Of a stretch of DNA of 64,000 nt, positions 1-64,000 are shown in pieces. Source of the DNA: Spirogloea muscicola (taxonomy: Eukaryota > Streptophyta > Zygnematophyceae > Spirogloeales > Spirogloeaceae); contig WELB01000126.1 of assembly GCA_009602725.1 (NCBI GenBank), positions 205,864 through 269,863 on the forward strand, read 5' to 3'. The notes below the pieces were generated by a model, which had not been told where the DNA came from, searched no databases, and saw only the letters and a list, made by a program, of their open reading frames with translations. The position numbers and the translations under genes were made by a program. The first letter of the stretch is position 1. Every line of letters starts with the position of its first letter.

Positions 1-1075
1 TGATGATGGGTGCCCTGAATGTCGCCAATGGGTACTCGTATGCCGAGCGGCCTACACTGATGTTTGAGCTTATTGGCTCGGAGGCCTCAGTGGGCGAGCA
101 GACGGCGCGCGTTCAGCACATTGTTGAAGCGCATGGGGGTTCAGAGTTTGTTTTCGCAAACACTCCAACGGAGAAGGAGGAGCTCTGGCGGGCCCGAAAG
201 GAGGCCCTCTGGGCGGCGTACGTGCTCAAGCCCGATTGCGAAGCCATGGTCACGGTGAGATGCAGTACCAATCTCGTATCCACTGCATAGCGATGTATCA
301 TCAGGCAACCACCTCCTTCGTGTTACCTTTCACAAATTGTCCTCACGAGGATTCTTAGGCATTGTCACTGTGAGGCTCTCAGAAGCTTATAATCAGATTC
401 GAGCAAGAGGATGCATTCTCCACCCTCAACCTCTACCTGAGGTGTATGCTTTGCGGACCCGATTTTGCGATGCTGAAATACCTCAGAAAGTGCTCAACAG
501 GACGTTTGCGTGCCCTTGTCACGGTTAGCCGACTTGATCAGCGAAACAAAGCTTGAGCTTGAGAGGAGCACGCTGCCATGTCCGATTGTGGCTCACGTTG
601 GGGATGGCAACTTCCATGTCCTCATCCTTCTGGACCCAAAGAAGCCCGAGGAACTTCGAGAAGCCTCTGACCTGGCGTCCAACATGGTGCACAGGGCCAT
701 TGCCATGGATGGTATGGTACATCACGTGTTGGATATAATGAGTTGATCCTGCTCTTTGGGCCTTTGGAGTTCTGCTGGCAGATGGCATAGCCCTCAGCAC
801 TTTGCTGACAGATAGTGAGAGTGATGCCTTCCTAGCCGAAAAGTAATAAGCGGGGCCGTTATCGCTAGTGCAAGATGAAAGTTTGAGGCCGACTTTGTGG
901 CTGTGGTGCAGGCACTTGTACAGGGGAGCATGGCATTGGCATGGGGAAGATAGAGTACTTGGAGGAAGAGCTGGGCCCCAATGCCGTGGCTACCATGGCA
1001 AAGCTCAAGCAAGCACTAGATCCTTTACACATCATGAACCCTGGAAAGGTCTTACCAAACCGTTTTTGTGTCTAG
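1..1075 (+). CDS. D-lactate dehydrogenase (cytochrome), mitochondrial, 3' part
   Basis: C-terminal part of an FAD-linked D-lactate dehydrogenase, which oxidises D-lactate (mostly from the glyoxalase pathway) and passes electrons to cytochrome c. Three exons are visible: 1-254 (open at the window edge), 501-711 and 912-1075 with a TAG stop. All introns are GT-AG and the frame is continuous. Seen: the FAD-oxidase C-terminal blocks [14 protein letters not shown] (across the first junction), the metal/FAD-binding region AHVGDGNFH, the block [12 protein letters not shown], and the near-terminal [10 protein letters not shown], which lies at the C-terminus of plant D-LDH as well. The 5' half, with the transit peptide and FAD-binding domain, lies outside the window. 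The related glycolate dehydrogenase family is less likely, because the end of the protein follows plant D-LDH. Confidence 0.85.
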
Positions 1076-1560
1076 AAGGACCAGGTGGGAGAGTCTCAAG
1101 TCGATCATAAAGATTCTTGACTCCAATACTGGTTGCTTGACCACATTTTTGCCAGATCTGGTATTGGCTAAGGTGCTTTTGGTGCATACTGAGTATGTTG
1201 AGCTGATCTTAGCAGAATTCAGCAGTTATTAAGTGCTCTTACTTGGATTCAGTCAATCATAAGGCCTGTTAAATTTCAGTTGTGTAGTGCCCTTGTGGGT
1301 TTTCCGTCACGATATACCGGTATTTTGAACTATCGGCTTGAGACTGAGTGACACAACTTTGGGCGGGGTTGCTCAGTGTCAGCTTTCTTCTTTTGCGAAG
1401 ACTTGGCAGTCAGGTCAGGCTGTCAGAGCTGTTCCTGGGTCTGGGAGCTACAAGAGGCCCATGGATGATAGGCAAACTTTTTACAAAAGCCACATCGAAT
1501 TTGTGGCTTATCAAAGAGAAGGAACAGAAGGCAGATTACCGCTTCAAAAAAGCAGACAAG
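1076..1560. other. intergenic, nothing recognised
   Basis: Downstream of the D-LDH stop. Short ORFs only, no conserved motif; presumably 3' UTR and spacer. Confidence 0.5.
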
Positions 1561-1830
1561 CACTCAGACTGAGAGGCAGCTCCTAGGAAGGGGAGACACG
1601 GACCGCATTGTGTGGCCTGATGTTGCCAGACCGGTTCAAGCAGGTCGACAATAGTGTGCCTGTAAGCAGGTGACCTCGTTGCCAACCCCGAGGAGCACTC
1701 AGACTGAGAGGCAGCTCCTAGGAAGGGGAGACACGGACCGCATTGTGTGGCCTGATGTTGCCAGACCGGTTCAAGCAGGTCGACAATAGTGTGCCTGTAA
1801 GCAGGTGACCTCGATGCCAACCCCGAGGAG
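1561..1830. repeat. tandem duplication, 2 x 135 bp
   Basis: Two adjacent copies (1561-1695 and 1696-1830) begin with CACTCAGACTGAGAGGCAGC and are almost identical; the one difference I see is GTTGCC against GATGCC near the end of the unit. The unit is 135 bp (45 codons), so a minus-strand reading frame stays open through both copies. I do not recognise the predicted peptide. The near identity points to a recent duplication. Confidence 0.9.
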
Positions 1831-2595
1831 CACGACAGGTTGAAAGCGCGTAAAATGCAAGCATAGGATAAGGGCAAGGGCCTATACCAAATGGACACCA
1901 CAATTTTGATAATCACATGGGTATTGACCACCTGTGAATGTGATGTTCGCCTACCCCACCTCTGAGCCCCTTAAATGGATGCAGGCTCTAGCTAAGAGCG
2001 AGCACCTGTATGACCACATCCTCACAACCAATCTACGAGCAGAGGATGGGGGGTCTCCTGCGAGGTGCAGTAAGATGACGACTTTGTGCTCAGATTATAA
2101 GCAGGTCGACCTGTTTTACTAAGTCTCAAGCAGTTAGCTTGAGCATACTAAGCAGCACTTTGGGTGTGTACCGACCAACAGGGAGACCAGTGTGAAGGTG
2201 GAGACACATCAGGACTAGGAAGTACGGCCGCGAAAAGGATCAGCCAAGCATGCTGAGCGGCACACGAGCGCGAGAAAGTGGTGGCAACTGCTAGTGGTGC
2301 AGTTTCTTGGACGGCCTGCGGCTGGCGGGGCTGTGCCCCTCTGGGCTGCCCAGCCCCTCAAGTGGTGAAGCAGCAGCATCGACCTTGGAGTCACAGAGCA
2401 GAAAGCTTCGCAATTGTTTCACGCCTGCTCCCAACATTGATGTGTGTGGATTAGAGTCCCACAGCCTGTCAGGTGTCGCTTGCCAATGCGCTTCTGCAGG
2501 TGCTGCTATCTCCCCTAGTAACAACAACATACTTTTGCAGGAGTAGAGGAATGTGTCAGTCAACGCCATAGAGACGCAGGTCAAAATGAAGGACG
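1831..2595. other. intergenic / 3' flank of VIP1
   Basis: No recognisable gene. The stretch next to 2595 is the likely 3' UTR of the minus-strand VIP1 gene. Small ORFs on both strands carry no known motif. Confidence 0.4.
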
Positions 2596-5500
2596 CTATC
2601 CTGACTCAGTTTTGTGAGGCTTGTGAGGCTGGTGGCTGGGGGCGTGCGAATGTGGATGTTGCTGGGAGCTAGCGGCAGTAAGATGCGGCTTGTGGTGCCT
2701 GAACGGCCAGAAATGGACAAGGCGGTCAATCATGCTGGTACCACCTTTTATGAAGAGGCCAGAGAACCCCTGCGGCGGCGCCGCCGGCGGGAAGTCCTCG
2801 GCTGGCATTGCAAAGGGCTGCAGCAGCCTCTCCAGCTTCGCCAAGGACGTGAATGACCCCAACTCCTGTAGCGGCTCCACTGGCTGAACTGGCAGGGTGT
2901 GGTCGTTGTCCTTGGGTGAAAACTGCGAGACAAGGGCAGCAGCCACTGTGTTGTAGAGACCGCAGATAGCTCAGTACTGCTTGTGTGAGCTGCCACTATA
3001 GTACATCGTATCAAGTAACTTGCATATCTACAAGCCTGCCTGAGGTTCCTTCCTACCAAGACTACATGAGCCAGTAATGTCTTGGGTACAAAGGATCACT
3101 CCGTAACTGCATTGTGAACGAGGCACACATGCACACAATCCAAGGATACGAAAACGCAGGAGGAGTACAAGAAAGGTGAATTCACCTCAAGAGGGCTGAA
3201 GGCTGCACCAGGGCTGTACATGAGTTCAATACGAAATCGGCGAGGATCTGAAAGGTCCACCTGCATGACAGAGGGGCATAGGCAAATTCTCACGATATGC
3301 ACAGAAGAGAATTCATAAGTATCATATGTGTGGCTTGCCGGAGGTATCATGCACCAAACTTGGGAACCTTACATCCGTGTTTTCGTACATCCGGAAAACA
3401 ATGTGTGTCAGGTAGTCTAGCTCCTTCGTCTCAAATAACTTCCGCAATCCATCACTTGACACAAGTGGCTGTTCGCCTTGCAAGCTTTCATCCAGGTAGC
3501 AGTACCGCAAGACGTTGATAAGCGAGTGGATATGCGACTCCTAGAAACACAAAGACTTGCATGTCAAAGCGTGCATGCAATTGAGAGCCGCCTCTTATCC
3601 GTGGTTCCTTCCGAGTGATGACACCTGCTGCTGGTGCATATTTGTGTCGGTGCAGCTGGCAAGTGCACATGATGAAAAGGTGAAGGAGGTGAAGACTCAA
3701 CAACGAGGCCCTTCTGATATAGCTTACAAGCAGCACCCCACTCATCCTTGAGACAGAAGCTCGGAGCTTACTGATGTGAAGTATAATCGGGTGCGCACAT
3801 GACGTTGAGGAGTCCGCACATTTGCATACCTGTGATTGTCAATCGGGCAGGGTATGTCATGCAGTTGAAAAAGCATGAGTAACGATCTAGCGGAAGCTCA
3901 TGATGCGAACGCAAAACGACAAACAGTTGCAAAGTTGATCAGCTGGGAGAGTACTTTGGATCCAGCCGGTATTGTGTCTCCTTGTTGTCATCATCATCGT
4001 CTGTGTCTTTATCACTGCTCGTTCGAGACTCAGATCGCCTGAATTCTCTGACTTGGCCCTCTACATTGCCAACTTTCTTGTACTCAGCAGACCTCCTAGG
4101 AGGTCGTACAGGTGTACCTGGCAGCTTCGCCTCCCTCGCTTTTTTCTCATACTCGGGTCTATTGAAAGGATCCCGCCTATGGAAATCGGAAACCAGTCTA
4201 CTGTGCTCTCTTACAGCCCGACCCACATTTAATGCCTCATCCTGGGTATTGCGCATGTCGATGAGAATCTTTCCCAGCAGCTTTCTTGCGACCTATTTCA
4301 CAAGGCGCGTTCTTGTCAGGGTGACTGTAGTACAGCCAGCCAGCAGCTTTTCAAGCGACATTTATGTACTATGTGTACTTGTGCGACAAGGACACAGCTG
4401 GATGCTCAAGTCCAGATTTCGTATCTTTTGAAAGTACCCTTAAAAGCATTATCGTATGTAAACAGTGGGACCAGTTGGTGCACACCTTTGCGCCGATCAG
4501 CAGCTTGTGTCTTGGATTGATACCATACTCGTTGGGAATGACACCATCTGCTAGAGTCTGTCAGGCATTGAATCATTTGTCAGGCAGGGGATGCAGGCGT
4601 CTCTGGCCCAATGATACACAATATTATTCACTCACTGTCAAGTACCTTGGCTACGGTGTATAGCTTGTCACCTCCCTTAAGATTGAGGTGCTGATTATGA
4701 ACCAAGTCATACCTGCAGAATCCACTGATGCTGATGAGGAGGACAACCATCAAAACAAGGGGCACCAGGTCAACCTATGAGCTTGTCCGGAAATTGCAAG
4801 CAATGAAGGTTTTGTATGCTTACTTTGCCGAATCATAGATGTCTGGTATCTTACTGATGTCATATCGGCTGCAATATCATACATTGTTAACCAATTTTGT
4901 CATGTTTAGTAGGACCTCAGGCACAGTAGGGTTGCCAAAACTCAACCCTCTGTGCTGCCAATTAAGAATTATAGACTGGGCAAAGCATGATAACAAGTAG
5001 TGAGCCACAGGCTGCAATCGATGTATATGTGAGACTCCGAGGTTCCTTTGCAACAAATAAGTGGGCTCAGCATAAGTGTCACGCACTCTTTGCGCTCGTT
5101 GTAGATGTCGCGGGCCAGCTTCTTCCAGCGTGCGAACATGAGCAAAAATCCTTCAGTGCCACAGGGGAGACCGGCAGCAATACGATCAATATCCAAACTG
5201 GTCTTCCCTAAAGCCCTGGCTGTGTCATAAGGAGGGATTTCCACTTGTGCCTCCGTGTCATCCATGCGATCCTCCTCATCCTTACACCGATCTTTGACTT
5301 GCGCAGTCATTGCAGCAGTGAGTTCCACCTGACCCCACAAGTCACACGTGAATAAATTTGGCTGTGAAGGATGGGTACAGTTGCAGCCCTTGCCAGCCTT
5401 TCTGGCACATAATTAGGAGTAGTCACTGCTTCATTCTCAATTACATCCAGGTAGCTGTTATTATGACGAGTTCCTTGCACGTCACCCTCAATCAAGGCTT

Positions 5501-8500
5501 TATTGTTTTCAAGGGCACAAGCATACTTGGACCTAGAGTGGTCAGGCAACAACTCCAGTTTCACTAGGGGCCAACTCAAATTGAGATTCAGAAAGCATCC
5601 TTGAAGTGAGGTTTTTTGGTGGCGAAGTAGGTGGAGTCTTGAGAAAAGAGGAGTCTAGAGAAAAGAGGCTAGAACAAAATAGAGGATTTTGGTATGCTGC
5701 CTAGACATGCAGTTGTCCTGGTTCTAAGAAGTACACCACCACATGTTCATAGTCGGGCAGCATCAGAACATCAGAAGCATCTTACCAGTTGCTTCAACTT
5801 GATCAGTGCATCGCTTGGAAGGCCACCTCCATCAACCATCCAAGGCGCCTCTGCACTTGCAGTTGACCTTGGCGTGCTTACTTCGGCCGTCATGATTTCA
5901 TGCAGCCGTTGCTGACCAAGAGAGACAACCAACAAATGTGTTGCAAATATTTAGCACAGCCAAAATTACAGTACTGATTCTCCTCTAGTACATGGTTTCA
6001 ATCAACGAGACATAAGAAGCTAAGTAGCACAATGTGCCAATTAGTGCGGTCAATCAACAAGGGCAAGATGTAAGTAGGATAGCCCACACCATGGACTAGC
6101 AATGACTAGAAAGGAGTCAATTGGAGGGATGACGAGGACATGCCCAGCAAGAAATCCATATGGCCTCACCTTTGCATACTCCATCTCAATTGTTGCTGTA
6201 TCAAGACCGTCAAGCATTGACGCATCCTTGCTCACTAGGCTCACCTGCAGCGAGAGAAGTGCATGTTACTTTGATTGGACAATATACTTGCAGAAACCAG
6301 GGGATCGTGATATAGCTAGAAGCACTTGCCCTTGATTGCTCCAGACCAGAGCAGTGGAATGACCTAAGACCTTACACTCACCAGTATTGGTGTCAGCTGT
6401 CCTTCCAAGTCCAGCAGTCCCTTGGCAAATGCAGCGGCTGACATCTGCAAAGACAACTGGTGCCCTATTCAATGGGAAGGAGCGACCTATCGGGCTTCAT
6501 GACATGCAATCACACAACTTCCAGAATAACAATAGTGTACAAGGTCATCAGAAGCATGCGCAGGAAAGCTATGCTATTATGTTTGCGGGTGCAAGACATA
6601 TGCAAAACATGTGCAAAGCATGCACTTTACCTGCACCCGACCTTCATCCGAGCTATACATTTTCAGGTCATGCCGATAAGTTGAATGTAGTCGTATAAGA
6701 CCTGTGCCTTCCCCTGAAACACCTTGACATGAGTATCAACATCACAAGCAAGCAACTAGTACCACCTTCTTTGTGAGCAGGTCCTATGCATTCAGAATGA
6801 TGATCATTACCTTCTCTGATAGTCAGTCTTAGCAGTCAGAGTAATTGTCAAAGGATAATCATATGTCTGGAAGCTCTTTCAAGCTCTTCCTTACCTGGAT
6901 ACATTGTGTTCCTAAATGTACGCCCAAGCTCCTCTGCCTGACATAGATATGCGGAAGAGACACCTCTGATAGCAGATCCTCCTCAAGAGAGGGCACGTAT
7001 GGATGATGGTATGACTAATCATGCCCAGAAGTACTTGAAAGTATAAAGTACAGTGAACACAACTTGAGTTGGGACATGTCAGTCTTGTGAATAAGCACCT
7101 ACTGCTTGGAACCTCTGTGCAATGACAGTGGCAGTGGCATACAAGGAAGACGATTCTCAGGGGTAGCAAAAAGGGGAGCACAATCACTACTAGAGGACGT
7201 ATACCTGCTTTCGTCCTGCATGCGTGAGTACACCACCATATTTGAGCACAAGCAAGGCCTCAATGGGTCTTTCAACCTCCTTGCTTTCCTCACTGTCTTC
7301 CAGGTGTACAGTAGCCCATCTTAACGGTTTCAACTGAGCCTTCCTGTAAATGCCTGAAAAATGGCCTCCCTGCTCCAAGGCAATGAACACATGACATGCT
7401 TCAGAAACCTCCTGCAAGTATGCATAGACATGCGAGGCAGTCTTTGAAAGCGAGCCTGCTTAGCTGAACACTTCTGCATGAATTTCATGCACATCCTTGG
7501 GAATGAGCTCAGCAGGTGCGCAATTGTACCTCTTCAAGAACCGCCTTCACATGGCGCAGCTTCTCGGTCCTCTCAAAGTCCTCTGCTTCACTGTCACTAT
7601 CTCGACCAGGCCTGAGCAAGAGGCTTGTTCCATCATTATGAACGCACAATATACTAGGGATGCAAGTCTGAGCAATGTCCATGGAGACTCTCAACGTGCA
7701 ACACATACCTTGTCGATGGTACAAGTAGACGTAGGGCATCGAGCAAGTCTTGCAATTGGATTGCACTTTTCAACTTGGCCTGCAGATGACAGGTGCAAGT
7801 ACCTATCAGAGCTGCAACAGGTGAAACTGCTGCCAAGAACACCCAACTTTGGAATGACAATTAGCCCTGGTATGAAACTGACCTCAGCCCGAGGCTTGCC
7901 CCCGTTGTATTTCAGCATCAAATTCAGTAGTCGATCCTGCGTGATGTACAACTTGACTTTCTGCTTGGGCGTACGATCACCACTGCACAGGAATACAGGC
8001 GCAGAGAGGAGAAGACTTGTGTCAGACTGCAAGCGGGTGATGTCAAGGGAAGAGAGTGGTCAACCAGAGCCAACCATTGTGGACACAATTGGAGGTTGAG
8101 TGCATCATGCATTGGAAAGCTGGTCACATGCACGTCCAAAAGCTTATCATGCTTTGATTAGTCAAGCTCTTGCATGTTCGCTATGATGTTGCTCTGATTG
8201 AAGTATTAGCAGTGACATTGAAGACATACTGGCGAATGACAGCAATCACACATCGAAGCTCCTCCCCTAGGCCGAAAGTGGACAATGCTAAGCTGCCTTG
8301 TCGTTGGATGGCACTCGATGAGTGATCTAGACCACTGCACCAAGGTAGCTGGGAAGGAGGAGGTGAATTCAGATGGGGAGCCACAGCTCTGAGAATCATC
8401 TCTCGAAGGACACATGCAGCATCATCATAGTACCTGCAGGGGGTCAGATGAGAGTCATATCAGACCCTCTCGAGTACATCTAGGAGCCAGTCCCGTGCAC

Positions 8501-10940
8501 AATGTAACCCGCCTTGCAAAAAGTATACTCATATGGAGCACCATAAAAGTTCCTCACTTATGAGCTCCCTTCACAAAGCTCCAGCCATTCACGTCACACA
8601 CATAGGAGCGACCCTGACATCTTAGAAGATCAAAGCCACAGACCTGTTTTGAAGCAATCAGATCCTCATAGCACTGTCAGTATGATCCGATGCACATATG
8701 TAATGTCCACACAACCCTTGAGTAAGGGGCTTAGCAAGAGATTAGGAGAGCTGAGCAGGTCAGGTCTTCTCTATGTCTGTTGTGATGCATCTGGTTGTGC
8801 CTTGTACACAGGCAAAAGAGTATGCACAGGCACTCATCAGTACTTACTGCTTGTCCAAAAGCCACACAAACCTCCCTTGCCATTTCTTTCTCAGTTGGAG
8901 TGAGAAGCACGGGGTACCTTATCTGCAAGTCAACTTGCAAGCTCAGAAGCCCACACCACGGGGACGCACACCATTGTGGGAGGCAAAATGTGCAGATAAA
9001 AATGAACTAGGGCGCGTCTGCAGCTTACCTCTTTGCCATCTGCGCTTCTCATAACCACACCATCAACCACTGGAGACTTACGGGCCTCTGCATGAGCGTA
9101 ATCAGGGCCCACTGTGTACACCTTGACATCTGTACCACCTGTTGCCATAAATTCTTCATATATATAGGAACCATCTCTTCGTACTCTTCGAATGTCAGGA
9201 TGAAACTCACTAGACCGATTGCCAACCTGTATCCAACAATAGCCTTGTCGAATCAGGAACGAGTTACAGTGCTATATACAGTCAATCAGATTGCCTGGTG
9301 TAAAAGCAGAGGAGAAGGTGGCACAGACCCTCCTAAGACATGCTGATTTGGACATGAAAGCTATAAGGGCGACTCTCAAGGCAGTCATGTCTTGCAGGGC
9401 ACGACCTTGCGAAAGAGCTCCTTCATGCCCCCTCCAGCTGAGCTTGGGTAGTAGATGTTGACCTTGTGGTCATCGCCTGCAGAAGGCGGCAACTTTGAGA
9501 AAGTGAGTAACCTCTCTATTGTGACCTGTCAACGAAGAAAAAATAGTGTGCACACACAGCCACACGATCAAGTGAACAATGGAGATATGTACCGTCCACA
9601 GGCTTCTCGACAAAAGGCTTTTGTATACGCTTTCCATGTATCTCAACATAGTCCTCATCCTCGGTGAAACCATCGTCATCTTTGCCTTGCTGGTCTCGGT
9701 TCACAATAACGTGGACTGGTGTAGGAAGTCCAAATTGCTCTAAACGCTGCAATTGACATATAGGTCAATCGGCCACACCCCCCGCAGCATAATTTCTCCA
9801 GCTACGTGAACAACAAGAATGAGAGTGCAAGCTAAAACGCTTCAGATGAGATTGACGGATCTGCTTCTCACTTGGTATACTTTGCGGCGATCATGAAGGA
9901 GGCGCTGAGGCTGTAGCTCGTTCACAAGGTATGGCCTGTCAGGCACCAGGGCCACAAGCTCAATCAGCTTGCATCTACACGGAGAGTGGTTGCTGGACCA
10001 GTGCACAAGTGCATCACTGTGAAGGTGGTTGGGACTGATTACAACCTGCGAAGAGCTACATAAGCTTCTGTCTTTTCAAGGGGATAGCCTGATGAATAGA
10101 AGGCTACCAAAGCGTCACAGATAGGCCATCTGCACGTCCAATGTCAAACGAGTGCAATGTCGATAAGTACGGTAGGAAGATAATTGGGGATATGAGTAAG
10201 GCAACTGAAGTCTCCAATTTACAAGTGTTCCAGTGAATCTTCAGACTGTAGCTAAGTACTTCGTCTCCTCCTGCAGTGCAACAGTGTGGGTGTACATCAC
10301 CATTCATTCTTGCAGAAGCACTCACTGTTCGATGGGCTGATTAAGAATGACATCATCTCCAAAAAGGATGACCTGCAAAAGAGGAATTCAAGAGGAACTC
10401 AGTGCCTGGTACCAAGCACACAAACAATGAAGGCCATTTGCAGTCTGTCATCAGCCGAAGGGCTCAGGGCTATCAACACAGCAGACACACTTCAGATGGA
10501 TCAATTTCGCAAATTTGGGGCTGACTGTACGTCAAATTCTCCAAAAGCTCGCAGCCGGTCAAGAATTTGCGTCATTGGTGGCGATTTTGCCTGTGACAAT
10601 GAAGGTCAGCATTACAAAGGGCAGAGCGGCTAATCAAATGTACCATGCAATATGCTCATCTCAAAATGCATCATTGCTCGCAAAATCTTACATCACCGTA
10701 AGTGAGCAGCATGTATCTTCTCCTCTTAAATCGTGGCTCAATTGACAGTCAGTCAGTCAATTGCGACCTCGGCAGTACATTGTTGCAAAACAGTGGCGTG
10801 CAACACACCTTCTTGTCAAGGACGCAAATTCCCAGCACAACCTTGCTCTTGCCTTGTCCAGGTGGTGCTCGCACTCCAGCTAAGCCAGCCAAGCCGGTCG
10901 GCTTTAAGTGGTCCGCTTTGCGAGGACTTGAGGCCGCCAT
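2596..10940 (-). CDS. VIP1: diphosphoinositol-pentakisphosphate kinase (VIP1/PPIP5K/VIH)
   Basis: Bifunctional enzyme that makes inositol pyrophosphates (1-phosphorylation of InsP6/InsP7) and has a histidine-phosphatase-like half; cytosolic signalling enzyme. 1205 aa from 30 exons: 10940-10809, 10590-10531, 10372-10326, 10129-10046, 9935-9872, 9746-9593, 9476-9406, 9226-9029, 8922-8848, 8643-8558, 8433-8230, 7982-7883, 7779-7709, 7611-7530, 7369-7205, 6937-6895, 6713-6631, 6444-6382, 6244-6170, 5911-5786, 5654-5445, 5361-5087, 4868-4824, 4712-4646, 4557-4486, 4292-3955, 3829-3772, 3540-3373, 3260-3186, 2922-2596. Seen: ATP-grasp blocks [39 protein letters not shown]; the acid-phosphatase signature [30 protein letters not shown]; the distal His in TSESHIHSL; C-terminal [11 protein letters not shown]. 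All junctions are GT-AG and phases close. The least conserved exon, 5654-5445, is the least certain. Start: first ATG before KVVLGICV. Confidence 0.93.
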
Positions 10941-11796
10941 TTTCAAAGTAGAGACGCTGTGTACAGAAGCACTGTATGCAACACCAGTAAGTTGGACTGG
11001 CTGGCTCAAGTGTCGAGAGTTGGACACCTTAAGCTGGCCCAGGAGGGAGAACTTGCAAGAGCTCAAGCAATAGCATGCACCCTGATCTTATGAAGCCCGG
11101 GAATGCGCCACTCGCTTGGAATCCAACTGGTTCCCGGCTGAGGTGCAGCAGTAAGATACTGACAAAGGCAGCGGCTCTTTATGTCAGCTGCTGCTGCAAG
11201 GAGAAGCCGTCGCCGCAAGCGCCATCGGCCTGTTGTATGCTTAAAGTCCACAGCTTCGGCAGTCGCCGCAGGCCTTGCTGGACAGCGGGGGCCCGGCAGC
11301 GGCGCGGGCGCCGCGCCGGGCCGGGGCTGTGTGCCAACGGCGACTGATCGGGGAGGACACTTGACGTAAGTCACAGACGCTCGCTCGATAGTCACTCTGA
11401 TGGCAACGTACCAAGTGAACGCCACCAGAACTCCCCACCGCACGAGACCCACCAATTTGTCCACGCCGCCTGCCTCGTTGCCGTTCGAGCGCCAGCGCCG
11501 GTCGTAACCAGGATTGAGTGGCAGTGTACTGCCTGGCCTCCTGCTCCGACCACCCTAGCGCGCACCCAAGGCGCCCTCGCGCAGCGCCCGAGCCCAGCGC
11601 GGCGAGCAGCAGCAGCAATCGCGCGCCCGCTTGGAGTCGCAACACCGTCACTGCGCGCCGAGAGCTCCGGAGACTGTCCTGGAAGCCGAGGCTTTACTGA
11701 GGGCCTTGCTTGTGGAGCAGAAGCCTCACTGCTCCTCGCAAGCCGTCTGGCGATCTCTCCGGACCGGCTCCAGCCTCTAGCCGGACCACCGTGGCG
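10941..11796. promoter_or_regulatory. divergent promoter region between VIP1 and LIP1
   Basis: 856 bp separate the start codons of VIP1 (-) and LIP1 (+), so both 5' UTRs and promoters must lie here. The right half is GC-rich. A minus-strand ORF at 11241-11651 starts with a hydrophobic, signal-like stretch but has no homology I can name, and I do not call it a gene. I see no clear TATA box. Confidence 0.4.
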
Positions 11797-13863
11797 ATGG
11801 CGGGGCCGCGCTTTGTCGCCCTCCTGCAGCAGCAGCTGCAGCGGGCCGCTGGCCGCAGCCGGCAGAGCCCTCGTCTTGGGGCTGCCTTGGGGACGCCGCC
11901 ATCGCCTCTGGCTTTCCTGTCCTCCGTGGCGTGCGCGGCTCTCGAGAGGGCTCCCGGTCCCACTGGGAGCGAGGCGGCGAAGAAGCTCGCTCTCGCAGCT
12001 CTGAGGGAGCGCCTGGCTGCCGATGGCACCACGCTGATGGACTTTGCCGGGGCCACGACGGCATCCCCATATGCTGTTGAGGCCGTGCAGCCAAGGGATA
12101 GGAAGCGCAAGCCCGACTGGATGAAGCGCGTCATCCCGGGAGGAGACAAGTACACCGAGATCAAGGCGAAGCTAAGAGAGCTGAAGCTGCACACTGTGTG
12201 CGAAGAGGCCAGGTGCCCTAACATTGGTGAGTGCTGGAGTGGCGGCGAGACTGAGACGGCGACTGCCACCATCATGATCCTCGGCGACACCTGTACTCGT
12301 GGCTGCAGGTGATCATGCTTCAGCCAGTTGGCGCTGGCAAGCGTCAGAGAAGGGTGTCTCTCAGCTTGCTTGTCTACCCTGTGTATAAGCTTTCCAGTGC
12401 TTCTGAAGAACCACATGCCCGATGAGGAGACGGGCAGGTTGCTTTAACAGCTCGTTGACATAGGCACACTGTTAGACCAGAGAGGATAACATGTCTCTAC
12501 CAGCCAGATAGTGCTTGGGCAGGGCTTCTTTCACAGCCCCTGCCTTATATTGGAAGAGCTTTTCCTTGTGACTCCTAACGTTCTGTGATGGTGGATCAGG
12601 TTCTGTGCTGTCAAGACATCTCGTGCTCCCCCAGCACCCGACGTCGATGAACCCAGGAAGGTGGCTGAGGCACTTGGAGAATGGGGGCTTGATTATGTGG
12701 TGTTGACCAGCGTTGACAGAGACGACCTGCCAGATCAGGGCAGCGGGCACTTTGCAGAGACCATTGAACGCATCAAGACGAGAAAGCCTAGCATGCTTGT
12801 AGAGGCTTTGGGTAAGATTAAATCTAGTCTCTCCATACAAGCAGCACTTGTGGAGATGAGGCATATGTTGATTGCGATTACTGCACGATGATTAGAGCAT
12901 GAATATTCCCCATGAAGTGGTCAACCCCACCAAGACTTAGACATAGTTGCAGTCCGCACAATTTGCCAGGCGGCAATGACGCAATTCTTCCTCAATGTGG
13001 GTTTTGAGCACTAATCACTTCGCTGCGGCCACCTGCAGTACCGGACTTTCGAGGAGACCGCTCTTGTGTGGACCTTGTTGTCAACGCGGGACTGGATGTA
13101 CTAGCTCATAATATTGAGACTGTAGAAGAGCTCCAGCCATATGTGCGAGATATAAGGGCCAACTTTGAGCAGTCCCTAAGTGTCCTTCGCATGGCCAAGG
13201 AACTAGGGCCATCTCGAGTATTAACGAAGACATCGATCATGCTTGGCTGTGGGGAAACTCCAGACCAAGTCTTCAGGTGCGTGATGTCAAAGGGGCTGTA
13301 GCCATTGTGTGCATCTGCTGTGAAGCTGGACTGCTTGGAGCACTGAGCAACTTTTTCAGGCTGAGTGTAATCGTCAAGCCTGATCATCAAGCTGGTAGTA
13401 GCATGAGAGGTGAAGTTCTTGATTTAATGTGGCAGGTCGATGGAGAAGGTGCGCGCAGCCGGGGTAGACGTGATGACCTTTGGCCAGTATATGCGACCAA
13501 GCCGCAAGCATATGCCAGTCTCTGACTTTGTCACGCCCGAAGCATTTGAGAGGTGGAGGCAAGTTGGCGAAGACATGGTATTCTCTTGATTCTTGATCCA
13601 CCGTGTTTGCTTTTTGTGAGGTGATCACGCCTGGGACATGGGGGGCCTGGCAACGGTTGCCTTTCTGATAAATTTGACTTCTTTTGATCGCACGGCAACA
13701 CGACTCCTACCTGAAGAGGACCACCGCATGGGCGTTATTTTTGCAGGGCTTTCTCTACATTGCTTCTGGGCCAATGGTGAGGTCGTCCTACAAGGCTGGC
13801 GAGTTCTACATCAAGTCGCTACTTGAGCGCAATGGTCAATCTGCTGAGCCCGCTGCTGCCTAA
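11797..13863 (+). CDS. LIP1: lipoyl synthase, mitochondrial (radical SAM)
   Basis: Inserts two sulfurs into octanoyl groups on lipoate-dependent proteins (pyruvate, 2-oxoglutarate and glycine decarboxylase complexes). Exons: 11797-12308, 12600-12811, 13039-13276, 13436-13577, 13747-13863 (TAA); 406 aa. Seen: auxiliary-cluster cysteines [12 protein letters not shown]; radical SAM cysteines CTRGCRFC (split by intron 1); [27 protein letters not shown]; and the terminal serine block [15 protein letters not shown]. The first ~80 residues are Arg/Ala-rich, and [12 protein letters not shown] leads into the domain, as in mitochondrial rather than plastid forms. An in-frame ATG at 11710 would add 29 residues. 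I prefer 11797, because [19 protein letters not shown] looks like a presequence. Divergently transcribed from VIP1. Confidence 0.92.
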
Positions 13864-15300
13864 GTTATAGAGTAACAGTACACTATACTGTTGTCTCACT
13901 GACATTGCCTGTGCAATCAATCCGGACCATTGAAAGGGCGGGAGCGTTGAAAGGGCGCTTCCATTCTCGTTTCCCCTTCGCGATGTAGAAGCAAGCTATA
14001 TTAAGCGGAAGTCAGCTGCTATTGTCTGCAGGCATGCTTATACTGCATGACTTGCTGTTGGATTGAGCATCATGGAGCAATAGTTGAAACATGCTGTTGC
14101 CCACCTTCTTAACGAAAGACCCACAGTGTTGCTGATGAGCCAGCTGCTACCTGACTGATCTTCATCTTCATATAGAACCAGAAAGTGAAGTACTGCTCCC
14201 TGACAATAAGGTCTGCACTAATAGCACGTGCAATTTAGCTTGTACGTTGCCACTTTGAAGCATTGTGAGCTTTTGGAAACCCCAAAAACTACATTGCATT
14301 GGCTGTGCACGTCTGATCTGGCTACCTACAGCCGCTCTGCTCACGACCACTACTCCCTCTCATGCTTCTTGTACTGCCCGCCTCAATCTAATAGCGGAGG
14401 GCTCCACAGCCATTGCCTCTCATGGAAATTCACTTACTATAGCATCATAGCTGCTCACAGTGGAAGCTTACAACCAAAGCAAGCCGGCCCCCTCAGCCAT
14501 GAAAGCGGTGCGCGCGGTCGGAATCAGCTGCACAGGTTTAGGAGCTTAAACACACCAACCATTCCGTTGCGATGGATCTGTCCAGTGGCGATGTGGACAA
14601 CAGTGGGGTGTGTGGGGCTACTAGGCTTGACCTCCTCCAGCAGCTTGAGCTTCAAATAGTCGCCCGCTAGGCAGCAGGGTGAGGGTGCAAGTAGCAGCCA
14701 GATCTCAATATGCAGCAAAGTCTTTTCTATCTCTGCTTTGTTGCACGCGTCAACCACATTGCTCATCACTATTGATGTACCTGCCTTCGATTGTATGCTG
14801 GCCGCCATGGCTGCCGCCTCAGATAATCGGCAGAGCACTTCATTCTTAGCTGCTACTTTATCCCGACGAGCCGCTGTTTATCAGGGGTTAACGAGTGGCC
14901 ATCCGACTTAGCCATTTGTCTGCTGAATGTGTTGCGACTTCGTGTTGGGGCTTCCTCCTTGAAATTGTCCATATTGATAATCAAATCAGCCTTCATAATC
15001 ATCAACCCCTCCTTGTGGGAGAGTTTTATTTGAAGAGCGCTTATCTGCTGAGCTTTGTGGCAGCAGCCTGGCGAGCATAGGCACATTGCCTGAGGCAGCT
15101 GGCTAGCCTCTGCGGCCACAATCCCGCTCGGTGTCATGTGCATCCCTTCTTGATAGATGCTTTAGAAGAGCTTCTTCTTGTTACATCGGCCCCTCCTTGC
15201 AAAGGGCTTCCGTGCCAAGGGGTACACGGATACGGATCGTATAGCCCTATTCGTTACACTCGATTCCGCCGTGTACCCATTCGGCTTGACCTCCCTATGC
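13864..15300. other. intergenic, unassigned short ORFs
   Basis: No recognisable gene. Two minus-strand ORFs (14524-14838 and 14853-15143, ~100 aa each) lie end to end and could be pieces of one decayed coding sequence, but I cannot assign a family. A short duplicated motif, TTGAAAGGGCG, occurs twice near 13927-13955. Confidence 0.35.
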
Positions 15301-15305
15301 TTTCC

Positions 15306-15353
15306 GGCCCTTTCGGACCTTGTTCATTTATTTTTGGGCTGGCCTCTCACAGC
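15306..15353 (+). repeat. dispersed hairpin repeat (retroelement 3'-tail type)
   Basis: Contains the family consensus: a CCTTTCGGACCTTG box followed by a T-rich tract and an inverted repeat GGGCTGgcctctcaCAGCTG. The same arrangement recurs at 29.99, 39.65, 39.88 and 44.57 kb, and in the opposite orientation at 30.6, 37.47, 47.43, 52.87 and 53.95 kb. Confidence 0.6.
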
Positions 15354-16640
15354 TGTGTCGCCATATGTCTGAAGAAGCTAATTCGTTCAACCCGTGCGCA
15401 CTGTCATGCCGCATGGTGTCAGTTGCTAGTTAACGTCAATAGGACAGATGTGTGTGAAATGCAGGTGACAAGGTTGAGTCCACGTGACTGGCAACATTGT
15501 GGAAGGAAATAGAATCGAGAAATTTGCATATTGCTGGGTTTGAAATGAACTGGATAATTTAATTAGTGTAGCATTGGAATGAAAAGGTAAGTGGAGCTTG
15601 TGATGGATGATCTCCAGTTTAATTGCCGGTAGAAGGCTCCTCAAGTAGACGACCTGGCACGTCCTGGCATCCTGGCACGTCCGGAATCTCACTCGATGTC
15701 CGCTGGTTGTTCAGCGGTGGCGGCGGCGGAGACAGCGACGACGACAGCAGCGGCGACGACTGCAGCGACAATGGCAGCGACGACAACAGCAGCGACGGCG
15801 GCGGTGGCGGCGGCGGCGGCAAGTCGGCTCAATGGAAGAACTGGACCGTGTCGAACTACTCGGTCCCAGCCCTCCGCTCACTTATCTTCGGTCGGAAAGA
15901 ATGGTTCTGTTTTCTTTGGAGCAGGCTCTTTGGCCCATTTGGCTCCCCCTCCACCCTCGATCCCAAGGCCAGTGTAGCCTGAGACCGCTATTCCGACCTG
16001 CCCCCCCACCCTTAAACCCCAAGGCCAGTGTAGCCTGGGGTTGCTATTCCCTCACCCTTTCACCTTTACCCGCCGCTAGCCTGGCCGGTACCCGCCTTCG
16101 CTCGTCAAGGTGGGTACCATTGGAGCGGGCTTAAAGGGTTTTTCGGCTTCTCTTCGGGCTTGTTGAGCGGTTTCGGGCGGTAGGAAGGGGCTGCCTCCGG
16201 ATACCAAATGTACGGCCCAGCGGCAAATAAGCATGGTGTTTGAGTAAATGGGATGGTAGGAAGGGTTTGACCCGATGATGTCCAATTGACGGTTCCAAAG
16301 GCACATCCGCACTTACTCGACAGGAGTTGAGCTGGAGGTGCTGTATTTGTGAATTCTGGTTCACAGTAATAGTCAGGTGACGTGCCTCAGTTGTCCGCGT
16401 GTAGTGCCACCTCACATGCCTTGTCAGACCGACATGAATAAGCCATCGACGGGATATTCAATGACAGCACATCGAGGACTCCTGCAAGAGAGGGCGATGG
16501 CTGTGACTGGCCAGCCCACAGAAATGGATGAACAAAATTCGAACGGGCCAATCTGGGATCACTACTCTCGGAAAGTGCGTTCAAGGATTGCGCGGATGGT
16601 GACGTGTTATCCGTGGCATTCGCTTCCTGTTCGCGGCATG
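15354..16640. other. low-complexity intergenic DNA
   Basis: 15700-15830 is a run of GGC/GAC/AGC triplets that translates as Gly-Asp-Ser repeats. 15962-16040 holds two copies of CCCAAGGCCAGTGTAGCCTG about 57 bp apart. Open frames here (15623-15982, 16377-16727) have no recognisable domain, and I take them as chance. Confidence 0.4.
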
Positions 16641-16730
16641 TCTACTTCCCGAAAGACACGTCTTGGCTGCCAGGTGTATCAATCGTGTCCGTCCGATGCG
16701 GGCCATCGCTATACGTGGAATCCATAAAAG
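16641..16730 (+). promoter_or_regulatory. candidate heat-shock promoter of the HSP20 gene
   Basis: TTCCCGAA at 16646-16653 fits the TTCnnGAA core of a heat shock element, and a TATA-like ATAAAAG lies at 16724-16730. Both are upstream of the small heat shock protein. Only one clear HSE core is visible, so this is suggestive. Confidence 0.35.
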
Positions 16731-16973
16731 CGGCATTCCTCTGCGCGGCTGCTCCGCCGCGTGCATAGCAGCTTCGCGAGCACCAGCCGTGCCTGCCACG
16801 CGAGCCCGCCCGCCAATCCCGCGCCCACCCCACTCCTTCACTCCTCCCCCCCGTCCTCACTCGCCATTTCCATTGCCAACCCGCGTCCGCCGCCGCCGCC
16901 GGCGCCGCTGCCGCCGCGCAGCAGAGTCGCTCCGCCGGCGGGCGTCGCCCGTAGCCGGAGCCGCCGCGGCGGC

Positions 16974-18200
16974 ATGAGGCCCGCGCCGTTCCGCGGCGTC
17001 GCGGAGCTGGACTCGAGCTCCGAGTCGGACGACATGGCCCCGCCGCCCCCCGGCCACCACCCGCCGGGCCGCCACCACCACCGCCACCACCACCACCACC
17101 ACCACCACGGCGGCCGCTTCGGCGCGGCGCCGCCCCACGGTGAGGACCTGCGGCCCCCGCTGGCAGCGCCGGCGGCTCTCGGCTTCCAGCACGTGCGGCT
17201 TCGCGGGCCGCTCTGCTCCTGCAATGTCTCGTCCTTGTCGCCAGCCATCGCTGGCGCCCCGACGTTGTTTGCTCATCCTTCTGAGGAGCCGCCGCTGCCG
17301 CCGTCGCTAGGCGTGCTTCTCGACCGCTCCCGCATGCAGCAGCTCGGCGTCATTGACAGTCCGGAGCCAGTCCGTGTGCCTCGCCGTGCAGAGCACCTCA
17401 GGGCCTGGCGCAAGGCCTGGAAGCAGCACTGCCGCGGCCTAGGCGGCGGCCACGCCTCGTGGCTGGCCGCCGCGCGCGGCTTCGGCCCCTGGAGCACGCT
17501 GCCGTCTGATCCCCAGCCACCCTTCCCGCCGCCAGGACCGCTGCCGCCGCCGCCGCCACCAGGGCTGCCGCCGCTGCATCATCATCACCACTTTGGCCAT
17601 CCCCACCCGCCGGGCGCAGGCAGGCCGCCGCATCCGCCGCCCCTGCCTCCGCACCTTGGTGGCTGGCTTGGCGGCTTCCCTCCTCCGCCCGGGTTCCCTC
17701 CGCCACCGCCGCACTTTGGCAGTGACACCGAGGACAACATGGAGGGTTCTGTAAGTGGGATGGTCTTGAAGATAGACATCAAGGAGACCGTGGACGCGTA
17801 CACCGTCGTCGCTGACCTGCCGGGCGTGCAGCCCGAGCAGGTGGAGGTGCAGCTGCAGGCTGATGCCGCCGCAGGCGGCAGCGTTGTACTCTCCATTGCC
17901 GGCCACCGCGAGTTGGACACCTGGGAGGAGCCCGGGAGCCTGCACCTTGAGGAGCGGAGCTTCGGCGCATTCAAGCGCCGCTTCCGCTTGCCTGCAGACG
18001 CCAGTGCTGAAGCGGCGCTCGCAGAGCACAAGCTTGGTGTGCTGACTATCACCATCCCCAAGGGGCCCGATGGTGCCGTCGGCTCCAGGGCCGCGCTGAC
18101 TGTGGTCGAGGTCCGTAGCGGCGAGCTCCTACAGCCACCGGCTGCACCACCAGTTCAGCCTGAACCGGCTGCTGCAGAGGACATGGCAGGCCATGATTGA
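16974..18200 (+). CDS. small heat shock protein (HSP20/alpha-crystallin) with long low-complexity N-terminus
   Basis: ATP-independent holdase chaperone. Single-exon ORF of 408 aa from the ATG at 16974. The frame is open back to 16761, but the added 71 residues are Pro/Ala/Arg low complexity. The alpha-crystallin domain occupies about residues 262-385: VDAYTVVADLPGVQPEQVEV, then LEERSFGAFKRRFRLP and GVLTITIPKG, matching class I plant/algal HSP20. A typical member is 150-200 aa. Here some 260 residues precede the domain, including an eight-His run, long Pro runs (GLPPLHHHHHFGHPHPP) and a basic patch (HLRAWRKAWKQH). No intron is seen, as is common for HSP20. An HSE-like site lies upstream. The role of the N-terminal arm (oligomerisation, metal binding, condensates) is unknown. 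Confidence 0.85.
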   Translation: MRPAPFRGVAELDSSSESDDMAPPPPGHHPPGRHHHRHHHHHHHHGGRFGAAPPHGEDLRPPLAAPAALGFQHVRLRGPLCSCNVSSLSPAIAGAPTLFAHPSEEPPLPPSLGVLLDRSRMQQLGVIDSPEPVRVPRRAEHLRAWRKAWKQHCRGLGGGHASWLAAARGFGPWSTLPSDPQPPFPPPGPLPPPPPPGLPPLHHHHHFGHPHPPGAGRPPHPPPLPPHLGGWLGGFPPPPGFPPPPPHFGSDTEDNMEGSVSGMVLKIDIKETVDAYTVVADLPGVQPEQVEVQLQADAAAGGSVVLSIAGHRELDTWEEPGSLHLEERSFGAFKRRFRLPADASAEAALAEHKLGVLTITIPKGPDGAVGSRAALTVVEVRSGELLQPPAAPPVQPEPAAAEDMAGHD

Positions 18201-19120
18201 GTGCTTCCTCTGTGAAGAGGGCACAGGCATCCATTGCCCAGCTGTTTGATTTGCTACGCAATTTTATCACAAAGATGCCCCGTATAGGCGAAATTATGAC
18301 TCAGTACCTTCACTTACAGTAAAGTTGCTGATGAAGCCCCCTCCTTTACATAGACAATCAAGTGATGTAGTGTAGTAAAGCCATCTCAGCTTCTAGTCTC
18401 AAGCTTTTACTGTTACAGATTGTAAAATTTCGAGGGCCAATGTGCCAAGGTTCAGAATGTGATGAAGGAGGCCTCATGACTGCCACATGTTTAGTGCCAT
18501 ACAATGCTTCACAGCATCAGTTATGTTGCTGTGCTCCATTTCACCACCATCAATTGTGTCGCTGAGCGCAATGTGCTTGTGTCCTTCGCTCTTCCCAAAT
18601 TGTATAATTGTCACATTCATCCTTAGAATATGCGGCTCAAGGAGCAGGCCAAGACAAAGCGGCTCTTTTCTATACAAGTTACATATCAGTGCAGTCTAGT
18701 ACGCTCTCTTAAAGTATGTTATCAAGCAACCTTGCTTTTCTGACCGCTGCACAATCTTGTCTTGCAAGCGCAAAGCTGCACTGTCGTTGCAGATTTCGTT
18801 ACAAGCTGGTTCTTATAGGCTAATAGGCGTGAACGTAGACAGGACTTACATAGCAAACTCTCCGAACGCCAGTCGAGCAAACAAAGGACAACATGACATG
18901 GTCTTTTCTGGTGTCAAGCCTTTGCACAACGCACTCTTACACGTACCCCTCCGATAGTGCACCACCTCATGACAATACAATAGAAGCAAGTCCTGAAGAT
19001 GTTCACAACCCGCCAATGAATATACCCTAGGCGACAAGTTATGATAGACAGTTGGCTGCTGCCAACACATTGGCCCCCTGGTGATACAGATATCTGATTT
19101 TGGCTCGCCAGCTGCAGCAC
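18201..19120. other. intergenic, 3' flanks of HSP20 and NDUFV1
   Basis: Convergent 3' ends. AT-richer than the flanking genes; no coding motif recognised on either strand. Confidence 0.5.
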
Positions 19121-19883
19121 TCAGGCTGCAATCTCCTCCAGCTTCTGCTCTGCAAGGCCCTGGATGCGCTTCTCCAACTCTGGCCGGAAGTGGCGGATGA
19201 GACCCTGGATGGGCCATGCAGCTGCATCCCCAAGCGCACAAATGGTGTGACCCTCTATCTGTTTGGTGATCTCCTGCAGCATGTCAATCTCCTCGAGGCG
19301 CGCGTCACCGGCCTTCATGCGCTCCAGGATCTGCCACATCCAGGTCGTGCCCTCACGGCAGGGCGTGCACTGGCCGCAGCTCTCGTGCTTGTAGAAGTAG
19401 GCCAGGCGTGCGATCGCGTCCACCACGTCGGCGCTCTTGTCCATGACGATGACGGCGGCAGTGCCCAAGCCCGACTGCACGGCCTTGAGGGCGTCAAAGT
19501 CCATGAGCACATCGTCGCAGATGGACTTGGGTAGCAGCGGCACGGACGCGCCGCCCGGGATGACGGCGAGCAGGTTGTCCCAGCCACCGCGCACGCCGCC
19601 GGCGTGGCGCTCGATGAGCTCGCGCAGCGAGATGGACATCTCCTCCTCCACCGTGCACGGCTCGTTCACGTGGCCGGAGATGCAGAAGAGCTTGGTGCCG
19701 GAGTTGTTCTTGCGGCCGAACGACGAGAACCACTCGGGGCCGCGGCGCAGGATGGTGGGCGCCACCGCCACCGTCTCCACGTTGGTCACCGTGGAGGGGC
19801 AGCCGAAAAGGCCAACGTTGGCGGGGAACGGGGGCTTGAGCCGCGGCTTGCCCTGCTTCCCCTCCAGGCTCTCCAGCAGCGCC

Positions 19884-19916
<33 letters not shown>

Positions 19917-20433
19917 TAGTGGATGTACACGTCAAAGTCGAGGCCAGAGCCGGCGGCGTCGCGGCCCAGCAGGCCCGCGGCGTAGGCCTCCGCGCGGGCG
20001 CGGTCCAGCGCGCGGCGCTCGTTCACGTACTCGCCGCGGACGTAGATGTACGCGGCGCGGGCGCGCATGGCGGCGCCGGCCAGCAGGCAGCCCTCGAGGA
20101 GCTTGTGGGGGTCGTGGCGCAGGATCTCGCGGTCCTTGCACGTCCCGGGCTCGCTCTCGTCGGCGTTGACGACCAAATAGCTGGGCCGCCCGTCGCTGGC
20201 CTTGGGCATGAACGACCACTTGAGGCCCGAGGGGAAGCCCGCGCCGCCGCGGCCCCGCAGCCCGCTGCGCTTGATCTCGCCCACGATCCAGTCCGCGCCC
20301 TTGCCCACCAGCTCCGCCGTCCGGTGCCAGTCCCCGCGCGCGCGCGCGCCCGCCAGGAACGGGTCGTGCCGCCCGTAGAGGTTCGTGAAAATGCGGTCCT
20401 CGTCGCGCAGGCCCCCGAACGACGTCTTCTCCT

Positions 20434-20469
<36 letters not shown>

Positions 20470-20488
20470 TCTCCGACGCGGCGGCGGN

Positions 20489-20541
<53 letters not shown>

Positions 20542-20556
20542 GGCGGCCGCCGCCAT
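19121..20556 (-). CDS. NDUFV1: NADH dehydrogenase (ubiquinone) flavoprotein 1, 51 kDa subunit of complex I
   Basis: NADH-oxidising subunit of mitochondrial complex I; binds FMN and the N3 4Fe-4S cluster. One uninterrupted exon from [19 protein letters not shown] to the TGA at 19121. Seen: FMN/NADH Gly-rich loop [61 protein letters not shown]; and cluster ligands [11 protein letters not shown] followed by HTICALGD. The N-terminal presequence is interrupted at 20488-20539 by an N and 51 T, so the start and presequence are uncertain. An ATG at 20554-20556 (MAAAAA...) just upstream of the run is the most likely start. Intronless, unlike most genes here. Minus-strand GC content is very high. Confidence 0.93.
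20488..20539. other. assembly gap marker plus 51-nt poly-T run inside the NDUFV1 5' end
   Basis: A single N (20488) is followed by 51 consecutive T, flanked on both sides by GGC/GCG repeats. Read literally it would encode about 17 lysines in the presequence. Its position against an N and its contrast with the flanks suggest a gap-filling or sequencing artefact, so the reading frame across it cannot be trusted. Confidence 0.7.
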
Positions 20557-21420
20557 GGCCGCCGCTGCGCACCGCGGGGCGGCGCCCGGGCGGGCGGGGG
20601 CTGCGGAAGTGGGGGGCTGCCGATGTGGCTGCCCCGCAAGCGGGCAACGTCGTGCCCGCTGCTGCCCCCTTGCCCGAGGCGAGACGGCAGCACGGGAGAT
20701 GCCACACACCACGTCAGGGACGGGCTTGCGAAAGGGCCACCTGGGGGCCGCCCAGGGGTCAGCTGAGGGCAATCCCCAGTCCACCAAGGGCAAGCGGAAG
20801 TGAACCCAGCTCGGTACCAGTGCCGGTCCGGCACACAAGGTACCGTCCGCGCGCCACAAGGCTGACGGCCTGGCGCCGTTTTACAGGTGCAGGACGTCTG
20901 TCAGGCTTAATCGCATCACTATCTAGATGAAAAGCATGCTACGATAAGCAACATCCTCCTGGCTTGTATCTAGGATCCACGACGAGATCTGATTAATACA
21001 GCTTGACATGCATGTTTGACAATACGGTCTGAAGCGCTATCATTCTTGCTTCAAGGGGAGCTCATCAGATACCCTGGCAATAGTATATCGGCAATGTGAG
21101 GACCGATTGCAATGACTGGCTTAAAAGCATCACTAGGCACAGCCACCAAGTTAGCCATGGAGGCTCTTACGCATGTGCCTGAAGATCCAGTGCTTCTCTT
21201 GCAGTGCTGGTGACTCTCACATGTAAAGGGCAGCGAATTTGCACAGAAACCCTGTCCCAACGTGTCAGACAGTCAGAGTGGCCTGCTTGAGCTTTGACTT
21301 GCTTAACCTCATGCTATTTGACATCTCCTTTATGCCACCTCGCCTGAGTCCATCACAAGTAGCTCTGGTGCTGTGCTAGCACTCGTGCTGCAAGCCACGA
21401 GCGGCGCGGCAATAGCCGCT
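20557..21420. other. intergenic, nothing recognised
   Basis: Upstream of NDUFV1 and downstream of DDAH; it should hold the NDUFV1 promoter. No conserved ORF seen. Confidence 0.4.
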
Positions 21421-22810
<1,390 letters not shown>

Positions 22811-23043
22811 CTGCTCGACCCTCAGACCCAGAAGTGCAGTATCATGAAGCTGCAGGAGCGAAGGGGGCTCCTGAACCCCAATGAAAGTAACTTGCGGTGG
22901 CGGCGGCGGCGGCGGCGATGACAGGACAGCCGGAGGCGACGACGGCGAGCGCTCACCTCGGTGTGGGCTGCGGCACGCCACCCGGCCGCTGGCCGGCCGC
23001 CGCGCATGCCGGCACCCCGGTCGAGCGGCGACGCCGAAGAGCC

Positions 23044-23325
23044 TCAGCGACGAAGATCCGCAGGCGGAGGCCCGGCGCCGCCGCCGCCGCCATCACCGCC
23101 GCCACCGCCACCGCCGCCGCTGCCGTCGCCGAGAGAGACCCCCTTCTTGCGCCGCCGTTGGCGCTCGGCGAAGGTCACCCAGTCCTTAGTGCGGTGGCCC
23201 AGCGCCGCGTCGTCGCCGCCGCCAAGCCCGCTGTTCGCGACGCCGTCGTCGGGGTTGGCCTTCCGCTGCCGCTGCCGCTCCGAGAACGTGAGCTGCACCG
23301 CCGCCGCCAACAGCGCCGCCGCCAA
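23044..23325 (-). CDS. possible exon with duplicated TFxERQR motif (hypothetical)
   Basis: A minus-strand ORF reads LTFSERQRQRKAN and, 35 residues on, VTFAERQRRRKKG: two copies of one pattern, then a Gly-rich tail. An internal repeat of this kind is unlikely by chance in one frame only, but the region is GC-rich and lies between two 5' ends, and I know no family for it. It could instead be untranslated DNA of the divergent DDAH/NCBP3-like promoters. Confidence 0.25.
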   Translation of the reverse strand: MAAALLAAAVQLTFSERQRQRKANPDDGVANSGLGGGDDAALGHRTKDWVTFAERQRRRKKGVSLGDGSGGGGGGGGDGGGGGAGPPPADLRR

Positions 23326-23437
23326 CGCCGCAGCCTCTCAGCTAATCTGTATATCAACAATAGTAATTATATCTCTGATAACATATTTAACTTCCAGAGA
23401 GCTTGTCTGCCTCGTCGGCCAGTGTGGGCCAGTATCT

Positions 23438-23438
23438 N
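23438..23438. other. single-N assembly join
   Basis: One N separates an AT-rich stretch (23340-23437) from the GC-rich first visible exon of the NCBP3-like gene. The 5' end of that gene may be missing or misjoined. Confidence 0.7.
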
Positions 23439-24905
23439 CCTCCGCAGAGCCCGCCGCGCCCGACGCCGCCGCCGAGTTCGGGCCCGCCGACGAGCGCGAG
23501 GACGTGGCCACCGGCACGCCGCTGCGGGCCGAGGCGCTGCACCTTCACGCCTCGCCCCACCTGCGCACCGCCGACGTGCTCGGCTACTTCACGGGCTTCA
23601 GCCCCGTGGCGGTGGAGTGGGTCTCGCCCAGCTCCTGTGAGCTCCTCCGCCATTGCCACTGCCGCTCCGTGCGTGCCCAGACGTGAAGCGACAATGGGAG
23701 CGCGCTTCGGGCTGACGAGCCTCCGCTGCTGTGCTTCGTTGCGCAGGCAACGTGGCCTTCGCCGACCCATTCAGCGCCAAGCGGGCACTGCTCCGCAAGG
23801 GCACGCTCGAGCAGATGGCCGACCCCGACTCGGGTGAGCCGGAGACCTGCTGCTTCCCGAGGCTGACAAGCCAGAGCCTCGCCGCTGTCAGCGCCGTATT
23901 TGAGGCCGTGCATTGTCACAGTACCCAAGCTCGTGTCGAAGCCACCGGGTGAGAGTTTGCGTAAACTTGCATGTCGCAGCTGCTCCCTGGCACGAGGGCA
24001 AGCTGCTCGTGCTGCACGACTGGACATTCCCCATCAGCCTCCGCGTCGCTTCCATCCTGGACGCACCGCCCAACCCGCCAGTCCCGGGGAAGGATGGGCT
24101 GGCGGCGGACGGCGGGAGCCTGGAAAATGGGGCGGCGGACAAGCTTGCCTTGGGGAAGAGGCCCCGGGGCCTGCCGGCTGGCAGCCCGTGGCGGCAGCCG
24201 GCGCACCGTGACCTTGACGGGGAGGTCGCGCTCAACCTTGACATGCGTAGCATCCTGCTGCACGACCAGGGAAAGGTCTTCAGCCGCCTTGGCACGAAGC
24301 TGCCGCCGACGCCTGACGAGGTGGAGCAGGGCATCGACACGGGCATTGCCAGGAAGCTGCAGCGTGTTGACGTCCCTGACCTTCGGGCATACTTGAAGGC
24401 CAAGGTTGCTGAGGATGGGCATATTCGGCCGGTCGTCGTGAAGGGCAGGGGCACGGCTACGTACAAGCGCGGGACGTTCATGCCTCTGGGGTCTCCAGAG
24501 GCCACTAACCAGGCCCAGGCAGACGATACTGAGGCATTGTACGAGCCAGCAGACAAGGTGGAGAACGGGGAGGGGGAGGGTGCAGAGTCGGCTGTCCCTC
24601 CAGAGGTGTTGATGACCCCAAGCAGTAAGGTCAACACTGAGGCTGTTGAGCGGTGGGAGCCGGAGGAAGCGACTCCAAGTTTGTCAGAGAGACGGCCTCG
24701 CGTCAGGGACAGGCTGGGAGGCACTTCTAGAGAGGAAGTCCTCGGCACAGGAGCTGGGGATCGACTGCGACGTGTGAAGGACAGGCTGGGGGCGAAGACG
24801 ATGGTGAGGGCTGTTGAGGAGGTAGGCACTGGCACAGGTACTGGTAGGAGGAGACATCGGGGCGGGAAGAGAGAGAGGAAAACAGGGACCGTTTGTAGAC
24901 AATGA
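23439..24905 (+). CDS. NCBP3-like nuclear cap-binding protein subunit 3
   Basis: Likely homologue of NCBP3, which binds capped mRNA and links it to export. Exons: up to 23636 (5' end unresolved because of the N at 23438), 23747-23833, and 23980-24905 (stop). Seen: an RRM-like unit, EALHLHASPHLRTADVLGYF, then VEWVSPSSCNVAFADPFSAK (across a phase-1 intron) and RALL. This is the order found in NCBP3 (helix, YF, xVEWLxxxSCNVxFxDxxxAxRAL). The last exon holds a basic C-terminal region with RVRDRLGG and RVKDRLGA repeats and an Arg/Lys-rich end, as in NCBP3 tails. The frame continues upstream through the N to a low-complexity Pro/Ser stretch, so the true start is unknown. The assignment rests on the RRM-like block only. 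Confidence 0.6.
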
Positions 24906-25474
24906 AGAAATACCTTAAGGCTGCGAGTAGATTGCGATTGGCACAAAATATTAGCCATGCAGCAACAAGCAGCCCAGTGAGTAGGCAGCCGCAATTTCTC
25001 ATTCACATTCCATGGAGATGCCCATACTCATGGCATTTACTGCTAACAAAATATCTCTCAGCCTCTGTTACTTCGGAGTACGTCTGATCTTCAAATTCAA
25101 TCTCCTGCAAAGAATAGCCAGTGTTGTCATGTGACCACTGAGGGTGTTGGAGTGAAATTTCCAAGCCTAATGAGCGTAAATCCATGAAAAACAAAGGCTA
25201 CTGCAGAAGCCTGCTGACGAGTTGCCTAAGTTGTGTTGGAAGAGCTAAAGTCGCCTAAGTTCGTTCCAAGTCCTTTCCGAGCGCGTCAGAGAGTGGACAT
25301 CAGCTACAGGGTAAATATGAAGCTGTGTCACCTAGGATACAGCCACTGTGCATCTTGCTTGCATCTGGAGCCTCCAAAAAGTTGCCCGCCCATGTGCCAG
25401 AAACGAAGGACCAAGAAGATGTATGCATGAGTTGCACAATCCAGACTAAGTCCACACTTTTGCCAAGGTCCGCA
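24906..25474. other. intergenic between convergent genes
   Basis: 3' flanks of the NCBP3-like gene (+) and GPDH (-). No conserved ORF. Confidence 0.5.
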
Positions 25475-28400
25475 CTAGCGTCCTTTCATAGAGGGATGCC
25501 GACCAAGAATTTTGGACTTATATATTGCCTGGCCTTGCGCCATCTCAATACGCTGGCGAGGATCATATGTATTCTCGTCCCGCAGCGTTTCCAGAAGAGC
25601 CTCAGGCTCCGCAACCCTGTCAACAAGGGGTGGAAGGATGAGCAGGTCAAAAGGCTAGCAATTGAGCACACTGCCCGCACTTAGATTGCGCACACACCAC
25701 ATTTAGAATGAGGCTCCTGTCTGCAATGACTATGCCTACTGAAGACAATGCCTCTGTTCAGCTTCTCTTAGTCAGACCTATACGACAGCAAGTGAGGAAG
25801 AAGCAAGGACCTACTGGGCCTGCTCTGCAATGCTGGAGGATGACATCTCTAGCCAACAGCTTCAAACCGCAACAAGTATGTGGCTCGGCACACAAGGTGT
25901 GAAAGGGCAGCAAACCTTGAGATCAGAATGCGATTGAGTGTCTGAAGGATGGGGCATAACTCCACAGGCGGTACAAGCTCATCCCGGGAGGGGTGCTGCA
26001 CGCTGAAGCTTGGCTGGCTAAGGAGACAGTAGAATGCTGCAACAGCAGAAACTCCCTGCGTGAAGAAATGAAGTACACATCAGTGACGGGACAGAACATC
26101 AGACTGTTGCTGTATGAGAAAAGAAGAACATGATGTGTTTGTGCGAATGCTTGTGAAAATATGTACTTAAGCGTAATCTTGCAATATAAGGATGCAAGAC
26201 ACCCATTGACAAGTACCTGAATGACGCCCTTGCCCTTGACATTGTCGCCCATGTCGGGCGTCAAGGCCCGAGTCCCCAGCTGCTGGCCGTACCAGGAGTT
26301 CCTCCCTTTGAGCAGCGTGACATACGTGTCCGCCAAGAGCGGACCAGCAAGCTTCTCCGGCTCCTCTGCCAGCAGGTGGGTGATATAAATCATCTCCGAC
26401 GTGCTATGAGCAAAGTACACTGCTTTGCTTGTTGCGCTCTCCTTTGTTAGGCTCGCTACCAGGCCTGCCCTTGCAGTTGCCAAGTATATGGAAGTGGTCA
26501 ATTCATGTCTGCACATGGAGCTGTCAGCAGCTGCTATGGATACCCAAAGCATTCACTATTGACTATGCTTTCTGCAAATCATAAGGCTCTCAATATGACG
26601 TCCTTGCTTTCAGAGCAAAGTAGGAGCAAGTGCAAGCTGCTTAAAGCTTCAGAGCCAGCCATTTAAGGGCCTCACCAGCGCCAATGGCATAGACGTTCTT
26701 GAGGCCTCCCATGACCTCGTGCGTAACAAGGTCAGGATTGTCCCAAACGATAAAATGAGGCTGCCTCAGGAAGCTGGCAAGGGGCTTGCGCCACTGGTCT
26801 GTTCCACAAAGCCGAGCATTAGCGTATTCTTTGTTCCACACCTCTGCTGCAATGTTGGGGCCGCCAAGATAGAGGATGTTGTCAAGGGGAACGCCAGCTG
26901 CAAGACCGAGGCTGCTGATGATCAGCCCTCACAAAGAGGCCACCAATGCATCACTGGTCAAGTGACAGTAGCATGATGAGCTGGCTGACATATAGCTGTG
27001 CTCATGACAGAGGTTTCCATTAGGGTGCAATATCAAGAAGTCTAACCACTGGTGGTAGATGACATGTCTGCAATGGCACAAACACTCTGAAATATATAGA
27101 ATATTAGAATCAGTACAGACACGTCTGCACGAGCCTAACCATCTCAAAGATGCCCACAAGTCATCCGCATCTGTCTAGAGGATGCTGCTGCATACTCGTC
27201 TGGTGTATGATAAGGGTAGGTGTGACAATGTGTGGCTCCGGCTCCAGAGCTGCTTCCACGCCCTTGGCTAGGCTGATGATCACAGCTGGCGACTTCCTCC
27301 GCTCCTTCCAATACTTTCCGATTTGCTCAAAGACCCCCCTTGTCTCGGTGGACGGGAGCCCGTTGACAACAAGGTCTGCATCCCAAACAGCCTCCTGGAG
27401 GTTGGTGACGACGTGGAGTGGGCAGATTGGCGAATCCACCATGTTCACACAGAACCCGTCCCTGTGTTCACAGCAGGGTGAGGAACCCGACTGAAGCTCA
27501 GGTGGAGGCCAGACGTGCTCGCTACAATGACAAATAGCTCCATCATCACAAGCTGCACTCAGAGATCACAAGCTGCATTCTTTGAACGGCGAATGGAAAG
27601 CACCTGAGAATCTCGTCCGCATACAGGGCACGATCCCCTAGCCGGGCTTCGACATACTTCAAGTACGCGCAGTTCTCAAGCAGCCTCCTTAGGACCTCAG
27701 CCTGGCTGTTAATCACTGTGAAGAGGTGCTCTGAAAACTCCCTATCCATCTGCCGCCCAGGCCTGGCACAAGCAAGTAAGCCCTCCTTAAAAACGAGAAG
27801 AAAAATGTAAAGATTTCGGACTTGGCTGCAGTGTTTTCCCCCCGCCCTGTCCTCTGCTAAGCACAGTGATATTTAGCACAATATACCCTCAAGCAAGAAC
27901 AAATTAGAGTTTAGTCTAATGTTTTAAAGATGTGGTTGACAGTATGAGCAGAGGCAAGCTTGCCTGCGCCATATCCGGACGCTGATTCTGTCATCCAAGT
28001 GACCGTATGTTTCCTGCAAAGCACAGCCAGCCTGCTCAGAAGACGGCTCCGAGCTAGATGGTAGCCATCAGCCAGCCCACAAGCTAGCAAAGCGCGCAGT
28101 ACCATATCAAGTATCAAAGCTGGGGCGCCATCTGTGGGCTTGCCCAGCTGCTGCACTGCACTGTAGTGTACCCCTATCACTGTTGCCCCCTGCAGCCTAT
28201 GTGTGTTATGCTCTGCTGCTTAGGCCAGAATTATGGGGGAGAACACACAGTCACTTGTATCACCTGAATCATTCCAATAAAGACGCAGCCCCAGGCACCC
28301 GCGCCCACTCCAACGACCCTGAGGGGGTCGCCAGGGGCTTTGCCAAACAGCTCCCGGAGCTCATCCAGCCTATCGGACGCGTCTCCACTCTGCTCTGGCA

Positions 28401-28626
28401 CACGACAGCGGCGCGTTATACAAGCAGAACTTGAGACGGAGTGGCCAGCTAAGCTCGTGAGGGCAGTCCGAGCAGATGCCCTCTGTGCTTCGGCTTCACT
28501 GAGGTGCTGTGCAGAGAGCCCGCTCACCCTCGCGGCCTTGACGCCATTGGCAACGGGCGCGCCGTCCGCCTGAGGGGCGCCGTCGGCCGCCTCTCCGTGA
28601 GGCGGCGCCGGGCCGGCACCGTTCAT
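25475..28626 (-). CDS. GPDH: glycerol-3-phosphate dehydrogenase (NAD+)
   Basis: Reduces dihydroxyacetone phosphate to sn-glycerol 3-phosphate, a precursor of glycerolipids and glycerol. Eight exons: 28626-28264, 28013-27964, 27762-27604, 27461-27196, 26897-26676, 26464-26217, 26055-25916, 25616-25475. Seen: dinucleotide fold [110 protein letters not shown]. The blocks follow plant GPDHC1-type enzymes, and no fused phosphatase domain, as in some algal GPDs, is seen. Intron 2 uses a GC donor (GCAAGC). The frame is open upstream to 28947 through a poly-Ala stretch, so a longer N-terminus (transit peptide?) is possible. The ATG at 28626 is the conservative choice. Confidence 0.9.
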
Positions 28627-28788
28627 ATTCGGCGCTGCTAGCGTCTCAGAGGCGGCCAGATTTCGCCGTGAAGAAAGGATGTCCAAAGTCGCAGGCAGCG
28701 AGAAGCAGACAACGCGCCACAGGCTCCGAGCGAACCGGCGAGCAGCCAATGGCAGGTCAGGGCTCGCGCAGCCAATGTCTGTCCAGCA

Positions 28789-28832
<44 letters not shown>

Positions 28833-29984
28833 CGGCGCTGGCGTTGGCGGCGGCGGTGGTGGCGGTGGTCGTGGTGGTTCGGGAGCTGGGCGGGGATGTC
28901 GAGGGGCGCCTTCTTATGGGGGCGGGGGCCCTGCCCACCACTAACACACGGTTAAGATAACCTCATTGGCGGTCTACGCACAGTAAAAGCCTCCCGTCTG
29001 ACCCCCCTCGTCCCCGCTTGGTACTGGAAAACCCCCGACGCTTCAGCGGGGGTTAGTCTGTCCCAGTGCCATGTAAGGGTGTTCACTTAGTAGGCCCTAA
29101 CCGTGGCTGACTCCGGGGTTGGGCAGCGGGGGCCCCCGCCTGTCGCCTAGCGCGCCGAGCGCGGCGCAGGGAAGGGGGCGCGCACGCGCGCTGGCCACGC
29201 GGCCAGCTCACGCGCCGGCACGTGGCGTGCGCGCCCGTGCGCCCGGCCTGAGCGCTCGTGGCAGGTGGCAAGCCGCCGCTAGACGCCAAGCTGCGGCTGC
29301 CCTCTCCCGGGGGCCGCGGGGGCACGTGCTCCTCCCAGGTGCTCACAACCCAACACTGTCGGGACTTGTGGTGGGGGGTGGGTGGTGGCTCCGCTGGTAC
29401 ATTCATTCATCATTCATACATTCGTATGTTCAAGTATCACCCAAGATGTGGTGTGTACCTGGCTGGCTTTCACAGCAGGCCGCATTGTTCCTCTCCCCCT
29501 CCATCGCCGGGGGTTTAGCAAGCCGCTGGGCGCGCCGCCATGGCGCCCGCCCGCATGCGCGCCCACACCAGTACTGCGGGCACGTGGACGGGGCCCCGGC
29601 GCCATGCCGGCGCCCCGGGAATGCGCGAGCGAATGTGCGCGCGCGCGCTTCTGCCTGAACAGTGGTGGCTGAATGGGGCCCACCCTTCCATTTCATGCGC
29701 ACTGCGCGCCTTATCTCTCTTTCTTTCTCTGTCTCCCTCAGAGCGGCTGCCGAGAAAGACAGAAACTGCTCAGAAAAGCTGGAACGAACGACGGGACTTG
29801 ACAGGCAAGCTCCAGGCGCCTGCCCCAGCTATGCCGCCCAACCCGCCCCGCTGCCCACCCCGCCCCCCGCCCCGCGCGGGCGTGGGGTCGCCCGCCTGGC
29901 TGGCGGGCACTGCTCGGCTGAACTGTGCCCGGAGGAAAGCAGGGTACCCTTGTGCCCCTCTTGGGAGAGCCACTTTTTCTCACT
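28627..29984. other. GC-rich intergenic DNA
   Basis: Begins with the possible long N-terminus or promoter of GPDH, including a GGC run at 28787-28830 and a small hairpin with AACCCCCG and GCGGGGGTT arms near 29030-29055. ORFs in 29.1-29.9 kb (both strands) are compositional and not supported. Confidence 0.4.
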
Positions 29985-30046
29985 GCCCGGCCCCTTCGGA
30001 CCTTGTCCAGTCTTTTTCGGGCTGGCTTTTCACAGCCCTCGCCCCC
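29985..30046 (+). repeat. dispersed hairpin repeat (plus-oriented tail copy)
   Basis: CCCCTTCGGACCTTGTCCAG, then a T-rich tract, then the perfect inverted repeat GGGCTGGCTTTTCACAGCCC at 30019-30038. It is one of the best-preserved copies of the family. Confidence 0.75.
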
Positions 30047-30095
30047 CTCTTAATACACTCTCCTTCCTCTGGATGAGCTCACACAACAGCTCTTC

Positions 30096-30230
30096 ACAAG
30101 TGGCAGTGCGTGTGAATGGCTGGCTGGCTTTCAAGCACAAAACGAAAGCATTGGGGCTGCTTGTCCAGCCCCTCTCCTCAATGGGCGAGCCCCTTTCTTT
30201 TCTCAGCCATTCACACGCACAGCCACTTGT
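30096..30230. repeat. 27-bp inverted repeat with nested hairpin
   Basis: Arm 30096-30122 (starts ACAAGTGGCAGTG) and arm 30204-30230 are reverse complements with one mismatch. The 81-bp loop contains a second perfect hairpin, GGGGCTG cttgtc CAGCCCC, at 30153-30172. The nested structure adjoins the retroelement-tail repeats. Confidence 0.85.
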
Positions 30231-30534
30231 TGAAAGAAAGAAAGAGCTGGGAACGGGCGGAGATCGAAACCGTGACTTGTACCCAGGCTCCTCCACGTGC
30301 CTGAAGTGCTGGAGGTTCCAGGGCGGGCCAGAATACCCCAGTGGAACTGCCGCCCGGCTCCACTCCACATTCTGGTTGGTCAACATTGTGTCCCGTTGAA
30401 CGCTCTCCACTGTTCAACAGTCAGCGTGGCCCGCTACAGCAAGTTGCGTGATGACGGTGGACTGCAAGACATATTTCTCAAGACGAAATGGCAATGCCTC
30501 CAGCTCTCATGCCCGGCCAACTTCGGGAAGTGCT

Positions 30535-30835
30535 CGCCTACAGAAGGTAGGGGCTGGGAAAGGCCAGCCCAAAATGCCAGAAAGCGCGGCAAGATTGACT
30601 GGTGGCTGGGAGAGGCCAGCCCAAAGGAATAGAGGGAAGTGGCACTCCCAATGGGGGCAAAGGGCTGCGAAAAGCCAGCCCAAAAAGAATTCACAAAGGT
30701 TCAGAGGGGCCTTAAAGGAATGGACAAGGTCTGAAGGAGCCGGAGTGCTAAGTACTATGACAGCAGCGAAGGGGACTCTCAGTGACCTCGAGTCAGTAGA
30801 TGCAAGTCGGAATAGCTAGCAGGCGGATAGACGCG
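30535..30835 (-). repeat. retroelement 3'-tail repeats, minus orientation
   Basis: Three hairpins of the GGGCTG...CAGCCC family lie in a row (30551-30570, about 30604-30621, 30663-30682), followed by GGACAAGGTCTGAAGGAGCC and AATAGCTAGCAGGCGG. The latter block recurs almost unchanged at 47.45-47.57 kb. It lies directly 3' (minus strand) of the reverse-transcriptase-type fragment at 30793-31124. Confidence 0.65.
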
Positions 30836-31124
30836 CCCTGACGGAAGCCGGAGGCCGCCGCCAAAGCCCGGCCTGCACGCAAGTGAACCGCGAAGGCAAG
30901 GGACCGCTGCAAAGAGATGGCCAAGCGCGTCCGGAAGACTTGAGCGAGGGACCCAGCGACATTGAAGCCAGGCTGCTCGCCCTGCTGCCCGTGGCGGCGG
31001 GCCACTGCTCGCCGCGCAAGGTGGTGAAGCAGGTCAAGCCATTTTGAGCCAAAGGCTCCGTGTACGTCGACGGCGAGTGGGACAAACTCGTCGCCCACTG
31101 GGTGATCCGAGCATCCGGCCAACT
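30793..31124 (-). mobile_element. reverse-transcriptase-type retroelement, C-terminal fragment
   Basis: The minus-strand ORF reads SDHPVGDEFVPLAVDVHGAF, then WLDLLHHLARRAVAR, FRTRLAISLQRSLAFAV and LAAASGFRQG. This is the C-terminal module (FVPLAVExxGxxG ... LAxxLSVxLQRxNAxxV) that follows the Cys/His motif in many algal and protist non-LTR-like polyproteins. Related, more decayed copies lie at 52.98-53.7 and 54.4-55.2 kb. The upstream part is cut by the N at 31125. Confidence 0.6.
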
Positions 31125-31125
31125 N
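31125..31125. other. single-N assembly join
   Basis: Separates the retroelement fragment from GC-rich DNA leading into RbcX. Confidence 0.7.
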
Positions 31126-31307
31126 GCGCCGCGCGGCTCGGGACGCCTCCGCCGCCGCCGCCGCCGGACCAGCCCGGGCAGGTCCGCCAGTGAGCCGCGC
31201 TGGCCACTGGGCCAGCGTGTTGTCGGAGCCGGCGACGCTGGTTTCGACGTCACAGCCGGCTTCGCAGACGGCGACGCAGCAGCGGCAGAGCCGGCGGCGA
31301 GCTGGCG

Positions 31308-33163
31308 TTGGCTCCTCCGGCTGTCGCAGCTGAGCCGCTGCTGAGCTGCCTGCGGCGCTCGCGTCCAGGGCGCCGGCAGTGCGGCCGGTGCGAGGAGCGG
31401 GGCCTGGCGCAGCTCCGGCTGCTGCCGGCGGCGAGGGACTGCCGAGGGAGACGAGGCCGGGACCGGACGCGGCTGCTGTGCCGCTCCGACTCCAAGATGT
31501 ACGTCCCAGGTAGCGTCCTGCTCGTTGCTCCCCCGTTCCTGCACGAGGCCTTGAACTCCGCCTGTCCCGGCCTCGCGACTTGCATTGCAGAGTACAAGTA
31601 AGGACATGCTGGGTTTATGGGTTGAGTCTTACTGGGCAGGATTGAGGTCTGGCTGCCTGCCGAAGGCAGCTGTGCATTTAGTCTTGCGCTCACTGCAGCC
31701 AGGGAGATGAAGATGTTAATTGACTGCATTCCTCTTGTGCACAAGCATCAGCCAAGCAAGGCCGGAAAGAGTGGTTGGTCCACTGCAGAGCTGTTGATGC
31801 TGAGAAGATGATATTACTCAATGCGTGCTCCTTGACTTCAGGCTTTGGGGACAAGTCCCCTGAAGCCAAAGCAGCGGATTCGCTGCACAACTTCTTCACT
31901 TTCCTCGCCGTTAAGATTGTGCTAGCCCAACTGCAGGTACAGCCACTGTTTCCATTTGCATGGTGGCCTGCTACCAGCCTTAATTGATGGTATGAATCTG
32001 GATATTTCATGCCTATCAATGCTACTGCAAGACTTATCAAGATGCTCTTCTGTGATGACACGCTCACAATCTCCACAATACTTCAGTCATCAGCTGACTA
32101 TTCAGCTTGTGAGCTTCACAGAGCTATAACCCGGAGGGTTATAAGGACCTCATGACGTTCGTGGACAAAATTCCTCTCAAGGACGGGGATGTGTTTTGCT
32201 CCACTCTTCTCAAGGAGCATCCCCGCCTAGGTATACCTGTGCTATCAAATGCAGCATCTTTGCAGAACGTAGAAGATCTTAACAAGATTTCTGCCTGTCG
32301 CTGAGCCAATGTTGCAATCAGGCATAGTGTTTTCTCTCAGTCACAGGAGGTCAACTTCAGCTTGAGATGGCTTCTGCTGCCCATGTCTGGTCATCTAGAT
32401 CCTTTTGCAGCTATTCATCTACTAGACGACACAGCACTCAATACCAACTCTGAGAACATGATCCTCACAGTCTGTTCTCTTTCGATCTGTTGCATATTCT
32501 GTGCTGCCACTGTGGGCAACAATGTAACGGGCCTCTAGCTGTGCGAATCCTGGAGGTGGGTCGCTCTTATGCAGAGTAAAGTGTGCACTTGGTGGATGTC
32601 CTTCAATAGAAATGTCTGCGAGAATAAATGTCAGCCTTGCGTAACCAGCCTTTAGTAAGGATCTGTACACTTGGCTGTCAAATGGTGTCTGCAGGTGAGA
32701 GCTGCATATGTTAAGGAGGATTTTGAGTGGGACAATCTGAAGAAATTGTCTTTGAAGGTGAGCTTGCAGTCAGAGAATGTTCTTGGCATCTGGAAATCCT
32801 GTGCATGGCAAGTTGGGAGATGAATAAATGTTCTGCAACACGAAGCGGACTTATAAAAACGGGAGCCCCAAAGTTTCTTGGAGATGCTTGCAAAGGAGCA
32901 GGTCATTGCCATCTTGCAGTATTTTGGTTTGCTCCCTGACAATGGACAAGCTTATGTACTAGACTGTCCACTGCATGTTATCAGCAGTATCACCAAGTTT
33001 CCTTGTCAATTAGTAACATATCCTGCTGGTCTTCAACTCCCTCCTGCAATCTGCTCAGCGCACTGGGGAAGCCAACACGCGCATCATGCGGGAGTTCTTG
33101 GAGGTTTCTGGCAGCATTCAGCCCTCGACAACATGCGTTGATGATGATTGTAGTGTCTCTTGA
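31308..33163 (+). CDS. RBCX: RbcX, Rubisco assembly chaperone (chloroplast)
   Basis: RbcX dimers clamp the C-terminal peptide of the Rubisco large subunit during assembly in the stroma. Six exons: 31308-31509, 31842-31936, 32122-32230, 32539-32555, 32695-32757, 33059-33163 (TGA); 196 aa. Seen: MYVPGFGDKSPEAKAADSLH (across intron 1), NFFTFLAVKIVLAQLQ, SYNPEGYKDLMTFVD, AVRILEVRAAYVKEDFEWDN, LKKLSLK and ANTRIMREFLE, as in plant RbcX. Exon 4 is only 17 nt and supplies (A)VRILE; without it both frame and homology are lost. The first 62 residues, rich in Arg, Ala, Leu and Cys, look like a plastid transit peptide; the start at 31308 is the first in-frame ATG. Plant-type (class II) by sequence pattern. 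Confidence 0.92.
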
Positions 33164-34035
33164 CAAAGGCAGCTTTTAATTGTTGAAGTCGTGCTGTGGA
33201 GTGGATATGATCATAAGCCTAGCAGCCATACCTTTGCAAATTGCAGGCGCATTCATGAAACCATCTAAATGTACCATCAGAGGTACTCATATGACCTTGT
33301 CATTCGGCAGATGTAGCTTGTCTTCTAGTGACCTGCAGATAGTCCTGTCAGCAAGTTGTTGTGCATCGTCAACATGGCCCAACAAGCAAAAATCCCTGTG
33401 AGGGCGAAGTGAAATACAGACAAGTGGCAGCAGAAAGGCTGTGGCTAAGATTGAAGCAATTGGCACATCAGAAGGTCATCAGAGTTAAAATACAGGTACA
33501 GCAGCGTTGCTCACTGGACAGTGTCTTGACACGAATAGAACAGAATAGCAAAGAGTGACTGGCTTAAGGGCTCATGCAAAGTGTGGAGGGTTCAGGGACT
33601 TGCAGATTTGATTGTGCATATGTGCAGCTAAGGATCACTGATGAGATGGTGGTGGGAGGAAAGTGTCTCCTCGACGACACGCTCATTTACAGGACTACTG
33701 TGCTGCTCTTGAAGGTGCAGAATAGCCCCTGCCTAGCCCCATCGATGTGTATGAGACGATTCAGATACCAGCGGCGCCGGCCACACCACCCTACTCTTAG
33801 ACAATTGGAGGGTCAATAGAAAGAACATCTGCATATCTGCTGCTGTACACGAATTCGTCTGACAGGCTTTCACTACTGAGCTCCTTCACTCAGCATGTAC
33901 CCATGGCATGCCTGGTGAATCACTTTCAGTGCTGTTGCCAGATCACACAAACACAGAGGGCTCTTGGGAGGGAGGCCAAGCTCCTGCCTGTACTTCGCTG
34001 TCCTGGTGGAAGTTGTGGAGGGAGCAAACTTTAGC
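33164..34035. other. intergenic between convergent RbcX and ECH2
   Basis: Short ORFs only; no motif recognised. Likely 3' UTRs. Confidence 0.45.
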
Positions 34036-36941
34036 TTAAATGCGAGAGGCGAATTTGTGGATGCTCGCTAAGCCTGCCAGCACCACCTTTGCACGCTCCT
34101 CCACATTACACTCGAACAGGATGCTGCAAAGAAAATACCAGCAGCTGTCAGCTCACATGCTGAAGAGAATGACAGTCCCCAGCCGACTACTATGATTGAC
34201 AGAACATGTATTGCTGCTTTAGACATTGCTGAGCCCTCTGGAAACTACCTGGAGGGGCCCTGAGGCCACATTTTTGTGACAATGGTCTCGCCAGGGAAGA
34301 CGTGGAGCAGAAAGCGCCCTTGCATTTTCCAAAGTAGCGATGGCTCTCCACTGCAGTAGCAGTGAATGACTGCACGAGCTGCGAAGCCAAAGGTGCACAG
34401 GCCATGCAGAATTGGCATGTCGAAGCTGCACAAATGGGGCACACAGTCCTGATTAGTTGCCAAGCAGCCCACAATTTTTCGCACTTTGGGAATTTCAATG
34501 TCCACAGTGAAAGGTGCTCAAGAGCTCATTTTTATAACAGAGCATGTACTGGGGCTTCCATGCATACCCTGCAGCTTTGGCGAAATCTGGGTCAGCATGC
34601 AGTGGATTGTAATCGCCACCTAGTCGGTAAAGCAAGGCCTGTAGGGAGCAACAAATGCCGTAATTGAGGTAGTTGTAGGGTATAGTATTGATCATCAAGT
34701 ACCTTCTGCGTGTTAAGGGAGTAAACTAAGATCTGGGACACAATTTGTAAAAGAACGCATCACAGAAGCTGAACGCAAAACCCGACAACAAGGACACGAA
34801 GCCTCGTCCTATCTTCCACACCAGCGAGACAAACGAAACGGGGTCACAGACTTTGTGCAGAATCTGCAAGAAAATGCAGAGAGCAAAAGCAAAGGTGAGC
34901 AGACTCAGTCAAAGAGGAGCAGTGGCTGCACCTGCGTCACTTGCGTTGGGCTCACATGGACCATGTTGGGAGGCACCCCAGCCGGCTGTTTGAAGCTGAC
35001 TTGCGCTCTGCCTTTTCCAAGAGAATTTGCAGGGATGTCGGCACAGATGCCCTTGTTTTCAAAACCGCCGGCGCCTCTCAGGTAGCATAGCGATCTTCAA
35101 GCGCCCAAGGAGCAATCGCATGGTTGGATGTCGCTACCTAATCAATCGGCCCCCATCATTGAGGGAGAGCGCATCCTTGATGAGATGCCGTGGAAGTGAG
35201 CATATACTAGTGACATGCAGCTGTCAACCTATCAATTATAGATGATCCTCACCTATTAACACATAGCTTCTCATTCGTGCTCTTATCATAAGTGAGAGTC
35301 TCCACCTCAATAAGCGCTGCTTTACCTGCACCTTTCGATTCTCACATGAGATACTATGCACACCTCAACAAACAACAGAAATGCTGACAAGCAAAACATC
35401 ATGCGCAGGTGGCACGGCGTGGAGTTCCACAGACTGCTCAATGGATCGAGCCAAGGCAGGAACAACTACCCCATGGACGGTCAGGACAAGTATTGTCGCT
35501 CCCAGCAGTACTGCTGACCTTTGTCGGCAATGCCTACAATAGAGCTCTGGTTCCTGATCTGGGACGGGTTCAACAGAGGAGATTAATCTAGTCAGATCAA
35601 ACGAACACGCTACAGCCCCTCGATGTCTTGGTGGCTCACCCTGCCTGACAGCAAGCACTGCCAACAGACTATAGGAGGCTACAAATAAGATGATATCAGC
35701 AGGGGGTTTTACTACCTTGGCCTGTGATGGCAGGGGCTTGAAGATCTGAATGCTCTGCTCTGCATGAAGAAGCAGGCTGGGGTCGAACCTGGATGATAAG
35801 GAGGCAGCAGAGTCACACACACAAGGTACCTTTTAGATGTCAAGTGATGCAACGGATTGCATGGCACTTTTATCAGTCTTGAACAACCTCGCTTGGACGC
35901 CTACCGCTTTCCTCCCAAGACTGAGTAGAGCTACACACCATCTAGTCATATATACATCAACAAATGTATGACTTACAGTAATAGGGAGACAACATCCGAC
36001 TGCCCAGTCAATGCTAGTTAGGATTGATTCACGTACTGCAAGGATGGCACAGACGAAATCTGTTGGATGATGCTTGAGGGAAAGAGCACACCGAAGGTTG
36101 GCAAGACCTGCAGCAAGAGGAAGTTGATTGAATCAAGGTTGTTGATATATCACTCCCAATTGCAAAGCACCGAGTGACTGACGAAGTTGCCAAGGTAGGT
36201 GGACATCAGCCACTCCCAGTCTCGGAAGCCTAGTAGGGGCCAACCTTCTCCAATTTACTCAGATGGTACACCAGGGGCAGCTCAAGCGGGTCCCGCTGGT
36301 CTTTGGCACACGCTCCCACAGAGAGCGCATACAAGATCACGTCCCTGCCAAGGTGCCAGCCGCTCTCATCAGTGGGTGGCACCGACACCGAGTCAATGGG
36401 TGCCACTGACACCGAGTCAACGACGTCAACCGTCATATGCACGCCAGCGACTCTGCCATCGACAATCGACAGTCCAATGCCTCCTGAGTCAATTGACGCC
36501 AGACAGCAAATGTTGCCTCCATAGCGTTCAAGCCCCTGATAAGAAGCTGCTCAACTCCGCCGTCAGCGGGAGATACGAATCTGGCCCCTCCCAGCGCTGC
36601 GCAGGCTTGCCAAGACCGAAACTCTACTAAGCTGGTCGCCGCATGCTGACGGACTCAGCGAGGCTTCATGTGGCACGCACCTCTCCGTGTACTCGCTCTG
36701 TGTCTGCACCAGAGCAGCACCACGGCCAGGCAAGGGCTACCAGCGGTCAGTCATGGAAGGCCGGGCAGAGCATGCGCCACCCCGCCGGCGACGGCATGGC
36801 CTAGCGGCAGCCGCCGACCATGGGGTGCGCTGCGAGGCAGTCACAGTCAGCGGCAAAGTGGCTGCGCCGCGCGGTGGCTGCGCGCCTCACCTCCTCGAAG
36901 CGGTGGCCCAGCACCGCCGCGGCGCTCGTGATGGCGGCCAT
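34036..36941 (-). CDS. ECH2: enoyl-CoA hydratase 2, peroxisomal (hot-dog fold, MaoC-like)
   Basis: Hydrates 2E-enoyl-CoA to 3R-hydroxyacyl-CoA, needed for peroxisomal breakdown of fatty acids with even-numbered cis double bonds. Eleven exons: 36941-36891, 36364-36245, 36107-36037, 35788-35716, 35546-35519, 35325-35253, 35094-34956, 34732-34703, 34638-34568, 34425-34249, 34123-34036; 306 aa, close to the plant enzyme. Seen: GRDVILYALSVGAC, VLPTFGVLFP, FDPSLLLHAEQSI, GKAALIEVETLTYD, LRGAGGFENKG, the hydratase-2 catalytic motif LLYRLGGDYNPLHADP (Asp and His), PILHGLCTFGFAARAV, VFPGETIVTKMW. Two exons are tiny (28 and 30 nt). The protein ends SRI, a permissible plant PTS1. Exon 1 (17 codons) was chosen for its in-phase GT-AG fit; it is the least conserved part. 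Confidence 0.9.
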
Positions 36942-38157
36942 GATGCCTGCGGCTGGCGCGGCGGCGGCGGCTTGGCTGCCGCCCGGCGGTGGGGGGGCCT
37001 GCACGGTGGCGAGCGCCCCGGCACTCGCAGGGGCCCCGCTCCNNNNNNNNNNNNNNNNNNNNNNNNNNNNNNNNNNNNNNNNNNNNNNNNNNNNNNNNNN
37101 NNNNNNNNNNNNNNNNNNNNNNNNNNNNNNNNNNNNNNNNNNNNNNNNNNNNNNNNNNNNNNNNNNNNNNNNGCGGCGGCGGCGGCGTGCGACGCACGAT
37201 TCTCCGGGCCCGGCGGCGGCGCGGGCGCCGGGCCTGCTAGGCGGGGGGCACGACGGTGCCGCCTTGCCGGACGCGCTGCGGCGATGCGAGTGTCGGCCTC
37301 GGGTGCTCCTGCGGGGGCCAGGCTCCCCCCTACGATAACTCCCTCCACTTGACGTGGGCAGCAGATGCAAACTTGATGGGTCAGCGACGGCGAACTTGGC
37401 GGCCCTGGTGCAGGACCCCGACTCACTGACTGACTCCAAAGAAGAAGGGCTCGCCCATGAGGATAGGGGCTGGAAAAGCCAGCCCAAAAAGAAATGAACA
37501 AACACTGACTCCAAGGCTGACTCGAGCAAGCCACTGTCGAGGCCGCAGCCTGTGCTCCCATCTGCTGGATGTCGATCATGTCGGCCAGCCTTTCTTGGCA
37601 GCTAGACGGATGTGGCGCGCTAATTCCGAAAAGAAAGCAGTGGCATTTGCAGTGCAGCCATTGCTTTCTTGTGAAGCCCTCTTCCTCTGCCACAGGTTGC
37701 TTCCTTTCTCAACCGCTGTACCAAATGCAGTGGTCCTCCATTGTGCACCTCAATGCCCTTGCTTACTCTGTGCCACGCAGCAACGACCCTAATGCCGGGG
37801 GTTACTTCCAATGAAGGCAACTCGCCATGCTGCAAAACGGTGGCATATTGATTACCTCACTGGAGTATTTTACACCTCTCCTCTGATGCCCTTTTGAAGT
37901 ATATGTGTTGACTGGAGCGACACCCAAAGCCCATCGTCACGGATGCTGTAGTGAAATATCTGCCATCAATTAGAAGAAATTGTGCTCCTTTCCATGACCA
38001 CGATGCATAGACATCGGGTGCTCCATATACATCACATGCGCAATCCTACTGTGCAGTTGTCCTGCTCCAAGCGCTGCTTGCAGCCGTATCTAGAGCAACC
38101 ATAAAAGGATTGGATAGGCAGCCCAGCCGAGTCTCTTCAGCCAGGACCGGAGGCGTC
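36942..38157. other. intergenic with 130-N gap and one tail repeat
   Basis: GC-rich ECH2 upstream region, then a run of N (37043-37172), then non-coding DNA. A minus-oriented hairpin copy (GGGCTGGAAAAGCCAGCCC, 37467-37485) lies at 37.47 kb. No gene recognised. Confidence 0.5.
37043..37172. other. assembly gap (130 N)
   Basis: 130 consecutive N, flanked by GC-rich sequence. Confidence 0.99.
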
Positions 38158-39461
38158 CTAGGGCCCTGAGCGGGGTATATACGTGTCATGGCCCGTTACA
38201 TTTTTCTCCTTGTGGAATGTCCCTGTAAGCGTGCACTGGCCGAGAATGTGGCCCTCCATCTCGTCTTCCAGCTTCTCCTTGGTTGCCTGCTTAACCCGGC
38301 AAGGTAACTTCCCATGAGAAAGGTGATGCATAATGGCACGCCGCAAAGCAAATGGACGATGCCCACAGTCGCTTCCACAAACTGAAGCTGCTATAGCTAG
38401 ACCCTGAGCTTCAAGCAAGCTCGCAGCCGGGGGGCAGTAGGGAAGCAGCATGGACAGTGTCCACGCATCCTGCGATGGACAGCCCCGTGACTGCTGCATT
38501 GGCATGCGAGCAAAGGAGCTCGACCAGCAGAGCATGCGTGGCAGGCGCATAATTTTCAGCCGCGCAATGGGTCGCCACGGACCTTCTTGCCGAGGCCGCG
38601 TATGGTGGTGTCGAGCGCGTAGAGGCGGAACTCGTAGTGGTGCACGCCCTTGGGCGGGCTGGGACCACGGTACCCTGGCACCTTAAAGTCGTTGTATCCT
38701 TCTTGCAGCTCGCCATACTGCTCGTCGCCCCCAATGTCCTTGCTGTTGAACCCCGCAGGCAAGCCTGGCAAGGCCATGGCAGCCACATTGGATGGCAGAT
38801 GCAAGGCGGCATCAGCAATATGGACGGGCTTTGACTTTGTGTGCTTCCTCCTCCCCGAGGCCAAGTGGGAGCGAGCAGCGGGCGTGTCAGAATCTCCGAG
38901 CAACACGCCACCATGTCCTCGACATCTCGTGGGTTTGTGGGCTCGCGGCTGCTGACAGGGCACCAGGGCTGACCTTTCAATGTTGCTGGGATATTGAAGA
39001 TCACCCTGCGGTGCATAGCAGAACGGCAGAGATGAGCTGCTCCATGCCCAGCACCAGTGGTGGCTGCACCCAATGCAGCTCAGATGCCATGGCACTCTGA
39101 GGTACAAGAGCAGCCTAAGGTACTGAATGTGATCTTAGTATTTGCTGTAAGAGACTATGAGGGAATGACACCCCGGCGTCGAGGGCTCCCGCCAGCAAGC
39201 AACGGCTGCCGTGTGGAGCAGGACAGTGGTCGAGGTGCACCAGTGGGTCCAGGGCACGATGGGGGCCTCGGGGTCGGGCGCGTCGGGGTCGTCGACGACC
39301 AGCGCGAGCGTCTCGGTGCCCTCGGGGACGTTGTGCCAGGCGAGCGGCGGCGAGAGGTCGTGCTGGTGCGGCGGCCCGTCGCCGGTGTGCTTGCGCGGGA
39401 TGTGGCCGCCCTCGCCGAACGCGGAGCAGGTGAGGTAGAACTCGGCCTCCTCCTCCGCCAT
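38158..39461 (-). CDS. phosphatidylethanolamine-binding protein (PEBP) family, YbhB/YbcL type
   Basis: Small anion/ligand-binding protein; function in algae unknown. Four exons: 39461-39241, 39005-38974 (32 nt), 38764-38583, 38286-38158; 187 aa. Seen: FGEGGHIPRKHTGDG, LSPPLAWHNVPEGTETLALV, the pocket motif DDPDAPDP, PWTHWVIFNIPATLKGLPAG (across two introns), YRGPSPPKGVHHYEFRLYAL and GHILGQCTLTGTF. The GxRGPxPP and HHYxFxLYAL blocks are those of bacterial YbhB/YbcL and their plant relatives rather than of FT/TFL1 flowering regulators. Compared with bacterial forms the C-terminus is extended by about 15 residues after the TGTF block. No transit peptide is evident, so probably cytosolic. Confidence 0.88.
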
Positions 39462-39639
39462 CGCCACGGGGCCGCGGCTGCGGCAACCTCTGCCACTGAC
39501 TGGACACTGGCGCACGCCCCACAGAGAGGAGGAGCCTCGAGGCCCGCGGCGGCAGAGGAGGGGTTTTAGCGCCGCGGCGCCGCTGCGGCTGGCGACAATG
39601 CAGACCCTCGTCGACGGTCTTCACACACAGTCCGTTCGT

Positions 39640-40170
39640 TCGGACCCTGTCAGTCAAATCTTTTCGGGCTGGCTGTTCGCAGCCCTAGCCTCCCTTGGAA
39701 GAGCCACGGTCTCTCACAGCAATCCTCACCTTACATTCGAGGAGCTGATTCCTCTCTACCTCTCTAGGCGGTCCATCCTCCCCCGCTCTGACATAGCATC
39801 TTCAGGCCCCTTAGTAGCTGTTTAGCGCTTCTTTTAGGCCCCTCCGTCATTTGGCCCCTGCGGGCCTTTGTCAGTTCTTTTTCGGGCTGGCTTTTCACAG
39901 CCCTTGCCCCCGTTGGGAGTGCCACTTCTCCCCACCTCTCACCCCCCCCCCTACCTCCCTACCTTGCTCCGTCGCCCTCGTTCCTGCCGGCCTCGTTCAC
40001 CACCACGTCAGCAGGCCGCATCGTCAGCAGCCATGCTCAGGGGCCGTCCGCGGTTGCCACGTGTCCATACTCCCCATCCCAACCCCCAACCTCGCCACCC
40101 CCCAAACCNACCACCCCCCTTATTCCCGATATGTTGTACATTCAACTTGGGCTGGCCTGGCACAGCCATT
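39640..40170 (+). repeat. cluster of dispersed hairpin repeats (plus orientation)
   Basis: Three copies: GGGCTGGCTGTTCGCAGCCC (39666-39685, preceded by TTCGGACCCTGTCAG), GGGCTGGCTTTTCACAGCCC (39884-39903, preceded by CCTGCGGGCCTTTGTCAG) and a weaker one at 40149-40167. No associated coding sequence is seen, so these look like solo element ends. A single N at 40109 lies in a C-rich stretch between them. Confidence 0.65.
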
Positions 40171-41377
40171 GCCGTGCATTGGACCAAGTACACTGGACCA
40201 AGTAGCCCCCGCAAGCTGGACAACCCACAACTTGGGCATATTCCCATCCTCAGTCCTCCTGTGTAGGTCTTTTTCAGAGACCCTTCCTGGAATTCTTGCT
40301 GTGCTCTCCTTATCTGTCAGTACAAGCGGAGGCCCCAGGTAGCTGCCCCGCTGAGCTCTCTCTTTGTTCAGACCAATGTTTTGACAACCCACTTGCAAGC
40401 CCACCCAGCGTACAGCAATGCACACGTTGAGTTGCCAATAATACAGTGACAGCCCCTTTGAATCGACTGGCACGCGATGCACTTGAAAGCAATGACGCGC
40501 CACCACTGCTGACATCTAAGACTGCCTTGACTACAAAGCACTATCGCAAGAACTTGCTTAGCATCCTACTTGCTCCTTTGCAGCAGCATGCCTGTATCTT
40601 TTCTAGGATGTTGTCTAGCTATAGATGTCAACCTTCACAATCACATCGACCAGAGCTGTGTTCACTGAAGCTTGAGCTAATTAGGTTATCTGAAAAGCAA
40701 ACAAGCAAAGTGCACGCAAATGCATCATAGGCTTCATCGCCTTCACCACAACAGCATGCATTTCTTAGGCCCGTAGTTCAACAACTGGCACAGATGTTGG
40801 TCCTTCCTTGTCAAATGAGGAGGAGCTAGAAGATTGACTAAATCTACAAGCTCTACTGCAGGAGTGTGCTGCACTACCTAAAAGAGCAGCCTGCACAAGC
40901 ATCTGTGCTAAGAGGGTGCACCAAGGTCAAACATAGGAGGATCCGGTGTGATGATGACTCTTGGACCGAGCACAGCCCAAACCAGGATGCCAACTCGAGG
41001 GTATCGGAACGACGACCACGACGACGACCACGACGACGACCACGACGACGTGACGACGATACAACTCTCTGAACAGCCCTGCCTACCCAAGCAGGGCAAG
41101 AGCATTCTCACTGGAGAAGGACACAACAATGACCACAGCAGTCCTCTAGGTCAGAAGCATGACAGTGTAGACCATCAAACAAGACTCAATCTTGACACAA
41201 AGCATACCAACACTGTCCCCTGTCCTCCTAACATGTAGCGACGCAGACTGATCTTGACCCATGCACCTCACACATCACTTTGACAGCTGCAAAACAGCGA
41301 TACAAAAGGTAGCAGCAGGTAAGCAAGATTGACCTAAACACTTTGACAGGACAGAAGTCAACCTGCATACCTGTGTG
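40171..41377. other. intergenic, with ACGACC microsatellite
   Basis: 41010-41060 is an imperfect ACGACC/GACGACC repeat. Otherwise only short ORFs without motifs. Confidence 0.45.
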
Positions 41378-43745
41378 TCAGACAGGAGGCACCATTGTGG
41401 CTGTTGGGGCATTAGGAGGTCTTTCAGCTCCACAGTTGCGCCGGTTGCAATGTGTGCGGAAGGGGTAATTTAGATTGCCACAGGTGGCACAAGACCAACT
41501 GCCTTCTGGCGGAGGACCCTCTGCACAAAGTCAGGCACACAGATCGTCAGGTGCTCCTCCCAATCCTCCGGCTGCAATCTACCATGGCTTGAATGAGCAC
41601 TGGGCTGAAGCTGCACTTACGAGGTGCAGGCGGCCGTGCAGGCGCACCACCCATGCTACCAGAAAAGCCTGGACCGCTTCCCATTGGAGGTCGAGGTATG
41701 TCCACCTGCACAGGAGCCCATGCAGACTTGCATTGAATCAGAGCCAGGTTCAGCAAGCACCGAGAGGTGAATGACACAACAAAGCCAGTAGAGCCATGGG
41801 CCAGCACTGTGTCACTCGAAAGGTGATATTAGGACAAACCAGAGCCCTGAAGAGGAGCTGATGCAGGCACAATTGAAGGAATTGAAGGAGAAGACTAAGT
41901 AACAGCTTCACAGACGACAGGCCCCCAGACTGTGAGCCTACTCTTCTACCTGTCCAGGGTATGGTCCGCCCGGCCCGACCACTGGCTTGGGCTCGCCACA
42001 TTTGCGCATATTGCACACAGTCCTGAAGGCGAAATTGGTGTTCCCACACTTGGGGCAGATCCAGTCGCAGTCTCCATCAGGACCTACTCCATCGTACCCA
42101 CCCAAACCCAGCCAAGCGGCGTTCAAGCCAAATGTGTAGAAAAGATGAGTTTTGTGTTTCACATGACACAGGCAAGATTTGGGCTCCACAGACTGACTGT
42201 AGTCAGGTAGCATATATTCTAAATCTCAAGCCTAGATCACCGCAAATTAGGGTGCTGACATGTTTGAACCTCGTCGGAGGAGATTAACAAATGATTGCAG
42301 CAACTGCAGGCTGTTTGCATCGAGAGTGTCCAGCATACCTGCTCTGCGTTTCCGCCCACTATCCTCTAAAGGCGAAAAGGGAGGTGCTGCCCCTCTCATC
42401 TGCTTTATTCCATATGCAGAAATATTGTACCTATGTCAGTTCCCTGTACACTAGCAGAGTGTTGCACACAACATTGAAGTGATGGTCATGTAGTGCTAAA
42501 GCACTGACACACCAGGGATCTGTAGTGAGGGCAGGAAGCTGACCGTAGGGCCACGGTAGGGAGCCTCAGGAGGAGGAGCCAGACCATATGTGATCCCTGC
42601 TACAAAATTGCGAGGGGAAGCAGCCACACACTGAGAGCGTGCACTAGGTAAATGACTGGATAGTCACAGAAGGGCAGTCCAACAATCATTGAGATCGTCA
42701 CCACAAAATCAGCTTGACCACAAGATCAGCTACAGACAGATACAACTGAAGCCCACCTGCCGGGTACACAGGACCTGATGTTAGCTGGGGTATGTACGTC
42801 CCTTGGGGCGTCACAGTGTAGGCAGGCGTATACGTTGTGGGTGCCGAGCCATAAGCACTGGGGATGGCCCCGTATGTCTGGGGAATGCTCGTACTCATTG
42901 CAGGCGGCTGAGGCGCAGTCACGACCTGCTGCTGGCCAATGTAGCCGCTGGGTGTGATGTAGGCGACAGCTGGCGTGGGGGCACCAGGCCCGCCGTACGA
43001 CGGTGGAAACGGGTGCTGCTCGTACAGCGGCGCAGCGACCAGGTTGCCCTGCAAGCAGCCCGCCGAGTGTAAGTCACACCTCCTTACCATTTGAGACTGC
43101 AAGTGGAAGTCCCTAGCAGCTGCTGGTCACTGTGAGCCAATGGAGCATGCACTTGATTGGCTACTGACGATAGCAACTTGTGCACCTCAACCGACTCTGA
43201 GCTGCCAATTTTCTAAAGCAGACTACTTCATGATACGAGCGAGCAAGAATCTGGAGGAGTGCGTTTGCAAAGGCAGGTACCCGACTGAAGTCGACAGGCT
43301 TTGGGGCGCCACACTTGCGCATGTTGCAGGTCTCACGAAATGCAAAATTGATGTTGCCGCAATTCGGGCACGTCCAGTCGCCCTCGCCCTTGGCACCTGC
43401 GAAGCAACAGACATATGTGACGCATACCCAAATAATGAGTGATTGCGCATGTTTGAGGAGCTGCAAGTGATGTAGCAGCCTCCTCACAACAATTTGATGA
43501 GCCCGAACAGATTCTGCCACCACAGAGCACCCCATAGCTGCCTGCTGAGAGTGCTGAGACATACATTTCAGGCGCACTGACCATGCTCAGCGCCCATGTC
43601 TGGCGCGCCAAGCCCCAGTGCTCACCAGCGGTGCGGGCGCGTTTGGGTCCCGGTGACGCAAACTCGGGCCTCGGCGGCTGCAACTGCGACGACAATCGTG
43701 GCAAGGAAACAATCAGCCCCAGCCCAAAAGGGTAACCTGGAACAT
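41378..43745 (-). CDS. RanBP2-type zinc finger protein (three fingers; plant TAF15b/ZFP-like)
   Basis: Probable RNA-binding protein. Seen: three RanBP2 zinc fingers, GDWTCPNCGNINFAFRETCN, CDWICPKCGNTNFAFRTVCN and GSWSCATCGNLNYPFRTHCN, each followed by a Cys-Gly-Ala/Glu-xx-Pro block. Between fingers 1 and 2 lies a Pro/Tyr/Thr/Ala-rich linker (YGAIPSAYGSAPTTYTPAY); between 2 and 3 a Gly/Pro-rich one. A basic patch, GPKRARTAG, precedes finger 1. Exons: 43745-43737 (MFQ, tentative), 43683-43626, 43396-43281, 43048-42757, 42596-about 42544, about 42087-41950, 41705-41621, 41520-41378 (TGA). The 42.1-42.6 kb junction and the first exon are uncertain; the others are in phase with GT-AG ends. The architecture resembles plant proteins with repeated CPNCGxxNFAFRxxCNxxKCGxPKP fingers. 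Confidence 0.82.
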
Positions 43746-44126
43746 GGTCGGTGAAAGCAGATGCAGTACGAGGCTGGGCGAGCCTAGAAGGCGTGAGGCT
43801 CGCAATCTAGGCAGCGGCCGAGCTCAGCGCTTGACTTTCGCCGCAGCACCAGCAGGAGCTTTCCCAGCTCCACGCCCACTGTTGGACGAGCAGCGGCACG
43901 AGAGGACCGGCAGTGGCACTCGAGAGCGGGCGAGACGGCGCACCTGGTACATGGCGGCGGCAGGCTGCTCGGCAGCGCGGCCGTCGGCGGGCTCCGCGGC
44001 CCCTGCCCTCGACCTGGCCCTCGACCTTGCAGACCACGGCAGCAGAACTCAGCGAGAGTGCTCGCAGCTCGATGGCGCCAGCGGTCACAGGCTGGCCCGC
44101 GCCTGGCGCCGCCTTCTCCGCCGCAA

Positions 44127-44160
<34 letters not shown>

Positions 44161-45242
44161 TGCCGCCGCCGCTGCCGCGCTGGAGGAGGCGATGGAGGTC
44201 TGGGGCGCGGGAAGCCCCGGGAAGAAACTAGGGCTTTCAGGGCCAGTGCGGCGCCACCCTTTGATTCGCCGTCGATACGGCCGATCCGACGGCGTCTGAC
44301 CGCGACTGGGCCTTCTCTTGGCGAATCCGTCCAACAGAGACTGAAAATCTGCAGATCTGCCCGCCGGGATGAGTGCAAAATACGCGATATTGTTAAAGCA
44401 GATGAGGCTCTTGATGGACCTCAAAGAAACCTGCATGTGCCAGAGCTGGAGCCGGCCCCCTCGGGCTGAGGCCTTTCTGAGAGTGCATCCACAGCGGATC
44501 TTAAAGAGGCGCTGCAGTCAAGTGGGGCCTGCTATTGAGTGGAACCTGGCAGCCCCTGTTTGCGCTGTCCTGCCCCTTCGGACGTTGTAATGGCCATTTG
44601 GGCTGGCCAACACAGCCATCTGCCCCTTCTCGAAGACCCTCTTCCCCATCACCTGGCAGTCCCCGTTAACGAGCCAACCATGGGCTCCAAGGACGAATGA
44701 GAAGCAAAGCTGCGGAGCGGACCCTGCACTTGCGTCAGCACTGAGGCTCGCGGCCCAGCTGGGCACGCGCATCCCTCTGTCCTGCTGATCATGTGGCTGT
44801 GAGAGCAACAGCGTACAACAGATACCGTGGCAGTGCCGTCTGCAAAACTTAACCCCTAAGCCCTGATTTCAAAGAGAATTTTGGATACTGAATACTGCTT
44901 TGCCATCTCGTGCAATAGCAGCCTCGGCTTGCTGCACTCCCTCTCCAAAGAGATATAATGTGCAAATCACCCCTCCGGAATGAACTCCAAATGGCCGGCA
45001 GAAGCCCGGGCCTACACAATGGGGCAACTGCCAAAAGGAGCTAGACAGTGCGAGGCCTTTGCGCCGGCAGATCTCTGCACTCTTTCAGCAGGAGGCCTTT
45101 GGCCTTGTGCTGCAATAGCAGGAAGTATCACCGCACTGGCGCTCTGGGGTTATAATCTGGAAGTAAGCAGGCTAGCCACCGGCACAAGTTGCTTGGTGCA
45201 GCAGTAAGCTCAGGTGCCAAAGCTGTGGTGCCAGATAGCAAA
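43746..45242. other. intergenic, GCC-rich 5' region and one tail repeat
   Basis: Holds the promoter of the zinc finger gene. 44120-44180 is a GCC run (poly-Ala on the minus strand, poly-Arg/Ala on the plus). A plus-oriented repeat tail (CCCCTTCGGACGTTG, then GGGCTGGCCAACACAGCC) lies at 44573-44616. ORFs of 200 or more aa here are compositional, and I recognise none. Confidence 0.4.
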
Positions 45243-46871
45243 TCAATCTTGAACCAGACGGCTGAGGGACTCAATCAGCTGCTTCAAATTGTACTTGGTG
45301 CCTGGATCGCCAGTGAGGCCACTGATGTCGCCGCTGATGCTCTGCCGACAAATGACACGCAGACGGCGCAGCAAGGAGGCGGTGAGCAGAATCGCCTTGC
45401 CTGCTGCAAGGTGAGAGCACGTCGTGACAAGGCATTGCCATGAAAGTTGCTTGTAGTAGCCTCTTCCTTCTCCAGTCTTCTCCTGTCTGCAGCTGGACCA
45501 GCACTTTGCAGCTAGGACCAGTGCAGAGCGAGGCTGCTCTACCAACATCCAGATAGTGAGCATGCCTGCTTTCTCATGCCATATCTAGCCTAAACCCGAC
45601 ATTGCCTGGACAGGCAGAACCGAGCTCATCCTTTCTTGTGTAAGAAGAGCCACGAGCTGATGGGGCTTGCATAGCGGCTCGACTTACCTCTATATGTCTC
45701 AACGTTTTGGACAGCGTCGCAACTGATTGCCGTAGAAGTTCCGTGTTCTCGCCCGTCAGTATGCTGCTGTTGAGCGTCCTGCTCGTCACAGAAGCGGTGG
45801 CACACACATAGGACTTAGCGCGACGGAGTAGGTACATTCCCATTAGGCAGCTGCACATTTTGTTACAACTTGCAGCCACGCCTTCACTTGAAGTGTGCAG
45901 GAGGAGGGCTTGCCTCAGGTCAACCGCAGCATCTGTGGCGATGGCTGTCAGTCGTTCGATGTTCTTCAGGAGCGGCCCCTCCCGCACGTCGTTGAGGATC
46001 GGCGCCAAATCGCTGGCCACATTCTCCAGCTGCGCAAGCAAGCTCCCCGGCGTCTCATCCAGGCCGTCCATCGACTTGTCGACATCGCTCAGCATCGAAA
46101 GCATGGCCAGAGGGACGGAAACGACAGCGGAATGCCGTTGTAGTGGCAAGCGGGCCGGCGCCGTACCTGCTGCAGTAGCGGGCGGGCGTCCTCCACGGCG
46201 GCGCTGAGGCGCTCGGCGGCCACAAAGACCTTGCTGACGCCCTGCTGGTCGACCTGCTTGGCGATCTTGGTGCAGATGCCGACGAGCTCGTCGAGGCTGA
46301 CGCCCTGGCGGCCGGCGATCTTCTCGCGGTCGCAGACGATGAGGCCCTCGGCGGCGCAGCCGGGGTCGAGGGGCCCCGCGGTGGGCGCAGGCATCGGCGG
46401 CTGCGGCGTGATGTCGATGAGCGTCTCGGAGATGAGCCCCGACTGGTTGACCTCCACGAGCGAGTTGCGGGGGATGACGACGTTGGCGTCCATGACCTCC
46501 ACCACGACGTCGATGCGCTCCAGCGACGGCCGGACGCCGACGACGGAGCCGACGTCGACGCCGCGGATGCGCACCGGCGTGCCGACAGTGATGCCGCAGG
46601 CCTGCGCAAACTCCAAGACCGCCTGGTAGCGCTGCGTGCGCGAGCGCACCTGGACGCCTCGTACCCACGTCAGGGTGAGCGCCAGCATGGCCACGCCCGT
46701 GACGACGAAGAGGCCCACGCCGCCCTCCCAGATGCTGCGCTTCCCGAACCCGAAGTCGCTCAGCGGCCGCGTGACCTGCCGCCACACCGCCGCCACGGCG
46801 GCCAGCAGCTGCTCCGCCGGCCCGCCCTCTCCGCGCTCCGCCGCCGCCGCTGCCGCCGCCGGCGAAGACGG
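45243..46871 (-). CDS. TGD2: TGD2, MCE-domain subunit of the plastid TGD lipid importer
   Basis: Substrate-binding subunit of the TGD1-2-3 ABC transporter, which moves ER-derived lipid (phosphatidic acid) through the chloroplast envelope. Exons: 5' end unresolved-46167, 46074-45914, 45778-45688, 45341-45243 (TGA). Seen: LSDFGFGKRSIWEGGVG, a single membrane span (LFVVTGVAMLALTLTW), MCE domain (GITVGTPVRIRGVDVGSVVG, VEVMDANVVIPRNSLVEVNQ, GLISETLIDITPQ), KVFVAAERLSAAVEDARPLL, NSSILTGENTELL, and the C-terminal KQLIESLSRLV of plant TGD2. Intron 2 has a GC donor (GCAAGC). The frame runs upstream through AERGEGGPAEQLLAAV to the N at 46872, so the transit peptide and start codon are lost in the gap. 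Confidence 0.92.
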
Positions 46872-46872
46872 N
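46872..46872. other. single-N assembly join
   Basis: Lies between the open 5' end of TGD2 and a fragment resembling another gene (OHCU decarboxylase), in GC-rich sequence. Confidence 0.7.
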
Positions 46873-46999
46873 GCGGCCGTCAGCGCCGCCTGCTGCTCTC
46901 CTTCTGACAGCCTGCGACACGGCCGCGGAGGAGGACCTTGTCAAAACGACATGGGTTGTAAGCAGTCCATGCTTCTCGAGGGCAGTGCCGGGCGGTGGC

Positions 47000-47133
47000 G
47001 CAGGCGCGGCGACGGCCAGAAGTGTGGCGCAGGCGACGCACTCGGCCGTGGCGGCGTGGGTCTGCCTGACGCTGGACGTGTCGCCGATCCGCGGGTGGCC
47101 CGCAAACGCCTGCAGCCAGCCGCCGACATCCAC
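47000..47133 (-). CDS. fragment resembling OHCU decarboxylase (allantoin synthase family)
   Basis: After an AG acceptor at 47134-47135 the minus strand reads VDVGGWLQAFAGHPRIGDTS. The plant OHCU decarboxylase/TTL block is VDVxGWLxAFxxHPxIG, where the His of HP is the catalytic residue in urate breakdown to S-allantoin. No other part of that enzyme is visible: upstream is GC-rich, and downstream is the N at 46872, followed by TGD2. It may be one exon of a gene whose remainder was lost in the assembly, or a relic. The left boundary is approximate. Confidence 0.5.
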
Positions 47134-47404
47134 CTGCGGACGAGGCGAGGCGAGCTGAGCCAGGCGCCCGAGGGCCGCGGCGGCGCGGCGGCGGCGGCGG
47201 CGGGCCCGGCGGCATGGCGGGAGGGCACTCCCGGACCAGCCTCGGCGGCCCCCTCCTGTCTTCGTTCCGACCAATCGTGGATTGTTTCCGACCCCCAAGC
47301 CCCCCCAACAAGGTCGGGCCAGGGCCTTTGCCGGGCCGGCAGCGGCAGTGGGAACGCGACCCCTCGCCGCCAGTGTCAATGTCAGCGACCGCTAGACGTC
47401 TGAG

Positions 47405-47580
47405 TAAGCGCGGCCAGATTAACTGGTGGCTGGGAGAGGCCAGCCCAAAGGAATGGACAAGGTCTGAAGGAGCCGGAGTGCTAAGGACTGAGACAGCAGC
47501 AAGCGAACTCTCAGTAACCTCTAGTCAGTAGATGCAAATCTGAATAGCTAGCAGGCGGAAAGACGTCGCCGTGAATGGTG
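47405..47580 (-). repeat. retroelement 3'-tail repeat, minus orientation
   Basis: GGCTGGGAGAGGCCAGCCC (47428-47446), then GGACAAGGTCTGAAGGAGCC and TAGCTAGCAGGCGG. It parallels 30.60-30.84 kb closely, but no element coding sequence follows: a truncated copy. Confidence 0.7.
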
Positions 47581-48811
47581 GCTGTGTGGCCTGCCGTAGT
47601 GCTTACGGAGTACTACTTCTGGACTGGCCTTCGTTAATTCTTTTTCTTAAGGCTGGCCAATCAAGGCCATCCCCATCTACTGGAAGAGTCCTTTCACATC
47701 CACTTCCTCCTTTGGTTAGGGCTTCTCTTGCAGAAGTTGGCAAAGCCCACAAACTCTGGGCACAAATGTGTTTACGTCAATACTTCAGCTGGGAGGAGCC
47801 CACAAGGAAATCACAGAAGGGGAAGAGGGCTTGTCTGAGCTCTCTCTTTTCCTGGGAAGCCAGCCAAGCGCTTAGAGAGCCAACCACACGCCAGCTGAAT
47901 GCTAAGCCCAACAATTAGATTGACAGATAATTATGCTTCTGAGAACTACCAGGGCTAGCCATTACCAGCTTAACAACGAAAATGGGCAGTTCCAGGAGAG
48001 TAATGGCCGAGTTTGGGCAGCCTAATGCACACTCATATATGAAACGCATGGAATGCATGCATAGGCAGAGGGGGAGATGAATAAGACGATGATCAAGTTG
48101 GCAATAGCAGCACAGGCGTCCACCACGTATGAGGACCGAGAAGCAGCACAATATGTGCCAGGAGAACCATGCCCACCGAGGAGTTTTGGAAAAGCCCCTT
48201 GGGCACCTTAGAGCGTGAATGATCAAAGCACCTATTCAATGCCACCTCAGCGACTTTAGATTGCAAATGAAAGATAGCCCTAATTCAAGCAACTGCAAAT
48301 CACATCCAGCTACCCAGTTGAGGTTACAGCAGCAAATGAACGCAGACACACATTTTGTTGCCGACAAGACACAGTGGCCCGCAGGCAACAGAACAGGTAA
48401 GACTTACGTCGTCCTTGAATGGCATGCAAGTGCTGCGCAACTTGAGCGCGGCATTGAAATAATCACATGCTGCCGCTGAGGTTGAAGTCAATGAATGTTG
48501 GGGGTTGGAAGTGTGTGAAGTTATCACACGACTGACCGGCATCTACGTATATGTGCCTTAGCGATGCGGAAATGGACCGCCGGCAGAATGTGCCTGAGCC
48601 GCACGCAGTAGCAGCTATAACTAGGACTCAAGGGCTAGACATAGGTAGTAACTAGGACAAGGACTGACAAGTACTAACTGCAGACCAAGTGCCAAAAGAT
48701 ACTTTGTTGCTAGTGACGGATGTAAGCTGCTGGTAATAAGACCAAGAGACAGGTAGAGTGCCACTATCAAGCTCAGAAAGCAAGAGCTAACACGCAACTA
48801 TAGACAGCTCC
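47581..48811. other. intergenic
   Basis: A weak, plus-oriented tail remnant lies near 47635-47680 (AAGGCTGGCCAATCAAGGCCATC). Otherwise nothing recognised; includes the 3' flank of ACR. Confidence 0.4.
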
Positions 48812-51350
48812 CTACGAGGCTGTGGTCAAGCCAAGGGAGTACATGAAGCGCTGCGACTGCGACCTGATCAGATGCGCCAGCGAGAATTGATTCCTGTCTG
48901 GGGGCGACTCACGTGGAGGTGAGGGTGCAAACTTGGGAGCCTCCTTCACCTGAAGGACAGTCTGCCCAATCTCCTGCCTCATGGCCTCCACCACGGCCAT
49001 GTCCACGGGCTCTCCAGAGGCATTAGTGACGTAGAAGACATTTACTGCCTTATGGTCACGGGTTGCGACATCTGCACCAGTCACAGATAAACCGTTGTCG
49101 CGGAATATGCGGGTAACATCAGACAGAAGACCCACTCTGTCTCCTGTGCACAGCTCCAAGCGCAGGCCCTGCATTGAAGCGAGGAGGATTTCAGGAAGCT
49201 GGACCAGACAGCAGACATCAGATAAATGTGACATAAAGCTAACATTTCAGATCTTGCAGGCATGCATCACAAAACCAAGGCGTCCAGATGACGACACAAG
49301 CAATAGGAGCTTCTGAAGTGCGTACAAGAATTGAATGACATGAACCACTACTACAGGCAAAGTATGTCCAGTGGCCATACCATGGGCACACGCCTCTCAA
49401 TGGCAGCCTCTAAGCACTTGACTACACGCTGACGTTCAGCTTCAGAATCCAGAGTGCATCCATCCAGATGTCGGATGTAAAACTCCTGCACAAGGACAAA
49501 ATGAGCCACCAGAAACACAATAACTACACCAACCTTAGCACCTTCAGTGATGCTGGATTGCGCCACAGCGCAATAAACACCAACCTATCTCATGAAACAG
49601 AGCAGACATATGGAATACACGCAGGGCAGAGACAAATGCATGTCTTCCATAATCCAGTTCCATTTCAAATCTACAGGCAAGTCCAACAAGCCTTACCTGA
49701 GTAGCAATATCATCCTCGCAAATAACAGAGCCGTGGAAGACCACATATTGCATGTCCGTCAAAGTGCAAACTGTGTCAAACAGCAACTTTGGACGGTCCT
49801 GACACTGGATGGTAACAATGGAGTAGGAAGTTTCAGTGCAATTGCGCACAGTAACCATGGGCCTCTTAGTGGAATTTGTACTTCGCCCTGGAGAATCCAA
49901 AGGCTCATAGTCGTGGTCTGCATGCATCATCTGGTGAAGCCTTCTCTCCGTGGTGCTCAAACCACTCCAGCAGTCCGTCTTTGTTGTTGTTCGGCCATCG
50001 TCTAGCTTCATCAGATCCTGTAGCTTCTCTGTCAACTTCTCGATCTGCAGACAAGGGGACATGCGACAGTGGCACTGCGTCTGCTCAATCACATGACAAG
50101 TCAGTGCCCTGCACAGCAATAGAAAGTCCTTCTCAATTACATTGTGGGTGGTTGACACAATCAACCGACTGACAATAAACAACGTACAAGCTCACAACCA
50201 CACTGAAAACTGGACAAGAAGCTCTTACCTTACTTCCTGCCACGGCTCCACCAGTGGCTCCATCTGTCATGTACACCACGCAAGCTGCACGCCTGTTGTG
50301 GGTCCATACCTCGGCGGCTTCCACATTGCACTCCATCTCCGCAAGAACAGCACAGATTCTTGAAAGCATGCCCGGGCGATCAGGGCCCGTCAGCTCTATG
50401 GCTGTGTAAGTGGCGGCAGATTGCACGGTCACAGCCCTTCCCAGGCAAGTCTTGACCTCCTGTACAGATACATCTCGCTTGGCTCCCAGCACCTGCAAAA
50501 AAGTTCCCCCGTTTTCAGAAATATGCTCAACTAGGCTCGAAACAAGTATATGTAGTGTTGCATAAACAGCAACGACAAGTAAGCGGACACATTTGCTACA
50601 ACACCAAAAGCATGATGCAGGCGAATGCAACGACCTGTTGGATGAAGTCGATGGTGTGCGGATCTGTAACCTTGTTGCCCAGTTGATCCCTCACATGGAA
50701 CACTGCAAAGCATGATGTTGCTTATAAGCTTGTGGGACCTGGTTATGACATGAAGGCAACAGGCGACTTTCGACTAAGCCAAAGACAAAGGCAGGCAAGA
50801 AGCAGGGTAACCTCTGAATACATCATGTTTGTATATTCTTCAGTATATGGGGGAGGAAGGGGGGATTGCATGACAATCCCCTCTGAGATGCTGTTATCTT
50901 ACCATCGACAAACCAGCCCCCATCTGAGGAGATGTACGCCTTTGAAATGCAGAGGTCCAGATCAGTGAGAAGCTGGACGACCTCCAGAAGGCACCCATGC
51001 CTGTTGGCACTATCGACCTTCACGAGCGTGGCATCAGGTTGTGTGGTATTGTCCACCACCACCCTGTCATGGAGCATTGATGACAACCTTGATGTCATCA
51101 TAAAGGTCGTCTAGCAGGATAAAGGGTGGATGACAATCCTGCACACTGTACATGACACGGATGGCCAGTGCCTTGGAGCCCTTTCGCAAGCTTGTAACAA
51201 CCACTCACACAAGAGCTTCATGACCAAGTGTACCTTGGGGGATTTATTTTCAGACTGAGCGTCTCGTACTCTGCAAAGCCGAAACAAACAATCAACACAT
51301 ATCAGATGGGTATAGAACGGCGAGGGACACACGCTCATGACTTCGTCCAT
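48812..51350 (-). CDS. ACR: ACT domain repeat (ACR) protein
   Basis: Putative amino-acid-sensing regulator of the plant ACR family. Eight exons: 51350-51333, 51268-51234, 51063-50903, 50702-50635, 50492-50229, 50044-49697, 49485-49381, 49168-48812; 451 aa, as in plants. Four ACT domains in order: [19 protein letters not shown] with [37 protein letters not shown] with [34 protein letters not shown] with [39 protein letters not shown] with [15 protein letters not shown]. Domains 2 and 3 are joined by a charged linker. All are GT-AG and in phase. The first two small exons carry little conservation, so the start (MDEVMS) is tentative; the second exon's acceptor could be shifted by 2 nt. No transit peptide is evident. 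Confidence 0.9.
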
Positions 51351-52739
51351 ACAAAGACGACCGACGGAGCTCTGCGGTGGAAAGAGGACTTGGCTCAACA
51401 ACCGGCCGCCTTTGCCGTAGACTTGGTGCATCCGACGCCTCCCTAAGAAGCTGGCCTGCCGACATCGCAGAAGCGACTCACAGGTCCCACAGGCTGATCA
51501 AGCCACGCAGAGAGTGAGGGAGTGCAGCCATACCGGTGCTCATCTCCTGGTGGCGCCTCCAGTAGGCATCGGGCCCGGAGGGCGGGGTCTTCTTGTTCCT
51601 GTCCCTGTCGTGGACGCTGGCCCCGCCGCTGCGAACGACTGGGGGCCACGACGAAGGCCGGCTGGTGCTCCCGTCTCCTTGGTTCACCATCCTGCGGTCT
51701 GTGGCGGCCCGTCACAGCGTAGCTCCGGCGAGCAGCCTTTGATCCGGAGGCAGGCTCCGGGACATTGCCAGGCTGCGGCTCGGCCTTCGCGTGGCCGGGG
51801 CGGCCGCAGCCTCAGGCGCTGGCCACCGGTTCGAGCCCAGCGGCGGCGGCCGCCGGGCGGCGANGGCGGCGTTGGCGGCGGTGGCGGCGGCCACGGCCAT
51901 GGCGGGCGGCGGCTAACCGCCGCTTGGGGGGATCGGGAGAACGGTGGAATGCGGAAATGTAGTCCAGAGGCGTCGGCTCCAGCACCACCCCTCCCGGGGC
52001 TTGGCCGCGCCATTTGGCTTAACCGCCGCGGTTAGGCGCCTGGGGGTTTCTCGGGCGGCCGGGGCGCATGACCGCGGCGGCGCCGCCTTGGGCCCGCCCG
52101 GAGCGCTGATGGAAATCGGTCAGGGCGGCACCCCACGGGCCCCCCCCCCGCGTCCCGGGGCGCGAGCTCCGCCGTCGATGCACGCCCCCACGAGGGGCGT
52201 CGCTCGCCGTTCGATGCGCCAGCCGCGCCGCCGCGGCCTGCCACGCGGCACTCCCTTCACATTCCGTGCCACTGGCGGATTCTTTCCGTCAGCGCGGCCC
52301 ACCCGCCACCGTGGGGGGACCACCCGGCCCCCTCCCATTGACCAGCCCGAGCCTGCGGTGAGCGCCCGCGCCTCTCATCGCCCGCCGCGTGGCCCTACCG
52401 CCACGTCGGATCGCGGCGGCGCGCTCCCTCCCCCCGAGGTAGCGGGAGCCCGACAATCGACGCGGCGTCGGCCGCGCACCCGACGCCGCCCCCGCGCACG
52501 CGAGGGCAGACCGCCTCGCACGTGCGGGCTGCGGCACCCTGGCCCCTTCTGGCCACGCGACAGCAGCGGTTTGTCGGCTACAGCGCGGATCGCGCCGCAG
52601 GTCTTGGTAGCAGCGCCCTGTCGGCGCATAGGAGGACATTGGAGCGGGGGCTCCTACCCAGCCCTATAATCCTTTTCCCATCAGCTGCTGACTAGGAGGG
52701 GTTTTTACTTAGTAAAATGGAATTCCTTTTGGCCCTTGG
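51351..52739. other. GC-rich intergenic DNA with a single N (51864)
   Basis: Contains the ACR promoter. Overlapping long ORFs on both strands come from GC-rich composition. A minus-strand reading at 51478-51690 (DRDRNKKTPPSGPDAYWRRH) looks protein-like, but no family is recognised. Confidence 0.35.
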
Positions 52740-53720
52740 GACCTTTCTGTTCTTTCTAAGGCTGGCCATTCACAACCCCCGCCGGAAGAAATGGCTCTCC
52801 CAATGGGGGTTATCTGGCTAGCTTTCACAGCCGTTCTTTTGATATCAGCAGCCGCATTCTCTCATGGGGGCAAGGGCTGTGAAAGGCAGCCCGAAAAGGA
52901 TCGACGAAGGTCCGAATGGGCCACAATGACGGAGGGGCCTGAAAATGCTATGTCAGAACGGGTGGAGGATGGTACCTCAGTAGCTACGAGTGAGGAGCCT
53001 CAAATCCGGCAGACTAGCTGCCGGAAAAGTATCCCCCTGACGAAACCCAGAGGCTGCAGCGAGAGCACGGCTAGCACGCAGATGCAAAGCGTGGGCCATG
53101 GACCGCTGAAGGGAGATCGACAATCGCATGCGATAGACTTGGGCCCACGAGCCAGCGGCGTTGAAGTCAGCCAGCTCACCTCGCCTGCGGGACACAGCGC
53201 GCCGCGCAAGCCTGGCCAGCAGGTCGAGCTACTGGGATCCGAGAGCCTCGCGCACATCCACGGCCAGTACGAACTCGTCCCCAGCCGGGTGGTCTGAGTA
53301 TTTGGCCGCCTTGCAGCGAGTGGCGTTCGCCGCTGCATGGCCAGCCCTCGAGGCAGAAAGCCCCGGATTGGCGCGATCCACCACATCGGTGGTGACCACA
53401 TCGGCGATGACGCACAGAACGCTGCCCGGCGTGGACGCCACCAGGTCCACACGGGGAGTGTGCAGTCCATCCGGCATCTGCCGGATGGGCATAATAGATG
53501 TGTTTTCCAAAGCGACAGTGTACCCTGCCTCCTGGAAAACTCCGAACATCGCGTCTCTGAGGAGGTAGTGTGCAGGGTGCGTTCACCTCCAGTGGCGCAG
53601 CAGAGGACATGCGCCGCCAGCTCCGCCGGGTCCGCCAACCGTTCTTTGCAATCGCAATGCAGCACGCCTAGCAGACAGGGCGGGGGGAGGTCCAGCAGGC
53701 GGTGGACTGCCGTTTGGAAA
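52740..53720 (-). mobile_element. decayed reverse-transcriptase-type retroelement copy
   Basis: In minus-strand order: a Cys/His motif (LLGVLHCDCKERLADPAELA, then HVLCC), a segment with VDLVASTPGSVLCVIADVVT and GHAAANATRCKAAKYSDHPA, GDEFVLAVDVREALGSQ and LAAASGFRQGD. The pieces are in different frames, so the copy is inactive. Two hairpin-type repeats (near 52.76 and at 52874-52892) lie at its 3' side. The SDHPxGDEFV...VDV segment matches the fragment at 30.8-31.1 kb. Confidence 0.6.
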
Positions 53721-53939
53721 AGTTCAATTGGCATCCTGAGTGCTTCGTAGAGGGGGAGCGCGGAGAGCCAGGCTGCCGCGTGCAGGGAGGACGCCGACCG
53801 CAGCCGAGCATGGCCGCGCACGTCTGTCCGAGGGAGGAGCTGCAGCGTGGCCAGGCCGCCTGTCGACCCCCGCCCCCTATGGAAGAGCTCACTACTTACT
53901 CCAATGTAGGCAAATGGCTGTCGAGACGGACTCTTCCAG

Positions 53940-55204
53940 TTGAGGGTGATGGCTGTGAGAGGCCAGCCCAAAGAAGAAATCGCTCGCCCATAGAGAAGAG
54001 GGGCTAGCAAAGCCAGCCCGGTAAAGAAGAATGGACGATATCCAAAGGCCACAAAAGGTGCCGACAACAAAAAAACACACGACTAGACACGAAATGATGC
54101 AGATGGAAGCTCAGTACCCACAAGTAAGCAACAGCAAGTCAGAATAACTCGAAGCCGGGAAAGAGGCACTCCGCCGAGACCCAGAGGCAGTAGCCATAGC
54201 GCGGCGGTGCGCGTGTGGAAGAGGAGAAGGCGCGGGTGCGCATGAAATGGAAGGGAGGCCAATCCAAGCCAACGCTGGCCACTTGGGCCCAGCACCCCCA
54301 CAGGAAGAAGTGAGCTCTTCCAAAGAAATGGAGTGTGTAATAAGAGATGGAGGGCCTGTGTGGCCAAGTACAAAGGCAAGCACATCGACAAATGTGCGCC
54401 ACCTGCTGCTAAGCTGACGCGCTCAGTAACTACGAGTCAGCACATAGAGGTCGCTAACTGATGCCCGAATACCGGACGGCAATCGACAAGCTCTTGAGCT
54501 ACCAGCTAAGGCTTGACCAGCTTTCTGATGCAACGCATGAGCCTGAGCTCGCTGCAGACAAGCTGACACACGACGTCGCAAAAATGACAAGTAGGCTGCC
54601 GGCATGCCCATCTGAGCTGGAAGCATATCCTCACATCGAGCATATCCTAAACTTGCAGTGTTCTCCAGTAGGCTTTGGAAGCGAGGACCCACGCAGCCGA
54701 AAGTGTCAATTGCCGCCGGTAGAAGGTGATCGCTGCGGGGGCAGTCAGAGAAATGTAGGAGCTTTCTCTGCTCAGCACCTCCCACTGCATGGCCAGCAAT
54801 GTGCGTCGATGCGGAACTCTTGTATGCCTCCGTCACTACCACATCAACCAAGGCTCGTGGGCCTCCGCCAGGTTGTACCCCCACAATGTCCAGGGTGCGA
54901 CGGTGATAGCGACCCTGGGAATCCGTGGTGATGGACGTTATATTGCTCACTTCCACAATGGCGTGGTAGCCGGCGTCGCGCATCAGGTCCGCCAGGGCGT
55001 CCTGTAGGAGATTATGGACGCCCACCACCTCAGGGGCCTGTGGGACACCGCAGCATATGGGTGGCAAAGTCTCCGCCCCCCACGGAAGCCGCACTCACAC
55101 TGAATTACTCCAATCAGGCAGGTCGGGGGCAGGCCTAGGAACAGCTGGAGAAGCGTCCGATGTGCCTCGGGTGTAAACGATCCAGCCGTTTGGTTATGCC
55201 ACAC
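53940..55204 (-). mobile_element. reverse-transcriptase-type retroelement, 3' part with hairpin tail
   Basis: The minus-strand ORF 54423-55094 (223 aa) reads VHNLLQDALADLMRDAGYHA, RTLDIVGVQPGGGPRALVDV and RKLLHFSDCPRSDHLLPAAI, the C-terminal module of the same element family. A Cys-motif block (LFLGLPPTCLIGVIQCECGF) precedes it in another frame (54983-55204). Two hairpins of the tail family (53950-53968 and 54001-54019) lie at its 3' side, as in the other copies. Reverse transcriptase motifs themselves are not present: 5'-truncated. Confidence 0.6.
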
Positions 55205-55880
55205 GGTGCTATTAGCGTTACATGACCATCAAGCGTTAGCCGCTTGATGGACTAGTGGGCCCGCCCAGGAGCGGGCAACTCCCGCCCGTCCTGAACTAAC
55301 AAAAAAACTAACACAGGGAGCTTGGGCCCGCCGCAAGGGCAGGCCCTGGGGCGACCAGCTCACACCCCCTGGAGGGGGGGGGGGCACGGGGGAAGCACTA
55401 CGAGCCTTGAGCCGAGACCCGACATCAGTTCGGACCGGCGAAGCCCAAGAGCAGCCTTGCCGCTGCTCGCCGCCGCAGCCGCCGCCGCAGCCTGCTGCGG
55501 GCCTGCTGCGGGAAGCCCGTGGCTGCGCCCTTTCGAAGACAGCTGCTGGCTTTGTGCCCAAGAGGCGGAGTCGCCGCCTGACGGCGGCACCACAGGGCCG
55601 GTCTTCCGCTGCGCCTATGCGTGTGCGCTTTGACGTGTAGAGAGTTCGCTCCTAAATTGCCTACAGCCGGACCCAACAAGGACAACTCACCCCTGACTGT
55701 GCGTGTAGGGGCAGGTTATTACCTTTGGTATCAGAGGCGTTCTTGCATCTTCTGGCCTGTACTTCGCGGCTGATGATGCAGGATCTTCCTGATGCTCTGG
55801 CCTGACTTTCTCCTTTGAGTTGCTTCATCTTGCCAAACGTTGGTCCGTGGGGCTGCTAAGCGGGGTCGGCAGGTATGGGT

Positions 55881-57387
55881 CAGCGCGCTGTCTTGCTTGC
55901 TCGCTAGCTGGTGCACCAGTATTGCGTTGCCTTGCATTACAGTCTGGGGAATGTGATATGCTGACTGTCGGATCCTGACTTGATCCCTCAGTGTTCCCCA
56001 GACGGCATGGAGTCGCACAACTCCAGTGCGCATTCCCTCCTCGTCCATGGAGCAGCCAGCTGCGGAAGAGCAAGTGGTTGCTGTGGAGCAAGTCCCTGCG
56101 GGGCTAGCCGAGCTCGGGGCCGCGGGGCAAGAGGGCCTGTCGGCTGGGGAGGTGCAACGTCTTGCACTCCTGAAGGAGCACCTGGAGGCAGCCAAGGCTG
56201 TGCTGGACCCGTCCTCCCACACCCTACTGGGGGCGTTGCATGCGGAGGTGCAAGGCTTGCTCGGCCGGCTTCGTACCGGCGAGAGGCATTTGCAAGGGGT
56301 CGGAGCTCTCCGTTGCAGCTGAGGTGCATCTATATTTTTCCGAGCCGTGGCAACCCTGACTTGCCAGGGCCCACCCACCTCAGCAATACTTCGGTCAAGA
56401 TGACCTCCAGGCCTGGCTAAGCGAGATGACAGAGTGGTTCGTGTTGAGCAACACGGACGCGACGGCAAGAGTGCCGCTCACTGCCACGTATCTCGAGGGG
56501 GAATCACGTGCGTGGTGTGACTCCCTGAAGCAATCTTCCATGCCAGGGGTATTGACACCTGAGAGTACTTCTCAAGCTCGCTCATAATGCTTCCGCGCAT
56601 CCGAATAACATCCAGCTCGTCGCGAGTTCTCAATTCCCCATGGATCTCGCCATAAGCATTGACGGGCGAGCTGGAGATACTCCCAGGTGTTAAACACCTC
56701 TTACGTGGATGATAGCTTCAGAGAGGCCCACCACTCACGTGATTCCCCCTCGAAAGACGTCGCGGCGAGCGGCACTCTTGCCGTTGCGTCCGTGTTCATC
56801 AACACACAATCTATTCCGTCATCTCGCTCAGCCACGAGCCCACCCCGGTCGTCCTGACCGCAGTGTTGCCGAGGTGCGTGCTTCGATGGACGTCCATGCG
56901 ACGGGTTGCCACTGCTCTGGAGCACCAAATGCACCGCGGCATCGACCCCTTGCACATCCTGCTCTCCGGCACGCAGCCGGACGAGTGAGGCGTGCGCTTC
57001 CCCATACATCCCCTCAAGGAAGGCATGGGAAGCCGGGTCCAGGCCAGCCTTAGCTGCCTCCAGCTGCTCCTTCAGCAGTGCCATACGTTGCACCTCCCCA
57101 GCGGACAGGCCCTCTTGGCCCTCGGCTCCGAGCTTGGCGTGCCCCTCAGGGACTTGCCGGCAGCAGCCACTGCTGGCTCTGCAGCAGCCGCCGCCTCGGC
57201 AGCTGGCCGCTCTACCTCCCGAGGAGGGCTAGGATGCGCACTGGACATGTGCGACTCCATGCCGTCTGAGGTACACTGAGTGACCAAGTCAGGCTCCCGC
57301 AGTCAGCATATCACACACTCCATACTGCAATACAGGGCATCGCATGACTGGTGCACCAGCGAGCAAGCAAGCAAGACAGCGCGCTCA
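55881..57387. repeat. ~1.5 kb imperfect palindrome of a gag-like retroelement segment
   Basis: The segment 55881-56625 recurs in reverse complement up to 57387. Outer ends: CAGCGCGCTGTCTTGCTTGC at 55881 and its complement ending at 57387. Left arm frames read EVQRLALLKEHLEAAKAVLD and DATARVPLTATYLEGESRAW; right arm frames (minus) read MQRMALLKEQLEAAKAGLD and DATARVPLAATSFEGESREW. The second block is typical of Ty3/gypsy-type Gag. Similarity continues through the central region (ATAATGCTT against the complement of AAGCATT), so any true loop is short. The arms differ at many sites, so the inversion is not brand new. Confidence 0.8.
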
Positions 57388-57399
57388 TCTACACCTCCA

Positions 57400-57560
57400 G
57401 TGCTCGTCCTAGCCTCCTCGGCCGGTGGAGCAGCCGGCTGCTGTGAAGCAAGCGGCTGAGGAGCTAGAGGAGCTCGGGGCCACGGGCCAACAGGGCCTGT
57501 CGGCTGGGGAGGTGCAACGTCTCGCACTCCTGGAGGAGCACTTGGAGGCAGCTAAGGCTT
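57400..57560 (+). mobile_element. third, truncated gag-like fragment
   Basis: Plus-oriented third copy of the N-terminal gag-like segment (EVQRLALLEEHLEAAKAW), adjoining the palindrome and cut off abruptly after GCTAAGGCTTGG. It confirms repeated insertion or duplication at this place. Confidence 0.65.
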
Positions 57561-58927
57561 GGTAAATGCCCTGGCTTTGTAACCCCAAGTATTGGAATGT
57601 TTCCGTACTCGTTTGCTGCTGCCTAATTGTCGCCCTTGAAGATGTCACGATGCTAACATAATGGGAGGGAATCTGGCTCTTTTGAAGAACATGCATCAGA
57701 TCACAGTGGCAGAGTAGGTATGGACCACCTGCACACGCTTGCAGAGAGGATGTCCGTTGTGGATCTGGCGAGCATGTGTGGCGATCAAAGCTATGGCCTC
57801 AGCTAGCCTGGTAACCCATGTCACAAGTCTTGCTAAGCGCAATCGAGAAACCGCTCATATGTCACAACCAAAACCCTTTGTATCCCAAGTGGCCGCCTCT
57901 TGCAGCAAACGTGCAAAGAACCCGGCTGTCACAGTCGCAGCACCAAGATATTTTCAAAGCTTGGTGTGCTATCTGCTAGCACGAGTGTAGATAAGACGTT
58001 TCTGCAAGCCGACATGCGCTTGTCAGTGGTTTTCCCTGAGTGCCACAGCGTATAACTGCCTGCCTCCATGCTCAGGTTCGAGGCCTGCGTCTGGAGGCTA
58101 TTGTGCTCCTAGTCGTGAAGGGTGTAGAAGGGCTCCATGAAAGCGACCTCTGCAAATCTCTGCATACTCTACCCATTGTGACCCTCCCCTTCTCAATCAC
58201 CACCATGTTTAAGTGTTTACATGTAGCTCACAGCTAAGTCGAGCGAATGCAAGGAGGTTGCTTTCCATTGCACTTGGTTATAAGGTTCTCCGCTTCCATG
58301 CAGCAGAACTTCACTCACAATCTGACCATTCTGCAATCACCTGCCCCTCTTCACCACCCTACCTCATGCTTCAAGACTGACAGCCACCACCCATCTAAAG
58401 ACCCTGCCAAGCGTCTACCTGGAAGCTGGGTATCGAATAGGTCAGCAGGGTCACTGCGCAGCTTGCCAATCCTCCTGACCTGCTCAGCTGGGCAGTCTTA
58501 CTGTGAAACCAATTTGGAGGATTTCTCTGACCAGACATTCCCGGTCAGAATGAGCGTCTACATAACACTGGCAATGCAATGGTCCCAGGTCACTGACACC
58601 CATGCTCACCTGCATGTCTGTAGGTGACCATGATAGACTTCTGACAATGAAGTGGTCCTTTCGTTACCAAGTGGGCAAACTGGATGTCCACGAACTAGTG
58701 ATGAGGTGCTTACGGAGCCGCTGAAAGTGCAACGCTCAAATCTTACAAGGACTGCAAGGTGCATTCCTCTTCTACGGGCTCTACATTTCACGTACCTGCT
58801 GCATCTGCTGAAGCGGCGAGGAAAAAATGTCTGTGCACCTTGGCTGTCCAGCCAACCTGCCGGTCTACCGTACCTGAGTAGCTAATGGTGAGACTATGGG
58901 AGGAGTAAAGAGGAGATGGTCATGCTA
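57561..58927. other. intergenic, 3' flank of PP5
   Basis: No conserved ORF on either strand. Confidence 0.45.
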
Positions 58928-61900
58928 TCATGACAACATGCTAAAGAAGTTGCTCGCATATGCCATAGGCCTGACGTTGGGATGAGGCTGCATGAAGGAG
59001 CCCAAGAAGTCAGTACAGGAAGGCCAAAGACTCCTTTCACAAACGGCAAGCATGTTAGAGATGCTGAAAGCGCCAGTGCAGACCAACTCAGAACAGGTGG
59101 GCATGACTGGGTAGCCAGCAAGAACTGCTTACCACGGCAGTGAACTGCGTGAATTTGGGCTTCATCTCTGGGGCATCAAATTTGACAAATGCACCCTTGT
59201 TACCCATCTGCATTGATAACATTGATAACATATCAATGCCAGAACCAGGGGTAAAGATCCAGCTGTCTGCAGAACTACAGGTATGAACGGAGCTCACCAC
59301 TTTGCCAAGCACCGAAGGGGTGATATCACGTGTCCAGAAGTGTTAGCTAATTGTAGAGGCTACTCTCTATACACAAGCACTAACAGCACCACAATGATAG
59401 CGACTCGTTGTAACAGAGCATGTTGCCTCCCTGGAGATGCAATACCTGATCACAGTAGTTGGGGGCTGAGAAGACAGTGATGAGCTGGCCGTCATGCTCA
59501 ACCTCATAACCCTCCTGCTTCACCTCGTGCGATCTTACAACTAGCTCTACATCACAAACTCAAAAGTGGCTAATCAGGCTGCAATGCTGCCTGCCTAGGT
59601 TTGCAATGACAGTCTGCCTGTAAAGCAACAATTAGCTTACTTGCTTTGCTATGAACCCAGTAAAGCTGGCAACAATCGTTTTCTGGACGCAACACGGCCT
59701 CAGCATCTAGTGTAGACCTGTCAGGGGTAAGGCCAACAAACTCTTACCAAGGTTGTTCTCCAGCAAGAATCGTCTGGTGACATCCCGGCCAAAGGCGACA
59801 CCTACTCCCCTCTTACTAGGAGATCTACCTAGACCAGGCTGAGGATCGCTCCACAGAAGCTCGCACATCAGGCCTGGATAGAAGTACGGACTCTATGTCA
59901 GGTAGTCTCACGAACAAAGTAATGCGCGGGCTCAAAACCCACATTAAAGATTCTGTTCATGAAAGTCAAAGTAGTTGCCAAATGAAAATTGGACACGCCA
60001 AAAGCTTTCAGAAGTGCAGAGTTAGATATAAAATCGCTTTGATGCTGCAAACACGGAGCGGAGTCTTCACCTTCATCAGGAGGCTCTCGGAAGCGGTCGA
60101 TGGAGCGGATGTCATCCAACTTGACGTTATCTGTGCTAAACAAGCCCCCATGCACTACAAATACTCGTCCATTGAGCACATGCGCCAGGGGGAGGGCGCA
60201 GAAAACCTCTTGAAAGAGCTCTGCCATGGTGTTGCTGTACGTACAAAGGAGTTAAGTAACCAGACAGTATATGAAGTAATGTAGCGCCAGTGACTAGTAC
60301 AATTGACAGACATGCCTAAGGAGTCCACCATGCCAATATGCCTTGTGAAACAAGACGTCAGCAGCAGGTCTAGGCACTGTGGTCTGCACGTCAACAGTCC
60401 TGCTGCTGCCATTTGCAAGCATTGCTGCGGAATTCAAAAAGCAGTGCCAATTATGAGTAGGATATTTGCTCTTGACTTCACCCTCGAACCCATAAATCTT
60501 GTTCATGCTTTTACTCTCGTGATTCCCTCTTGATAGGTACAACCCTGCAACATGTTTTAAGGGAAGTCTGAGAGTAGTGATGCATAGTCTTGAGCAGCAT
60601 ATCAATCACAATCACCAACATTGCTTCTCAAATTCTAATGTGTTTCTGTGAATGGTGTGTGTCGTATTGTCAAATGCTGATACTAGGTGGACTGACTTCA
60701 TGAGCGGATATAGAATGTGCACCTACAAGGTCATTTTCCTGTGCATCCTAATGGCTATCTCAGAAACCTACATCCTGATTTAGTGTGCTTATACCTATGT
60801 TTATTATTATGAAGGGTAGGAATAGGTTTTTAGGGTCCTCAAGAAGTGTAGTCTCACCTGTGGGATAGAGGCACCTGAGCGCGAAAAGTGTGAATATACA
60901 TTCCACAGAGAAAGAACCACGGTCCACAAAATCCCCATTGAAGAGGTATGGATTCTCCTCAGAGGGCAGGCCATTGAGCTCAAAGATGTTAAGAAGATCA
61001 AAATACTGGCAGCAAAGTGAGGTCAATTAAAGAATCATCAGTGATTCTGTTGCTTGTGATGGGCAAGTTCCAAGGGGTAGCTCATCATTAGTTACACCTT
61101 GTCCTACTTGGCACAAATACGTCAGACAGAAGAAGCACAAGCAGAACACAGGCAGCACAGGTGGAGTTCAGATGCAACCTCACTGACTACAACTTGGAAG
61201 TTCAATCCAAAGAAGGGGAGCATCAACAGATGAAGCACGAGGAGAAGGAGCTGCTAACGAAGATACTGTAACTGCTGGACTGTAACTTGTGGACGTGCTC
61301 AGACACAGCCATGGTGGCCAAATACCTGGCCATGTATGTCGCCGCAGACTGTGAATTGCTTCCCGTCTGGGATACTGACATCTACCAGCGTTGGTGTTGA
61401 ACGCAGCATGTCTCTAATTTGCATAAGTATTTGGAAAGCATACCTAAAATTACACACGAAATCTTAAGCTCTAGCTTAGGCATGCACCAAGACAGCAGCT
61501 TTGACTTCTAAGAGGCAGATTTGGCAGACAGATTGTTTAGTCGAGAGAAGCATGTCAGCGGGGGCCCATTAGAAGAACCATGAACAGCCTAGCCACTCTA
61601 CTATTTGGAGCAGTAAGAGTGGTCAAAGTTTGTGCATTACCTCCTATGAAGGGGCTTCTGGTTTTTGAAGTCCTCTAGCATCTGCTTGACAAAATCAATC
61701 GTCACACCCGTACCCTCTATCCTCGCACCCATGTACGAGGACTCCACTTCTGCAAGTAAAAGCAAGCGTTGGACTGATTGGAAAAACCTTGTACACATCA
61801 GATATCTACTTAGTCTTCTTGCACTGTCGCAAGTCAAGCTCCATCTTATCCTAACCTTAATCAAGCAGCACTACTCAGTATGTGGATGGGTTTTACCCAC

Positions 61901-63420
61901 GTCAGATACTCTACAGGTCATAGTCTGCCTGAGTTACCCAATGATGGTAGTCCAAGGGCCTCTATTTCATCCTAGTCAACTCACCGATACTTGTATACTC
62001 AATTGCATCAGCAACAGAGACATGGTCAGGGTCGTCGATGGCAATGGCCTCCTCAAAGCGCAGCTTCTGAACGGCTTTTTCGCAGTCCTTGAGCTTCCGT
62101 TTGGCGTCCGGGTCATTTGGCGCAATCTTGGCCACCTGCCAGAAAAGTTTGCAAAATACAGCACATTCTCCCATAAGCTCTTGACGCCGTGCCGTTTGGC
62201 ACCACACCGACTAGCGATGCCTAGCTGCCCGGCAAACCTCTTCTCCACTCATGCCAAAGAAGATTGTCTTTGAAGATTGTCACCACCTAACTCTCAGTGC
62301 CGTTTCTGCAGGGCTCAAATACACATCACCAATCCACATAGGCCTCCACTGCTTGGTGGCAAGCTGTCTACCAACTTAGCCATCCACTTAGAGTGCAGAC
62401 GGGCTTCAAATGACGAAGAGCTGTCAAGTGCAGACAGGCTGTCCGAGGCCAGGTCCTCTGCCTGATTGAGCTGACCAAGAGCCTGCCAAGCCATACCCAC
62501 CTGCCGGAAGTCTTTGAGGGCATCCTTCAGCTTGGCCATGGCCAGATAAGCAGTGCCCCGGCGGTAGTAGCCCTGCAGCAAGCTCCACACAGATACAGGA
62601 GTCAGAGTAGGGCAGCACTCGTTTCGTAGAGCAGCATTCGTTTCGGCATGTATTGTCCAAACGCCTGTCGATGTTGGAGTACAAAGGACAGGACACTGCC
62701 CCAAACAGTGTCCATCGAGGTGTTGCATGTACGTGTACCTCCTGACAGCAAAGATAGTAGCGTCCAAGATCATCAAAGCCTGTCCTGTTATCAGCGGAGC
62801 AGTGAGATCCTAAGCACTGCACCTTGATGTAGCCAGGGTTGAGCTCAATCGCCCGCGACGCATCGTCGATAGCGCTGCCATACTCCTCGAGCTTCGTGTG
62901 CGCAAATGCCCGGTTCGCCCAGAAGATTGCGTTGGTCGGCTCGAGCTCAATGGCCTGGTCGTAAAGCTCCACAGCCTCAAAGAAGCGGTGCTCTGCACAC
63001 GCCGTGCAGGAAAACCTTGCCAAGCCCATCAAGACCTGAGATTTACGGCAGGTATAGTCCTGCTCAATTATGCTGCGGAGGCGACCTGGCCTCAGTCACG
63101 ACGCTTTGTAGGTACTGATGCGCTACACCAATCTTGCCAGCTCTTGCAGACGCGAATCCACTGCCAACCCACAACCAGTCATGACGGCTTGTAGCCAGAA
63201 CCCTGGCCAGATGTCTGCGTCACGCTGTCGATAGAGCGCAAACAGCGGGGAGCACAGGCAGGGCTGCCGCCACGCCGTCGCAGCCAGCCCCGCCGACGCT
63301 GCTGCCAGAGCGCTCGAGGCTGCGGGCCAGGCGCATGCCTTGGAAGGCGACGTTGGCGGCGCGCTTGAGCTCCTCGGCACGCTCCCCGCTGCCCTCAGCA
63401 GGACCAGCCCCCTCGGCCAT
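58928..63420 (-). CDS. PP5: serine/threonine protein phosphatase 5 (TPR-PP5)
   Basis: HSP90-associated phosphatase with an N-terminal TPR domain and a PPP catalytic domain. Thirteen exons: 63420-63339, 62992-62823, 62572-62501, 62135-61985, 61749-61641, 61443-61326, 61005-60858, 60544-60466, 60240-60071, 59873-59748, 59546-59446, 59207-59133, 58987-58928; 486 aa. Seen: TPR helices ([58 protein letters not shown]), linker [15 protein letters not shown], then PPP metal and catalytic motifs [33 protein letters not shown] and FSAPNYCD, and C-terminal [11 protein letters not shown]. Intron 1 uses a GC donor; intron 8 is AT-AC (60241-60465). Start: the only ATG before the TPR. Confidence 0.95.
60241..60465 (-). 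other. AT-AC (U12-type) intron in PP5
   Basis: Transcript-sense 5' end AGCAA|ATATCCTA (U12 donor consensus ATATCCTT), 3' end TTTGTAC|GTACAGC. A branch-like TTACTTAAC (60251-60259; U12 consensus TTCCTTAAC) puts the branch A about 11 nt from the 3' end. Removing exactly this interval gives [18 protein letters not shown], colinear with PP5. I found no GT-AG alternative that keeps the conserved residues and the frame. Confidence 0.8.
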
Positions 63421-63964
63421 GGCCTCGATATCAACGTCGGCAGTCCGCCCCGCGGCGCCGCTGCCGAGGAGGTGTCAGCGTGGCGGCTGCTCCACGCTCA
63501 GAGGAGAGGGAGAAGCACGGCACGCTCGTCCTGTCCTGAGGTGTCCAGCTTGAGCTCCGCCGCACGCCGCCGCCGCGGTTACCTCGACCACCGCCCTCGC
63601 CGCGAAGGGCCTGGAGGTTTTCCAAAGGTTCCGGATTGGCGAGGGCAGAAGGAGCCACGAGTGAGCGCACGGCCGCCGCCGCCGCCGCCGCCGCCGCCAA
63701 CGCCGCCGCCGCCGCTGCCTAGGCTGCACTCGTTGACGCCTCCGGCGCCGCGACACTGGCGGCGGACGCGTGCGAGAGCCGCCGCCGCTCTGCCGGTCCA
63801 TTTCTGCACCAGCTGCCGCAAGGCCAGGGCGCCATCACCAGCGGCGCCGGCCCTCCGTGCGGCGGCACTGGCAGTGACCGTCGCACCGCCGTCTTAGCCG
63901 ATCGCTGCGCCGCCGCTGTCAGCCGTGGGCGTGCAGGCTGCCGCACGCGGGGCGGCCGCCGGCG
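63421..63964. other. GC-rich 5' region upstream of PP5
   Basis: Contains a GCC run (63666-63718) and overlapping compositional ORFs. Likely a divergent promoter. Confidence 0.4.
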
Positions 63965-64000
63965 ATGGCGGCGCTATGCCGGCTGCTGCGGCAGGGCCGC
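63965..64000 (+). CDS. possible start of a plus-strand gene (partial)
   Basis: An ATG at 63965 opens a frame reading MAALCRLLRQGR at the window edge, which has the look of an organellar targeting peptide. Only 12 codons are visible, so this is a weak call. Confidence 0.25.
   Translation, partial: MAALCRLLRQGR

Follow-up and report, generated by a model that had tools for sequence, protein, structure and literature searches.

U12-type introns with AT-AC ends, as described in plants and animals, begin with the donor ATATCCT, carry the branch core CTTAAC near the 3' end and terminate in AC, and their positions +8 to +11 follow a T-rich consensus. Rare AT-AC introns of U2 type also occur and are removed by the major spliceosome. 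The alga studied here, Spirogloea muscicola, belongs to the Zygnematophyceae, a group generally regarded as sister to the land plants.

Among streptophyte algae, 166 minor introns were reported for Chara braunii and 110 for Klebsormidium nitens, in a study whose main text mentions neither Spirogloea nor Mesotaenium nor Zygnema (Larue and Roy 2023, PMC10639083). An earlier survey detected no U12 introns in Chlamydomonas (Bartschat and Samuelsson 2010, PMC2846911). For the human system, suppressor tests are described in which GG14/15 of U6atac and CC5/6 of the 5' splice site were partners (PMC4980772). Our literature search returned no report of minor introns in Zygnematophyceae, most subscription papers lying outside its coverage, and an earlier report is possible; it also returned no paper joining U6atac with chlorophytes and, for Klebsormidium, only Larue and Roy (2023).

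The gene for protein phosphatase PP5 in S. muscicola contains an intron that shares the donor, branch core and AC terminus of plant and animal U12-type AT-AC introns, but reads ACTC at +8 to +11, unlike the T-rich consensus. We assign a probability of roughly 0.85 to the reading that this is a U12-type AT-AC intron which would be excised by a retained minor spliceosome.

Results

The PP5 gene and its AT-AC intron

The analysed stretch of DNA, referred to as the window, comprises 64 kb (C126:205864-269863). The PP5 features located in it were:

58928..63420, minus strand: PP5 gene of 13 exons and 12 introns, 486 aa (scripted hand exon assembly; PP5 chain match)
63338-62993, minus strand: GC-AG intron of the PP5 gene (exon assembly)
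60465..60241, minus strand: U12-type AT-AC intron, 225 nt, phase 2 (signals, reading frame, s316 paralogue, protein alignment)
60465-60458, minus strand: 5' splice site ATATCCTA, continuing CTCATAATTGG (first 31 nt the same in the s316 paralogue)
60259-60251, minus strand: branch-site motif TTACTTAAC (counterpart AGACTTAAC in the s316 paralogue)
60242-60241, minus strand: 3' splice site AC (sequence read directly)

By their ends, ten of the introns were GT-AG, one was GC-AG and one AT-AC. The original prediction had placed an AT-AC, U12-type intron at 60241..60465 without naming the strand, which is the minus strand, and the signals were indeed present. The donor ATATCCTA, in its longer form ATATCCTACTC, is of the RTATCC type, and TTACTTAAC deviates by one mismatch from the branch consensus TTCCTTRAY, with 10 nt between its last C and the intron end (expected spacing about 10-15 nt). 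The predicted repair of a PP5-like protein was borne out as well: removal of 60465-60241 leaves the junction codons AGC AA/G TAC, and residues 13-485 of the spliced product align to the full-length PP5 chain 7obe (E 4.4e-241), gapless at the junction; the alignment takes in both the TPR region and the PPP catalytic domain. Reading through the intron would introduce two in-frame stop codons.

When both strands were scanned for donor, branch and acceptor under relaxed criteria, the window yielded four candidates, one of them PP5, whereas 20 Markov-shuffled windows averaged 0.6; the PP5 signals by themselves are therefore only moderately improbable. The other three sets lie at 1018-1155 (+), 40594-40819 (+) and 48702-48476 (-), with about one mismatch from consensus per site.

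The gene corresponds to C126:264791-269283, coordinates equal to those of the published model SM000126S26339 (s126:264791-269283, minus). The second best database protein was a PP5 paralogue, SM000316S12293 (s316:27000-31545, plus). Tags beginning with SM000 are assigned to S. muscicola in two papers. When the s316 DNA was read directly, it contained the same AT-AC intron, with the first 31 nt identical and the branch core CTTAAC and terminal ACTTAACTCCTTTGTAC retained. The two copies share 89% identity across a 380-nt region including exon parts, the middle of the intron having diverged, and the s316 branch site AGACTTAAC is weaker (6.2 vs 13.0 bits in our own matrix). The exact repair of a conserved reading frame, together with conservation in the paralogue, makes the intron call firm. 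Judged by its sequence, the PP5 AT-AC intron is almost certainly real, and it adds one more example of an already known intron type.

Exons of other genes in the window were recognized with Pfam:

11701-12309, plus strand: lipoyl synthase N-terminus exon
16728-18197, plus strand: HSP20 exon
19124-20713, minus strand: complex I 51K exon
46092-46940, minus strand: MlaD exon
49547-50191, minus strand: ACR9-like ACT exon (below cut-off)

For the complex I protein, solved chains with a match were numerous, and it was left out of the placement of the DNA; the 51K frame enters a lysine-rich stretch adjoining an N in the assembly.

Genes of the minor spliceosome

Rfam searches covered the 153-Mb assembly in 471 contigs. 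They gave four matches to U11 (46-60 bits, cut-off 39), three to U12 (80-81 bits, cut-off 53) and three to U6atac (83-86 bits, RF00619, cut-off 33; model positions 1-126), so that all three RNAs are represented above their cut-offs (4, 3 and 3 genes). Three copies of each would fit the genome triplication described for S. muscicola. The motif TATCCCA, with a chance expectation of 0.005 per 110 nt, stands upstream of nine of the ten genes, at -76/-77 in U11 and U12 and at -68/-69 in U6atac; it resembles the plant upstream sequence element. T runs terminate the U6atac genes, which lie on C40, C69 and C294. The fourth U11 (C439:1913-2051) lacks TATCCCA and has the lowest score (45.8 bits), and for these reasons it is probably a pseudogene.

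Of the spliceosomal RNAs to be expected under the original prediction, U11, U12 and U6atac were thus found. For U4atac, 48 of 1771 candidates were scored and the assembly gave no Rfam match at E 10, a weak negative. Equally weak is the result for PDCD7, the sole minor-specific protein tried, which gave no match with two candidates and no control detected. The proposed retention of a U12 system is supported by the snRNA genes in the assembly and would be nothing unusual in a streptophyte; U11, U12 and U6atac may well be expressed and remove the PP5 intron. The contrast drawn with Chlamydomonas does not apply, since Spirogloea is a zygnematophyte within the Streptophyta, where minor introns are reported for two algae; a chlorophyte origin of the DNA is ruled out by the coordinates of SM000126S26339.

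Other minor introns in the genome

The genome was surveyed with exact donor patterns, and the counts given here apply to those patterns. The pattern ATATCCTTTT gave 105 matches (76 for the reversed pattern), of which 100 were read and one (L094) was a supported intron. Located at C111:209329, it measures 142 nt and has AT-AC ends, and the sequences on its two sides form one open frame; an AT-AG alternative at this place was dropped, as AT-AC preserves the longer open frame. With GTATCCTTTT there were 79 matches (reversed 114), and the 50 that were read included one supported intron (L185) and one probable U12-type intron (L183, C38:96861). L185, at C40:124134, is a GT-AG intron of 253 nt with the branch ATCCTTGAC; it interrupts a WNK kinase domain whose reading frame is restored exactly by its removal, the flanking protein matching WNK3 (E 5.4e-12). 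The reading frames support L185 and L094 as U12-type introns; by branch score alone, neither is outstanding.

The branch 11-mer TTTCCTTAACT occurred 18 times (reversed 138), and none of the 18 places, all of which were read, contained a convincing intron. Taken together with the lack of a clear branch-site excess over shuffles at canonical donors (100 AT and 40 GT sites), this suggests that textbook minor introns are few in S. muscicola. A donor-like site deviating at one position accompanies three of the TTTCCTTAACT places (L019, L024 and L032); in L019 (C29:663756) it reads GTATCCCT and lies 295 nt upstream of TTTCCTTAACT, a possible minor intron. A longer stretch that includes gtgccTTTCCTTAACTCC is common to five of the 18 (L021, L028, L029, L031 and L032, near position 1500) and seems to be a dispersed repeat.

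An altered box in U6atac

The U6atac genes of S. muscicola match RF00619 over its full length and keep GAGAGAAGGUUAGCA, but all three carry GCC at positions 12-14 in place of the AAG of the Rfam consensus. In the alignment, UGAGCCGAGAGAAGG stands opposite the consensus UGAAAGGAGAGAAGG, with no insertion or deletion. As the genes fit the family profile despite GCC, we call them a variant U6atac.

In the canonical register, U6atac would keep the pairs U4-A16 and C5-G15 with each of the four distinct donors (PP5, L094, L185 and the only probable L183) and lose those at +6 and +7. Both positions are unpaired in all four, and continuous pairing of U6atac to +4 to +7 of the 5' splice site was not found. 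Three donors with T at +8 to +10 could still pair with U6atac there; L094, L185 and L183 were picked by donor pattern and are therefore uninformative on variation at these positions. The best predicted U6atac duplexes are weakened from -6.9..-8.2 to -2.8..-4.1 kcal/mol. With the PP5 and L094 donors, the predicted optimum lies in a shifted register. The predicted duplexes of U11 stay at -4.7..-6.3 kcal/mol and those of U12 with the branch site at -3.6..-7.7 kcal/mol.

A new pairing between GAG (10-12) of U6atac and CUC (+9 to +11) of the PP5 donor was considered and is not supported: CTCA is absent at this place from the L094, WNK and L183 donors, and none of the 20 places read among the 141 matches to RTATCCTNCTCA was a convincing intron. 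The reversed pattern gave 38 matches, so that RTATCCTNCTCA occurs in excess.

These observations may mean that the minor spliceosome of S. muscicola runs with a U6atac without the canonical +6/+7 pairing, while its introns and U11 are still canonical, a tentative reading that falls slightly short of even odds. As part of it, and with the same reserve, the second check of the 5' splice site, the one made by U6atac, would be relaxed or assumed by proteins in this lineage, perhaps accompanied by a shrinking set of minor introns. Alternatively, the GCC form may not be the working one: its three genes may be silent, or the assembly may lack an existing canonical U6atac. This is a serious contender, although we regard it as rather doubtful. 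The retention of CCT in all donors found, as a fit to canonical U6atac, would agree with it, and the division of the assembly into 471 contigs, with runs of N even in the window, leaves room for a missing gene. Against this alternative stand three full-length copies of 83-86 bits that have the upstream element and end in a T run. The genome search with AGAGAAGGTTAGCA, a sequence that canonical U6atac would match too, also speaks against it, having returned four places: the three GCC genes and one without U6atac context. We infer from the sequences that the GCC genes are the working U6atac and that the pairing is truly relaxed.

Published gene models

The assembled PP5 protein is identical to SM000126S26339 at all positions where both have residues. 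At the AT-AC site, both SM models lack ten conserved residues that are present in PP5 of Klebsormidium, Closterium, Sphagnum and Amborella (the four aligned) and in chain 7obe. The deletion is reproduced exactly by another pair of splice sites:

60489..60235, minus strand: alternative in-frame GT-AG intron (reproduces the ten-residue deletion of the models)

An ordinary U2-type intron between these sites, with the AT-AC signals arising by chance, would be in frame and consistent with the published models of both the gene and its paralogue. We consider it very improbable, because it deletes residues found in the four other PP5 proteins and in 7obe, because SM000126S26339 also treats parts of two further introns as exon and because the AT-AC signals are preserved in the s316 paralogue. 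The GT-AG pair was accordingly judged an annotation artefact; most likely, the gene finder permitted only common intron ends and missed the intron for this reason. The published annotation thereby makes the AT-AC intron into a false deletion within the core phosphatase. In the published model P0001, part of the GC-AG intron (62993-63338, -) is taken as exon.

Discussion

Under the mechanism that we propose, U11 would pair through its 5' end (AUAAAGGG) with UCCU at +4 to +7 of the PP5 intron, and U12 (GUAAGGAA) would pair with the branch site. U6atac would subsequently take the place of U11 at the 5' splice site, and GCC at its positions 12-14 suggests that the choice of this site would lie mainly with U11 and protein contacts. 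Excision by the major spliceosome could be argued from the poor U6atac pairing and the lack of a U4atac match (E 10, 48 of 1771 candidates scored), yet it is hardly credible, given the U12-type combination of an ATATCCT donor with a CTTAAC core placed close to the 3' end at a fixed spacing, kept in the paralogue, and the U11, U12 and U6atac genes in the assembly.

With a U12-type intron in PP5 and a retained minor spliceosome, S. muscicola would join C. braunii and K. nitens, two streptophyte algae with minor introns according to Larue and Roy (2023). Unlike these two, it is a zygnematophyte; its introns with textbook signals look few among the patterns surveyed.

The PP5 intron adds sequence evidence of minor splicing in the Zygnematophyceae. 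If the GCC genes are the working U6atac, S. muscicola would present a natural disagreement between U11 and U6atac over one splice site, and the need for U6atac pairing could be tested without engineered mutants.
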